This document shows, piece after piece, positions 1 to 52,576 of a stretch of 52,576 bases of DNA. The stretch covers positions 1-52,576 of the forward strand of contig JAICEE010000002.1 in NCBI GenBank assembly GCA_025924355.1, in the 5' to 3' direction. Positions within the stretch are counted from its first letter, which is position 1; each line of letters starts with the position of its first letter. The translations under genes and the position numbers were made by a program. A model generated the notes under the pieces. That model saw only the letters and a list, made by a program, of their open reading frames with translations. It searched no databases and was not told the DNA's origin. The DNA is from Nitrososphaera sp. (GTDB lineage: Archaea; Thermoproteota; Nitrososphaeria; Nitrososphaerales; Nitrososphaeraceae).

Positions 1-537
1 ATGCCAATAGATCCAGACTTTCCAAAAAATAATCAAGCAATTGGCAAGCACCAGCACTCAGACGGGGAGCATTTTCATTTTGTATGGGGGCCTGGGGCGT
101 CCAAAGAGGCCTTAGAGAACGAAGAGGTCAAATCTGCATATCAAACAAGAGGAGAAGAAATGGTTCCTCTAGGCGTTCATGGCACAATGGTAGCTGTCGA
201 CTGGGACTCTTGCGTTGCTGACGGCGCCTGTATTGAAGCCTGTCCGGTGCAGGTATTTCAGTGGTACAGAACAGAGAATGATGTTCCTGCAGTTGAGATG
301 GCAAATGCTACAAGCGCAGGTACAGGCAGCGGAGTCAAAGAAGAACGCAAAGACTATACAGACAAGGCAGATCCCATCAGAGAGCATGATTGTATCTGGT
401 GCATGGCTTGTGTTTCAGTGTGTCCTCCACAAGCAATCAAGGTCGACCAGGCAAATCTAGAGTTTCATGAAAAAGCTGCAGGCACATTCAATGAAGCATT
501 GTCTAAAGGTAGTGCACCTCCGCCACATGCGCATTAG
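1..537 (+). CDS. Ferredoxin, archaeal zinc-containing/7Fe-8Fe type with His-rich N-terminus
   Basis: CVADGACIEACP and CIWCMACVSVCP cluster motifs; His-rich N-terminal extension; resembles Sulfolobus-type ferredoxin. Confidence 0.9.
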   Translation: MPIDPDFPKNNQAIGKHQHSDGEHFHFVWGPGASKEALENEEVKSAYQTRGEEMVPLGVHGTMVAVDWDSCVADGACIEACPVQVFQWYRTENDVPAVEMANATSAGTGSGVKEERKDYTDKADPIREHDCIWCMACVSVCPPQAIKVDQANLEFHEKAAGTFNEALSKGSAPPPHAH

Positions 538-584
538 GATCTAATACCTGTAAAAGTTGTTAGAAGCGTTGTCACGGAAGAACA

Positions 585-1385
585 ATGAGCAAATCTGTGA
601 GGACTGACTTTAGTCTAAAGCGCCTAGTCAATAACTCCTACAAGGCTATAGATCAGGGTTTCTATGAAACAAAGCAATTATTCACCCATGACACGATAAG
701 CCTTAGAAAGGCCATCAGCTTATGTGCTCATGCTCCACTCATTGCCGAGGTTAAGTTCTCCTCGCCTTCCCAAGGAAAGATAAGGAGCAAGACAGAGCCG
801 GCAGGAATTGCAAAGACAATGGTAGACTCGGGAGCAATTGGCATATCAGTCCTAACACAGCCTTCATTGTTCGATGGCTCAATTAAATATTTGGCGACCA
901 TCAGAAAAGAACTGAAGAGAGTTCCTATACTGATGAAAGACATCACTGTCAGCACGGTCCAGATAGATGCAGGTAAGAAAGTAGGTGCAGATTGTGTGCT
1001 GCTTATCAAATCCATCTTTGACCATAACCTAGCCGAAGATTGTATGGAGAAACTTTTAGAATATGCAAAAAATAGAGGCCTTGAGGTGCTAGTTGAAGTT
1101 CATACCGAACAAGAATTTGGAGAAGTGCTCAAAGCAAAACACGATTTAGTCGGCATCAACAACCGCAACCTTGACAACCTGCAGGTAGACATTACAAACA
1201 CTGAAAAGCTGCTGAAGAGGTACAACAAGGGCAGGAGTGTCATAATTAGCGAGAGCGGCATCAGCAGTTCGGAAGACATAAAATACTTGAAGAGTGCAGG
1301 AGCAGACGCCTTTTTGGTGGGAACAAGTATAATGCAAACACCAGATATTGGTTCCAAGATCTCCGAATTGTATTATGCATTATAG
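585..1385 (+). CDS. trpC: Indole-3-glycerol-phosphate synthase
   Basis: IAEVKFSSPSQG, VGINNRNL, ISESGI motifs; next to trpB/trpA. Confidence 0.93.
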   Translation: MSKSVRTDFSLKRLVNNSYKAIDQGFYETKQLFTHDTISLRKAISLCAHAPLIAEVKFSSPSQGKIRSKTEPAGIAKTMVDSGAIGISVLTQPSLFDGSIKYLATIRKELKRVPILMKDITVSTVQIDAGKKVGADCVLLIKSIFDHNLAEDCMEKLLEYAKNRGLEVLVEVHTEQEFGEVLKAKHDLVGINNRNLDNLQVDITNTEKLLKRYNKGRSVIISESGISSSEDIKYLKSAGADAFLVGTSIMQTPDIGSKISELYYAL

Positions 1386-1433
1386 AATTAGACATCTCTT
1401 AAAATACCTCTTTGAACACTACATGATTTATCT

Positions 1434-2660
1434 TTGTTAGGAAGTTATCCCATAGATGGCAAATTTGGAAAGTATGGCGGTAAATACATACCCGAAACGT
1501 TAGCTCCGGCAATCGAGGAGCTAGAGTCCGCCTATGAGAAATATAGGAACGACCCTGACTTTCAGAATGAACTTTCTTATTATCTCACTGAATATGCTGG
1601 CAGGCCTACGCCACTTTACTTTGCCGAGAACTTGACAAAACACATAGGGGGCGCCAAGATATACCTAAAGCGCGAAGATCTTTTACATGGTGGCGCCCAC
1701 AAAACGAACAATACGCTTGGGCAGGCGCTCTTGGCAAAAAAGATGGGCAAAAAAAGGATAATTGCTGAAACTGGTGCTGGCCAACACGGTGTTGGCACAG
1801 CCATAGCATGCGCAGTGCTTGGCCTTTCTGCAGAAATATTTATGGGAGCTAAGGACTTTGAGCGACAAAAGCTGAACGTCTTTAGAATGAAACTATTGGG
1901 AGCAAACGTTTATCCTGTTGAGTCAGGCAGCAAGACCCTAAAAGACGCAATAAATGAGGCAATCCGTGACTGGATAGCCAACGTAAAGACCACGTACTAC
2001 CTAATTGGCTCAGCAGTAGGCCCCCATCCTTATCCGATGATGGTCAGGGACTTTCAAAGTGTGATTGGGGGAGAAATAAAACAGCAGATTTGGGAAATCG
2101 AAGGAACTATGCCCAACGCTGTAGTTGCATGTGTTGGTGGAGGAAGCAACGCTATAGGCTCATTCTATACATTTCTTGATAATAAGGATGTGAGGCTATA
2201 TGGCGTAGAAGCAGGAGGCAAAGGAATCAAGTCGGGAATGCACTCAGCAAGTCTTGCAGCTGGCTCGGAAGGCGTCTTACACGGCATGTTCACCCGTCTA
2301 TTGCAGGATGAGTGTGGACAAGTCGTTGAAACCCACAGTATATCTGCTGGACTTGATTATCCTGGCGTCGGACCAGAGCATGCAATGCTCAAAGAGCTCA
2401 AACGTGCAATATACGCTGCGTCTACAGACCAGGAGGCCATTGAAGGATTCATTGCGTTGTCCAGATTAGAAGGGATAATCCCTGCTCTGGAGCCATCACA
2501 TGCAATTTCATATGCAATGAAGCTTGCGAAGGAAATGAAAAAGGACGACATTATAGTAGTCACCCTTTCTGGTCGAGGAGACAAGGATGTGGAAATAGTT
2601 CAAGATTATCTCAACAAGAACAAGAATAATAGAAAGAAAAAGACTAAACATGCAAAATAG
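1434..2660 (+). CDS. trpB: Tryptophan synthase beta subunit (TrpB1 type), TTG start
   Basis: [44 protein letters not shown]. Confidence 0.96.
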
Positions 2661-3462
2661 AATTGCTGAAAAATTCTGTGAGCTGGCTGAAAAAGGCGAA
2701 AGTGCTCTTATTTGCTACGTAGTTGCAGGGTACCCAGACCCTGAAACTTCAAAACAGGTAATCAACGCCTTAGTGAATGGCGGTGCCGATATTATCGAAG
2801 TGGGGATACCTTTTTCAGACCCTATAGCTGACGGTCCCACTATACAAGCAGCTTCAAACGCTGCGCTGAGGAAAGGTATGACACCAAATAAGGCTCTCCA
2901 TGTAGTAAGAAGTGTAAGAAAGCAGCACCCAAATCTTCCCTTGCTTGCAATGACTTATTCGAACATCCTTGTCAGGGCAGGCATGAAAAAATTCATGTCT
3001 AATGCCAAGCACTGTGGACTTGATGGGTTCATATTGCCAGACATGCCCGTCGAGGAGGCAGATATATATTTGTTAACGGCTTCGAAGCTTAACCTTGCTA
3101 CTGTATTCCTTGTATCGCCAAACACATCCGAGGCAAGACTGCGCGAAATTGTTGCTAGGACTACCGGCTTCCTATATGTTGTATCAGTTTATGGCATAAC
3201 TGGTGCCCGCAGTTCTTTTCAGAAATACACTCTGGACACAATCAGGACAGTTAAGCAGGTTGCTGGAGCAAAAGTCCCTGTGGCAGTAGGCTTTGGAATA
3301 AGCAGGCCGGCCCACGCTAAAAATATGATAGCTGCTGGCGCAGAGGCAATTATTGTAGGTAGTGCAGTCATTAACAAAATATCGGAGGGCTCAGGGAAAA
3401 AGATGCTCAATGATCTGCAGAATTTTGCAAGGTCTATGAAAAAGGCCTGTAAAAATGAGTAG
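2650..3462 (+). CDS. trpA: Tryptophan synthase alpha subunit
   Basis: [22 protein letters not shown] motif; overlaps the trpB 3' end. Confidence 0.96.
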
Positions 3463-3500
3463 GACAAAATACATTAACACAAGCTGCAAGAAACTATGCA

Positions 3501-4265
3501 ATGAATGAGAGAGAGCTCAAATCGCTATTTTGTAGCTCGCTAAGATCGAATCATCTCAAGAACAATGATCTTATACCAACGTCCGAAATAAGGATAGTTG
3601 AAGAGGCGCACTGCCGCAGCTTTGACCTTTTGATCGCAGCTGTGACCAAGGAACCTGATGATATACATGACTATGCTCAGTACAACAACATCCTTGTACG
3701 AACACATCTGCTTAAACAATTTGCTCGCCAGGAAAAATGCAGAATAGATTGCATCAGATTTTATCCTGTCGAAATCAAGTCAGACGATGACGTATTAGAC
3801 GAGCGCCTGCCAAAGCAGATAATAGACGCAATATTGGCCTTTGGGCTATCTATACTGGTCCTTGACAAGAAACATTCGAAAGTAGCCCGCGCTCTTGGCA
3901 AATTCTTGCCAACCACTCTGATATGCTATACGGGCATCGATGACCACTTCGAAGTGGTTACAAGGTTTGATCATCTTATTTCAAGCGGTGTTCTCAATCT
4001 TAAAAAGACCATCTTAGCTAAGGCACTAGAGGGCAGTAATACCGGCAGTAAAGCCTATAGCCGCCTTGTCGCGCTAGAGCGTATATTTCAAAAAATTATC
4101 TTCAATCAGCTCTACTTTGAGAATCTAGGCATGACTGAATCAGAATTAGAATTTTTACAAATGATAACAGGTATTAGACCACCCTCGTGTTCGTCCCAAG
4201 AAATGAAAAAATTATCAAAGCTAATAAAGGAAACAGCAAATACAAAGATGACAGATTATATTTAG
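3501..4265 (+). CDS. Hypothetical protein, possible PD-(D/E)XK nuclease fold
   Basis: Long ORF; SFDLLIAA ... FYPVEIKSDDDVLDERLPKQI resembles D...ExK nuclease core. Confidence 0.6.
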   Translation: MNERELKSLFCSSLRSNHLKNNDLIPTSEIRIVEEAHCRSFDLLIAAVTKEPDDIHDYAQYNNILVRTHLLKQFARQEKCRIDCIRFYPVEIKSDDDVLDERLPKQIIDAILAFGLSILVLDKKHSKVARALGKFLPTTLICYTGIDDHFEVVTRFDHLISSGVLNLKKTILAKALEGSNTGSKAYSRLVALERIFQKIIFNQLYFENLGMTESELEFLQMITGIRPPSCSSQEMKKLSKLIKETANTKMTDYI

Positions 4266-4369
4266 GCTTGATTTTACAACCATTCCATTTAACTATAATA
4301 GTCTTTAATTCGGTCTTAGAGTACATTCATACTATCCGTTATTATTTGATGTGTTTAACTATTACTCAA

Positions 4370-4519
4370 ATGAGTCTTCTGTTAGAAGAGGAAGAACAAA
4401 TAGAGGGAGTGCCGGTGTGCGGTGCAAACCTGTCATCACCAGTAGTCGACACTGCGTACTACATTGATGAAGTCCACTACAGTGTAGGAAACAGGATGTA
4501 CATTGAGAATGCAGACTAG
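4370..4519 (+). CDS. Small hypothetical acidic protein (MSLLLEEEEQIEGVPVCGANL...)
   Basis: Internal ATG of the 4187-4519 ORF; ends overlapping the next ORF. Confidence 0.45.
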   Translation: MSLLLEEEEQIEGVPVCGANLSSPVVDTAYYIDEVHYSVGNRMYIENAD

Positions 4520-4781
4520 AAAGAACAACCCCCAAGTTCCTGACATAGATGAAGAGCGGGATATAGAGTTAGAGAACATAATAGGAAACCTGATGATAGC
4601 GCAATATCAAGTTGATAAGTTGCGCTCTAGGCTGAGCGAGCGTGTCGGAGGATACGGCTCTGCTGGCAACAAAAAGGCTTCTGCACATATTTTCAAACAC
4701 AACGAAAAATGGTATAAGGTAACAATTCGAGTCGATGAGATGGCAATAAGTCAACGCGAGATGTCTGACGATATCAAATAA
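4503..4781 (+). CDS. Hypothetical protein, 92 aa
   Basis: ORF, overlaps the upstream small ORF. Confidence 0.55.
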   Translation: MRMQTRKNNPQVPDIDEERDIELENIIGNLMIAQYQVDKLRSRLSERVGGYGSAGNKKASAHIFKHNEKWYKVTIRVDEMAISQREMSDDIK

Positions 4782-4812
4782 CGCGCGACTACCAGCACAC
4801 CAAATTTTTTTC

Positions 4813-5145
4813 TTAAAATGGGAGCACGATCCCTGAATTGTCGCGTGAATAGTGTATAAAATTCAGTGGTACCTGTAGCTTTATGCCACCGCGCTCCACA
4901 ATGACTTCGATTTCATCAAGTGAATCTGATGCTTCAGTGCCCTCTAGTTTCTTTATGATTACATGAATTGATTCATGAGAAATGAGGGGCTCCATGAAAG
5001 GTTCTGCGATCTTGAGAAAGTTGTTAATACCAGCCTTTGCTTCTTGCTCGGACTGTATAATTAGCATAGTCTGATCATGATATGTAAAATATCCCACTAT
5101 TGAACCGTCAACAGAACAACCAAACGCAAAATCATTTATCCCCAT
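4813..5145 (-). CDS. Hypothetical protein, 110 aa
   Basis: ORF with normal composition. Confidence 0.6.
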   Translation of the reverse strand: MGINDFAFGCSVDGSIVGYFTYHDQTMLIIQSEQEAKAGINNFLKIAEPFMEPLISHESIHVIIKKLEGTEASDSLDEIEVIVERGGIKLQVPLNFIHYSRDNSGIVLPF

Positions 5146-5186
5146 ATTATGATCGATTTATTTACCTGCATGTAGGGTAAACCAAA

Positions 5187-6074
5187 TTAATCTTTATCAC
5201 CATAAAGAAGTTTCAATTCGTCAAAGCTAAGCTTTGATCCTGCTTGCAGCTTTTTCTTTGCTTCTTCCTTTACTTTGAAAAGGGCGTCACTTTGATCGAC
5301 ATAGCCGTACTCCTTTCTCTGCTTTCGCCTCATCTCGGACATTGAATCAAGCCGAGCATTGATTGCATCAAATTGCTTTGCGATGCTGTCGTATCTTGTT
5401 AGGTAAGATTGATGCTCTGAGGTTAGCTTTCTTTTCGAATCATACAAGTTATCCAGTACGGCATTTATATTAGAAATCTTGCTTCGAAGCGAGTTGCGCT
5501 CATCATTTAGCTGCTTTGTGATATTGTTGAGCTTAGCAGATTCCTGAGTCAGTTGGGAGAATTGCTCTTGTATGGTATGCGTAGCCTTGATTGCCTCCAA
5601 TTTCATCGTGGCGTCCTTTATCCGAGATAAAATCTCGTTCTTTTCACGTTCACTCTTGTAGTCTTTGGCATCGATTATATCTTGATTCTTTTGTACTATG
5701 GCCTGCAATTCCTCTCCTTTTTCTGAAGGGAGCCGAGCCTCCATCATTGAAAGAAAGTTCCTTGATTTTGATAGTTTTTCGCTGACTGACAAAAGCTCAG
5801 AGTTCTGACTATCTACTTCAAAGCGTATTTTCTTTAGCCTCTCGGTTTGAGCATCAATAAGACCCCTCTGCTCCTTGATGCTGTTACCTATCGAGCGGAG
5901 TTCGTTCCTGTCAATGTCAATAATCTTGTCTGACAGCTCTTTGAGCTCGTTGGTAAGTTGGCGCTTTTTTGCAACGAGATCATTCCAGCCAAGAGACTCG
6001 AAATCTTTCTCCGACAATGGAATATGGCTTAAAGAAGATGATATAAAAATATAGCAGGTCTGAAGAACACACAA
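5187..6074 (-). CDS. Coiled-coil protein (COG1340-like)
   Basis: Extended heptad-rich Lys/Glu/Leu sequence, ending KLQAGSKLSFDELKLLYGDKD. Confidence 0.7.
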   Translation of the reverse strand: MCVLQTCYIFISSSLSHIPLSEKDFESLGWNDLVAKKRQLTNELKELSDKIIDIDRNELRSIGNSIKEQRGLIDAQTERLKKIRFEVDSQNSELLSVSEKLSKSRNFLSMMEARLPSEKGEELQAIVQKNQDIIDAKDYKSEREKNEILSRIKDATMKLEAIKATHTIQEQFSQLTQESAKLNNITKQLNDERNSLRSKISNINAVLDNLYDSKRKLTSEHQSYLTRYDSIAKQFDAINARLDSMSEMRRKQRKEYGYVDQSDALFKVKEEAKKKLQAGSKLSFDELKLLYGDKD

Positions 6075-6299
6075 GTCTGTCTATAACATAAAGATCATCA
6101 TCTGTGTGGTCTGGTCTAACACAACCCATAGGTTAAAGCTTCCTCACCTTCGCAGCCTTAATAATTAATGCACAAACTCTCTATATGTTCTCTCAATTTC
6201 TGAGGACAGTTGTCTCAATCGAAAGAAGAGAAAGCTCATAGAGCCCCTCCCCCTCCGGTGCACCATTCATTATATAGTTCCTCTAAAAAATACTATACA

Positions 6300-7325
6300 A
6301 TGGCAAATACGTCAAGAAATGTAGCAGAATTAGAGATAGGGGATATTGAAGGTATTGGGCCCACTACAGCCCGCAAAATGAAGGAAGCAGGAATAAGTTC
6401 AGTTATGGAGCTGGCGACAGCAATACCAGAGGAGCTCGCTACAGATTTGGGCGGCTCAAAAGAAACTGCTGCTACCTTCATCATGGCAGCGCAAAAGCTG
6501 CTAAGGGAGAGCGGCATACTTGACAATGAATTTACTACTGCAGATGTTGAGCTTGAAAAGAGAAAGTCTCTTTTGCGCTGCAGCACTGGAGCAAAATCGC
6601 TAGACGAATTGCTACTTGGCGGCATTGAGACTCAAGCAATTACAGAGTTTTACGGTGAATTTGGAAGTGGTAAATCACAGATATGCCACACCCTATGTGT
6701 CACTGCCCAGCTGCCGGTAGAACAAGGCGGGCTTGGAGGCGGAGCCATATTGATTGACACTGAAGGAACATTTAGACCGGAAAGAGTCGATCAAATAGCA
6801 AGAGCAAGAGGTCTAGACCCAAGTGAAATACTGAAGAAGGTAGCAATATGCAAGGCTTATAACAGCAGCCATCTTGAGCTAATAGTTAAGTCGATGGGCA
6901 AATACATCGACGACTTTAAGGCCAAAATGATAATAATTGATAGCATCATTTCGCTCCACCGCGCCGAGTTTGCTGGCCGAGGCACCCTAGCAGATAGGCA
7001 GCAGCGACTCAACAGCATCATGCATAAGCTGGTAAAGATCGCTGAGATTTATAATGTGGCAATCATTGTTACAAACCAAGTTCAGTCTACGCCAGACACA
7101 TTCTTTGGAGACCCAACCAAACCAGCGGGCGGAAACGTAATCGGACATGCATCAACATATAGGATATACCTGCGCAAGGCTGGCAATGACAGAATAGCCA
7201 AGATAATTGACTCGCCATATCACCCATACTCTGATGTCAGATTCACTGTCAATGAAAAGGGCATTGACGATATTGACTCAGAAGTGCCAAAGAAAAGGAC
7301 AGCAAGAGAAAAAGAGGACGACTAG
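6300..7325 (+). CDS. radA: DNA repair and recombination protein RadA
   Basis: HhH domain (LEIGDIEGIGPTTARKMKEAGI), Walker A GEFGSGKSQ, VTNQVQ; ATG at 6300 preferred over the upstream TTG. Confidence 0.96.
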   Translation: MANTSRNVAELEIGDIEGIGPTTARKMKEAGISSVMELATAIPEELATDLGGSKETAATFIMAAQKLLRESGILDNEFTTADVELEKRKSLLRCSTGAKSLDELLLGGIETQAITEFYGEFGSGKSQICHTLCVTAQLPVEQGGLGGGAILIDTEGTFRPERVDQIARARGLDPSEILKKVAICKAYNSSHLELIVKSMGKYIDDFKAKMIIIDSIISLHRAEFAGRGTLADRQQRLNSIMHKLVKIAEIYNVAIIVTNQVQSTPDTFFGDPTKPAGGNVIGHASTYRIYLRKAGNDRIAKIIDSPYHPYSDVRFTVNEKGIDDIDSEVPKKRTAREKEDD

Positions 7326-7326
7326 A

Positions 7327-8406
7327 TCAGAGAAGAGAAAACTTTTTCTCTGCTTCTTTTAATTTTTCCAAATCTCCGCAGTATCTTATCATCTGCGACA
7401 ACTTATCCCTCGCTTTGCCGCTTTTTATGGCATCTCTTGCACATTCCACACCTTCTTTAAGATTGGAGGCAATTTTGCCGACTACAAGCGCGGCAGCCGC
7501 ATTGAGAACCACAATATCCATTTTTTCTCTGCAACCCTCGCCATAAATTGCCTTCAGAGTGGTCATAATAGAATCCATTTTTGAAGTCACTACCAATTGC
7601 TCTGGCTTAGCTACTTCCATCCCGACTGCGTTAGGATGAAGGCGTATCCTTCTTGTTGTGTGATTTTGACTTGAAATCCAATAGATGTCATTTTGGCAAG
7701 TGTTTGAAAGCTCGTCAAAACCATCATGGGCATAAACTATTATAGCTTCGTTGAGATACCCAGTGCATACTTCAGAGAAAACTTGTAGGAGTTGTGGCTC
7801 AAAGACTCCAATGAGCTGACCAGATATGTTAGTACAAGGGTTGCTCAGCGGTCCGATCTTGTTGAATACCGTCCTGATCCCAATAGTCTTTCTTACCGCG
7901 GCGACATTTTTCATTGATGGGTGGAATAGTGGAGCAAAGAGAAATCCTATGCCAGTGTTCTCTATGCAAGATTGAACCTTCGCAGGTGGAGCATTCAGAT
8001 CAAGACCAATGTACTCAAGAAAGTCTGCACTACCGCAGACGCTAGAAGCTGACCTGTTGCCGTGCTTGGCCACCTTGGCAGAGGCTGCAGATGCCACTAT
8101 GGCTGCTGCGGTGCTGATGTTGAATGACCTTATTGAGTCGCCTCCTGTTCCACAGGTATCAATGAGCGATCCGCTTACTTGAGGTGTTATCTTGGCCGAG
8201 TGGTTTTTTAATGAAATAAGAATTGATCTAAGCTCGTCAGATGTCTCCCCTTTCATCGTAAGAGCCACAAGAAAAGCCGCGACAGCCGTCTCAGGAACCA
8301 TTGCACCAAGGATCGCGTCAAGGGCTTGAGTGACTTCTGCAGCTGATAGGTCTGTCTTTGCGACCAGCTTTTTTATTTCAGGTCGCAAATCAGTCGAAAC
8401 GCTCAT
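7327..8406 (-). CDS. trpD: Anthranilate phosphoribosyltransferase
   Basis: DTCGTGGDSIRSFNISTA, KHGNRSASSVCGSADFLE. Confidence 0.95.
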   Translation of the reverse strand: MSVSTDLRPEIKKLVAKTDLSAAEVTQALDAILGAMVPETAVAAFLVALTMKGETSDELRSILISLKNHSAKITPQVSGSLIDTCGTGGDSIRSFNISTAAAIVASAASAKVAKHGNRSASSVCGSADFLEYIGLDLNAPPAKVQSCIENTGIGFLFAPLFHPSMKNVAAVRKTIGIRTVFNKIGPLSNPCTNISGQLIGVFEPQLLQVFSEVCTGYLNEAIIVYAHDGFDELSNTCQNDIYWISSQNHTTRRIRLHPNAVGMEVAKPEQLVVTSKMDSIMTTLKAIYGEGCREKMDIVVLNAAAALVVGKIASNLKEGVECARDAIKSGKARDKLSQMIRYCGDLEKLKEAEKKFSLL

Positions 8407-8999
8407 TTTTTCACCATAGATATGAAGTTCAGGAGCATCCTTCGCCCTTCGCCTGTAAGGACAGACTCGGGGTGAAATTGAACGCCTTCCATAAGGTAAT
8501 GCCTATGTCGGATGCCCATTATCTCGCCATCATCTATAGCTCTTGCAGTAACTTCAAGGCATGATGGGAAGGTGTCCTTATCAGCTACCAGTGAATGATA
8601 GCGGGTGGCCTTGAATGGATTAGCAACATTTTCAAAGAGCCTGTCGGATGTATATTGTACCAGGCTTGTCTTGCCGTGCCTGATTTTTTTGGCATTTATG
8701 ACTTTGCCACCAAAAGCGTGGACAATGCCTTGATGTCCAAGGCAGACGCCTAATATCGGGATCCTATGTCCAAGTTCCTCGATGACATCTGTACACACGC
8801 CAAAGTACTTGCGGTCTGCCGGGTGACCAGGTCCAGGAGATATCACTATTGCATCAGGATCCATTTTCACAATATCCTCTAGTGTTATCCTATCATTTCT
8901 TAAAACTGTCGGCTCAGTTCTTAGTTCACCCAATAACTGGGCAAGGTTGTATACAAAAGAATCGTAATTATCGATAACGAGTATTTTCACCCAAAACAC
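8403..8999 (-). CDS. trpG: Anthranilate synthase component II (glutamine amidotransferase)
   Basis: GVCLGHQGI, QFHPESVLT; 4-nt overlap with trpD. Confidence 0.94.
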   Translation of the reverse strand: MFWVKILVIDNYDSFVYNLAQLLGELRTEPTVLRNDRITLEDIVKMDPDAIVISPGPGHPADRKYFGVCTDVIEELGHRIPILGVCLGHQGIVHAFGGKVINAKKIRHGKTSLVQYTSDRLFENVANPFKATRYHSLVADKDTFPSCLEVTARAIDDGEIMGIRHRHYLMEGVQFHPESVLTGEGRRMLLNFISMVKK

Positions 9000-9206
9000 C
9001 TACCTGAGGCTAAAGAATCAGTTAGACCAAGACCCTTAAAGGTGCCAAAATCGACCGCCTCTTTGCATAGTCTCCATAATTGTGGAGCGCTTTACCGTAT
9101 TTAAGTTTACTGCACCGATAAGAAATTTGCTAAAGCATTCAGGAATATATATAATACATACAAACTATTTGAATCTCGTAATAAACCTCGTGTGATTGTT
9201 TTGGTA

Positions 9207-10247
9207 AGGGTGTTCATTAACGGGTATGGAAATATTGGGCGCCGTCTTGCAAGCGCGCTGGCAGTCGACAAAGAGATCCAGTTAGTCGGCGTTGCAAAAT
9301 ATAGCATAGACGACAAGGTGAAGGAGGCAATGGAAAACCGCTATGATGTTTACGTCCCAAAGGAAGCAATAGGAAGATTCAAAGAACAAGGCTATAATGT
9401 GACAGGCTCAATTGAAGAGGCAGTCGAGCAATGCGATTTGGTAGTAGATGCGGCAAAGGAAGGAGCAGGGTACGACAATAAGAAGAACTTCTATGAGCCT
9501 CTGAACAAACCTGCAATATTTCAGGGAGGAGAAGAAAGGAATGGCGAACGGGCTGTAGCAGATATGATCCATAACTCACGTGTTAACTATGACAAGGCTG
9601 CAGGCAAGACATATGTCATACAAGGCAGCTGTAATGTATCCGGCATGGGCAGGGTAATGCAGCCACTGATTCAAGAGTTTGGCGATAGGATCAAGCGCTT
9701 CGATATCGAACTTGTCAGAAGGTGGGCAGACCTTGAAGACACCAAGGCCGTCAAAGACTCAATTGAGTGGGACAGGAATCCTCATCATCAAGATGATGTT
9801 AAGGACTTTATCCCCAACGCTAACCTTTATGTCGATGCTTTCAAGGTACCCTCAAGGATGATGCACCTACACCAGATGTTTGTTAGGTTTAGTGACGGGG
9901 TTATGCCAACCAAAGATGAAATACTAGAATGCTTCCGAGACGAGTTTGGAGTCGCAATTATCAGCTCAGCCAAGGGCACAGGAGATGTTAGAAGAAAGGC
10001 TCTGGAGCTTGGATTTCCTCATGGTGACACTAACATGGTGCATATTCACCAAGATATCTTGAGAGTTCAAGGTGATACGGTCAAAATAGCTTACTCTGAT
10101 GACCAGACAGGCATGGTGATACCGGAGAACCATCTACTCATTCAGTCGATGGTATTTAGGCGATCTAGAGAAGAGGCACTTAAGAGAGCTGACAATCTAT
10201 TTCAGATGAGCAAGAGGCGGACGATATTAGAACAGGAATTTAAATGA
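9207..10247 (+). CDS. gap: Type II (archaeal) glyceraldehyde-3-phosphate dehydrogenase; start 9192 or 9207
   Basis: VFINGYGNIGRRLA; QGSCNVSGMGRVM catalytic Cys region. Confidence 0.92.
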   Translation, partial: RVFINGYGNIGRRLASALAVDKEIQLVGVAKYSIDDKVKEAMENRYDVYVPKEAIGRFKEQGYNVTGSIEEAVEQCDLVVDAAKEGAGYDNKKNFYEPLNKPAIFQGGEERNGERAVADMIHNSRVNYDKAAGKTYVIQGSCNVSGMGRVMQPLIQEFGDRIKRFDIELVRRWADLEDTKAVKDSIEWDRNPHHQDDVKDFIPNANLYVDAFKVPSRMMHLHQMFVRFSDGVMPTKDEILECFRDEFGVAIISSAKGTGDVRRKALELGFPHGDTNMVHIHQDILRVQGDTVKIAYSDDQTGMVIPENHLLIQSMVFRRSREEALKRADNLFQMSKRRTILEQEFK

Positions 10248-10293
10248 ATATATATATCCAAGCTTTGAATTATTTTCTCCTTTTTCATCAATC

Positions 10294-10309
10294 AGAGAGA
10301 GAGAGAGAG
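10294..10309. repeat. (AG)8 simple repeat
   Basis: agagagagagagagag read directly. Confidence 0.9.
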
Positions 10310-10341
10310 CAGAGTCATAAAGGACAACTGATTAATATTGC

Positions 10342-10387
10342 TCTAGAATCCTATTTTTATTCCAAAATCTAGTTTCTGGATTCTAGA
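10342..10387. repeat. Inverted repeat TCTAGAATCC ... GGATTCTAGA (10-bp arms, 26-nt spacer)
   Basis: Read directly; intergenic, downstream of gap. Confidence 0.8.
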
Positions 10388-10738
10388 AGGATTTCTGGCT
10401 CTTAGATGTAAAAATATACAGCCTGCACATCAAAGCCTCACTATGCTATCAGCTGGCATGAAATTACCTTTGATATGAGTAACTTCGCTTTCAAAAAATT
10501 TCATCGAATATTGACTAGCATGAATTTCCATACTTTAGTTCCCCATAAGGGAAGCAATATGTTTTATGTATGGTTTGCTTTGGTGGTGATATTATCTTTT
10601 TGTCAGGATGCTATTGACCGGTAGAGGTGATAGTATTAAAGCGTGAAGCTGTTCTGTCCAAACCATTCCAAAAAACGCAGACACACAGGCAGAACGATTC
10701 AAATAGTGTTTCGATCTATAGCAGGTTGGTTAGCTTAA

Positions 10739-10864
10739 GTGCAATCAAGTAAGGAATGCGCTCTCTGTGCAACTACACTTCCCATCGACAGTGAGATTAG
10801 TATTTGCAACGAATGCATCAAATGTGCTGACTGCTGTGTTGGCCTTGAAAAGTTGAAGGAATAA
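10739..10864 (+). CDS. 41-aa Cys-rich probable zinc-binding protein (GTG start)
   Basis: M(V)QSSKECALCATTLPIDSEISICNECIKCADCCVGLEKLKE*; two CxxC motifs plus CxxCC; convergent to the CBS gene. Confidence 0.6.
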   Translation: MQSSKECALCATTLPIDSEISICNECIKCADCCVGLEKLKE

Positions 10865-10868
10865 AAGA

Positions 10869-11423
10869 CTACTCGACCATTTTCAGTGTGTCAGTTGTTG
10901 TCACAATTCCAATTACATTACCGTTTTCGCTCACCAGGATAGACTTAGCAAATCTTACAAGTGGAATAAGAGCCTTGGCCGGGGTCGACACATCGACTAT
11001 GGGAGGCGGAGGTTCCATCGCTTGGAAGACATGCATATTCCTCAGATCCTTTTCATTCTTTTCTAGCATCACCTTGGCAAGCCCGTCTTCTGTAAGTATG
11101 CCTACAACCCGTGAAGAGTCAAATACTGGGATCTGGCTTATTGAGTTGACACGCATAACATCTATCGCCTTGTGAAGCTTTTCGTCCTTTTGCACTGAAA
11201 TTGGCGAACGGCTGCAAATATCCCCCGCCTTCATCGAACTGCGGCCTTCAAGTGAGCTTAGGACTTCAAAGATCTTGCGAGCGGTTTCATAGCTGGGCTT
11301 GCATCTTCCGGATTCAATTTGATTTATCATAGACGTGCTGATCCCTGTTAAAGCGGCTAGCTTTCTCTGAGTTATTCCGAGTCTAACTCTAGCCTGCTTG
11401 ATGTATTCGAGTCTTGGTAGCAT
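10869..11423 (-). CDS. HTH (XRE-type) transcriptional regulator with CBS domain pair
   Basis: N-terminal RLGITQRKLAALTGISTSMINQIESGR HTH; two CBS-like repeats. Confidence 0.9.
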   Translation of the reverse strand: MLPRLEYIKQARVRLGITQRKLAALTGISTSMINQIESGRCKPSYETARKIFEVLSSLEGRSSMKAGDICSRSPISVQKDEKLHKAIDVMRVNSISQIPVFDSSRVVGILTEDGLAKVMLEKNEKDLRNMHVFQAMEPPPPIVDVSTPAKALIPLVRFAKSILVSENGNVIGIVTTTDTLKMVE

Positions 11424-11510
11424 CTTTTCCGATCTCTACTTTTTCCAGCCATCGCACTTAAAAGCTACCTGCGAAGTTGAAGCCTTATATTATGTGCGGA
11501 CGACTTTTTC

Positions 11511-12797
11511 TTGTTACAACACTCAATGGCGAATGATGGTAACAGCAAGTGGGATTCAGTAAAACGATACAAGCTGACTAAGATGATAAACGAACTGTCA
11601 AGTATATCTGGACACGGAACTGAACTTGTCACCGTTTACATTCCACCTCGTCGGCCAGTATTTGAGGTTATTTCCCAACTTCGCAATGAAGCCGGCACGG
11701 CTTCAAACATCAAGTCAGACCTTACCAGAACCCATGTGCAAGACGCACTTAGCAGAACGATTGAACAACTAAAATTGTTCAAGGAAACACCTGAAAATGG
11801 CCTTGTTATCTTTTGTGGAGCAATTCCAAATGAGAAAGGAATTGGCAAAGAAAAAATCGAGATATATCCTGTGCTACCTCCAAAGCCGGTCCAAATCAGC
11901 CTTTATCGATGCGACGATCACTTTTGGACCGATCACCTAAAGGAAATGATGAAAGACGACAAGGTCATTGGGATACTATCAATAGACACCCAGGAGACGG
12001 GTATTGGCATACTCACAGGCGATCACTGGGAAGTTATTGACTCGCTTAGTTCAGGCGTAGCTGGCAAGCACCGTCAAGGTGGCCAGTCTGCAAGGAGGTT
12101 TGAAAGGTTGAGAGAAAATGAGTTAAATGAATATTACCATAGAGTGGCACAGCATGTCAAGCAGGTTTTTCTAGATCAATATGATGTAAAGGGCACAATC
12201 GTGGGAGGCCCAGGGCCGACGAAGGAGAATTTTCTAAAAGAAGAGTATCTTGACTACCGCCTGCAAAAGAGCGTTATTGCAACTCTTGACACGTCCTATT
12301 CTGGTGGAGAAGGCGTTCGCGAGCTAATAGAAAAGGCGCAAAAAGAGGGAATCTTGCAGGAATTCCGGGTAATGGAAGAAAAACAACTGATCAAAAAATT
12401 CATGACCGAAGTGCATTCCGGGCGAGGCCTTGGGATATATGGTATTCACGATGTAGTCAAGGCCCTGGAAAGTGGTATTGCAGACTTAGTGTTAGTAACT
12501 GATGATATCATGTACTTCAAGCTGGAGATCAAGTGTAAGGCCTGCAAGAATATACAGACAATAATAGTAGATAGGTCGCAAATCATGGCGACCAAGCAGG
12601 AATGGCTTTCAAAGCAATGCCCATCATGCTCTGGTAGTGACCTTGAAGTTGTTGACAAAGACATAGTGGACTATCTTAACGAGCTTGCCTTAAAGACAGG
12701 GTGCAGGCTTGAAGTGATTTCAGGGAGGACGGAGGAGGGAGCGCAGCTTGCCAGTCTTGGCAAGATAGGCGCGATTTTGCGCTACAAGCCTACGTAG
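11511..12797 (+). CDS. prf1: Peptide chain release factor aRF1
   Basis: NIKS (SNIKSDLTR) and GGQ (RQGGQSARRFER) motifs. Confidence 0.96.
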   Translation: MLQHSMANDGNSKWDSVKRYKLTKMINELSSISGHGTELVTVYIPPRRPVFEVISQLRNEAGTASNIKSDLTRTHVQDALSRTIEQLKLFKETPENGLVIFCGAIPNEKGIGKEKIEIYPVLPPKPVQISLYRCDDHFWTDHLKEMMKDDKVIGILSIDTQETGIGILTGDHWEVIDSLSSGVAGKHRQGGQSARRFERLRENELNEYYHRVAQHVKQVFLDQYDVKGTIVGGPGPTKENFLKEEYLDYRLQKSVIATLDTSYSGGEGVRELIEKAQKEGILQEFRVMEEKQLIKKFMTEVHSGRGLGIYGIHDVVKALESGIADLVLVTDDIMYFKLEIKCKACKNIQTIIVDRSQIMATKQEWLSKQCPSCSGSDLEVVDKDIVDYLNELALKTGCRLEVISGRTEEGAQLASLGKIGAILRYKPT

Positions 12798-12918
12798 CCT
12801 CGCAGGAACATTCGGAAACGTCCTTGAAACAACCGGTGCATACGACAAACGTGTTGCAACCAAGAGCTGTGCAAGCCTCAAATGATCTTGAGTCCCTGCC
12901 GCAGCTGCACTTTTTCAT
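12790..12918 (-). CDS. 42-aa Cys-rich zinc-binding-like protein
   Basis: MKKCSCGRDSRSFEACTALGCNTFVVCTGCFKDVSECSCEAT*; the track ORF (12790-13134) has a dubious N-terminal extension. Confidence 0.5.
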   Translation of the reverse strand: MKKCSCGRDSRSFEACTALGCNTFVVCTGCFKDVSECSCEAT

Positions 12919-13442
12919 GCACCTTTCTAAGCTTAAAGAAGGATATCTAGATTGCGAAGGCACAAAGAAAAGATATAATCGTCTGTTATTTCTTTGAATT
13001 CTATTAACTATGATCATCATGCAAGCCAAGGGATGATCGAGAAAACGTCTCTCTTTGCGATATCGAGATAGCCATTGAGAGTCGCTTGCAAGCAGGGCTA
13101 TTTCTATGATGCTATTTTCGCACACAATTAGCAAGAGACAGAATTTAAGTCTCTAACGGGATGAACAATAAATCCCTAGAATACCCGGACACCAGGGATC
13201 AGCACATTGTCAGTGATCAAAAGAAAAACAAATCTGTATTGTCCATCAATTAAATTGTATTATCTAATATTCACTTTATAACCTTGCATAATTTTGCCGT
13301 CTTGAAGTCTTCAAGCAGTCATTAATTAACCGAGCATGCAAGCATAGATATGCAATTTTATGATAATACAAGAAATTGGTATAACAATTAACGTACCTTG
13401 ACAAGTATTAAATAAAGGTGTGAAAGTATCAGCTCTGGAAAA

Positions 13443-15074
13443 ATGCCTGCTCAAATGAAGGTTCATCCCTCATTTTTCAAGGAATTCGCCACTAAAACCT
13501 GGGTCTCCCCCACAGAGATTCTAAAGGAGCTTGTAGAGAATGCCTTTGATGAGGACGCAACAAAAGTTCTTGTCACTGTCCTGAGCAATGGTTCTATTGT
13601 TATTGAAGATGACGCAGGAATGGATCAGAGCGGAATGGAGAAATTTCTGCTTTTGGGTTCTCCTCATAAAAGAACCGAATCAGTTTCACCTAAGCTTAAA
13701 AGAATTAGAACAGGCAGATATGGTACAGGCAGACTATCCTTCCTCACATCCTTTGAGAGTATGAGAATAAGAACAAGACGTGAAAGTTTCACGAAAGCGC
13801 TTGCCATCAATGCAGGTGTGCTTGAAAGGCTCTATAGGGGCAATGCGAGGCTCGATGACCTAAAAGAGCCTCACCTTAAGCGAGACGGAACAGAACTTGT
13901 CATGAGTGGGGCAAAGACCCAACTGGACATATTCAAAATAATGAAAGATATCCGAAAATTAGCAGTACTAAGGCAGCCGCTATTTGAAGTATACATTAAA
14001 ACTGCCGAGAAATTCAAAGAGTGGAATTTTGATGGTTCTCAGATTATTAAGGCCCCTGAAATTCAAGGGCACAGGATACCACTCAACCTAGACGGCGGCA
14101 AATTAACTGGCGAAATCGTTATTGCTAGGAGACCACTATCTGACGACGAGCGCGGAATAGCTGTCATGGTTGGAAATCATATCGTGATGCGCAGCAATTT
14201 TGGCTTTGACACAAAGCTGAACCGTGTGACAGGCTTTGTCAGATGCGACAGCCTGACGACTAGGTTCGCTGACAAGTCTGCAATCATTGAGGATAGCGAA
14301 TATGCCAAATTCAATCAGCTCATGAAAACCTTTGTCATTGATAGAGTCATTCCTGGTTTGACTGAATACGAAGACGTACTGATAACTCGGGAAGAATCTA
14401 GGATTTATCGCGAAATTGACAAGATACTTGGACAGGCCATGATCGAAAATCTAGAACTTGAAGAGGAGGTACAAGGATACGAGATGGTGCAAATAAGAGA
14501 ACGAGTGAGGCCTACTCTCGCTCAGGAAGATGAAAAGCATCGACATAAGGTGCATTCTGATGACAACCAGCAAATCGCAGAGTCTGAGGAGACCCACCTG
14601 ACCTCTCTTGAGAGTTCCGCACTTTCCGAGGCAGATCGTACACGACCACATGCTGTCACAGAACCGTATGCTTCAAGCAGCCTAACTAACATGCCTGAAG
14701 GGATAGCCGGAGAGGTGGTGAATGAAACACAGACCGACGGCTCTGTAATTAAGACAATGAATGTACGTAAGCCAATACTAAAGAAGACATTTGCACTCAA
14801 GAGGATAGGCTACAAGGTAATCCCATATGAAGATGAAAGTGATTCGCGATACAGCTTTATTACTGAGAATATTGTGTTTGTAAATAAAGCCAATCCAACT
14901 TACAGGGCTGAGGCCACAAGAGGAGATGAATTCCTTATGAGGCACGTCATAAGCATTGTTGCTGAGGCAGTGGCGCAGGCAAAACACCCAGAAGGTAAGG
15001 ATGCCCTTGAGTTACAGAATAGGCTTGTTGCTGACGCCATCAGGATACACGACACCAACGTAACAAAGCGTTAG
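13443..15074 (+). CDS. GHKL (Hsp90/MutL/MORC-like) ATPase-domain protein
   Basis: N-box EILKELVENAFDEDAT, G1 EDDAGMD, G2 GRYGTGRLSFL. Confidence 0.8.
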   Translation: MPAQMKVHPSFFKEFATKTWVSPTEILKELVENAFDEDATKVLVTVLSNGSIVIEDDAGMDQSGMEKFLLLGSPHKRTESVSPKLKRIRTGRYGTGRLSFLTSFESMRIRTRRESFTKALAINAGVLERLYRGNARLDDLKEPHLKRDGTELVMSGAKTQLDIFKIMKDIRKLAVLRQPLFEVYIKTAEKFKEWNFDGSQIIKAPEIQGHRIPLNLDGGKLTGEIVIARRPLSDDERGIAVMVGNHIVMRSNFGFDTKLNRVTGFVRCDSLTTRFADKSAIIEDSEYAKFNQLMKTFVIDRVIPGLTEYEDVLITREESRIYREIDKILGQAMIENLELEEEVQGYEMVQIRERVRPTLAQEDEKHRHKVHSDDNQQIAESEETHLTSLESSALSEADRTRPHAVTEPYASSSLTNMPEGIAGEVVNETQTDGSVIKTMNVRKPILKKTFALKRIGYKVIPYEDESDSRYSFITENIVFVNKANPTYRAEATRGDEFLMRHVISIVAEAVAQAKHPEGKDALELQNRLVADAIRIHDTNVTKR

Positions 15075-15164
15075 CGACAGTAAAAGCATAATCTGCTATG
15101 GTAATTTTTTTGTCTTTTCAATAGAAACGACTAAATCTAACTTGGACAGCGATGTACATCGCAT

Positions 15165-15767
15165 ATGGCGTTTGCAGAATTCATGCCAGGGGCGACAGTA
15201 GTAGGCATATCCTACAATGATGGCGTTATATTAGCAGCGGACAAAAGAGTTTCATTCGGGAACTTTGTAGTGAATAAGAATATCAAAAAGACATTTTCAG
15301 TAACGGACCATGTTGGAGCCGCATGTGCTGGCATGGTCGCCGACATGCAGGTGCTTGTAAGGCAGGTCGAGGCATTGGCCAAGATCCGGAAGCTGGAGAC
15401 GAGACGTGATGTTCCTCCAAACTCAATCGCAAAGTTAATGTCCGTAATTATGTTCGAGAGAAGATACTTTCCACTGCTAACTCAGGTCATTGTGGGCGGT
15501 ATCAGCGAAAAACCTGAAATCTATACTCTTGACCCACTTGGTTCAGTACTGCCTGATGACTATGCTGCAGTAGGTACAGGAGCAGAAGGGGCACTTGGTA
15601 TTATGGATGCAGAATTTAAGCCAAATATGTCTGAAGAGGCAGTTACAGAATTGGCTTCCAGGGCTATCAGGTCTGCGACCCAACGCGATGCTGCAAGTGG
15701 AGACGGGATCGATATATTGTATGTAACGAGAACTGGCCATAGGGAAGAAACAAGAAGACCTTCCTAA
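15165..15767 (+). CDS. psmB: Proteasome beta subunit, apparently lacking catalytic Thr1
   Basis: MPG|ATVVGISYNDGVILAADKR ... KNIKK (K33) ... QRDAASGDGID. Confidence 0.93.
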   Translation: MAFAEFMPGATVVGISYNDGVILAADKRVSFGNFVVNKNIKKTFSVTDHVGAACAGMVADMQVLVRQVEALAKIRKLETRRDVPPNSIAKLMSVIMFERRYFPLLTQVIVGGISEKPEIYTLDPLGSVLPDDYAAVGTGAEGALGIMDAEFKPNMSEEAVTELASRAIRSATQRDAASGDGIDILYVTRTGHREETRRPS

Positions 15768-15771
15768 TCTC

Positions 15772-16158
15772 TTATATTTTCTTATAGGCTTCCCAGATTT
15801 TGTCACTAATGTAATGAATTGTGTCTATAACGTAGCCTTTGGTCATTCCTCTTGCTACTTCGCTGTCTTCAAGAGCAAGCCCTACAGCAAGCGCCCTTCC
15901 ATGTGCCTGATCCTTTACTACTACAATATCTCCTTTTTTGAAGGAGTCAAAATTTATTATGCCGGGTCGCATCACCTTGGCGCCGTTGCAAACAAATTTC
16001 ACTGCACCTCTGTCTATTGTCACTGAAGGAAAGCGTTGCAAGTCTTCCTGCTTGCCAAGGAACGGCACTACTAAACCCCGAACTTGGGCAGCAACCATAT
16101 TGTCGGCAGCCAACAGACACTTGTCTCGCTCAATTTCATATACTTTGATATTTTTCAC
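15772..16158 (-). CDS. PUA-domain RNA-binding protein (MCT-1-like); true start probably further upstream (up to about 16257)
   Basis: PUA signature VRGLVVPFLGKQEDL...GDIVVVKDQAHGRALAVGLA; frame continues upstream as FVLSKSETAKLFDSLLSSWPQDILPK. Confidence 0.85.
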   Translation of the reverse strand: MKNIKVYEIERDKCLLAADNMVAAQVRGLVVPFLGKQEDLQRFPSVTIDRGAVKFVCNGAKVMRPGIINFDSFKKGDIVVVKDQAHGRALAVGLALEDSEVARGMTKGYVIDTIHYISDKIWEAYKKI

Positions 16159-16571
16159 TTTTGGAAGAATATCCTGTGGCCATGAAGATAAGAGGCTATC
16201 GAAAAGCTTTGCAGTTTCACTCTTTGATAATACGAAAATCTTCAGGGCGATCAGAATATCGGTGCGCGAACGATAATTAATTTGTTACATTAAGGATCCC
16301 TTAATGTTTCTGCATATGCCTCAGATGCTCCCGCTTGCTTACCCACGTAGTCTTCCCGAGATTATGCCTTGCAAGGAGATCGTATCCGGCATGTACAGTG
16401 TAGCTAACTTAAATTCCCAGATTTCGTGACTCTGAAAATCGTTATTTAGAAGGGTTTTTTATTAGCAAGAGAATGGTCAAGGAGACTTATCTTCACGACC
16501 GCACATCGGACGGTCATGTATGAAGAGCAGAGCAACACGGGTTGGAGGATCAGTATGTCCTGTTAAAATGC

Positions 16572-16730
16572 CTAAGGATTAGTATGTGTTATTTCTTGCC
16601 AGCAGTCTAAGCAGTACTCACCGTTTATTTGGAATATTTCTGCAGGCTTTACTTGACACCCTATGCATAGGTATGACTCGGCATCTGAAATTCCTTTTAT
16701 CTTATCGACTGATTTGCTTAAAATTTTCAT
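16572..16730 (-). CDS. 52-aa putative zinc-ribbon protein
   Basis: MKILSKSVDKIKGISDAESYLCIGCQVKPAEIFQINGEYCLDCWQEITHTNP*; two CxxC knuckles; absent from ORF track. Confidence 0.6.
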   Translation of the reverse strand: MKILSKSVDKIKGISDAESYLCIGCQVKPAEIFQINGEYCLDCWQEITHTNP

Positions 16731-17052
16731 AGTAAACCTATAGAAATTCTATCATGAGTTGCAATATTTATACGTTATTTTGATATGCTAATCCCGAAGA
16801 CATTTTTTCTTCGAGGTTCCGGGGCTAATAGCTGATCAGAGCGGAGATAGTCAAAGAAGATTGAGCCCTTGGTAGTCTCACTAGGTTATAGATTAAAATA
16901 CTGTTAACAAGGTGAGCGATGATGGAAATACGTTTTCTTTGAACCACCCATTAGTTGTCCAGACAAAATCTGTTGGAAGAACAAGTACTTTAGGTCTTAT
17001 TAGGTGCCTGTCTAACATTCGGTCCTTGGGCTATCCTTCAATGCTCTTTGTA

Positions 17053-17205
17053 CTATGTTTGTCCAAGTATCTCATCAAGTGCTCCAATCATATCTATCAA
17101 AAATATCTTCCCATAAAATCTGCCTCCTTTAAGTACCTTGGATATTGGTCCTGCTTTCAGGCCTTTTACTAAGGACTCAATTATGGTGAAGCGATTTTCC
17201 CGCAT
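17053..17205 (-). CDS. 50-aa putative small protein just downstream of hom
   Basis: MRENRFTIIESLVKGLKAGPISKVLKGGRFYGKIFLIDMIGALDEILGQT*; co-directional, 15-nt gap after hom stop. Confidence 0.35.
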   Translation of the reverse strand: MRENRFTIIESLVKGLKAGPISKVLKGGRFYGKIFLIDMIGALDEILGQT

Positions 17206-17220
17206 AACAGACAGAATTCT

Positions 17221-18231
17221 TCAGCTAAATGTTGCCTCTCTTATCTCTATCAGGTCACGTAACATTGCACTTGCAGTTTCCATCCCGCCAGCACCTCTTC
17301 CGATTATCGTCTGCTGTCCAGAATGCTCCGAGGAAAATGTAACAGCATTCAGGGTGCCATCAACGCATATTGGATCTGTCTTGGCAACTTCTGTAGGAGC
17401 GACGTGAAGTTGTCTGCTGTCGCATACTGCTAGCAATTTCACTGCATTGCCCCGTTCAGCTGCATTTTTCACATCTGACAATGTTACGTTGACGATGCCA
17501 GTACGCTGGATATCCTTCATGGTTACCTTCATTCCCATAACCCAGTTAGCCATAATAACCAATTTTGCAGCCGCGTCAAACCCGTCAACATCAAGGGAGG
17601 GGTTGGCCTCAGCATAGCCTTTTTCTTTAGCATCCTTCATTGCGCTATCATATGTCCGTCCTTGCTCCATCTTGCTCAGTATGTAATTTGTCGTGCCATT
17701 CAGGATCCCCTGGAATGAAGTTATCCTGTCTCCTTTTAGGCAGCGCTTAGCAAATTCCAAAATGGGCGTCCCGCCGCCAACTGTCCCGCTGAATCGTAAC
17801 ATAACACCATTATAGTTGGCAAGCTCGATAAGCGAGGGAAAAGCGAGGGCAAGTGGTCCCTTATTAACGCAGATCACGTGCTTATGACTTCTCATTGCCG
17901 TGGTAATGTGTGAGGTCGCGGGCTCACCATCGTTGAGATTTGTGGGAGTGCATTCAAGCATCACCTCGGCATCTACCTTGTCAATGACTTGCAGGGAATC
18001 AAATTTGGTGCTACCTTTCTCGTAACCACCAACAGTTCCTTTAGTTTTTTTTGCCTCAAGAAGCCTCTTGAGATCGAGGCCCGGCGGCGCTATGGCTGAG
18101 CCGCTGTTGTCGACACAGGCTACAATACGAGGCTTTATGCCATGCCGATTGTACAGATCTGCTGACCGAGAGAGCAGTAACTTGGCGAAACTCTGCCCGA
18201 CCACCCCGAACCCTACAATTACTACACGCAA
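17221..18231 (-). CDS. hom: Homoserine dehydrogenase
   Basis: VIVGFGVVGQSFAKLL; GGGTPILEFAKRCLKGDRITSFQGILNGTTNYIL. Confidence 0.94.
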   Translation of the reverse strand: MRVVIVGFGVVGQSFAKLLLSRSADLYNRHGIKPRIVACVDNSGSAIAPPGLDLKRLLEAKKTKGTVGGYEKGSTKFDSLQVIDKVDAEVMLECTPTNLNDGEPATSHITTAMRSHKHVICVNKGPLALAFPSLIELANYNGVMLRFSGTVGGGTPILEFAKRCLKGDRITSFQGILNGTTNYILSKMEQGRTYDSAMKDAKEKGYAEANPSLDVDGFDAAAKLVIMANWVMGMKVTMKDIQRTGIVNVTLSDVKNAAERGNAVKLLAVCDSRQLHVAPTEVAKTDPICVDGTLNAVTFSSEHSGQQTIIGRGAGGMETASAMLRDLIEIREATFS

Positions 18232-18451
18232 TATTGATACTGCTGTTCAAAATAGTGGGGGGTTAATAAAACTATAAGTTCATGAAATTCATACTACATA
18301 TTTTGAGTCGTTCTGAACATGGATTAAGTAATACAAGCATAAATGAAAATCCAAAACTAACATCTGCTCCTTTATTCCTTAGGTTCCCAATATACTAAAA
18401 TTCATTACAGGATTTATCTAAAAATACTTAAATGCTTCTGACTACCAGGAC

Positions 18452-18592
18452 ATGAGGGAATTATTATCAAGAGATCATAGCAAAATAGAGAATGAGATCA
18501 TTGAACTCACTTCATTATCTTTAAGGAGAAAGGAACGAATAGTACCGGTAGAAGTAATCACATTCAACCAGTTATTTGATTATCCAAGATAA
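18452..18592 (+). CDS. 46-aa putative small protein
   Basis: MRELLSRDHSKIENEIIELTSLSLRRKERIVPVEVITFNQLFDYPR*; ATG-to-TAA frame, no homology recognised. Confidence 0.3.
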   Translation: MRELLSRDHSKIENEIIELTSLSLRRKERIVPVEVITFNQLFDYPR

Positions 18593-18717
18593 ACAAAACA
18601 ATCGTTAACATAGAAAAGATCAGCAAATTCATCCCTCCTCAAGTGCTAACCAAAAGGATTTTTTAATGCCAATAAGAAGAAGAGGAGCTTCCCAAACGAT
18701 TTTTATCCTGCCAGCTT

Positions 18718-19524
18718 TTGTTAGGCATACAAAGGAATACAACACCATTGTTAGACAATATTGCTACACTAGCATTTCTCATCGCTGTTGGGCTGAGCGC
18801 TGGAACGTTGGGTTCCCTGCTTGGGGTGGGGGGCGGTATAATAATGGTCCCGGCTCTTACGTTGTTGAACCTGCCACCAACACAGGCGGCAAGCACAAGC
18901 CTTATTGCGGTCATGTCAACAAGCATATCATCCACTATAGAGTACTCCAGGCAAAAGAGGATTGACTACACCCTTGGCCTAAAGATGGCTGCCTCCTCGA
19001 TACCCGGTGGTGTGCTTGGGGCTCTCCTGTCTGAATATTTACAAGAAGATACATTCAAACTGTATTTTGGGATATTGCTAATACTCACTGGCGTTTACGT
19101 TGTATATAAAAAATCAGTTCTAAAAGATCTCCGAGCCAAAAGGCGTTCGTTGCCTTTGCAGATTGCAGTCTTTGCTGCTTCATTTGGAGCCGGCATAATA
19201 TCGAGTCTATTTGGCGTAGGAGGCGGGATAGTATTTGTACCAGCTATGCTGCTTGTGCTTGGCCTGACAATGCATAGAGCTGCACCAACGTCCCAATTTA
19301 CACTGATGATTACAGCTATTGCTGGCGTCTTTACACATTCTGTTTTGGGACACCCCGATTACCTGCAGGCAGTTGTCTTATCAGCAGGTGCCTTTGCTGG
19401 TGCTCAGATAGGAGCAAGGTTATCGCGCATGACTAAGGACATGCTACTACAAAGATTATTGGCAATTATGCTAATAGCAGTAGCCATCACCTTCATTTTA
19501 GACGGGCTAAGTTTAAGGTATTGA
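18718..19524 (+). CDS. TauE/SafE (DUF81) family membrane permease
   Basis: Duplicated glycine-rich motif LLGVGGGIIMVPAL / LFGVGGGIVFVPAM; about 8 hydrophobic segments. Confidence 0.9.
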   Translation: MLGIQRNTTPLLDNIATLAFLIAVGLSAGTLGSLLGVGGGIIMVPALTLLNLPPTQAASTSLIAVMSTSISSTIEYSRQKRIDYTLGLKMAASSIPGGVLGALLSEYLQEDTFKLYFGILLILTGVYVVYKKSVLKDLRAKRRSLPLQIAVFAASFGAGIISSLFGVGGGIVFVPAMLLVLGLTMHRAAPTSQFTLMITAIAGVFTHSVLGHPDYLQAVVLSAGAFAGAQIGARLSRMTKDMLLQRLLAIMLIAVAITFILDGLSLRY

Positions 19525-19615
19525 TTAGGAACGTACCATATACAGCTATTTTGACAATCATCTAGCTTTTATAAAACAATTTGACCAAGATTTCCCATTC
19601 AGTTGAGAGAGGGCA

Positions 19616-21433
19616 CTATTCCCTTGCTTCGTCGATATAGAATATCGCCTCATTTCTCTTGACAGCAGCGCCTGATGCAAGATTTAATGCGGCCCTGCAA
19701 AGTTTGACATTGTCTGGTTCTAAACCTTCGCTGTTCCCTGCAAGCACTAAATACAGCCTTATACTCGAGCCAAGTACGTCACTCAGTTCTTGGTTTATAG
19801 TTGCAGTGTATGGTCGAAGCGCTCCGCGGAAAACATCTGCCCTTGCCCTCACCAAACCAGAGATCTTTTTACCAACAGGTGCATCAGGGCCTACTATGAT
19901 AATAGCACCTTTAGAGTCTTTGAATTTAGTAGGGTCCTGAACTGAGCCCTCTGGGGCTATAGCATTCACACCTTCTTTGGTTATCAGTCCAGGAATGTAG
20001 ATGAAGTTATCAACCAATGCATCCCATTGTTTTCTTGAAAGTGAACTCAGAGGTACGTTATAGTCATAATCCCCTGTAAAGTGGATGATTGAATCAATCC
20101 TACTGGACCTTTTCTTCGCAGCATTAAATATTCGATGAACACTTTCTTCATCTAGCATGTCGATCGTGTGGTTGTGATATTCAACAAATTGGGTCATGTC
20201 TTGATGGTTGTGTGCAAGTACGATTACATCCTTGGCTCCAGCTCCGCGCACGAGGTTTGCAAGTTCCTTTACTCTTTCGGTGTCCCTCTTTGCTGACGAG
20301 CTGGTCGTAATAACTATAACTTTTTCTCTGACATCAGGCTGCGCTAAGCCATCAACTGCCGTGCCGACTACGGGTTTGACAGGATAGAATACGCGGTCAT
20401 TTGGAATGACTCTCCCATTTATTAACCTACTAATATTGTCATCGCATAAATTCATGACCATGTCTGCTACCTCTTCCTGCTTCAAGAATTCCCCGTCTAC
20501 TATCATCTTGCTCGTATTGCTTTGGATCTTTTCGGCAATCTCTTGCATCTTCGCAAGAGCGCCTGCGACAGTCTCTGATAATTTGTTGATATTCTCCTCC
20601 TCTGGAGCCTGACCACGAGAGATAGAGATCTCCCTCGCAACTTGTGAGACCCCTTCTGATACTACATCGGCAGGCTCACCTAGTAGCGGAAGCGCTCCAG
20701 CAGTAACCTTCTCAATCTCAACAGAGCTTAGCCCAGGATAGCCTCCAATCCGTAGAAACTCTGCTGCAGCCTTTGGGTATACTGTCTTGTAAATCCTATC
20801 GGAGTGGACAGGCCCTGGGTTTGTTGCAATAGATCGTATATCGCGTTCTGCAAGCTCCCAAGCCAGTGCTTCCGCAAGACGGTTCTTGGCGCCCTGCGCA
20901 GCGGTATAGGGTGTTCTAAACCTATATGGCCTCTGCTCATAGCGATTTTCCTCTGTGAAAAACGTTGCAATTGTGATTATCTTTGAACCTCTTTTCATAG
21001 CACTTAGACCGCTGATAGATGTCCAGTATGTGCCGGTAAGATGTATGGCAACGGCCTCACGGAACTCCTTTACGCTTGCATTGGTAAATGTCTTGACAGG
21101 TCCTGACACACCAGCATTATTTACTATTATATCGACTCCACCGAACTTCTTCCGAATATTTTCAAACATAGAATTAATCCCGGCCTCATCGGCAACATCT
21201 ACACCTGGAAAAACGCCCAACTTGCCGGAAGAACCCGAAGAAGCAACTATTTCCTCTAAGATGCCTGCAGTATGGTCCAGTGGCTCTTTCCTCCTGCCCA
21301 TGATGATAATATTGGCGCCGTTCTCGGCGAACTTTCTAGCTATTGCCTGTCCGATACCTGTTCCACTGCCGGTGATAACTACTGTTTTATCAGTAAATTT
21401 TAAACTAGACTTGGAAGATACTTGCTTTTCCAC
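19616..21433 (-). CDS. Tandem SDR-like oxidoreductase, 605 aa, resembling the malonyl-CoA reductase N-terminal half
   Basis: Rossmann motif VVITGSGTGIGQAIA, VNNAGVSG, NPGPVHSDRI; second SDR-like unit VIVITTSSSAKRDTERV... without GxxxGxG. Confidence 0.85.
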   Translation of the reverse strand: MEKQVSSKSSLKFTDKTVVITGSGTGIGQAIARKFAENGANIIIMGRRKEPLDHTAGILEEIVASSGSSGKLGVFPGVDVADEAGINSMFENIRKKFGGVDIIVNNAGVSGPVKTFTNASVKEFREAVAIHLTGTYWTSISGLSAMKRGSKIITIATFFTEENRYEQRPYRFRTPYTAAQGAKNRLAEALAWELAERDIRSIATNPGPVHSDRIYKTVYPKAAAEFLRIGGYPGLSSVEIEKVTAGALPLLGEPADVVSEGVSQVAREISISRGQAPEEENINKLSETVAGALAKMQEIAEKIQSNTSKMIVDGEFLKQEEVADMVMNLCDDNISRLINGRVIPNDRVFYPVKPVVGTAVDGLAQPDVREKVIVITTSSSAKRDTERVKELANLVRGAGAKDVIVLAHNHQDMTQFVEYHNHTIDMLDEESVHRIFNAAKKRSSRIDSIIHFTGDYDYNVPLSSLSRKQWDALVDNFIYIPGLITKEGVNAIAPEGSVQDPTKFKDSKGAIIIVGPDAPVGKKISGLVRARADVFRGALRPYTATINQELSDVLGSSIRLYLVLAGNSEGLEPDNVKLCRAALNLASGAAVKRNEAIFYIDEARE

Positions 21434-21519
21434 AAAATTGCCACTGAGCTATTATTATTAAAGTTAACTTGCTCCATGCGGTAAGTTATGAACACGTTTA
21501 CAGAAAACAGGAACGGTAT

Positions 21520-21915
21520 CTAACCCCTTTTTTGAACCATATTCTTAATGTGTATGGCTATCCTGTCTGCAATTTCGAACATGGCCGCATCGAATACAAG
21601 GTTCTCCTCATGGACCCATTTGCCGTAGATCCTGATATTGTCCTCTTGTGGGTCAACCGTTATTTCGCCTACCTTCATTATGACTTCCTTGAGCATGCCT
21701 GTGAGAGTAGCGTCCGCTTGTAACACCTGTGCGAAATTGTCCTCGCCTGTCCACTTGACATCGATCATGCGCCTACTATCGAAATATCCTTTTGTTATCG
21801 GTTTACATCTTGCTAGAAATTTATCGTTATCATTGCTTTTTATCTCCAGTATAAAGTGGACGTGATAATACTGGAGAGGACCATATGGCAACGGAGTTGG
21901 GTCTATATTTGGCAT
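21520..21915 (-). CDS. Hypothetical protein (MPNIDPTPLPYG...)
   Basis: ORF; ATG at 21915 probable start; co-directional with purKE. Confidence 0.6.
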   Translation of the reverse strand: MPNIDPTPLPYGPLQYYHVHFILEIKSNDNDKFLARCKPITKGYFDSRRMIDVKWTGEDNFAQVLQADATLTGMLKEVIMKVGEITVDPQEDNIRIYGKWVHEENLVFDAAMFEIADRIAIHIKNMVQKRG

Positions 21916-21919
21916 GCTC

Positions 21920-22240
21920 TTAATTCCTCTGCAGTAACTGGACAAAGTCAATGTTTTTACCTTTGATCTTCACCAAGCCCTTGTTCGTGACGAATTTAGG
22001 TGACATTGAAAAGTTCTGGCTGTAATACTGTTTACGTTCAAAAGGGTGCGAGCCAAGCGGAAGTGATTCACCGTCAATCTGGCTTAGCTTCATTTCTTCT
22101 GCCATCTTGTCATGTACAGAGACTTTCTTTATTATGACGGGATCGATATCTCCATTGTCATGGTCTTCTTCGTTTGATTTAGCTCGAGCAAAATGAATAG
22201 TTTTGTGCTCCACAAAGAGCATACAATTCTGCAGCCACAA
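21920..22240 (-). CDS. Hypothetical protein
   Basis: ORF adjacent (4-nt gap) to the next gene. Confidence 0.55.
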   Translation of the reverse strand: MWLQNCMLFVEHKTIHFARAKSNEEDHDNGDIDPVIIKKVSVHDKMAEEMKLSQIDGESLPLGSHPFERKQYYSQNFSMSPKFVTNKGLVKIKGKNIDFVQLLQRN

Positions 22241-22251
22241 ATAAATTTATT

Positions 22252-22770
22252 CTATGCCTTTCCCATATAGCGTGCGACACCTGATTTCTCAAGCTTTCTT
22301 GTTTTTTTGAGTACATTGCTCTCTAGCTCGTGCTTGTATTTTTGTACACTTATTGCAATGCCTGGATATTTTATTCCTAGGATTTGGCAAGCAAGTATGC
22401 CAGCATTCCTAGCTCCATTTATCGCCATAGTGGCGACAGGCACGCCGGGAGGCATCTGAGCAATCGAAAGAAGCGAGTCAAGGCCATCAAGGCTCTTTGT
22501 CTTGATGGGAACACCAATTACTGGCACAATAGTTAGTGAAGCCACCATGCCTGGAAGATGAGCTGCTCCTCCTGCACCTGCGATTATTATCTCCATGCCT
22601 CTTTTCCTGGCAGTTGTGGCGTAGCGAACCATCCTCATTGTTGTCCTGTGTGCAGACACGATTGTGATTTCGTTAGCCACTCCAAATGAATCCAAGAATT
22701 GCTTAGCTTCATTCATTACGGGAAGATCGGAATCACTTCCCATTATGATACCAACTAGAGGACCATTCAT
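22252..22770 (-). CDS. purE: N5-carboxyaminoimidazole ribonucleotide mutase
   Basis: [33 protein letters not shown]. Confidence 0.95.
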
Positions 22771-23957
22771 TCCGGTACTTCCTTGGTCATTTTGGCAGTT
22801 AGTTCAAATCTGGTTCTAGCATTAGCAGCTCGCCTAAGCGCCTCCTCTACTGTCTTGCCCGTCGCAGTAATATGACCGAGCTTGCGTCCCGGCTTAGATG
22901 TTTTCTTGCCATATACATAGAGTTTAACGCCTGGAACACTCAAGAGCCGTCTGAGGCCCTTGATCGCATAAGACCCACTCGACTGTTCATTTCCAAGTAT
23001 GTTAACCATGACCGCTGGACAAAGTAATTCAGGCTTGCTCAATGGCAGATCAAGAACAGCCCTCAGGTGCTGCTCAAATTGCGAGACGGAGCAGGCTTCA
23101 TTAGTATAGTGCCCAGAATTATGCGGCCTTGGAGCGATTTCATTTATCAAGACATCACCCTTTTTTGTAACAAACATCTCTATTCCAAATATTCCTGCCC
23201 CTTTTAATACCTCCATGGTCATCTCCGCCATCCTTTTTGCCTTTAACTCGACCTCTTGATTGATTCCTGCCGGCACTATCGAAGTGTCTAAAATGCCTTT
23301 TTTGTGTATGTTCTCTGCGACGGGGAACGACGCTACCTCTCCGCTAGGGTTACGGGCAACCATTATCGATATCTCCTTTGTAAAAGGGACAAACTTTTCC
23401 ACCATAATCTCAATTCCAGAAAAATAGTTGAAGGCCTCAGGCACTTGTTCACGCGAGCTTATTAGAAAATTGCCACGGCCATCGTATGAGTTCTCACATG
23501 CCTTAAGCATGACGGGAAAGCCAAAGTTATCACTCAATTGGTATAGGTGATCCTCTGATCTAACGCGCTCAAAATCTGCGACATCAATTTTATGTAGCCT
23601 CAGGAAAGACTTTTGTCTAAATTTATTCTGGACAATATGAAGTGTTTCTGGTGCCGGCCGGACTGGATAGTGTCTTACTTCGAGAGTCTTTAAAGCCGCA
23701 GAATTTGCAAGCTCTATCTCATAGGTTAGAACATCGCTTTTTTCTGCTAGTCGCATTATTGCGTCTTCATCTTTGAAATCAGCCACTATCTGCTCGTCTG
23801 CAATGCTTGAAGCCGGGCATCCTTCTGTGGGATCAAGAACAATGACCTTAAGTGACATTCTCCTCGCTTCATGGGCAATCATCTTTCCAAGCTGACCTCC
23901 CCCTATTATGCCAACACGTATTGGTCTTTCTATGGCAAGAAGGTCGCTGTTCACCAT
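22767..23957 (-). CDS. purK: N5-carboxyaminoimidazole ribonucleotide synthase
   Basis: [19 protein letters not shown]-grasp [14 protein letters not shown]; overlaps purE. Confidence 0.95.
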
Positions 23958-24051
23958 GTCTGGCTGGATAAGATGATTGTCAGCACCGTTAAATGTCTTT
24001 CAATCACTTCAGATAGATTTTTTATTGCATCCAAATCTAGCCAATCTAAGC

Positions 24052-24885
24052 ATGAGGTTGATGCGTAGCGGAAAGGTCAAGGACATATACGAGCTTGACA
24101 GTGGGAATATTCTGTTCCACTTCTCAGATCGCATCTCTGCTTTTGATGTCAAGATGGCGACGCCGATTCCAAAAAAGGGCGAGGTCCTATGCAAATTTGC
24201 AGAATTCTGGTTTGATACACTTGAAACTCCCCACCATATGCTGAAAGTTGTGGCTAAGGATAAAATGGAGGTCAAAAAATTACAAATGATACCTCTTGAA
24301 TGTGTGGTAAGAGGATACTTTTACGGTAGCTTTACCGAACGGCATAAAGAACGATTGGGAAAAGAGCTTACTTCAGATTTCAAGCCAGTTTTGGGTTCGA
24401 AATTGCCTGAGCCAATATTCGATCCTACCACAAAATCTGAAGAGCATGATAGACCTATTAATCGCAGCACAGTAATTTCTTTGGGCATTTTGTCTGACAA
24501 CGATTATGATTTCCTTGAAAGGACATCAATATCTCTTTACAAGAAAATGAGCGCGGTCGTTGATAGGGCAGGATTTATCATAGCAGACGTCAAGTTCGAA
24601 TTTGGCCTTGATGAAAAGGGCAATATAGTCCTTGGAGACTCGCTTGGACCCGATGAATACCGACTATGGCTCAAAGCTGCCTACCAACCAGGCAAAATTC
24701 AGGAAAGCTACGACAAACAGTTGTTGCGGGACTGGCTTATCAAGATTGGATTTAAGGACAAAATAGAGAGGCTTGCCAAGGAAGGCAAAAAACCGGAATC
24801 CCCTCAAATCAGCTCGTCAGTGGTTAATGAGTTGAGCAGGCGCTACATCTTTGCCTATGAGCAAATAAGCGGCCGCAGGCTATAA
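24052..24885 (+). CDS. purC: SAICAR synthase (track start 23977; 24052 preferred)
   Basis: GKVKDIYEL, FSDRISAFD, IPLECVVRGYFYGS, LGDSLGPDEYR. Confidence 0.93.
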   Translation: MRLMRSGKVKDIYELDSGNILFHFSDRISAFDVKMATPIPKKGEVLCKFAEFWFDTLETPHHMLKVVAKDKMEVKKLQMIPLECVVRGYFYGSFTERHKERLGKELTSDFKPVLGSKLPEPIFDPTTKSEEHDRPINRSTVISLGILSDNDYDFLERTSISLYKKMSAVVDRAGFIIADVKFEFGLDEKGNIVLGDSLGPDEYRLWLKAAYQPGKIQESYDKQLLRDWLIKIGFKDKIERLAKEGKKPESPQISSSVVNELSRRYIFAYEQISGRRL

Positions 24886-25099
24886 CTCCATTTTAGGTCT
24901 GGCCATAACTATTTTTTGCTAGAATGTAATGTCGAAAGCATGCATATCCATCTAAAGTTGGATGGTTAGCTTCATATTTTAATTCAGATGGTTTGATATT
25001 TCTTAGATTGTTATCATATTCTTGATAACATTATTCCTTCAATCATAATTTGTGTATCAAATATACATTGATCAGATATTAAGTATAATAAACTTATAA

Positions 25100-25118
25100 C
25101 TGTTAAAATATTTAACAG
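25100..25118. promoter_or_regulatory. Inverted repeat CTGTTAAA-ATA-TTTAACAG, candidate operator
   Basis: Perfect 8-bp arms about 66 nt upstream of an ArsR-like regulator gene. Confidence 0.5.
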
Positions 25119-25184
25119 CCAAGGCAAAACGAACTGATAATACTCTTTTTACGTAATTGTATACGCTCTTTTCTTGTCGTCACC

Positions 25185-25745
25185 ATGGTTGGAACGCTTT
25201 TTGAGAACGAGGTCAGGCTGAAAGGAGTGACTACACTGGGATATCAATCAGCTCATGCGCTAAATGACCCTGTTAGGATAAAGATCCTAGAGATCTTGAG
25301 GCATAAGCAAATGACTACAGAAGAGATAAACAAGATACTTCGACGCGCTGGACATAAGAAGGCTACAACCACTATCAGGCACCATCTTGACATTCTCAAG
25401 AATGCTGGCCTGATCGAAGTCACCAAGATGGTGGAAGCGAGGGGTGCTGTCAGAAAATATTACATGCCAACTCTGTGTGCGTTCAGCTATAGTGTCCCAA
25501 ACCTTGAAAACCAATCTAAGCTCATCTGGGAGACCAGTTCAAGGTTGCTGAAGGTTCTAAAGAGCATATTTGAAGACGAAAAATTCGCTACGGAGATTAA
25601 TGGAAAGTACACCTGCAACCTTTGCAAAGACGACCACTACAAAGAGTACGTTGCATTTGAGATACTAAACACTGCTTTGGCTAGGACACTGCAAAGTGAA
25701 GATTATGCAATAATGATCGGAGGAAAAAAGCAAACCAAAAAGTGA
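25185..25745 (+). CDS. ArsR-like winged-helix regulator with Cys/His segment
   Basis: LNDPVRIKILEILRHKQMTTEEINKIL...TTIRHHLDILKNAGLIEVTK; C-terminal YTCNLCKDDHY. Confidence 0.85.
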   Translation: MVGTLFENEVRLKGVTTLGYQSAHALNDPVRIKILEILRHKQMTTEEINKILRRAGHKKATTTIRHHLDILKNAGLIEVTKMVEARGAVRKYYMPTLCAFSYSVPNLENQSKLIWETSSRLLKVLKSIFEDEKFATEINGKYTCNLCKDDHYKEYVAFEILNTALARTLQSEDYAIMIGGKKQTKK

Positions 25746-25747
25746 GA

Positions 25748-26182
25748 TCATTCAAGTGTGATTCTGAATATCCCCTTTGTCTCTTGGTCTTGCAGCATCT
25801 TTACTAATTTCCTTGGCATGTCTGAAGACGCCTTGTCACATAGAACCGACATAGTTCGCGGGCATACAAAATTTGTCTTGCGTATTACTATGTCATGGGC
25901 ATTTAACATGCTAAGCCGTCCGTCACCCATGCCTGATATAAGGAATGATTCATCTCCGACCATTATCTCCATTCTGACCACTGACGAGTTTGATTTTAGC
26001 CTGTGCTTGAATGATTCGTCCAAATCAGCGCAGGCCTTGTCGGCTTTTACCCCTATTATGCAGTCGCCTCTAGGTGTCAAGTGCTCATCTTTCGTTATTT
26101 CAATAGTCTTGGCATGAAGCGATCGAATATTTGGGTGGCCGAAAAACGTCACCTCATCCTGAACCATCACTGTTCCTGCCAC
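25748..26182 (-). CDS. DUF371 family protein
   Basis: FFGHPNIRSLHAKTIEITKDEHLTPRGDCIIGV matches recalled DUF371 pattern. Confidence 0.85.
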   Translation of the reverse strand: MAGTVMVQDEVTFFGHPNIRSLHAKTIEITKDEHLTPRGDCIIGVKADKACADLDESFKHRLKSNSSVVRMEIMVGDESFLISGMGDGRLSMLNAHDIVIRKTNFVCPRTMSVLCDKASSDMPRKLVKMLQDQETKGIFRITLE

Positions 26183-26276
26183 GATACTTAATTAAAATCA
26201 TGCAAGATTGCATTTGCTTTAGAGCGTTCCCTCATAGGTAGGCTTAAATGGAACGTTACAAAAAAATTAGATCGAA

Positions 26277-27014
26277 TTGTTACCAGCAGCAGCGGGTTAT
26301 GACCGAGCCATCACAGTATTTTCTCCAGACGGAAGGCTTTACCAGGTAGAATATGCAATTGAAACCGTCAGACGGGGAACACTTGCGATAGGCGTTAAAA
26401 GTACGGATGGAGTAATCCTTGCAGTTGAGGAAAAAACAAGAAAGCTCCAGATATCAAATGTTACCCAAAAGATCTTTCAAGTAGACGATCATATAGGCGT
26501 CGCTGCGGCGGGATACATCCCCGATGCACGTACTCAGGTCGACCATGCAAGGTTCTTTGCACAGAGCAACAGGCTGATATACGATGAGCCCGTAGATGTT
26601 GAAGGTGTTGCTAAGAACCTCGCAGACATGGCTCAGCAATTTACACAGTATGCAGGTGTCAGGCCATTTGGCGTTGCTTTGATACTTGCAGGCGTTGACA
26701 AGAATGGTTCTGCCCTTTATCTGACAGACCCAAGTGGCACATATATCGGCTATGATGCCGTCGCGATCGGCGCAGGGAGCGATCAAGTGACTGAATTCCT
26801 GGAAAAAAGCTACAAGCCGGACATTGGTCTTGACGAAGGTGCGGCCCTTGCTATTGAGTCAATATATCTGGTTAGTGAGGAAAAGACAAGCACCAGGCAC
26901 CTGAAGATGGCCATAATCGACACCAAGGCAAAGACAATGCGAAAGGCAGAAGAGGATGAAATTCAAAAATACGCAGCAACGGCTAAAGACAGGGCCTCAA
27001 AGCGCGGGGCATGA
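26277..27014 (+). CDS. psmA: Proteasome alpha subunit (TTG start)
   Basis: GYDRAITVFSPDGRLYQVEYAIETVRRGTLAIGV. Confidence 0.96.
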   Translation: MLPAAAGYDRAITVFSPDGRLYQVEYAIETVRRGTLAIGVKSTDGVILAVEEKTRKLQISNVTQKIFQVDDHIGVAAAGYIPDARTQVDHARFFAQSNRLIYDEPVDVEGVAKNLADMAQQFTQYAGVRPFGVALILAGVDKNGSALYLTDPSGTYIGYDAVAIGAGSDQVTEFLEKSYKPDIGLDEGAALAIESIYLVSEEKTSTRHLKMAIIDTKAKTMRKAEEDEIQKYAATAKDRASKRGA

Positions 27015-27054
27015 TAAAACCAATTTATATAGATCCCGGTAAACTGGATTAACA

Positions 27055-27717
27055 ATGGTAGCGACAATAGGCACAAAAGCTCCAAACCTGGAAGTTTCGA
27101 GCTGGGTACAGGGAAAACCAACAAACATTGACAAGGAGAGAGGCAATGTTGTGCTAGTTGAAGTATTCCAGGTCAATTGCCCTGGCTGCTTCCTTTACAG
27201 CATGCCTGAAGTAATTGATATTTATAGAAGATATAGAGATAAAGGCCTCACGGTTCTGGGTCTTGCAACCGCCTTTGAGGATTTTGATAAGAACACTCTT
27301 GAGAATCTTCAAAAGTTAGTCAGTACGGGCGAAGTCGTAGGAGAGACATATCGTTCATTCAGTAACATTGGCCAGGTAAGAGACGGCAACAAATTACCTT
27401 ACACAATACCTTTTCCTGTTGCTATGGACATGTTAGTCAAGCAATCCGGCCCGCTGACCCACAGTAAGGTCATGGACTTTATCGAAGCCAACGTCCCTAG
27501 CTTTCGGTCATATGCTGAAAAAGATAGACAGGTATTGATTGAGCGCGTCAAACAATACCTAAAATCAAAGGAGTATTCAGCTAAGACTTTTGACGAATAT
27601 GCTTTACGCGGCACCCCATCCGTCATAATTATCGACAGAAAAGGAGTTTTAAGGGGAACTTACTTTGGATCAAATGGCTTTTTGAAAGGTACAGTTGAAG
27701 AGCTGATAGGGGAGTAA
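27055..27717 (+). CDS. Thioredoxin-fold / TlpA-like redoxin
   Basis: VLVEVFQVNCPGCFLYSMPE with CxxC; GTPSVIIIDRKGVLRGTYFGS. Confidence 0.8.
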   Translation: MVATIGTKAPNLEVSSWVQGKPTNIDKERGNVVLVEVFQVNCPGCFLYSMPEVIDIYRRYRDKGLTVLGLATAFEDFDKNTLENLQKLVSTGEVVGETYRSFSNIGQVRDGNKLPYTIPFPVAMDMLVKQSGPLTHSKVMDFIEANVPSFRSYAEKDRQVLIERVKQYLKSKEYSAKTFDEYALRGTPSVIIIDRKGVLRGTYFGSNGFLKGTVEELIGE

Positions 27718-28577
27718 TGCCTAATCTTTGGATCACAATACCAGACTCCTCACTTTCTGATGAGCAGACAAAGCGCGACAAAAGCGTAAAAATAGCACAA
27801 TTTGCTCGTGCCTGCTCAATTTTTAGAGTCAAGAGGGTATACATCTATCATGATGCTCTATCTCAATTCGAAAAAGACGACCCTGAATTGCTCAGGATAA
27901 TACTCCGCTATCTTGACACACCCCAGTACCTCCGAAAAATGCTCTTTCCCATGATGCATCAGCTCCAATACGCAGGCATACTTCACCCGCTAAAGGCACC
28001 TCACCATAGGGTATCTGAAGACATCAACAAGGTGAAAGCAGGTGATGTCCGCACAGGTGTTATCGTCAAAGTTAAGGGTCAACTATTTGTTGAAGTTGGT
28101 CTAGGATGTCTTGTGCCCTTTGTAGGTGAGGGTCTTGAAGGTAAGAAAGTGAATGTCAGGTTCACCTCGTCGTATCCAAACCTCAAGGCTATCCAAGCAA
28201 CAGAGCAAGACATTCTTGATTATTGGGGTTATGAAGTAAAAGAGATTCCTTCAATTTCAAAGCTTCTTGCAAGCGTTGAAAAAACCGCTATAATCCTTAC
28301 GTCGAGAAAGGGTCGCTACTTCAAAAACATCGAGGCCAGACTTGCTGAACACACCAGAAATGTTCATAACATTCTAGTTGCGTTTGGAGCACCCAAGCAC
28401 GGCCTTCATGAGATCCTTGCCAAGGAACGTGCCAACATCAGCCCCTATGAATATGTTGTAAACATGTTCCCAAATCAAGGCACTGAAACTGTAAGACTGG
28501 AAGAAGCAGTGCTTGGAACTCTAGCCATATTGAATAGCACTTTACAATTAACCGAACATTCAGCTCGGCCTAAATAA
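27717..28577 (+). CDS. Putative SPOUT RNA methyltransferase (DUF171/C9orf114-like)
   Basis: N-terminal SPOUT half, central OB-like insertion, upstream of rpl3 as in other archaea. Confidence 0.8.
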   Translation: MPNLWITIPDSSLSDEQTKRDKSVKIAQFARACSIFRVKRVYIYHDALSQFEKDDPELLRIILRYLDTPQYLRKMLFPMMHQLQYAGILHPLKAPHHRVSEDINKVKAGDVRTGVIVKVKGQLFVEVGLGCLVPFVGEGLEGKKVNVRFTSSYPNLKAIQATEQDILDYWGYEVKEIPSISKLLASVEKTAIILTSRKGRYFKNIEARLAEHTRNVHNILVAFGAPKHGLHEILAKERANISPYEYVVNMFPNQGTETVRLEEAVLGTLAILNSTLQLTEHSARPK

Positions 28578-28801
28578 GATCATCAAAGAGATACTATGAC
28601 AGGCCAACGCATCGTGAAGCTAGAATCAATAACCTCCGGAAGCCTGCTCATCCGATTCCTGAAGAATCTATTCTTCTGTTATAAGCTTGTTATAGAATGC
28701 AATTGAACCCTACATGACCAAAGACGTACGTCATGTGCTGGCACACATGAACCAATATTGTAAATCAAGATGTAATAGTCAAATTATATATGCTCGAGCT
28801 C

Positions 28802-29164
28802 TTAGCGTTTAGGAGTAAGGCCAATATAACTTCCGCAAGGATCGCCAAGATATTGTGTCACTAGACCCTCGAAGAAATCTTGAACGCACGCAGCATATAC
28901 GAGTGAACTGGGCTTTCTGTAAATAACCTAAGAAAAGCAGATTGGTTATTTGATGGAAATGGAGTCTATGCGAAATACACCAATTCAATTTTTACATTTT
29001 TGATGGAACGCTACAAGCTCTAGTCACCAAGGCTTTACTGTTATTTCGTTTCCTGGGTGGGGATATCTATCTGGTACAGCCCAGCCATCATCCTCATTGT
29101 TTGCTCTTGTTTGGCCACGGGCAAGAAATTCGGACCAAGCAAAGCAACTATTTAGTAAGAGATT
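28802..29164 (-). pseudogene. Possible decayed coding sequence (fragmentary open frames)
   Basis: Two start-less coding-like stretches: NLLLNSCFAWSEFLARGQTRANNEDDGWAVPDRYPHPGNEITVKPW* (29164-29024) and VIYRKPSSLVYAACVQDFFEGLVTQYLGDPCGSYIGLTPKR* (ending 28802). Confidence 0.25.
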
Positions 29165-29235
29165 CTAGAATAACCATCGATCGGAGATGTATATCTTCTC
29201 ATCCCATAGAAACATAGAAACATATCCAACAAAGC

Positions 29236-29257
29236 AAAACGGATATGTATCCGTTTT
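29236..29257. repeat. Perfect inverted repeat AAAACGGATA-TG-TATCCGTTTT
   Basis: Read directly, upstream of the C2H2 gene. Confidence 0.8.
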
Positions 29258-29340
29258 CATCATAAAAAGTGCATCTTCTATCAAGAACCGCTAGTGTAAC
29301 TTATAAATTTAATAGTGCTCCTAAATGAGCTACTAGTAAT

Positions 29341-29535
29341 ATGTCTGCTTCCAGCATTGGTCCGACTACTGACAGCGGCGACAACGCTAATCCCCGGGCT
29401 AGGATAGCCCAGCCATTTGTATGCCATGCATGTGGCAAATTCTTCAAGTCTGAGAATGAGCTCAATTTGCACAAGAGTTTAGACCATAAGCCCCAAAAAT
29501 TTCTTTATAGTTTACGTGGACTACTTGTTGCCTGA
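29341..29535 (+). CDS. Single C2H2 zinc-finger small protein
   Basis: FVCHACGKFFKSENELNLHKSLDH (CxxC-x12-HxxxxH); TATA-like cttataaattt about 40 nt upstream. Confidence 0.75.
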   Translation: MSASSIGPTTDSGDNANPRARIAQPFVCHACGKFFKSENELNLHKSLDHKPQKFLYSLRGLLVA

Positions 29536-29566
29536 AATAGCAGCAGTTTGTGTGGGTGTGTGTGTC

Positions 29567-29582
29567 GATGAGCATGCTCATC
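29567..29582. repeat. Perfect 16-bp palindrome GATGAGCATGCTCATC after a GT-rich tract
   Basis: Read directly; downstream of the C2H2 gene and upstream of rpl3. Confidence 0.8.
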
Positions 29583-29737
29583 TATTACAATGTCCCGCTA
29601 TACCGCCATGTGACAATCTGACAATACGCATTATGAATATTTACTGTCGAATTTGGATGTTTTTCAGGTGATTGCTATTACTATCTAGTTGGGGTCAAAT
29701 GACTTATTAAAGGGAGAGCCAGTGTGGTGCAGTATCT

Positions 29738-30736
29738 ATGGGTCACCGTAAGTATAGTGCCCCCAGAAGGGGTAGCATTGCTTTTAGACCAAGAGCAAGA
29801 GCTAAGAGTTTGGAGGCGAGGGTGAGAACCTGGCCCCAACTTGCAGCAGAGAAGAGTTCTCTTTTAGGTTTTGCAGGTTTCAAAGCTGGCGGCATTCAGA
29901 TCTTGACAGTGGATGATAGGGAGAAGACTCCAAATTTTGGCAAGCAGCTGTTGAATGCTGCAACTGTAATTGCGACGCCGCCGATAAGGATCATCGGCAT
30001 TCGCGGCTACAAACACGATCTTCACGGTCAGCATGCCATATTTGATGTCTATGCGAAGGACCTACCAAAAGAGCTGTCGCGCAAATTTGACTCTAAGATT
30101 AAGGATGATGGATTATCACAGGTAGAATCTCTCCTGGATATTGCAAACGACGTGATGGCGGTTGTTGCAGTATCTCCAAATTCAATCGGCCTTGCACAAA
30201 AAGTACCTTTCGTTTTTGAAGTGGCAGTTTCTGGCGAAGAGGCTAGGTCGCAATATGATTATGTAAAAAACATTCTGGGAAAGGAAATAAAAATAGCTGA
30301 TGTTTTTCAAATTGGACAGAATATAGATGTTTTTGGCATAACTCGTGGCAAAGGAATAGAAGGTCCAATTACTAGGTTTGGCGTTAAGAGAAAACAACAC
30401 AAATCAAGAAAGAGTGTCCGCGCTGTAGGTACGTTGGGTCCAATCTCACCAGCTGTAGTCATGTATACTGTCGCTAGGCAGGGTCAGCGGGGATTCCATC
30501 AGAGAACCGAATACAATAAGCGGATATTGATAATTTCAAACACGGACAAAGACGCAGAGAATTCAATAAATCCCCCAGGCGGCTTTAAACACTTTGGGCT
30601 CGTTAGAGGCGACTACATTGTAGTAAGAGGTTCAATCCCAGGCGTTCCAAAGCGGTTGGTAAAGATGAGACAGCCAATACGCAGTGTGTCAAAGAAGGTG
30701 CTTGAGCCAAAGGTCTTGGAGGTAGTTGTGAAATGA
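29738..30736 (+). CDS. rpl3: 50S ribosomal protein L3
   Basis: MGHRKYSAPRRGSIAFRPRARAKS; GKGIEGPITRFGVKRKQHK. Confidence 0.96.
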   Translation: MGHRKYSAPRRGSIAFRPRARAKSLEARVRTWPQLAAEKSSLLGFAGFKAGGIQILTVDDREKTPNFGKQLLNAATVIATPPIRIIGIRGYKHDLHGQHAIFDVYAKDLPKELSRKFDSKIKDDGLSQVESLLDIANDVMAVVAVSPNSIGLAQKVPFVFEVAVSGEEARSQYDYVKNILGKEIKIADVFQIGQNIDVFGITRGKGIEGPITRFGVKRKQHKSRKSVRAVGTLGPISPAVVMYTVARQGQRGFHQRTEYNKRILIISNTDKDAENSINPPGGFKHFGLVRGDYIVVRGSIPGVPKRLVKMRQPIRSVSKKVLEPKVLEVVVK

Positions 30737-31545
30737 AAGCCAAAGTTATTCAAATAAACGGCACAGAATCGGGTGAGATAGAACTACCCAGAGTTTTTGA
30801 TACTCCATACCGACCTGAAGTAATTCATAAAGTATACGTGAACGTTCTTTCGCATTCATACCAAAGACAAGGACGATATCCGGCAGCTGGGGAGATGGTC
30901 AGTGCTGAGTCCCGCAATACAGGGCTTGGGATTGCCCGCCTTGCAAGGGCTCGAGGAGAAGGCTTTCCTAGGGCAGGCCAGGCTGCAGGTGTTGCTGGCG
31001 TAAGACATGGACGAGTTGCCCACCCGCCAGAATCTTGGAAAATCTTTTACAAAAAAATCAATCATAAAGAAAAACAGCTCGGCCTTTGCTCTGCAATAGC
31101 AGTTACAGCCAAAAAGGAGCTGGTACAACGACGTGGCCACAAGATAGGTAATGAGGTCAAACTTCCTCTAGTTGTCTCAAACGACATTGAATCAATAGCA
31201 AAAACCAAAGATCTCAAGAATGCGTTGACACGCCTTGGACTAGGAGATGACATCGCTCGGGCAAGCATGGTACGAAAGGCAAGATCAGGAACGGCAAGGC
31301 GCAGGGGAAGGTCAACTCGGTCTGGAACGAGTGCCCTCATTATAGTTGGAAACGATTCTAAACTTGTCCGGCTTTCCCAGTCAGTAATAGGCGTAGACAT
31401 CAAGCATGCCAAGGATGTAAGTATCCTTGATCTGATGCCTGGCTCAAAGCCAATAAGGCTAACAATCTTCTCTCAGGGTGCAATTGAATACATGAAAAGG
31501 CTGCAGGCACCTGTGCACAAAGTACTGGAGGTTATCGGAAAGTGA
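30733..31545 (+). CDS. rpl4: 50S ribosomal protein L4
   Basis: YPAAGEMVSAESRNTGLGIARLARARGEGFPRAGQAAGVAGVRHGRVAHPP. Confidence 0.96.
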   Translation: MKAKVIQINGTESGEIELPRVFDTPYRPEVIHKVYVNVLSHSYQRQGRYPAAGEMVSAESRNTGLGIARLARARGEGFPRAGQAAGVAGVRHGRVAHPPESWKIFYKKINHKEKQLGLCSAIAVTAKKELVQRRGHKIGNEVKLPLVVSNDIESIAKTKDLKNALTRLGLGDDIARASMVRKARSGTARRRGRSTRSGTSALIIVGNDSKLVRLSQSVIGVDIKHAKDVSILDLMPGSKPIRLTIFSQGAIEYMKRLQAPVHKVLEVIGK

Positions 31546-31886
31546 GCAAGGAAAGAGCAATAAAGCCAGCGCCTGTCACACAGAAGAAACAAGTTGCCGC
31601 GCCTAGGCCAAAGAGCGACATGACTTCAGGGCAAGCAGCAACTATGATACTCGCCCCTTATGTTACAGAGAAGACGTTCAACCAGATAGAAAAAGAGAAC
31701 AAGCTTGCTTTCATTGTAGCAGAAAAGGCTACCAAGAAGCAGATCATCGATGCCATCAATATACTCTATGAGGCCGACATCGAGGAGGTTAACACTACGA
31801 GGACAATTCGTGGCAAGAAAGCCTTTGTCAAGTTCAAGACACCCGAAGGAGCAAGAGATCTTGCAACGAAGTTGGCTTTAGTATAG
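31542..31886 (+). CDS. rpl23: 50S ribosomal protein L23
   Basis: APYVTEKTFNQIEKENKLAFIVAEKATKKQI; overlaps rpl4 by 4 nt. Confidence 0.95.
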   Translation: MSKERAIKPAPVTQKKQVAAPRPKSDMTSGQAATMILAPYVTEKTFNQIEKENKLAFIVAEKATKKQIIDAINILYEADIEEVNTTRTIRGKKAFVKFKTPEGARDLATKLALV

Positions 31887-31947
31887 AAAGGCTTCTTTTC
31901 TCGTTAGATTTAAAAGTGGCCTAGAAGCCAGAGATGCAGTGATCTAA

Positions 31948-32355
31948 TTGGTACGTGAGTTTAAGTTTAAAGGTTACAGTCCTGAACAATTGCAATCGCT
32001 TTCAATAGAGAATCTGCTTCCGCTTCTCAATTCAAGACAGCGCAGATCGCTTGATAAGCGCGTCAGCTCTTATATGAATGACGAAAAGAGAAAGCTTCGA
32101 GAGAAGCTCAAGCTTGCAAGAGACGGAAAGCTCAAGGGTCAATTGAGAACACATGCTCGTGACATGATTATTCTTCCTGACATGGTTGGTCTCACTATTT
32201 ACGTTCATAACGGTAAGGATTTTGTACAGGTTAGCATGAAGCCAGAAATGATAGGACATTACCTTGGGGAATATGCGATTACAAACAAGCGTGTTCAACA
32301 TGGTACACCAGGCGTAGGCGCGTCTAGATCAAGCCTGTACGTTCCACTAAAGTGA
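31948..32355 (+). CDS. rps19: 30S ribosomal protein S19
   Basis: THARDMIILPDMVGLTIYVHNGKDFVQVSMKPEMIGHYLGEYAITNKRVQHGTPGVGASRSS. Confidence 0.96.
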   Translation: MVREFKFKGYSPEQLQSLSIENLLPLLNSRQRRSLDKRVSSYMNDEKRKLREKLKLARDGKLKGQLRTHARDMIILPDMVGLTIYVHNGKDFVQVSMKPEMIGHYLGEYAITNKRVQHGTPGVGASRSSLYVPLK

Positions 32356-32360
32356 TAAGC

Positions 32361-32837
32361 ATGCCACAGTTTGGTTATGCCTTTCAAAGTTATGATAAAA
32401 CAAAACATGTACGTGCATCAATACGCGAAAAAGACATCTCTCATAAACATGCCCGGGAGATAGCTGTCGCCATTAAAGGCAGGTCAATTGAAAAGGCACG
32501 GGAGTTACTTGAGAATGTTATTTCCCGCAAAGAGGCCATTCCGTACCGCCGATACAATAACGAGGTAGCACACAGGTCGAATATACGTGATGGATTTTTT
32601 GCTGGCAGATTCCCGAAAAAGGCTGCATCTGAATTCCTGAGAATTTTAGACAACCTTGAATCTAATGCAGAATATAAGGGTATGGATCTTGACAGACTGC
32701 GAATCGTGAGTGCAGCGGTGCATAAAGGCACTAAACTTAAGCGGTTTCAGCCACGAGCAATGGGTAGATCAAGTCCAAAGTTTGACACCTTGGTTCATGT
32801 AGAGCTTGTTGCACAGGAGGCAAGCAATAAAGAATGA
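32361..32837 (+). CDS. rpl22: 50S ribosomal protein L22
   Basis: Cluster position; VSAAVHKGTKLKRFQPRAMGRSSPK. Confidence 0.95.
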   Translation: MPQFGYAFQSYDKTKHVRASIREKDISHKHAREIAVAIKGRSIEKARELLENVISRKEAIPYRRYNNEVAHRSNIRDGFFAGRFPKKAASEFLRILDNLESNAEYKGMDLDRLRIVSAAVHKGTKLKRFQPRAMGRSSPKFDTLVHVELVAQEASNKE

Positions 32838-33547
32838 GTGCAGTAAAAAATGTAATTAAGAATAACTTTCGCAACATGGAGCTCAATGAATTTCTCGCCG
32901 AAGAGCTCAAGGATGCAGGGTATGGAGGCATTGAGGTGCAAAAGACTCCTGTGGGGGCAAGGATAACTGTCTATGTTACCAGGCCTGGACTTGCCATTGG
33001 CAGGAAAGGCGTGGGCATCAAGGACCTTATGACCAAGATCGAGCAAAAATTTGGCCTGCAAAACCCTCAGATTTCAGTTCTTGAAATTCCAAATCCGGAG
33101 CTTAATCCGCAGATAATGTGTAATAGAATTGCTCAGCTAATTGAGCGAGGCACCGCATTTAGACGGGCAGCCATGTGGTCGCTCAATACAATAATGAGCG
33201 CCGGCGCGCTGGGAGTTGAGGTTGTGATTTCTGGAAAACTTAGAACAGAGCGCGCTCACTTTGAAAAACATACAATCGGCATTTTACCAAAGAGCGGCGA
33301 CGTTTCCGATAAAATAGTCAAGACAGGGATTACTCATGTACTAACCAAGATGGGCTTGATGGGGATCCAGCTGAGAATTGCATCCAAGGCATCACTACCG
33401 CAAGAATTTGAGTTTAAGAATGGAGAGATAGACACGCAGGCGTCAGCAGCTCAGCCAAGTCCTCGAACCGAAGAATCCGCCAAGAATGAACAGGCGTCAG
33501 CGGCAGGCGAAGAACAAAAAGGAGGCAAGCAGGATGGCGAGACTTAA
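32834..33547 (+). CDS. rps3: 30S ribosomal protein S3
   Basis: KH domain TRPGLAIGRKGVGIKDL; AAMWSLNTIMSAGALGVEVVISGKL. Confidence 0.96.
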   Translation: MSAVKNVIKNNFRNMELNEFLAEELKDAGYGGIEVQKTPVGARITVYVTRPGLAIGRKGVGIKDLMTKIEQKFGLQNPQISVLEIPNPELNPQIMCNRIAQLIERGTAFRRAAMWSLNTIMSAGALGVEVVISGKLRTERAHFEKHTIGILPKSGDVSDKIVKTGITHVLTKMGLMGIQLRIASKASLPQEFEFKNGEIDTQASAAQPSPRTEESAKNEQASAAGEEQKGGKQDGET

Positions 33548-33740
33548 GCTAAAGACATTACGAGAGATGAACGATCAGGATCTGAGTGACAAGCTTGCTG
33601 AGCTCAAAACTGACCTTGGAAAGCTTCAGCTTGAAAAGTCAAAGGGCACCCTTAAGAAGCAGACAGGCAGCATTAGATGGCTCCGGCGAGATATTGCTCG
33701 CATGAAAACAATAATGAACGAGAGAAAAATGCAGAAATGA
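33534..33740 (+). CDS. rpl29: 50S ribosomal protein L29
   Basis: MARLKLKTLREMNDQDLSDKLAELKTDL...GSIRWLRRDIARMKTI. Confidence 0.92.
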   Translation: MARLKLKTLREMNDQDLSDKLAELKTDLGKLQLEKSKGTLKKQTGSIRWLRRDIARMKTIMNERKMQK

Positions 33741-34015
33741 ATCCAACCTGCCAAAGCGTTCTCTCACGAGGGATCGTAGGCCTTCAGGCAAAAATACTTG
33801 AATCTTCAGATTCAACTTTACAGGGCATAGTCGGCACAATTGTATTTGAAACGAAGAGTACGATATTCATAAGCAAAGATTCCCTTGTAAGACAGGTAGC
33901 AAAAAGGGCAGCAAAAAGGCTCCAGCTTCAAACACCTTCTTGCGTTTGCTTTATAAGTGGTTCCGCATTGATAGGAAGACCTGAGGATCGTATTTCACGG
34001 TTAAATAATGGGTGA
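33737..34015 (+). CDS. rnp1: RNase P protein component 1 (Rpp29/Pop4)
   Basis: GIVGLQAKILESSDSTLQGIVGTIVFETKSTIFI...ISGSALIGRPEDRISR; between L29 and S17. Confidence 0.88.
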   Translation: MNPTCQSVLSRGIVGLQAKILESSDSTLQGIVGTIVFETKSTIFISKDSLVRQVAKRAAKRLQLQTPSCVCFISGSALIGRPEDRISRLNNG

Positions 34016-34026
34016 TATGATAAATT

Positions 34027-34368
34027 ATGGTTAGAAACATTGGCGTCTCGGTTGGTTCCCCTCGGAAGGCTTGTGAAGACGAGTTCTGTCCATTCCATGG
34101 TACACTGTCTGTAAGAGGCAAATTGTTGGCAGGCACTGTATCAAGTGCAAAGGCACCTAAGATGGTTGTAGTATCAAGGGAATACCCTAGAGTGGTTACA
34201 AAGTACAAGCGATTTCAAAGAAGCAAATCAAAAGTACATGCATATCTTCCATCCTGCCTCGAGGTCAAAGAGGGAGAGGAAGTAAGGATTGCAGAGTGCA
34301 GGCGACTCGCCAAGACAGTTTCATTTGTAGTGATTGAGGTGAACACAAAGGATGGCAGCAGGAGCTAA
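34027..34368 (+). CDS. rps17: 30S ribosomal protein S17
   Basis: FHGTLSVRGKLLAGTVSSAKAPKMVVVSREYPRVVTKYKRFQRSKSKVHAYLPSC. Confidence 0.95.
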   Translation: MVRNIGVSVGSPRKACEDEFCPFHGTLSVRGKLLAGTVSSAKAPKMVVVSREYPRVVTKYKRFQRSKSKVHAYLPSCLEVKEGEEVRIAECRRLAKTVSFVVIEVNTKDGSRS

Positions 34369-34792
34369 GTCAAGAGCGGTTTCTGCAAAGGGAGTCGAAG
34401 AGTTCCGCCCGTATATTACAAGGGCTATTCCAGTTACCGCAAGCCTAGTATGCACTGACAATACTGGTGCGAAGATATTGCGTATTGCGCAAGTGACAAG
34501 GTACAAAGGAAGGCACTCGAGGCAGCCGGCAGCAGCAGTTGGAGATTTCGTCACTGTGACTGTCAAGAAAGGTCCGGCAGAGTTGCGCAAGCAGATTTTT
34601 GGTGCAGTCATCGTCAGGCAGAAATACCCAATACGGAGGCTTAACGGTGTGCGTATAGCCTTTGAAGACAATGCTGCAGTCCTCGTGACACAGGAAGGCG
34701 AAATCAAAGGAACAGATATCAAAGGACCTGTAGCATCAGAGGCTGCAGAGAAATGGCCAAGAATAGCCAACTTGGCGGGCATGATAGTATAG
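34352..34792 (+). CDS. rpl14: 50S ribosomal protein L14
   Basis: CTDNTGAKILRIAQV; VIVRQKYPIRRLNGVRIAFEDNAAVLV. Confidence 0.96.
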   Translation: MAAGAKSRAVSAKGVEEFRPYITRAIPVTASLVCTDNTGAKILRIAQVTRYKGRHSRQPAAAVGDFVTVTVKKGPAELRKQIFGAVIVRQKYPIRRLNGVRIAFEDNAAVLVTQEGEIKGTDIKGPVASEAAEKWPRIANLAGMIV

Positions 34793-34803
34793 GTGAGAAA
34801 ATT

Positions 34804-35214
34804 ATGACAGGTATTAATCCAAAACTGATCCATATTCCTAAGCACCGGCGCGATAAGATGGTTGGCGCTGTACTAGAAGAGTCACTGCGTAAACAGTATG
34901 GAAGAAAGAACATACGCGTGGTCAAGGGCGATTCTGTCCGGGTAATGCGAGGAGAATACAAGGGAGTAGAAGGCAAGGTCGAAAAGGTAAACACTGAGCA
35001 TGCGACATTTCACATTGAAGGTATCCAGAGAGAAAAAATTCGAGGAGGTCAAGTCAAGGTTCCAATTCATTCTTCAAACGTGATGGTTACTTCTCTAAAT
35101 CTTGACGACGACTATAGATCAAGTAAGCTCCAGGGAACAATTATGGGAGAGTCAGCAGCCTCTTCCGAAAAGAAGGAAGAAAAAGAGAAGAAAAAGGAGG
35201 AAGATAATGAATAA
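34804..35214 (+). CDS. rpl24: 50S ribosomal protein L24
   Basis: KOW VKGDSVRVMRGEYKGVEGKVEKVN; ATG at 34804. Confidence 0.94.
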   Translation: MTGINPKLIHIPKHRRDKMVGAVLEESLRKQYGRKNIRVVKGDSVRVMRGEYKGVEGKVEKVNTEHATFHIEGIQREKIRGGQVKVPIHSSNVMVTSLNLDDDYRSSKLQGTIMGESAASSEKKEEKEKKKEEDNE

Positions 35215-35927
35215 TGGGCAAGAAAGGTCGTGATACAAGAGTAAAAAGACAGCTAGCACCCACGTTTTGGGCAATTAAGAGGAAAGAGGGCCAATTTGTT
35301 ATGAGAGTCAACCCAGGGCCTCACCCTGGGAAGAGGGCATACCCTCTAGGGATGGTCTTGCGTGATGTGCTCAAGCTTGCAAACACAGGATATGAAGTAG
35401 ACAGGATTTTGAAGGCCGATAAGGTCAAAGTGGACGGAGTGATTAGAAGCGATCGCAATTTTGCTATTGGACTGATGGACGTAGTGGAGCTGGCGATGGG
35501 CCAAACATACAGGATGGTCCCAAAGAATGGAGTCTCGTTGTCTCCAATTGCAATTGATGAGGCAGAAAAAGGATTGAAGTTGCTCAAGATTACAAGCAAG
35601 ACTATTATTAAGGGCAAAAAGATGCAATACGGCTTCCATGACAGCAAGACACTCATAAGTGACCAAATTTTGAAGGTCGGTGACAGTTGCGTTGTCAGTC
35701 TGCCGGGGGTCAATATCACTAACCATATTGCTTTTGAAAAGGGCGCTACAGCCCTTATCATTACAGGTGAAAATGGTGGCTCTGTTGGCAAGATCGAAGA
35801 CATCCAAGATGGGGTATTCTCTCTTCCAAAGCGAGCACTTATTTCATTTGATGATAAATCAGTAGAATTGCCAGTCGAAATGGTAATGGCTGTCGGAAGT
35901 GACAGACCAGTGATTAGGGTGAGTTAA
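35214..35927 (+). CDS. rps4e: 30S ribosomal protein S4e
   Basis: RQLAPTFWAIKRKEGQFVMRVNPGPHPGKRAYPLGMVLRDVLKLA. Confidence 0.96.
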   Translation: MGKKGRDTRVKRQLAPTFWAIKRKEGQFVMRVNPGPHPGKRAYPLGMVLRDVLKLANTGYEVDRILKADKVKVDGVIRSDRNFAIGLMDVVELAMGQTYRMVPKNGVSLSPIAIDEAEKGLKLLKITSKTIIKGKKMQYGFHDSKTLISDQILKVGDSCVVSLPGVNITNHIAFEKGATALIITGENGGSVGKIEDIQDGVFSLPKRALISFDDKSVELPVEMVMAVGSDRPVIRVS

Positions 35928-35928
35928 G

Positions 35929-36459
35929 TTGAGCAAGCAACAAATACAGCAACAACATGACATGAAAAGGATAAACGTCCATAAGGTAGTGATAAACATT
36001 GGAGTCGGCAGGTCCGGTGAACCCATAGACAAAGCAAAGAATGCTCTGCTTGAGCTAACAAATCAACAGCCAGCTGTTCGTGGAGCGAAAAAGACTGTGA
36101 GGGACTTCGGTATTCACAAGGGTGAGCCCATAGGCGTAGTAGTGACCCTAAGACGCGAGCCGGCGATTGAATTTCTAAAACGCATCATAGCAGCGAAGAA
36201 GAACGTGCTCAAAGCATCATCATTTGATGATTATGGGAATATCTCTGTGGGCATACATGAGCACATTGACATCCCTGGCACAAAATACAATCCTGAGATC
36301 GGTATTTTTGGCATGGATGTTAACATAGTGCTTACCAGGCCAGGCTATAGGATTGCAAAGAAGAGTAGAAGAAGTGCCAAGATAGGTAAGACACACAGGA
36401 TAAACAGAGAAGAGGCAGTTGAGTTCTTTAAGCAAGAATATGGAGTAGAGGTCGAATAA
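35929..36459 (+). CDS. rpl5: 50S ribosomal protein L5 (TTG start)
   Basis: HKVVINIGVGRSGEPIDKAKNALLELTNQQPAVRGAKKTVRDFGI. Confidence 0.95.
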   Translation: MSKQQIQQQHDMKRINVHKVVINIGVGRSGEPIDKAKNALLELTNQQPAVRGAKKTVRDFGIHKGEPIGVVVTLRREPAIEFLKRIIAAKKNVLKASSFDDYGNISVGIHEHIDIPGTKYNPEIGIFGMDVNIVLTRPGYRIAKKSRRSAKIGKTHRINREEAVEFFKQEYGVEVE

Positions 36460-36462
36460 AAA

Positions 36463-36642
36463 ATGCCAAAGCCAAGAGAGTATGACGTAACTGGAAGAAA
36501 GAAGCTTGCACACGGCAAGGGCGGAAGATGGTGTAAAAGATGTGGTTCATATAATGGACTGATACGCACATACAACTTGATGCTTTGCAGACAATGCTTT
36601 AGGGAAGTTGCAAATAGCATAGGATTTGCGAAGTACGAGTAG
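36463..36642 (+). CDS. rps14: 30S ribosomal protein S14, 59 aa
   Basis: [59 protein letters not shown]; below the track length cutoff. Confidence 0.96.
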
Positions 36643-36658
36643 GTGAAAAAGTAAGAAA

Positions 36659-37051
36659 ATGCCAGCATTAAATGTCCTCTCTAACCTCTTTACAACTATT
36701 TACAATAACGAGTCTAGGAGAAAGAGGGAATGCATAGTAGTCCCAGCATCTAAGTTCGCTAGTGAAGTGCTCAGGGTAATGCAAAAACATCGCTATATAG
36801 GTGAGTTTGAGCAGATAGACGATGGCAGAGCAGGCAAGTTTAGGATTCAGCTTTTAGCTAAAATAAACAAGTGCGGTATCGTTACACCACGCTTTTCAGT
36901 TAAAAAGAACGGGTACTTTGGTTGGGAGAGACAGTTCCTGCCGGCATACACGATGGGAATACTTCTCGTATCGACCAGCAAAGGTATCATGTCTCACCAT
37001 GAGGCACAGGAACAAAATCTCGGAGGAGTTTTGGTTGGCTACGTCTACTGA
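36659..37051 (+). CDS. rps8: 30S ribosomal protein S8
   Basis: Cluster position; GIVTPRFSVKKNGYFGWERQFLPAYTMGILLVSTSKGIMSHHEA. Confidence 0.95.
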   Translation: MPALNVLSNLFTTIYNNESRRKRECIVVPASKFASEVLRVMQKHRYIGEFEQIDDGRAGKFRIQLLAKINKCGIVTPRFSVKKNGYFGWERQFLPAYTMGILLVSTSKGIMSHHEAQEQNLGGVLVGYVY

Positions 37052-37592
37052 GCAAGAAATAACAGCAGAAGTCGAAGCTCCTGCTAGTGTGACGATAAAG
37101 AAGGAAGGTAACCTGATACAAGTCAAGGGACCGGTTGGTACCGTCAAGAAGGATTTCACAAAGCTTCCAGCTACCGTGACAGTACAAGGTAATAAGATAA
37201 CAATAAAACCTTATGGAACGCGCAAGCGCGACCTTGCTGTAACAAATACCGCGCGCAGCATAATCGGTGGAATGATAAAGGGCGTAGAGAAAGGCTATAC
37301 GTATAAGCTTAAGATAATATTTGCACACTTTCCTATTTCAGTTAAGGTAAAAGGTAAAGAGGTACATGTAGAGAACTTTTTTGGCGAAAGATCTGCCAGA
37401 ATTTCTCGAATAATCGGAGATGCTACAAAAGTGAGCATTGTAGGAGAGGATGTCGTCATTCAGGGCCCAAGCCTAGAGGAAGTTTCGCAGACGGCCGCCA
37501 ACATTGAACTATCAACTAGAACCAAAGGAAAAGACCAACGAGTGTTTCTCGATGGACTATACATATACTCTAAAGAAGACGGTATGAGGTAA
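37035..37592 (+). CDS. rpl6: 50S ribosomal protein L6 (TTG start at 37035; track start 36918 lies inside rps8)
   Basis: VKGPVGTVKKDF; ARSIIGGMIKGVEKGYTYKLKIIFAHFPISVKV. Confidence 0.93.
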   Translation: MATSTEQEITAEVEAPASVTIKKEGNLIQVKGPVGTVKKDFTKLPATVTVQGNKITIKPYGTRKRDLAVTNTARSIIGGMIKGVEKGYTYKLKIIFAHFPISVKVKGKEVHVENFFGERSARISRIIGDATKVSIVGEDVVIQGPSLEEVSQTAANIELSTRTKGKDQRVFLDGLYIYSKEDGMR

Positions 37593-37635
37593 AGCCCAAA
37601 GATTTATTTTGTCCTTGGATTTGCTGTAATACTGC

Positions 37636-37742
37636 GCCGCTCTAGCTCAGCATGGTAGAGCAAATTCGCTGCCCGATATTGTGCTCCGAAGCTTAACTGG
37701 CTGTTAACCAGTGGGTCGTCAGTTCGAGTCTGACGAGCGGCG
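37636..37742 (+). tRNA. tRNA-Asn(GUU) with a 33-nt non-canonical intron (about 37664-37696)
   Basis: Acceptor GCCGCTC/GAGCGGC, D arm GCTC..GAGC, anticodon arm ACTGG-CTGTTAA-CCAGT, T arm GTCAG-TTCGAGT-CTGAC; exons total 74 nt. Confidence 0.92.
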
Positions 37743-37852
37743 CTATAATTATAATTACATTTGCGAGCATACTCATATGATATCTTTTTTTATGCACGCA
37801 GACAGATTTCTTACCTCGAAAAAGCTGGTTAGTGACGAGCAGTATCGAAGAT

Positions 37853-37882
37853 AATATTTCAAAAGCCGAGTTTTGAAATATT
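37853..37882. repeat. Inverted repeat AATATTTCAAAA-GCCGAG-TTTTGAAATATT
   Basis: Perfect 12-bp arms read directly; adjacent to the stop of the 37883 gene. Confidence 0.85.
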
Positions 37883-38242
37883 CTATATTGAAATTATGTC
37901 GAGTGCGATCGCGTCAGCGAGCAGATCAAGGTGACGGCTTGCAACGATGTAACCATTCTTGATATCACTTGAAGCAAGCCACCGATTCGATGAACTAAAG
38001 AGCCTTTCTTTTTTTATCCTCCTTTCAATCTCCTCTACGTCAAGCTCCTTCTCTTCGACTTCTTCAGTGTCATTGTATTTGATAGTCAAAAGTACCTTCT
38101 GGACAAGCACCCTACGCCCAAAGCGTTGTGAGAAATCACGGGCATTTTCGTCAATTTGAAGTATTTTCATTTTGATCTGAAGTTTGTTGAGAGCATCCCG
38201 GCTTGTGAGGAGCCTCTCATCAACGAACCTATCATAGCTCAT
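37883..38242 (-). CDS. Hypothetical protein, 119 aa
   Basis: ORF with normal composition. Confidence 0.6.
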   Translation of the reverse strand: MSYDRFVDERLLTSRDALNKLQIKMKILQIDENARDFSQRFGRRVLVQKVLLTIKYNDTEEVEEKELDVEEIERRIKKERLFSSSNRWLASSDIKNGYIVASRHLDLLADAIALDIISI

Positions 38243-38282
38243 TGTATACCATCTGAAGATTATTTATCAGCGTATATTAATG

Positions 38283-38642
38283 TCAGCCCTTAACTGGCTC
38301 GAAAAAATAATAGGGAGTACCATTAGGCCTCACGCCACACCTCACCATTTTTACCTTTGAGCCATCTTTTAATTCTAGCGTATCAAACGATCCAATGAGT
38401 TTAATTCCTGACATTTCAACAAGACCGTAGCAACCTTCCGTGCCCTTTAGATATGACATTGTGAAATACACCAAAGTACCACTTGTATCAATAATTTGAA
38501 GTGATGTCTTTGAGAGACATTGAGGGCAATAATAGGATGGTGGCCATACTTTTGCCTTGCACGAAGTACAGACGGGCAGTCGAAATTTGCCTCTACGCAG
38601 GCTATCAAAAAATTCCTGCAAGACATCATACACCCATAACAA
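38283..38642 (-). CDS. DUF35 zinc-ribbon/OB-fold protein
   Basis: LPVCTSCKAKVWPPSYYCPQCLSK rubredoxin-like ribbon plus OB-like C-terminus; overlaps thiolase gene. Confidence 0.88.
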   Translation of the reverse strand: MLWVYDVLQEFFDSLRRGKFRLPVCTSCKAKVWPPSYYCPQCLSKTSLQIIDTSGTLVYFTMSYLKGTEGCYGLVEMSGIKLIGSFDTLELKDGSKVKMVRCGVRPNGTPYYFFEPVKG

Positions 38643-39723
38643 TTACCGAGGCTGAGGATCCAGCTGCCGCTAGGTTGTGGACAAGCCCTGTCTTGCAATT
38701 CTTTACTTGCCTCTTTTCTGCTTTTCCAGCAAGTTGAGACGCGATTTCGGCGACTTGCGCCACACCAGTAGCTCCAACAGGATGGCCACATCCAAGTATA
38801 CCTCCTCTTGGGTTTATCGCTATTTGCTGTTGGTTGACGAATTTGCCTCCTTCACCTCTCTTTGCAAATCCTAGATCTTCATATGCTATGATTTCTAGAA
38901 TAGTAAACGCATCATGAAGTTCTGCAATATCTATCTGTGATGGCTTTGTATGTGACCTTTCAAAGGCTATTTGAGCGGCCTTTCTGGCCGATTCAACAGT
39001 TGTGAGATCAGGTGAGGCTTTTGCAAAGCTGGCTGAGATTGTCTGCTGTCCTATTCCCTTTATGAAGACAGGATTGTCCAGCGTGCGCGCTTTTTCTTCA
39101 GATACCAACAGTATCGCTGATGCTCCCTCGCATGGGGCGGAGCAGTCTAGTAGTTTGATAGGAGATGCAATACTTTTTGATTTCATCACTTCTTCTAAGT
39201 CAACTTCTTTTCCAAAAAGAGCGCGAGGATTCTTGGTGGCATTTTTATGGTTCTTAACGGAGACCATAGCCATCTCTTCTTCAGTCGTGCCGTATTTTTT
39301 CATGTGAGCTTTTGCAAAAATTGCGGCCCAATGTACTGGAAACATAAACGAACCCCTAGTGACATCCCATAGCAGTTTGTTACCAGGACTGTCTATCTTT
39401 TCTGTACCGACCACAAGTGCCATGTTACACAAGCCAGAAGCAATAAAGGCAAAAGCAGAAGCCACAGCATTGGTGCCTGAATTGCAGAGATTGTCTATGC
39501 GATGAGAGATCCTTGGACTTATACCAAGCATCTCAGATACTATTGCAGAGCTGTATTGATCGGCCGCACAGCTAGAGAACAATACAGCATCAATTTCATT
39601 TGCAGGTATGCCGTTATCTCTTATTAATTGTACCGAAGCCTCGCAGGCCAGGTCAAAAACAGACTTCGTTGTCCCTTTGGTAAAGGTTGAAGTTGCCCAC
39701 GAGGAGACTGCTACCTTGCGCAT
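38626..39723 (-). CDS. Thiolase family protein (archaeal acetyl-CoA C-acetyltransferase-like)
   Basis: IDNLCNSGTNAVASA nucleophile region, ELHDAFT, GGILGCGHPVGATG. Confidence 0.9.
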   Translation of the reverse strand: MRKVAVSSWATSTFTKGTTKSVFDLACEASVQLIRDNGIPANEIDAVLFSSCAADQYSSAIVSEMLGISPRISHRIDNLCNSGTNAVASAFAFIASGLCNMALVVGTEKIDSPGNKLLWDVTRGSFMFPVHWAAIFAKAHMKKYGTTEEEMAMVSVKNHKNATKNPRALFGKEVDLEEVMKSKSIASPIKLLDCSAPCEGASAILLVSEEKARTLDNPVFIKGIGQQTISASFAKASPDLTTVESARKAAQIAFERSHTKPSQIDIAELHDAFTILEIIAYEDLGFAKRGEGGKFVNQQQIAINPRGGILGCGHPVGATGVAQVAEIASQLAGKAEKRQVKNCKTGLVHNLAAAGSSASVIVMGV

Positions 39724-40704
39724 TTAAAAGGTTGATAGCATCTCCTTAAATGAGCTTTCTGAATCACCTAGAGGATTGAATTGGAGAATGGGCAGCGTAA
39801 TTCCTGTCGAAAGGAATTTTGAAAGTGATTCTCTACAATCTTCGGTAGTACCGCAAATTACAAGCGAGTTTAGCATTCTGTCAGAAACAAATTTTGCTGC
39901 ACTTTCTGCACCTGCATTTCTGTACTCTGAAGTTATCTGATCAACTTCAGTCTTAAAGCCATTCTCAGCAAGAAAGTTGCTATAGTACTTTCCAACTGCG
40001 ATATAAAATGCAAGAGTAGTTGCTGCACGATCTCTGGCTTTTTCAGGCTCCTTGTTTGATACTGCGCATATAAACGAGCAAGCAATTTCGAATCCCCTCC
40101 GTTTTGTAGCCTGCTTTAATTCAACTGCAGTCCTTTTCAACTCCTCATGCGGCCTCAAATATAATAATATACCATCTGCGAGCTCAGACGCCATAGATAT
40201 CATTTTTTTGTTGACAGCAGCCATGAAAATTGGAATATGCCTTCTTTGGGGCTGGTGCAATATTTTGAAATTGTTTATTTTAAAAAATTTTCCATCATAT
40301 TTTACCTTGTCGCCTTTAGTCATGAGTCTAAGACATTCAATGTATTCTTTCATTCGGCTGGCAGGCCTATCGAAGTGCACACCGTGCCAGTTCTCAACAA
40401 TAGCTGCAGTGCTTGCTCCAAGACCTATAATTATTCTATTATCTGAAAGCATGTCAAGGCTAGTAGCCGCCATGGCAACAGTTGCTGGCGTCCTTGAATA
40501 AATACTAACAATGGACGTCCCAAGACGTACTTTTTTGGTGATCTGAGACATGGCGCCTAGAGTTGAAAATGATTCTCTACCCCAGGATTCCGGAACCCAC
40601 AATGAATGAACACTTTCTTGCTGATCAGCCATTTTGGCACAAAGCAGAATGTCGTTCATAGATAATAAAGGGCCGAGGCTGTATCCCAGCTTTTCAACAG
40701 TCAT
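39724..40704 (-). CDS. LLM-class (F420/FMN-dependent) oxidoreductase
   Basis: VRLGTSIVSIYSRTPATVAMAATSLDMLSDNRIIIGLGAS; PIFMAAVNKKM. Confidence 0.88.
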   Translation of the reverse strand: MTVEKLGYSLGPLLSMNDILLCAKMADQQESVHSLWVPESWGRESFSTLGAMSQITKKVRLGTSIVSIYSRTPATVAMAATSLDMLSDNRIIIGLGASTAAIVENWHGVHFDRPASRMKEYIECLRLMTKGDKVKYDGKFFKINNFKILHQPQRRHIPIFMAAVNKKMISMASELADGILLYLRPHEELKRTAVELKQATKRRGFEIACSFICAVSNKEPEKARDRAATTLAFYIAVGKYYSNFLAENGFKTEVDQITSEYRNAGAESAAKFVSDRMLNSLVICGTTEDCRESLSKFLSTGITLPILQFNPLGDSESSFKEMLSTF

Positions 40705-41387
40705 AATAATTTTGCTTCCCTAATCTCTTTGGATGCCTCTTCGATGTCCTTATGGGAATCAATTGAGCGCCAGAAAATCCCTTTGTATCGAACAGCTTTG
40801 AGCTTTCCGTCTTTTGCAAGCCCCGGAAGAGCAGTAATTTCAATATTGCCTTCTTGAGGTAGATAACTAAAAACTTCTTGAGTGAAGCGATACAAGCCAG
40901 CATTGATCCACTTGTCTGAGATTTCCGGTTTTTCAATAAATCCACGGACCTTGGAATTCTCATCGAGTTCAACTACTCCAAATGGACTTCGGAGAGGAAC
41001 GACCGCCAGCACATTTGAATTTGCACTATTCAACAATCTATTTGGATCAAGCTCGGTAAGGACATCTCCATTTAGTACGAAAAAAGAATCTTGATTGGAA
41101 AGTAGTTCTTTAGAATTCAAAAGCGCACCGCCAGTTCCCAGAGCCTTCTCCTCGAATGAATACTCGATTCGAGAATCAAATCTTGCGCCATTGCCAATAT
41201 GGTCAACTATCATCTCTTTCATGTATCCCGCGCATATTACAAAGTCTTTCAAGCCAAATCTCCTGAGCCATCGTACCTGCCATTCGATAATTGGAATATT
41301 AAGAACCTCTATCATTGGCTTTGGTTTCGTGTCGGTGAGAGGCTTTAGCCTTTTTCCAAAACCCCCTGCAAGAATCACTGTCTTCAT
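40701..41387 (-). CDS. NDP-sugar / mannose-1-phosphate guanylyltransferase-like nucleotidyltransferase
   Basis: VILAGGFGKRLKPLTDTKPKPMIEV; FFVLNGDVLTE; overlaps the LLM gene by 4 nt. Confidence 0.92.
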   Translation of the reverse strand: MKTVILAGGFGKRLKPLTDTKPKPMIEVLNIPIIEWQVRWLRRFGLKDFVICAGYMKEMIVDHIGNGARFDSRIEYSFEEKALGTGGALLNSKELLSNQDSFFVLNGDVLTELDPNRLLNSANSNVLAVVPLRSPFGVVELDENSKVRGFIEKPEISDKWINAGLYRFTQEVFSYLPQEGNIEITALPGLAKDGKLKAVRYKGIFWRSIDSHKDIEEASKEIREAKLL

Positions 41388-41586
41388 GACACCAATAAGT
41401 TTGCCAAAATCGTATAAAATGTTACTCGCTACATATGGTTGCAGAGGGTCTGAAGTTATTTTGCTTCATTGCTTGTAGAGGCCAGATTGCACCCGTTGAC
41501 GCGGCTGCCCTCTGCGGTAAGTCCTTCTTTGATAGGCTCGCTTGATAAATTCCTGATGTGTTATACCAAGAACTGTGGAATTTCTT

Positions 41587-42015
41587 TCATTTCTGAGCCG
41601 GCTCTTTTCTCCATGAGGCGAGTATTTTTCTGTCTGCTAGGAGCTTCCATGCGCCTAATCCTATTAAGAGTGCTCCCATTGCTATTGTGGAACCAATTGA
41701 GCGCAATACGCTTGAGGTATCTTGGGATGCTACTGAACCTTGTGCAACAAGCGCAATCATTCCTGCAATGATGAGACCTCCGTTGACAAACAAGAGCGCG
41801 GAAACAATAGGAGAATATTCCTTCCGTGCGATTACGAAGGCAATTATTGACATTATGACCGCGCCCCCGCCAAAAGCTCCGCCCCTAATGGCCTCGTCAA
41901 AAGGTAGGAAACCTTGTCTTTGTGGAGAGAAGGATGCAACTGCAACGTCTGCTCCATAGACTAACAGGAGTATCAGCGAGGCTATGAGTAGACCTGTGGC
42001 AACTCTCCGGGCCAT
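41587..42015 (-). CDS. Small integral membrane protein (about 4 TM)
   Basis: Four hydrophobic segments. Confidence 0.7.
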   Translation of the reverse strand: MARRVATGLLIASLILLLVYGADVAVASFSPQRQGFLPFDEAIRGGAFGGGAVIMSIIAFVIARKEYSPIVSALLFVNGGLIIAGMIALVAQGSVASQDTSSVLRSIGSTIAMGALLIGLGAWKLLADRKILASWRKEPAQK

Positions 42016-42029
42016 ATAGACAATAATCT

Positions 42030-42209
42030 ATGACAGATTTAATAAACCTAGCTTGTACGCAGTATTTTGTGAGCGCAGATATCAAAGACATTCTATATTC
42101 GGCCATTGCCAAAATTGGCAAAGATAAAATCCGCATGGAAGTGATCAACGAGATTGAAATGTCGGAACGACGCTGCAATGAAATTCTTGAAGAATGTAAA
42201 AAAAAATGA
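42030..42209 (+). CDS. 59-aa hypothetical protein, translationally coupled to next ORF
   Basis: MTDLINLACTQYFVSADIKDILYSAIAKIGKDKIRMEVINEIEMSERRCNEILEECKKK*; ATGA overlap with 42206 ORF. Confidence 0.6.
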   Translation: MTDLINLACTQYFVSADIKDILYSAIAKIGKDKIRMEVINEIEMSERRCNEILEECKKK

Positions 42210-42610
42210 CGAATAATTTGAATGACGAGTCATTCGCAAATTTGTGTGAAGCATTGCTCCATTTCCTACTGACTGCTTCCTTGCTTCCTTCCGAGAGAAA
42301 GGTCACCTGGAAAGGCGCAGAGTTGGATCTGGTAATTCCTTCTCTGAAAATGCTGAACAAAAGCCCGGATAAAACTCTAGTAATTCAAATAATAAAAGGA
42401 AATGAGGTGCTTACAAAGATAAAAGATGCTAAATCTGTCCAACCTCACGACGGAAATATATGGACTGTCTCTGCAAAGCAACTAGAAATAGATCATAAAA
42501 ATTATTACGTTGGTTCAAGTCTTTTTCCATATCCGAGGATCATCATAGATATCAATGCCTTTCTCCTTCAAAAGGGAGATCGTGGACTCAAGCTTTTACA
42601 TGGACAGTAA
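42206..42610 (+). CDS. Hypothetical protein, possible divergent restriction-nuclease-like fold
   Basis: WKGAELDLVIPSLKML...KTLVIQIIKGNEV (D...QxxK-like). Confidence 0.6.
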   Translation: MTNNLNDESFANLCEALLHFLLTASLLPSERKVTWKGAELDLVIPSLKMLNKSPDKTLVIQIIKGNEVLTKIKDAKSVQPHDGNIWTVSAKQLEIDHKNYYVGSSLFPYPRIIIDINAFLLQKGDRGLKLLHGQ

Positions 42611-43294
42611 CATTTCAAAGTCCAAATTATCTTCTATCATCTTGCCAATAGAAGCGTAATTTGCTCCTTTTGAGAATGGGATTACAGCTAATAGTTTCAT
42701 CTGTGTGAGCCTCTCAAGAATTTCTGCTGTTTTTTGCTCCACCATATCAGGTTTTTTAGAAGCTTTGTTCAAAATTATTCCTGCAATTTTGAGGCGGAAC
42801 TTTTGACATGCCAGTACTGTGAGTAATGTATGGTTGAGCGTCCCAAGCTCCGGGGTAGAGACGATTATTAAGGGCAATTCTGCTCGCTTTGCAAAATTTA
42901 CAACAAATTCATTTTCATTCAAGGGAACCATGATACCACCTATCCCTTCGGCAATTAGAAAATCATGTTTTCTTTCAAGCTTTTTCAGCTTTTGCAAGGC
43001 TTTTTCCGTATCGACTGGAGGGCTATGCTTTAGCTCTGCCGCTACCAAAGGCGAGGCGGCTATTGAGTAAAAAAATGGATTAAGGCTGCAGTCAGGATCG
43101 TTTACACCAGAGGCCCTGGCAAGTATTGCAGTATCTTGAGACCTATATTTTCTTGAAAAAACTCTGTTACCTGTTGCAAAAGGTTTCATGATGCCAACTT
43201 CAATTTTCCGCTTCCTCAGTGCCCAGGCGAGACCTGCAGCAACTGCTGTCTTACCCACTCCTGTGCTCGTACCTGTTATGAAGATACCACGCAT
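42596..43294 (-). CDS. bioD: Dethiobiotin synthetase (track start 43318; MRGIFITG at 43294 preferred)
   Basis: GIFITGTSTGVGKTAVAAGLAWAL; AEGIGGIMVPL. Confidence 0.94.
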   Translation of the reverse strand: MRGIFITGTSTGVGKTAVAAGLAWALRKRKIEVGIMKPFATGNRVFSRKYRSQDTAILARASGVNDPDCSLNPFFYSIAASPLVAAELKHSPPVDTEKALQKLKKLERKHDFLIAEGIGGIMVPLNENEFVVNFAKRAELPLIIVSTPELGTLNHTLLTVLACQKFRLKIAGIILNKASKKPDMVEQKTAEILERLTQMKLLAVIPFSKGANYASIGKMIEDNLDFEMLLSM

Positions 43295-43339
43295 GGAAAT
43301 ATTATTACAGCCGAGCATAAAACATGGATATCACCCGAA

Positions 43340-44677
43340 TTGGATCTGACAAAGGGGGACAAAGAGTTTGTTTGGCATCCGTATACACAGATGAGGGATT
43401 GGACGAAATGGAATAATAGAGTAATCGTCAAAGGAGATGGCTTTTACCTGGTTGACAGTATAGGGAGAAAATACCTCGATGGCAGTGCCAGCATGTGGTG
43501 CAATGTCTGGGGGCATACACACAACAAAGTAGTTCAGGCGATGATAGAGCAGCTAAAAGAGGTCCCACATTGTACTCTCTTTGGCTTAGCCAATGCTCCA
43601 TCCACAATGCTTGCCGAAATACTGGTCAGGCTTGCAAGGGGGATGCATAAGGTTTTCTATACCGACAACGGCTCAACTGCCATTGAGGTTGCAATGAAGA
43701 TAGCTGTTCAATATTGGCATAATAAGGGCAAACATCAAAAGAAGGATTTCATCTCGTTGGAGCACGGCTATCATGGCGACACAATTGGCGCTATGTCTCT
43801 TGGTTACATTGAGAATTTTTTTAGAGCATACAGACCGCTTCTGTTGGATGTGCACAGAGTGCCAAGCCCTCTCCTCTATGGAAGCAAATTTACAAATGAA
43901 AGCGATTTAGTAGAATGTTGTCTTGAGAAAACCGAGAGTACGCTTAAACGACACAAGGACCGATGTGCGGCACTGATTATGGAAAGTGGGGCTCAGATCG
44001 CAGGAGGGGCAATTATTTTCCCTACAGGATATCAGAGAAAGATAGCAAAGCTGTGCAGAGATTATGACGTATTGCTAATTCTAGACGAGATTGCAACCGG
44101 ATTTGGAAGGCTTGGTAACATCATAGAATATATTGCACAGAATTCTCAACCAGACATCGTATGCTTTGGAAAAGCCTTGACTGGAGGCTACTTCCCGCTA
44201 GCTGTCACTCTTGTTACACACTGTATTTTTGATGCCTTTTTGGGAAAATATCGTTACAACAAACACCTATACCACGGCCACACCTTTACTGGGCATCCTG
44301 TAGGTTGCGCCGCTGCTCTCGCAAACATAGAGAATTACCAAAACCGTAATCTGACTCAGCAAATAAAAGTGAGCACTGAATATATAGCATCAAGGCTGCC
44401 TGAATTTTCGAAGTCTCCCATAGTTGCTGATATCCGACATAAGGGTCTTCTTGTAGGAATCGAGCTGGCAAAGAACAACAAGCCCCTACTCACCTTGAAA
44501 AATAAAGAGATCACAAACTACTTTATAATGCAACAATCGCTAAAGATGGGTGTATATCAGAGGCCTCTTGGCAATATTATGCTCCTAATCCCGCCTCTTG
44601 GGATTACAAAGACAGATCTCGAGAAGCTGGTCAATGTACAGCTTAAGTTGTTGAGAAAGATGGAAAAACTATCCTAA
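43340..44677 (+). CDS. bioA: Adenosylmethionine-8-amino-7-oxononanoate aminotransferase (TTG start)
   Basis: FVWHPYTQMRDW; FYTDNGSTAIEVAMKIAVQYW; LDEIATGFGR; FGKALTGGYFPLAVTL. Confidence 0.95.
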   Translation: MDLTKGDKEFVWHPYTQMRDWTKWNNRVIVKGDGFYLVDSIGRKYLDGSASMWCNVWGHTHNKVVQAMIEQLKEVPHCTLFGLANAPSTMLAEILVRLARGMHKVFYTDNGSTAIEVAMKIAVQYWHNKGKHQKKDFISLEHGYHGDTIGAMSLGYIENFFRAYRPLLLDVHRVPSPLLYGSKFTNESDLVECCLEKTESTLKRHKDRCAALIMESGAQIAGGAIIFPTGYQRKIAKLCRDYDVLLILDEIATGFGRLGNIIEYIAQNSQPDIVCFGKALTGGYFPLAVTLVTHCIFDAFLGKYRYNKHLYHGHTFTGHPVGCAAALANIENYQNRNLTQQIKVSTEYIASRLPEFSKSPIVADIRHKGLLVGIELAKNNKPLLTLKNKEITNYFIMQQSLKMGVYQRPLGNIMLLIPPLGITKTDLEKLVNVQLKLLRKMEKLS

Positions 44678-45262
44678 TTCTCTCAATTTCTTGTACAGTG
44701 TAGCTTTTGACATACCTAGACTCTTAGCTATTTTTGTTTTTGAGTTATTCTCTGCAAGCAAATTAATGAGTTTATCCTTGTCAATTATCTTTTGGGGCCG
44801 ACCTATGTCTTTCCCTGCCGCTTTGGCTCGGTCCATCCCATCCTTTGTCCTCTGGACTAGTAGTTCACGTTCTCTCTCGGCAGCCCATGTCAGGATGCCG
44901 ATCATAAGCTTTCTGATACTAGCTTCTGTCGTTTGGAGAAAAGATTCTCTAGGCGAGCATGAAATCAAAGAGGCATAGCGCTCTACTGCCTTTATGGCAT
45001 CTAACGTATCCCAGAAAGTTCTTCCAACTCGGGATAATTCATAAACTAAAACAGCATCTACTCCAGTCATTTTTACCAGTTCAAGCATTTCCTGAAATCC
45101 ACGCCTTTGAGTAGCGGGAACCTTACCGCTTATTGCAGGATCTTCAAAAGAGTCAAGGATCAGGTAACCATTTCCTTGCGCCCATTTTTCGAGTACAAGC
45201 TTCTGATTCTGGACAGTCTGTTCTTCTGTGCTTACACGCAAATATGCAAAGGCATATTTCAT
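44669..45262 (-). CDS. Serine recombinase/resolvase with C-terminal HTH
   Basis: YLRVSTEEQTVQNQ; YELSRVGRTFWD; GRPQKIIDKDKLINLL...SKTKIAKSLGMSKATLYKKLRE. Confidence 0.92.
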   Translation of the reverse strand: MKYAFAYLRVSTEEQTVQNQKLVLEKWAQGNGYLILDSFEDPAISGKVPATQRRGFQEMLELVKMTGVDAVLVYELSRVGRTFWDTLDAIKAVERYASLISCSPRESFLQTTEASIRKLMIGILTWAAERERELLVQRTKDGMDRAKAAGKDIGRPQKIIDKDKLINLLAENNSKTKIAKSLGMSKATLYKKLRELG

Positions 45263-45623
45263 ATATCATCGTGAGTGCCCCCCTATAATTGTCTCGTTGT
45301 CAAGAAAAGTGTTCAAAAAGGGTTGCACGAATAAATGGACATCGAGATCATGAGCTCCAAAAGACAAGAGTAAAAAAATGGTGCTATTTTTTGTGCCGTA
45401 TAGAAAACGTTCCATTTATGAACTGTTCTGCAATGTCCCATTATGTAACGAAAACCGCCATTCTGCTTTCCATACCTAACAAGAAATGATCTATCAACCG
45501 GTGGCTCTTTTTGACTTGCCAAAGCCCCCCTTTTTACCTTGTTTTTGAAAAGTACATAACTTATTAAATTAATAAAAGATGAATTTACTTTTGGTCTAAA
45601 TACGTTGTATCCAAACTACCACA

Positions 45624-45655
45624 AGATATTTCTAAATTCGAATTTAGAAATATCT
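45624..45655. promoter_or_regulatory. 32-bp perfect palindrome AGATATTTCTAAATTCGAATTTAGAAATATCT, candidate bio operator
   Basis: Read directly; upstream of bioB TATA-like aattttaatt (45681). Confidence 0.8.
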
Positions 45656-45714
45656 CCTTAGATGAAGGCCTTCGAACAGAAATTTTAATTACCGGCTCCA
45701 ACTTGCCTGACGTT

Positions 45715-46686
45715 ATGAGGGATTTGGCCTTCGTTCGGGATTGTACGAAAAAAGTACTTGCCGGTCGCTCAATTACCTTTGAAGAAGCAGAGGGTCTGCT
45801 TTGTACTGACGACATCGTGCTCCTTGCTGATTGTGCTAATACTATCACTCGAACGTTTAACGGTGATACGGTAGATGTCGAAGCTCTGGTAAATGCAAAA
45901 TCTGGCAGATGCCCAGAGGATTGCTCATTTTGTGCACAATCCTCATTCTACGATACTGGTATTAACAAATATCCATTATTGTCGAAAGAAGAGTTGGTCG
46001 AAAAGGCAGAAAAGGCCAAGGAAGAGGGGGCTACAAGTTTTTGCTTGGTATGCGCTTACAGAGATCCGCCGGAGAAGGACTTTCAATCTATCTGTAAAGC
46101 AATAGAAGAGATTAGATCCAAATTGGATATCGACGTCAATGTCTCTCTGGGGTTTATTACGTTAGATAGAGCGAGAAAGCTAAAGAAGCTGGGAGTCAAG
46201 CGTTACAACCATAACTTAGAAGCTGCAGAAAGCTATTTTCCTAATATCTGCAGTACGCATAACTTCTCTGACAGAGTAAATACTGCGAAAATTGTCAAGG
46301 AGGCAGGATTGCAATTGTGCTGCGGGGGTATCATAGGAATGGGCGAAACTCCTAGACAGAGACTAGAGCTAGCTTTCTCTCTTGCGTCACTTCACCCTGA
46401 GGAGGTTCCGATCAATATTCTAATAGGTAGAGAAGGGACTCCACTTGGGCGTGTTAAGCCGATGGATCCTACAGAGGCAATCAAGACAATTGCAGTGTGG
46501 CGTTTCATAATGCCAAAAACTATTCTCAAGATAGCAGGTGGACGGGAGGTGCATCTCAAGCATGATGATAAACTAGCTCTAAAGGCAGGCGCAAATGGTA
46601 TTATCACCGGCGGTTACCTGACCACAGGAGGAAACACGGCCAAAAAGGACATTACGATGATAAAAGAAATTGGGCTCAAGCCATAA
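45715..46686 (+). CDS. bioB: Biotin synthase (track start 45703 TTG; ATG 45715 preferred)
   Basis: Radical SAM GRCPEDCSFCAQSSFYDTGI; YNHNLEAAESYFPNICSTH. Confidence 0.96.
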   Translation: MRDLAFVRDCTKKVLAGRSITFEEAEGLLCTDDIVLLADCANTITRTFNGDTVDVEALVNAKSGRCPEDCSFCAQSSFYDTGINKYPLLSKEELVEKAEKAKEEGATSFCLVCAYRDPPEKDFQSICKAIEEIRSKLDIDVNVSLGFITLDRARKLKKLGVKRYNHNLEAAESYFPNICSTHNFSDRVNTAKIVKEAGLQLCCGGIIGMGETPRQRLELAFSLASLHPEEVPINILIGREGTPLGRVKPMDPTEAIKTIAVWRFIMPKTILKIAGGREVHLKHDDKLALKAGANGIITGGYLTTGGNTAKKDITMIKEIGLKP

Positions 46687-47833
46687 GACCACCTTCGTTA
46701 GAGATCAGCTTAATTCACTTGAAAAGAGCGGGTTATATCGTCGTCTTAGGACAGTGATTGCTAGAGGTCCGATGGCCAATGTCGACGGCAAGGAGGTCAT
46801 CAATCTTTGCTCCAATGACTATCTTGGGCTATCTCAAAACAAGCAAGTAATCGAGAAAACTATTACTGCGCTCAGTGAAGAAGTATCACAGTGTGCATCA
46901 AGATCAATTGCAGGCAACCATCCAAAAATGATTGAACTTGAAGGTCTGCTTGCATTCCATCGTGGGACAGAATCAGCCCTTCTATATCCTACAGGTTACA
47001 CTGCTAACTTGGGCGTAGTAACGACTATTGCAGACAAGAACTCAACAATATTTAGCGATGAGCTGAACCATGCTAGCATAGTCGATGCATGTCGGCTGAG
47101 CGGTGCGACAATTGTTGTCTTCCGACATAATGACACCGATCATTTGCAAGAATTAATGCAGCGCGGCAGCGGTAGAAAAATTGTGATAACGGAAGGTATC
47201 TTTAGCATGGATGGGGACATGGGAAAACTGGCAGAAATAAAGAGCATAGCAGACCATCACGATGCAATAACCATCATTGACGATGCGCATGGTGACTTTA
47301 TCTTTGGTCCCACCTTTTCAGGCCTGCCAGCTAAAATGGGAGTAAACTTCGATATCCATGTCAGCAGTATGAGTAAGGCGTTGGGTTGCTTTGGAGGCTA
47401 TGTAGCCACTACATTCCCAATTAGAGAACTGTTGATCAATACATCTAGGCAATTTATCTATACTTCGGCCCTGCCTGACCATTTATGCTCTGCAGCAATT
47501 GCTGCTATTCCAATAGCCAAAAGTGGATACTTGCAAAGGAGGCTTCAATGCAATATCCTCTATTTTTCAGAGGAAATCAAAAGGCTAGGATTTAAAGTTG
47601 GAAACTCTACAAGCCAGATAATTCCACTAATAGTTGGTAACGAAGCACAGGCCCTAGAGTTTTCTAAAGAATTGCTACAGGAAGGCGTTTTTGCTCAAGC
47701 AATTCGGTATCCGACGGTCAGAAAGGGTCATGCTCGCCTCAGAATTTCACTGAATGCCACACATCGCCAAGAACACTTGGATTCAGCGATCACGGCACTT
47801 GAGAATGCAGGCAGAATCACAGGCATCCTATAG
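46670..47833 (+). CDS. bioF: 8-amino-7-oxononanoate synthase (TTG start, overlaps bioB)
   Basis: INLCSNDYLGLSQNKQV; FSDELNHASIVDACRLSGA; IIDDAHGDFIFG. Confidence 0.94.
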   Translation: MGSSHKTTFVRDQLNSLEKSGLYRRLRTVIARGPMANVDGKEVINLCSNDYLGLSQNKQVIEKTITALSEEVSQCASRSIAGNHPKMIELEGLLAFHRGTESALLYPTGYTANLGVVTTIADKNSTIFSDELNHASIVDACRLSGATIVVFRHNDTDHLQELMQRGSGRKIVITEGIFSMDGDMGKLAEIKSIADHHDAITIIDDAHGDFIFGPTFSGLPAKMGVNFDIHVSSMSKALGCFGGYVATTFPIRELLINTSRQFIYTSALPDHLCSAAIAAIPIAKSGYLQRRLQCNILYFSEEIKRLGFKVGNSTSQIIPLIVGNEAQALEFSKELLQEGVFAQAIRYPTVRKGHARLRISLNATHRQEHLDSAITALENAGRITGIL

Positions 47834-47837
47834 AAAT

Positions 47838-47861
47838 ATTTCTAAATTCGAGTTTAGAAAT
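47838..47861. promoter_or_regulatory. Palindrome ATTTCTAAATTCGAGTTTAGAAAT, second candidate bio operator
   Basis: One mismatch from the 45624-45655 core; 5 nt after bioF stop; just upstream of TATA-like tttttaata and the 47898 ORF. Confidence 0.8.
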
Positions 47862-47897
47862 AAAGGTTTTTAATACAGATCGGTACTGCCGACCCAT

Positions 47898-48227
47898 ATG
47901 CCCGTAAGAGAATTTACGTTCGAACTAGACCTGTCAGAAGAGCAATGTAGTGAAATCGCGCTGTATATTAGATCGCTTCCACCTCATGACCTGCTCTTTG
48001 GACTCCGCTTTGCATACAGCCGCCATGTCGCTGAAAGCGGCGGGTACTTGATGCCGGGGAGGAAGAGTCTTGTGAAAAGAGAAACACTCTCGCTCACCGA
48101 GCATCAAGCAAATTGGCGGCTCGATAATTGGAAGGCCATGATCAAGGCTTATAGGGAAAAAGGTTATAGCTATCCCACAATATCTAGGATAAAGAAACGA
48201 GTTCAAAAAATAGCAAGCAAAAAATAA
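47898..48227 (+). CDS. Hypothetical protein, 109 aa, basic C-terminus
   Basis: ORF preceded by palindrome and TATA box; ends TISRIKKRVQKIASKK. Confidence 0.7.
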   Translation: MPVREFTFELDLSEEQCSEIALYIRSLPPHDLLFGLRFAYSRHVAESGGYLMPGRKSLVKRETLSLTEHQANWRLDNWKAMIKAYREKGYSYPTISRIKKRVQKIASKK

Positions 48228-48249
48228 AGAGAGAGCTTATGAGCTAGAG

Positions 48250-48900
48250 CTAGTAGCTTGTTGCCTCTAAGTTCTTTGCAGCTGCCGGGTTTGGAGAAGG
48301 CAAATCTGGGAACTTGTTCTTCATGTTCATTTCTACTACTGCGCTGGCTTCTTCCATTATCTGTGCCGTGTCTTCATTAATTGTGTTGAAGTTTGCAATG
48401 TCGCTGTTGGGTATCTGTCCTGAATCTGTCATAATGTTTCCTAGCAGCTCGGAGATTTGTCCAAATGACTGATCTGCTTCCGGCATCATTCCTGATAATC
48501 CGCTCTGCAATCCCTTTATGACAGACATTGCAGGGCTCAGCGTTACTACTACGTCTCCAAGCTCTGTCATTGTATTGAGCCTAAGCTGTATCTGTTCTAA
48601 AGCTAGCTTTGCTGACGTGACCATCTTGTTCATCTTTCGGATCTGCGACAGCTCTCCTGATAACACCTTTGCATGTGAAGAATCATGACTCTGCATTGCA
48701 AGCACTACGCGCTTGAAAATTAGTTTGTCTTTTTCTTGCATCCTAGACGCTATTGCATCCAACCTCGCTATCTGCATATGCAACTTTTTCTGTGCTTCCT
48801 CTATCCTTGGCTTCAGTGGTGCTTGTGGCTTGATGCCCTCAAGCAATTTGTGACCAACGCTTTCTCCTTGTGGCTTAACCCACCTGCTATCAAATGGCAT
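48250..48900 (-). CDS. cdvB: CdvB / ESCRT-III (Snf7-like) protein
   Basis: Helical Snf7-like sequence AQKKLHMQIARLDAIASRMQEKDKLIFKRVVLAMQSHD...VVVTLSPAMSVIKGLQSGLSGMMPEADQSF. Confidence 0.85.
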   Translation of the reverse strand: MPFDSRWVKPQGESVGHKLLEGIKPQAPLKPRIEEAQKKLHMQIARLDAIASRMQEKDKLIFKRVVLAMQSHDSSHAKVLSGELSQIRKMNKMVTSAKLALEQIQLRLNTMTELGDVVVTLSPAMSVIKGLQSGLSGMMPEADQSFGQISELLGNIMTDSGQIPNSDIANFNTINEDTAQIMEEASAVVEMNMKNKFPDLPSPNPAAAKNLEATSY

Positions 48901-49085
48901 TCTTATTACTATAGCACCCAGCCATCATGATATTAAGACCATAAAAGTAGCATTGTATTCCGGTCGTTTGTAACCGCGGTAACAAGGAGCAATGGTTACA
49001 GAAGTTGTCATTTTTTCTTACTGCTGTGAACTTACTTATATTGTAGACACGTTTTTAAATGCTATAGTCTGGTTACGTGTAGAAC

Positions 49086-49349
49086 ATGATAAAGGAGAAG
49101 ATAAAGGTCAACAATCGCAGCTATGACGTCACAATGAATGAACAGACACACATGTATGCAATGCGATTGAGGAGGCTTTATCAACAGAGCTATAGCGACG
49201 TGGACAGCTTTGACGAAGTGAGTTCTGAGATCTCCAACACCGTAAGCAATTTACTTAAACATGCAGTTTCGCCGGAAGTAAGGGAGGACGACATGGACGG
49301 TGTCATTCAGCAGCTATTGAAAATGTATGAAAAAACAACGAGAAAATAG
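49086..49349 (+). CDS. Hypothetical protein, 87 aa
   Basis: ORF with TATA-like element upstream. Confidence 0.6.
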   Translation: MIKEKIKVNNRSYDVTMNEQTHMYAMRLRRLYQQSYSDVDSFDEVSSEISNTVSNLLKHAVSPEVREDDMDGVIQQLLKMYEKTTRK

Positions 49350-49396
49350 CAGCATCTAGAACAACGTCTAAATAACAATCAGAAGGCTCCAATAAT

Positions 49397-50737
49397 ATGG
49401 GTGCACTTACTGTCAAAAAATGCATCAATCCATCATGCGGTTTAACCTATGAGATTAATAATGATATTTACAGATGCTCCTGTGGGTCACTTCTTGACAT
49501 AAACTATAGTGGGAAGCAAAGCCGGGACTTAATAGAAAAGTTCTATCATCGTAGAGATCATGGAGGCAACATTTACAACGAAAGCGGAGTATGGCGGTTT
49601 CGCGAGCTAATCAATTTTACTGGCATAGACACAGAAGACTTTGAAGAATGCGCCCGTTTGCTAGTATCGCTTGACGGCTCTGAAGGCCGCCTTTCAAAAC
49701 CTTACAAAATGAGCAAGGTAGCTGAGTACGCAAGCATGTACCATAATTCATTATTTCTTCAGCCAGAAGGATACAATCCCTCAGGCTCGTTTAAGGATAA
49801 CGGCATGTCGACCGCAATGACCCATGCAAAAATGCTTGGTGTCAAAAGGATAGTTTGTGCCTCGACTGGCAACACTTCAGCTTCTGCAGCAATGTATGCT
49901 GCAAACGAAAATATGGCATGTGACGTCTACATTCCAAGAGGCGAAATTGCCGCTGGCAAGCTCGGTCAAGCTTTTCAGTTTGGCGCTCAGATAATACAAG
50001 TACAAGGTAATTTCGATGATGCTCTTACTGCTTCGCTTAAAAACGCAAAAGAAACCGGGGGATACACGGTAAACTCAGTCAATCCATTCCGCTTGGAGGG
50101 TCAAAAGACCATCCTTTACCGGGTCCTTGAATACCTTGACTGGAACCCTCCAGACTGGATAGTGTATCCGGGCGGAGCTCTAGGTAATACATCGAGCTGC
50201 GGAAAGTGCCTGATCGAACTCTATGAATGGGGTTGGATCAAGAAAATTCCGCGGCTTGTCGTAGTGAATGCAGATGGAGCAAATACATTATACAAACTGT
50301 ACAATGGATTCTTTGAAGACAAGCCTCTAAGATGGAACGGTGGCAGGCCAGATCTTGCAATCATTGACCGCTTTTATGCTGATTTAGACAGAAAAGGGAT
50401 CAGACCAAAGACCCATGCAACTGCGATTCAGATAGGTAGACCTGCCAATATTGTCAAGGCACTACGCGCCCTAGACTTTACGAATGGTGTAGTGGTGCAG
50501 GTGAGCGACAAGGAAATGAGCGATGGCATGTCTATCGTCGGTTTAAATGGCTTTGACTGCGAAATGGCATCAGGCGCAGTTCCAGCAGGTGTTAGAAAGC
50601 TCCGCAGGGAAGGACTAATCAAGAGGGATGATATCGTAGTTGGCATCCTTACCGGAAGGCAGAAAGATCCTGCACTTGCGGTAGAATATCATACAAATGT
50701 AGACAATATGTTTGCAAGGCCACCCACAAGCCACTAA
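49397..50737 (+). CDS. thrC: Threonine synthase
   Basis: N-terminal zinc-ribbon-like CINPSCGLTYEINNDIYRCSCG; EGYNPSGSFKDNGMSTAMTHA; CASTGNTSASAAMYAA. Confidence 0.93.
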   Translation: MGALTVKKCINPSCGLTYEINNDIYRCSCGSLLDINYSGKQSRDLIEKFYHRRDHGGNIYNESGVWRFRELINFTGIDTEDFEECARLLVSLDGSEGRLSKPYKMSKVAEYASMYHNSLFLQPEGYNPSGSFKDNGMSTAMTHAKMLGVKRIVCASTGNTSASAAMYAANENMACDVYIPRGEIAAGKLGQAFQFGAQIIQVQGNFDDALTASLKNAKETGGYTVNSVNPFRLEGQKTILYRVLEYLDWNPPDWIVYPGGALGNTSSCGKCLIELYEWGWIKKIPRLVVVNADGANTLYKLYNGFFEDKPLRWNGGRPDLAIIDRFYADLDRKGIRPKTHATAIQIGRPANIVKALRALDFTNGVVVQVSDKEMSDGMSIVGLNGFDCEMASGAVPAGVRKLRREGLIKRDDIVVGILTGRQKDPALAVEYHTNVDNMFARPPTSH

Positions 50738-50868
50738 GACTTTTCTACTTGTTCAAAAAAACTTTGATGACTTCATTGTTACTATATTGACAGTATTAAA
50801 ATGATAATTTTAATATTAATAGTGTTGATAGTACTTTATTATTCCATTATTAACAATGATACTAGAAA

Positions 50869-50892
50869 AATAGTCTCTAATTAGAGATTATT
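50869..50892. repeat. Near-perfect 24-bp palindrome AATAGTCTCTAATTAGAGATTATT
   Basis: One mismatched position pair; between convergent thrC and trpE, followed by tttataaa. Confidence 0.75.
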
Positions 50893-50988
50893 CTATGGCT
50901 TTATAAATCGTCCCTTTTTTCAATTCGATAAGAAACAAAAGCAAGAAACTGTACAAAATTTTCTTTGACTGATCGAGCATAAATCCTC

Positions 50989-52377
50989 TTAGCCGGATGC
51001 TGCTTGCCTTAGAGCGGAAAGTATGGCGTTTGCCTTATGCTCTGTTTCTGCCCATTCAAGCTCCGGATCAGAATCAATAACTATGCCTGCTCCTGATTCA
51101 ACATATGCTTTGCTGCCATTCACAAATAGAGACCTTATCGTTATTGCAAAGTCGCATGAGCCATTAAATGAAAAATAACCTACGGCGCCAGCATAAGGTC
51201 CTCTGAGCGAAGGCTCAAGCTCATCTATTATTTGCATTGCACGAACTTTAGGAGCGCCTGACACAGTGCCAGCTGGAAAGACAGCTTTGACAGAAGAGTA
51301 CGAATCAAAATTTCTGTGCAATCTACCCACCACGTGAGAGACAATGTGTTGAACATGACTGAACCGCTTAATGGTCATGAACTCCTTAACCTTAACCGTG
51401 CCAAATTCACAGACCCTTCCTATGTCATTTCTTGCTAGATCGACAAGCATCGTATGTTCCGCAATCTCCTTTTCGTCTTCGAGCAATTCTTTACGCAACC
51501 TTTCGTTCTTCTTTTCATCCTTCAGTATCTGCCTTGTGCCTGCGATAGGAAACGTCTCGATATAGTCATTTGTGATACGAATGAGCATCTCAGGACTTGA
51601 GCCTATTATGCACCTGTCAGACATTTTTAGCATATACATATATGGCGAGGGATTTACTTCTCGAAGTTTAGCGTACAGATCAATAAGGCTGCCCTTGACT
51701 GTAAACTTCATGCTCTTTGCGAGCACCACTTGGAAAATATGACCATCGTATATGTAGCGCTTGGCCTTCGTCACCATTTTTACAAAGTCCTTTTTCGTCA
51801 TGTTTCTCTTCGGCGTCGAATATGAGAACCTAGAAGGTTTACTTTTGATCCGAGCCATCTTGTGTTCGATTTGCTCCAGGCGCGATTTTTCAAGGAAAAA
51901 ATAATAAGCTTGATTTTCTTTGTGGTTGAAGAGTATGCCGTCATCATATATGCCAAATTCTAGCAGTGGAAAGCTGCTAGCTTTTTTGTTGCTCTTGATT
52001 GGCAAATGCTCCCAGAACCGGATCGCGTCGTAATTGATGTACCCTACTGCGCCACCAACATAGCGGAAACGATCGTCATTGACTTTGGGCATTAAGTCGT
52101 GGAGTGTCGATAGTGGTTCCTTTGTCGGAGAACTTTGCAGAATTCTTCCGCTCCTATCTTTAACCTTGAAATTATTAGAGTCACATATTACAATCAGTTT
52201 GGGGTCAAAGCCAATGATGGACATTTCTGCTAGCTCTTCAGGCCCGATGAGCGACTCCAGGATGAAGACCCTTTGGTAAAGGAGGTAGAGCTTTTTAAAA
52301 AGTTGAAACTGGTTTTCAGAAGTAGTTAGCTTCTGTACCTGGACCGAACCGCCTATAGAATGACCAAAAGCAATCAC
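50989..52377 (-). CDS. trpE: Anthranilate synthase component I
   Basis: IIGSSPEMLIRI; PIAGTRQI; FPAGTVSGAPKVRAMQIIDELE; GAGIVIDSDPELEW. Confidence 0.96.
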   Translation of the reverse strand: MIAFGHSIGGSVQVQKLTTSENQFQLFKKLYLLYQRVFILESLIGPEELAEMSIIGFDPKLIVICDSNNFKVKDRSGRILQSSPTKEPLSTLHDLMPKVNDDRFRYVGGAVGYINYDAIRFWEHLPIKSNKKASSFPLLEFGIYDDGILFNHKENQAYYFFLEKSRLEQIEHKMARIKSKPSRFSYSTPKRNMTKKDFVKMVTKAKRYIYDGHIFQVVLAKSMKFTVKGSLIDLYAKLREVNPSPYMYMLKMSDRCIIGSSPEMLIRITNDYIETFPIAGTRQILKDEKKNERLRKELLEDEKEIAEHTMLVDLARNDIGRVCEFGTVKVKEFMTIKRFSHVQHIVSHVVGRLHRNFDSYSSVKAVFPAGTVSGAPKVRAMQIIDELEPSLRGPYAGAVGYFSFNGSCDFAITIRSLFVNGSKAYVESGAGIVIDSDPELEWAETEHKANAILSALRQAASG

Positions 52378-52434
52378 TCTTGCTCATATTCTCCTACCTA
52401 CGATTGAGTCTGCTGTAAAATAAAATTTAAACCT

Positions 52435-52576
52435 TTATTGCCTGGTACCTGACATGACTGCACCTTCCGATGCAGACTCGACTAGCAATGCGTATTTTGC
52501 AAGAGCCCCTGTGGTATAGCGAGGTTTGATAGGCCTCCACTTACTTATCCTTTTTCTCAGCTCGCCTTCCGAAACC
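52435..52576 (-). CDS. ilvD: Dihydroxy-acid dehydratase, C-terminal fragment (continues beyond window)
   Basis: [46 protein letters not shown]; IlvD-type C-terminus. Confidence 0.85.

Follow-up and report, generated by a model that had tools for sequence, protein, structure and literature searches.

The gene at positions 19,616 to 21,433 of the analysed stretch, a 52,576-nucleotide window from Nitrososphaera sp., codes for a 605-aa tandem short-chain dehydrogenase/reductase (SDR) which we regard, with slightly better than even confidence, as a candidate NADPH-dependent malonyl-CoA reductase (MCR) of the archaeal 3-hydroxypropionate/4-hydroxybutyrate (3HP/4HB) cycle, with succinyl-CoA as a possible second substrate. 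In soils and oceans alike, ammonia-oxidising archaea contribute greatly to CO2 fixation. That their malonyl-CoA reductase is not firmly assigned had been stated in an earlier note made from the sequence alone, and the literature agrees: in N. maritimus the gene has not been identified and the activities were measured in extracts (PMC6038301), the gap was restated for the same organism (PMC6964070), and a marker resource from 2026 contains no marker for the ammonia-oxidiser variant of the step (PMC12894919). No proposal of this tandem SDR for the step was seen in the main texts of open-access papers.

The earlier note gave the 605-aa reading frame its exact coordinates and left the strand unstated; the gene lies on the minus strand and begins with a GTG codon. 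Its features are as follows.

19616..21433, minus strand: whole gene of the 605-aa tandem SDR, from the GTG start codon at 21433 to the stop codon at 19616-19618, with intact orthologs
20756..21394, minus strand: catalytic SDR domain, residues 14-226 (Pfam adh_short_C2, 3e-38; AlphaFold model; top PDB sequence matches are MCRs)
21350..21373, minus strand: cofactor motif TGSGTGIG, residues 21-28, invariant in alignment A1
21041..21043, minus strand: H131, where the SDR tetrad has its Asn, His in 45 of 45 sequences
20963..20965, minus strand: T157, aligned equivalent of the catalytic Thr165 (MCR-N) and Ser731 (MCR-C), invariant
20906..20926, minus strand: YRFRTPY, residues 170-176, the YxxRxxY malonate-binding motif including the putative catalytic Tyr176, in 45 of 45 sequences
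20894..20896, minus strand: Q180, replacing the YxxxK lysine, Gln in 45 of 45 profile-found sequences and at 134 of 134 loci
20795..20821, minus strand: NPGPVHSDR, residues 205-213, with R213 corresponding to R773 of Chloroflexus MCR-C, in 45 of 45 sequences and at 134 of 134 loci
20414..20755, minus strand: helical insert or linker, residues 227-340, helical in both AlphaFold models
19619..20341, minus strand: second SDR-like domain without a glycine motif, residues 365-605 (AlphaFold models; full-length Foldseek match)
19766..19861, minus strand: best-conserved stretch of the second domain, residues 525-556, with R529, R531, R536 and R540 invariant in A1

SDR is the sole Pfam domain at useful scores, matching residues ~16-215 (adh_short_C2, 3e-38) and leaving the remaining chain unmatched, so that Asd/semialdehyde dehydrogenase domains are absent from the window protein. 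The two-unit layout described earlier is nevertheless confirmed, with the TGSGTGIG motif at residues 21-28 and a second unit devoid of the glycine motif, residues ~365-605, that folds and aligns as an SDR in the models. With its two SDR units the protein is far smaller than the bifunctional MCR of the K14468 type, which has ~1200 aa and four tandem SDRs, and its helical insert is possibly the counterpart of the MCR-C extra domain or of the MCR-N lid helices. The single-codon "stops" in orthologs L022 and L025, the two inspected of the few reported, fall on the edges of the coding matches or outside them.

In the PDB, the best two phmmer matches of the window protein are bacterial MCRs, 8hjw (6e-37) and 8hi4 (2e-36), and a 17-sequence profile again placed the full-length Chloroflexus and Roseiflexus MCRs in the first two positions; the Chloroflexus MCR query sequence is identical to 8hjw_A, and both MCR halves match the archaeal protein in sequence. 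The local MCR similarities quoted in the earlier note are therefore real. Two AlphaFold models were compared with the PDB by Foldseek, model 1 being that of the window protein (pLDDT 85.9, pTM 0.87) and model 2 that of a divergent ortholog from family f9 based on a deeper alignment (pLDDT 87.5, pTM 0.88), with the active-site loop having low confidence in both. For each model the top 25 matches were all MCRs, across both domains, with E values from 3e-26 to 1e-20 for model 1 and from 9e-28 to 4e-20 for model 2 and query TM-scores of 0.65-0.74, so the suggested homology to Chloroflexus-type MCR is borne out in fold as well as in sequence. Next came the tandem (3R)-hydroxyacyl-CoA dehydrogenase of MFE-2 (PDB 2et6), followed by single SDRs with E values near 1e-13. 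The MFE-2 enzyme likewise has two SDR units per chain but is a poorer fold match (TM 0.53-0.56), and YxxRxxY is absent from its aligned stretch. Both SDR units of MFE-2 (2et6) are catalytic. MCR-C and MCR-N were matched about equally by model 1, and the first 19 matches of model 2 were MCR-C or full-length MCR, with MCR-C the best; the predicted fold thus agrees best with the MCR layout and leans somewhat towards MCR-C, the half that reduces acyl-CoA, rather than MCR-N. Only generic SDR/epimerase matches were obtained in a viral fold library, and a tblastn search of plasmids found no bacterial full-length homolog with a match covering at least 80% of the query.

In Roseiflexus MCR, catalysis is carried out by Thr165-Tyr178-Lys182 in the N half and Ser731-Tyr749-Lys753 in the C half, the YXXRXXY motif common to both halves holds the malonate of malonyl-CoA, and activity is strongly reduced or abolished when the YxxxK lysine is changed to Ala in either half (PMC10470521). 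Residues T157, Y170, R173 and Y176 of the archaeal protein align with Thr165/Ser731, Tyr172/743, Arg175/746 and Tyr178/749, respectively, and T157, Y176 and the GPxxxDR arginine R213 are unchanged in all 45 profile-found sequences, while YxxRxxY is present in 45 of 45 archaeal family sequences against none of 40 ordinary SDRs. Structures of the R773A and R773Q variants of Chloroflexus MCR are, by their titles, among the PDB fold matches. Alignment of R47/R48, which follow strand 2, with the NADP-2'-phosphate Arg41 of Roseiflexus MCR-N (PMC10470521) suggests a site for the NADP 2'-phosphate at these arginines. The YxxxK motif does read YTAAQ, as had been noticed earlier, and Q180 is invariant; H131 occupies a position taken by Asn in MCR-N, MCR-C and the generic SDRs of the same alignment. 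Since Gln and His are each invariant in 45 of 45 sequences, the replacement of Lys by Gln and of Asn by His reads as a conserved change and not as decay. The supposed change of the catalytic Ser to Ala/Thr is no loss, because MCR-N itself has Thr at this position, with which the invariant T157 aligns. The active site described as altered is thus so with regard to the Lys and the SDR tetrad Asn, but retains the Thr, the Tyr and the malonate-binding Tyr and Arg.

Both MCR halves are tandem SDRs like the archaeal protein. MCR-C (PDB 8a30, 8j2b, 8hi5), in which the first domain is likewise the catalytic one, has in common with it the YxxRxxY motif, the Ser/Thr and Tyr and the GPxxxDR arginine, and the stretch from Thr to Tyr is only one residue longer in the archaeal protein. 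Unlike MCR-C, the latter is free-standing and carries the two replacements, its insert has ~115 aa compared to 150 aa in the MCR-C extra domain, its second-domain sequence is not recognisably related, and overall identity is 15-18%. MCR-N (PDB 8hi6, 8aew, 6k8v) shares YxxRxxY, the triad Thr and the GPIESDR/GPVHSDR similarity, but it is aldehyde-reducing, possesses both YxxxK and the Asn and has an active-site loop six residues shorter. The special kinship to MCR-N proposed in the earlier note is therefore not supported, with model 1 neutral, model 2 favouring MCR-C and the loop length close to that of MCR-C. The archaeal protein probably works like MCR-C, and is not filed in the bacterial MCR family because its size, number of domains and lysine position differ.

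From the observed fold, motif conservation, distribution and single copy we infer the substrate, chemistry and direction of the reaction as follows. NADPH would be bound by the first SDR domain and the malonyl carboxylate held by Tyr170, Arg173, Tyr176 and probably Arg213, the pocket being closed by the second SDR-like domain together with the helical insert. The thioester carbon would accept the hydride while Thr157/Tyr176 hold the oxyanion, after which CoA would leave and malonate semialdehyde would be released to a separate reductase. In SDRs of this kind the Lys-Asn relay recharges the Tyr with protons for alcohol formation. Because His131 and Gln180 replace this relay, the archaeal enzyme may stop at the aldehyde, a proposal that stands against the lysine requirement of Roseiflexus MCR (PMC10470521). 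The Metallosphaera malonyl-CoA reductase also reduces succinyl-CoA, and the archaeal protein could perhaps do the same.

Orthologs with 49-91% identity were detected in 28 of 41 genomes, the window genome included. A profile search of 200 genomes of the class found the tandem SDR in 145, one copy each and nearly always full length, so the gene is no artefact of a single assembly; AmoA was found in 139, the two occurred together in 138, and 54 genomes had neither. The only genome with AmoA and without the tandem SDR is 89% complete, and the seven with the opposite pattern, one of them the window genome with 66% completeness, are all from ammonia-oxidiser families. In a sample of 250 genomes from the phylum, the tandem SDR was confined to these families. 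The HpaB_N family, which includes 4-hydroxybutyryl-CoA dehydratase, is distributed more widely (157 genomes of the class sample), so the SDR follows the ammonia oxidisers more closely than HpaB_N does. The tandem SDR thus seems to be single-copy in all ammonia-oxidising archaea; it was found in 138 of 139 AmoA-positive genomes, and the protein, missing from the sampled relatives outside the ammonia-oxidiser families, is present across these families and not absent from autotrophic relatives. The co-occurrence with AmoA amounts to a single evolutionary event and alone cannot identify the function, as ammonia oxidation and 3HP/4HB autotrophy coincide in this clade. Genomes of families f10, f12, f19 and f20 (e.g. 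G033, G035 and G043) contain HpaB_N with neither AmoA nor the tandem SDR, and their HpaB_N protein is possibly a 4-hydroxybutyryl-CoA dehydratase.

In the window, the tandem SDR gene is located between a TauE/SafE permease gene and genes for two proteins without known function, with homoserine dehydrogenase and purE/purK/purC nearby. The neighbours vary between families, the closest conserved ones being TauE/SafE, homoserine dehydrogenase, a likely tRNA endonuclease and proteins without assigned function; no operon with 3HP/4HB cycle genes was observed and no cycle gene is among the nearest conserved neighbours. The adjoining 143-aa protein (21520-21951, minus strand) has no Pfam match, and its relatives, which are variously oriented, lie at most two genes from the SDR at roughly half of 80 loci. 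Elsewhere in the window, inspection by eye suggested a 543-aa GHKL-type ATPase-like ORF (13443-15074, plus strand) just ahead of an ORF resembling a proteasome beta subunit (15165-15767), an ORF resembling archaeal thiolase/acetyl-CoA acetyltransferase (38626-39723, minus strand), an enzyme type which the 3HP/4HB cycle employs as well, and a cluster resembling bioD, bioA, bioB and a bioF-like gene, as for biotin synthesis (42596-47833). Biotin is needed by the acyl-CoA carboxylases of the cycle.

The Sulfolobales malonyl-CoA reductase is an Asd-related enzyme. By analogy, Asd could moonlight as malonyl-CoA reductase in ammonia oxidisers, leaving the tandem SDR with another job, which we consider rather unlikely. 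In N. viennensis, Asd and GabD are putative cycle candidates whose abundance follows that of the cycle proteins, Asd rising with them under carbon limitation (PMC12542715). Against this, each of 16 ammonia oxidisers has one family-level copy of Asd, needed for amino acids anyway, with at most one other match per genome, low-scoring and LysY/ArgC-like, and the same single Asd is present in 14 of 18 relatives that do not oxidise ammonia. The tandem SDR would thus share step and cycle with the Metallosphaera sedula enzyme but belongs to a different protein family, and the 16 ammonia oxidisers lack a second family-level Asd. Aldehyde dehydrogenases (PF00171) were undetected in 12 of 20 genomes; G085, G105, G125 and G138, all without PF00171, are single-contig and 97-99% complete and carry AmoA and HpaB_N as well as the tandem SDR, and GabD is therefore no universal succinyl-CoA reductase in ammonia-oxidising archaea. 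Both rivals look weaker, Asd as one housekeeping copy and aldehyde dehydrogenase as missing from several complete genomes.

It is unlikely, too, that the protein acts on malonate semialdehyde (or succinate semialdehyde) and, like MCR-N, converts aldehyde to alcohol, even though its local similarities to MCR-N are real. The Tyr/Lys proton relay for alcohol formation is lost, and neither fold nor loop length favours MCR-N. This next step of the cycle already has a characterised enzyme in N. maritimus, the malonic semialdehyde reductase Nmar_1110 of the unrelated Fe-containing alcohol dehydrogenase (Fe-ADH) family, while Nitrosocaldus cavascurensis is reported to lack this characterised enzyme, and Nitrosocaldus has SDRs ~30% identical to Chloroflexus MCR (PMC5797428). 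A strong Fe-ADH, presumed to be of the Nmar_1110 type, was found in the tested genomes of families f1 and f9 but not in six of six f2 genomes (G025, G113, G116, G134, G166, G190) or in the sole f3 genome (G026). The latter genomes do possess the tandem SDR, which fits the N. cavascurensis report (PMC5797428), and the protein may have a wider role in some lineages.

The replaced Lys and Asn and the second domain without a cofactor motif would also be expected of a pseudoenzyme, or of a regulator that senses malonyl-CoA/NADPH and descends from an MCR-like reductase. We give this reading a low probability, because the cofactor motif, Thr, Tyr, YxxRxxY and GPxxxDR are all invariant, and the catalytic region is the best conserved: mean majority identity over 45 sequences is 0.91 for residues 154-190 and 0.98 for residues 203-226, compared to 0.59 for the second domain. 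Such a peak at the cofactor and active-site segments is expected where selection maintains catalysis or the tight binding of a ligand.

The second domain is a good structural match to MCR. In sequence, the hhalign profile comparison preferred an ordinary archaeal SDR (97%) to MCR SDR4 (6%) and SDR2 (0.5%), and no homology of this domain to SDR2/SDR4 was found by it; the tandem layout could have been inherited from an ancestor common with MCR, or the two SDR units could have been fused independently in each lineage. The CoA/substrate residues of MCR-C include Arg785, Leu795 and Arg799 of the extra domain and Arg1164 of SDR4. For the three arginines no recognisable counterpart was seen in a profile alignment that is weak in these regions, and the invariant Arg529/531/536/540 could substitute. 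In maximum-likelihood trees of the catalytic domains, the archaeal sequences group with MCR-N and MCR-C with support of 100/99 against 24 SDRs and 97/90 against 40 SDRs, and not in an unrelated SDR clade; the grouping survives removal of either MCR half (SH-aLRT 94 and 91). The branches are long, kinship to MCR-N and to MCR-C is not separated (81/34), and when the active-site-loop and GPxxxDR columns are left out the exclusive grouping is recovered in 12% of bootstrap trees. As good support needs the active-site columns, the tree was rejected as proof of MCR kinship and is used as supporting evidence only. Although the SDR superfamily is huge, the second domain resembles an ordinary SDR and the tree link hinges on those columns, it is very improbable that the protein is an ordinary SDR with an unrelated substrate, kept in the ammonia-oxidiser core for another reason, given YxxRxxY in 45 of 45 family sequences against 0 of 40 ordinary SDRs and the whole-length fold best matched by MCRs only.

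The assignment as malonyl-CoA reductase is favoured by the MCR-only fold matches, the invariant motifs, the co-occurrence with AmoA, the single copy, a measured step without a gene, and rivals that are non-dedicated or non-universal. It is weakened by the lysine replacement, the column-dependent tree, the second domain resembling an ordinary SDR, the MCR-C arginines without a recognisable counterpart and the lack of a cycle operon; with both sides counted, the balance tips modestly in its favour. The bolder proposal that one SDR without the SDR lysine carries out both the malonyl-CoA and the succinyl-CoA reduction in all ammonia-oxidising archaea, having arisen independently of the Sulfolobales enzyme and forming a third branch next to both bacterial MCR halves, is possible but doubtful.

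Though its function is putative, the tandem SDR is a solid and testable candidate for the missing enzyme of a globally important pathway, and, being single-copy and universal in the lineage, it makes the missing step testable with one expression construct. If the assignment is true, the gene would serve as a marker where pathway tools have none for the variant of the ammonia-oxidising archaea (PMC12894919), and the replaced lysine would revise which residues are held to be essential in the MCR/SDR active site.
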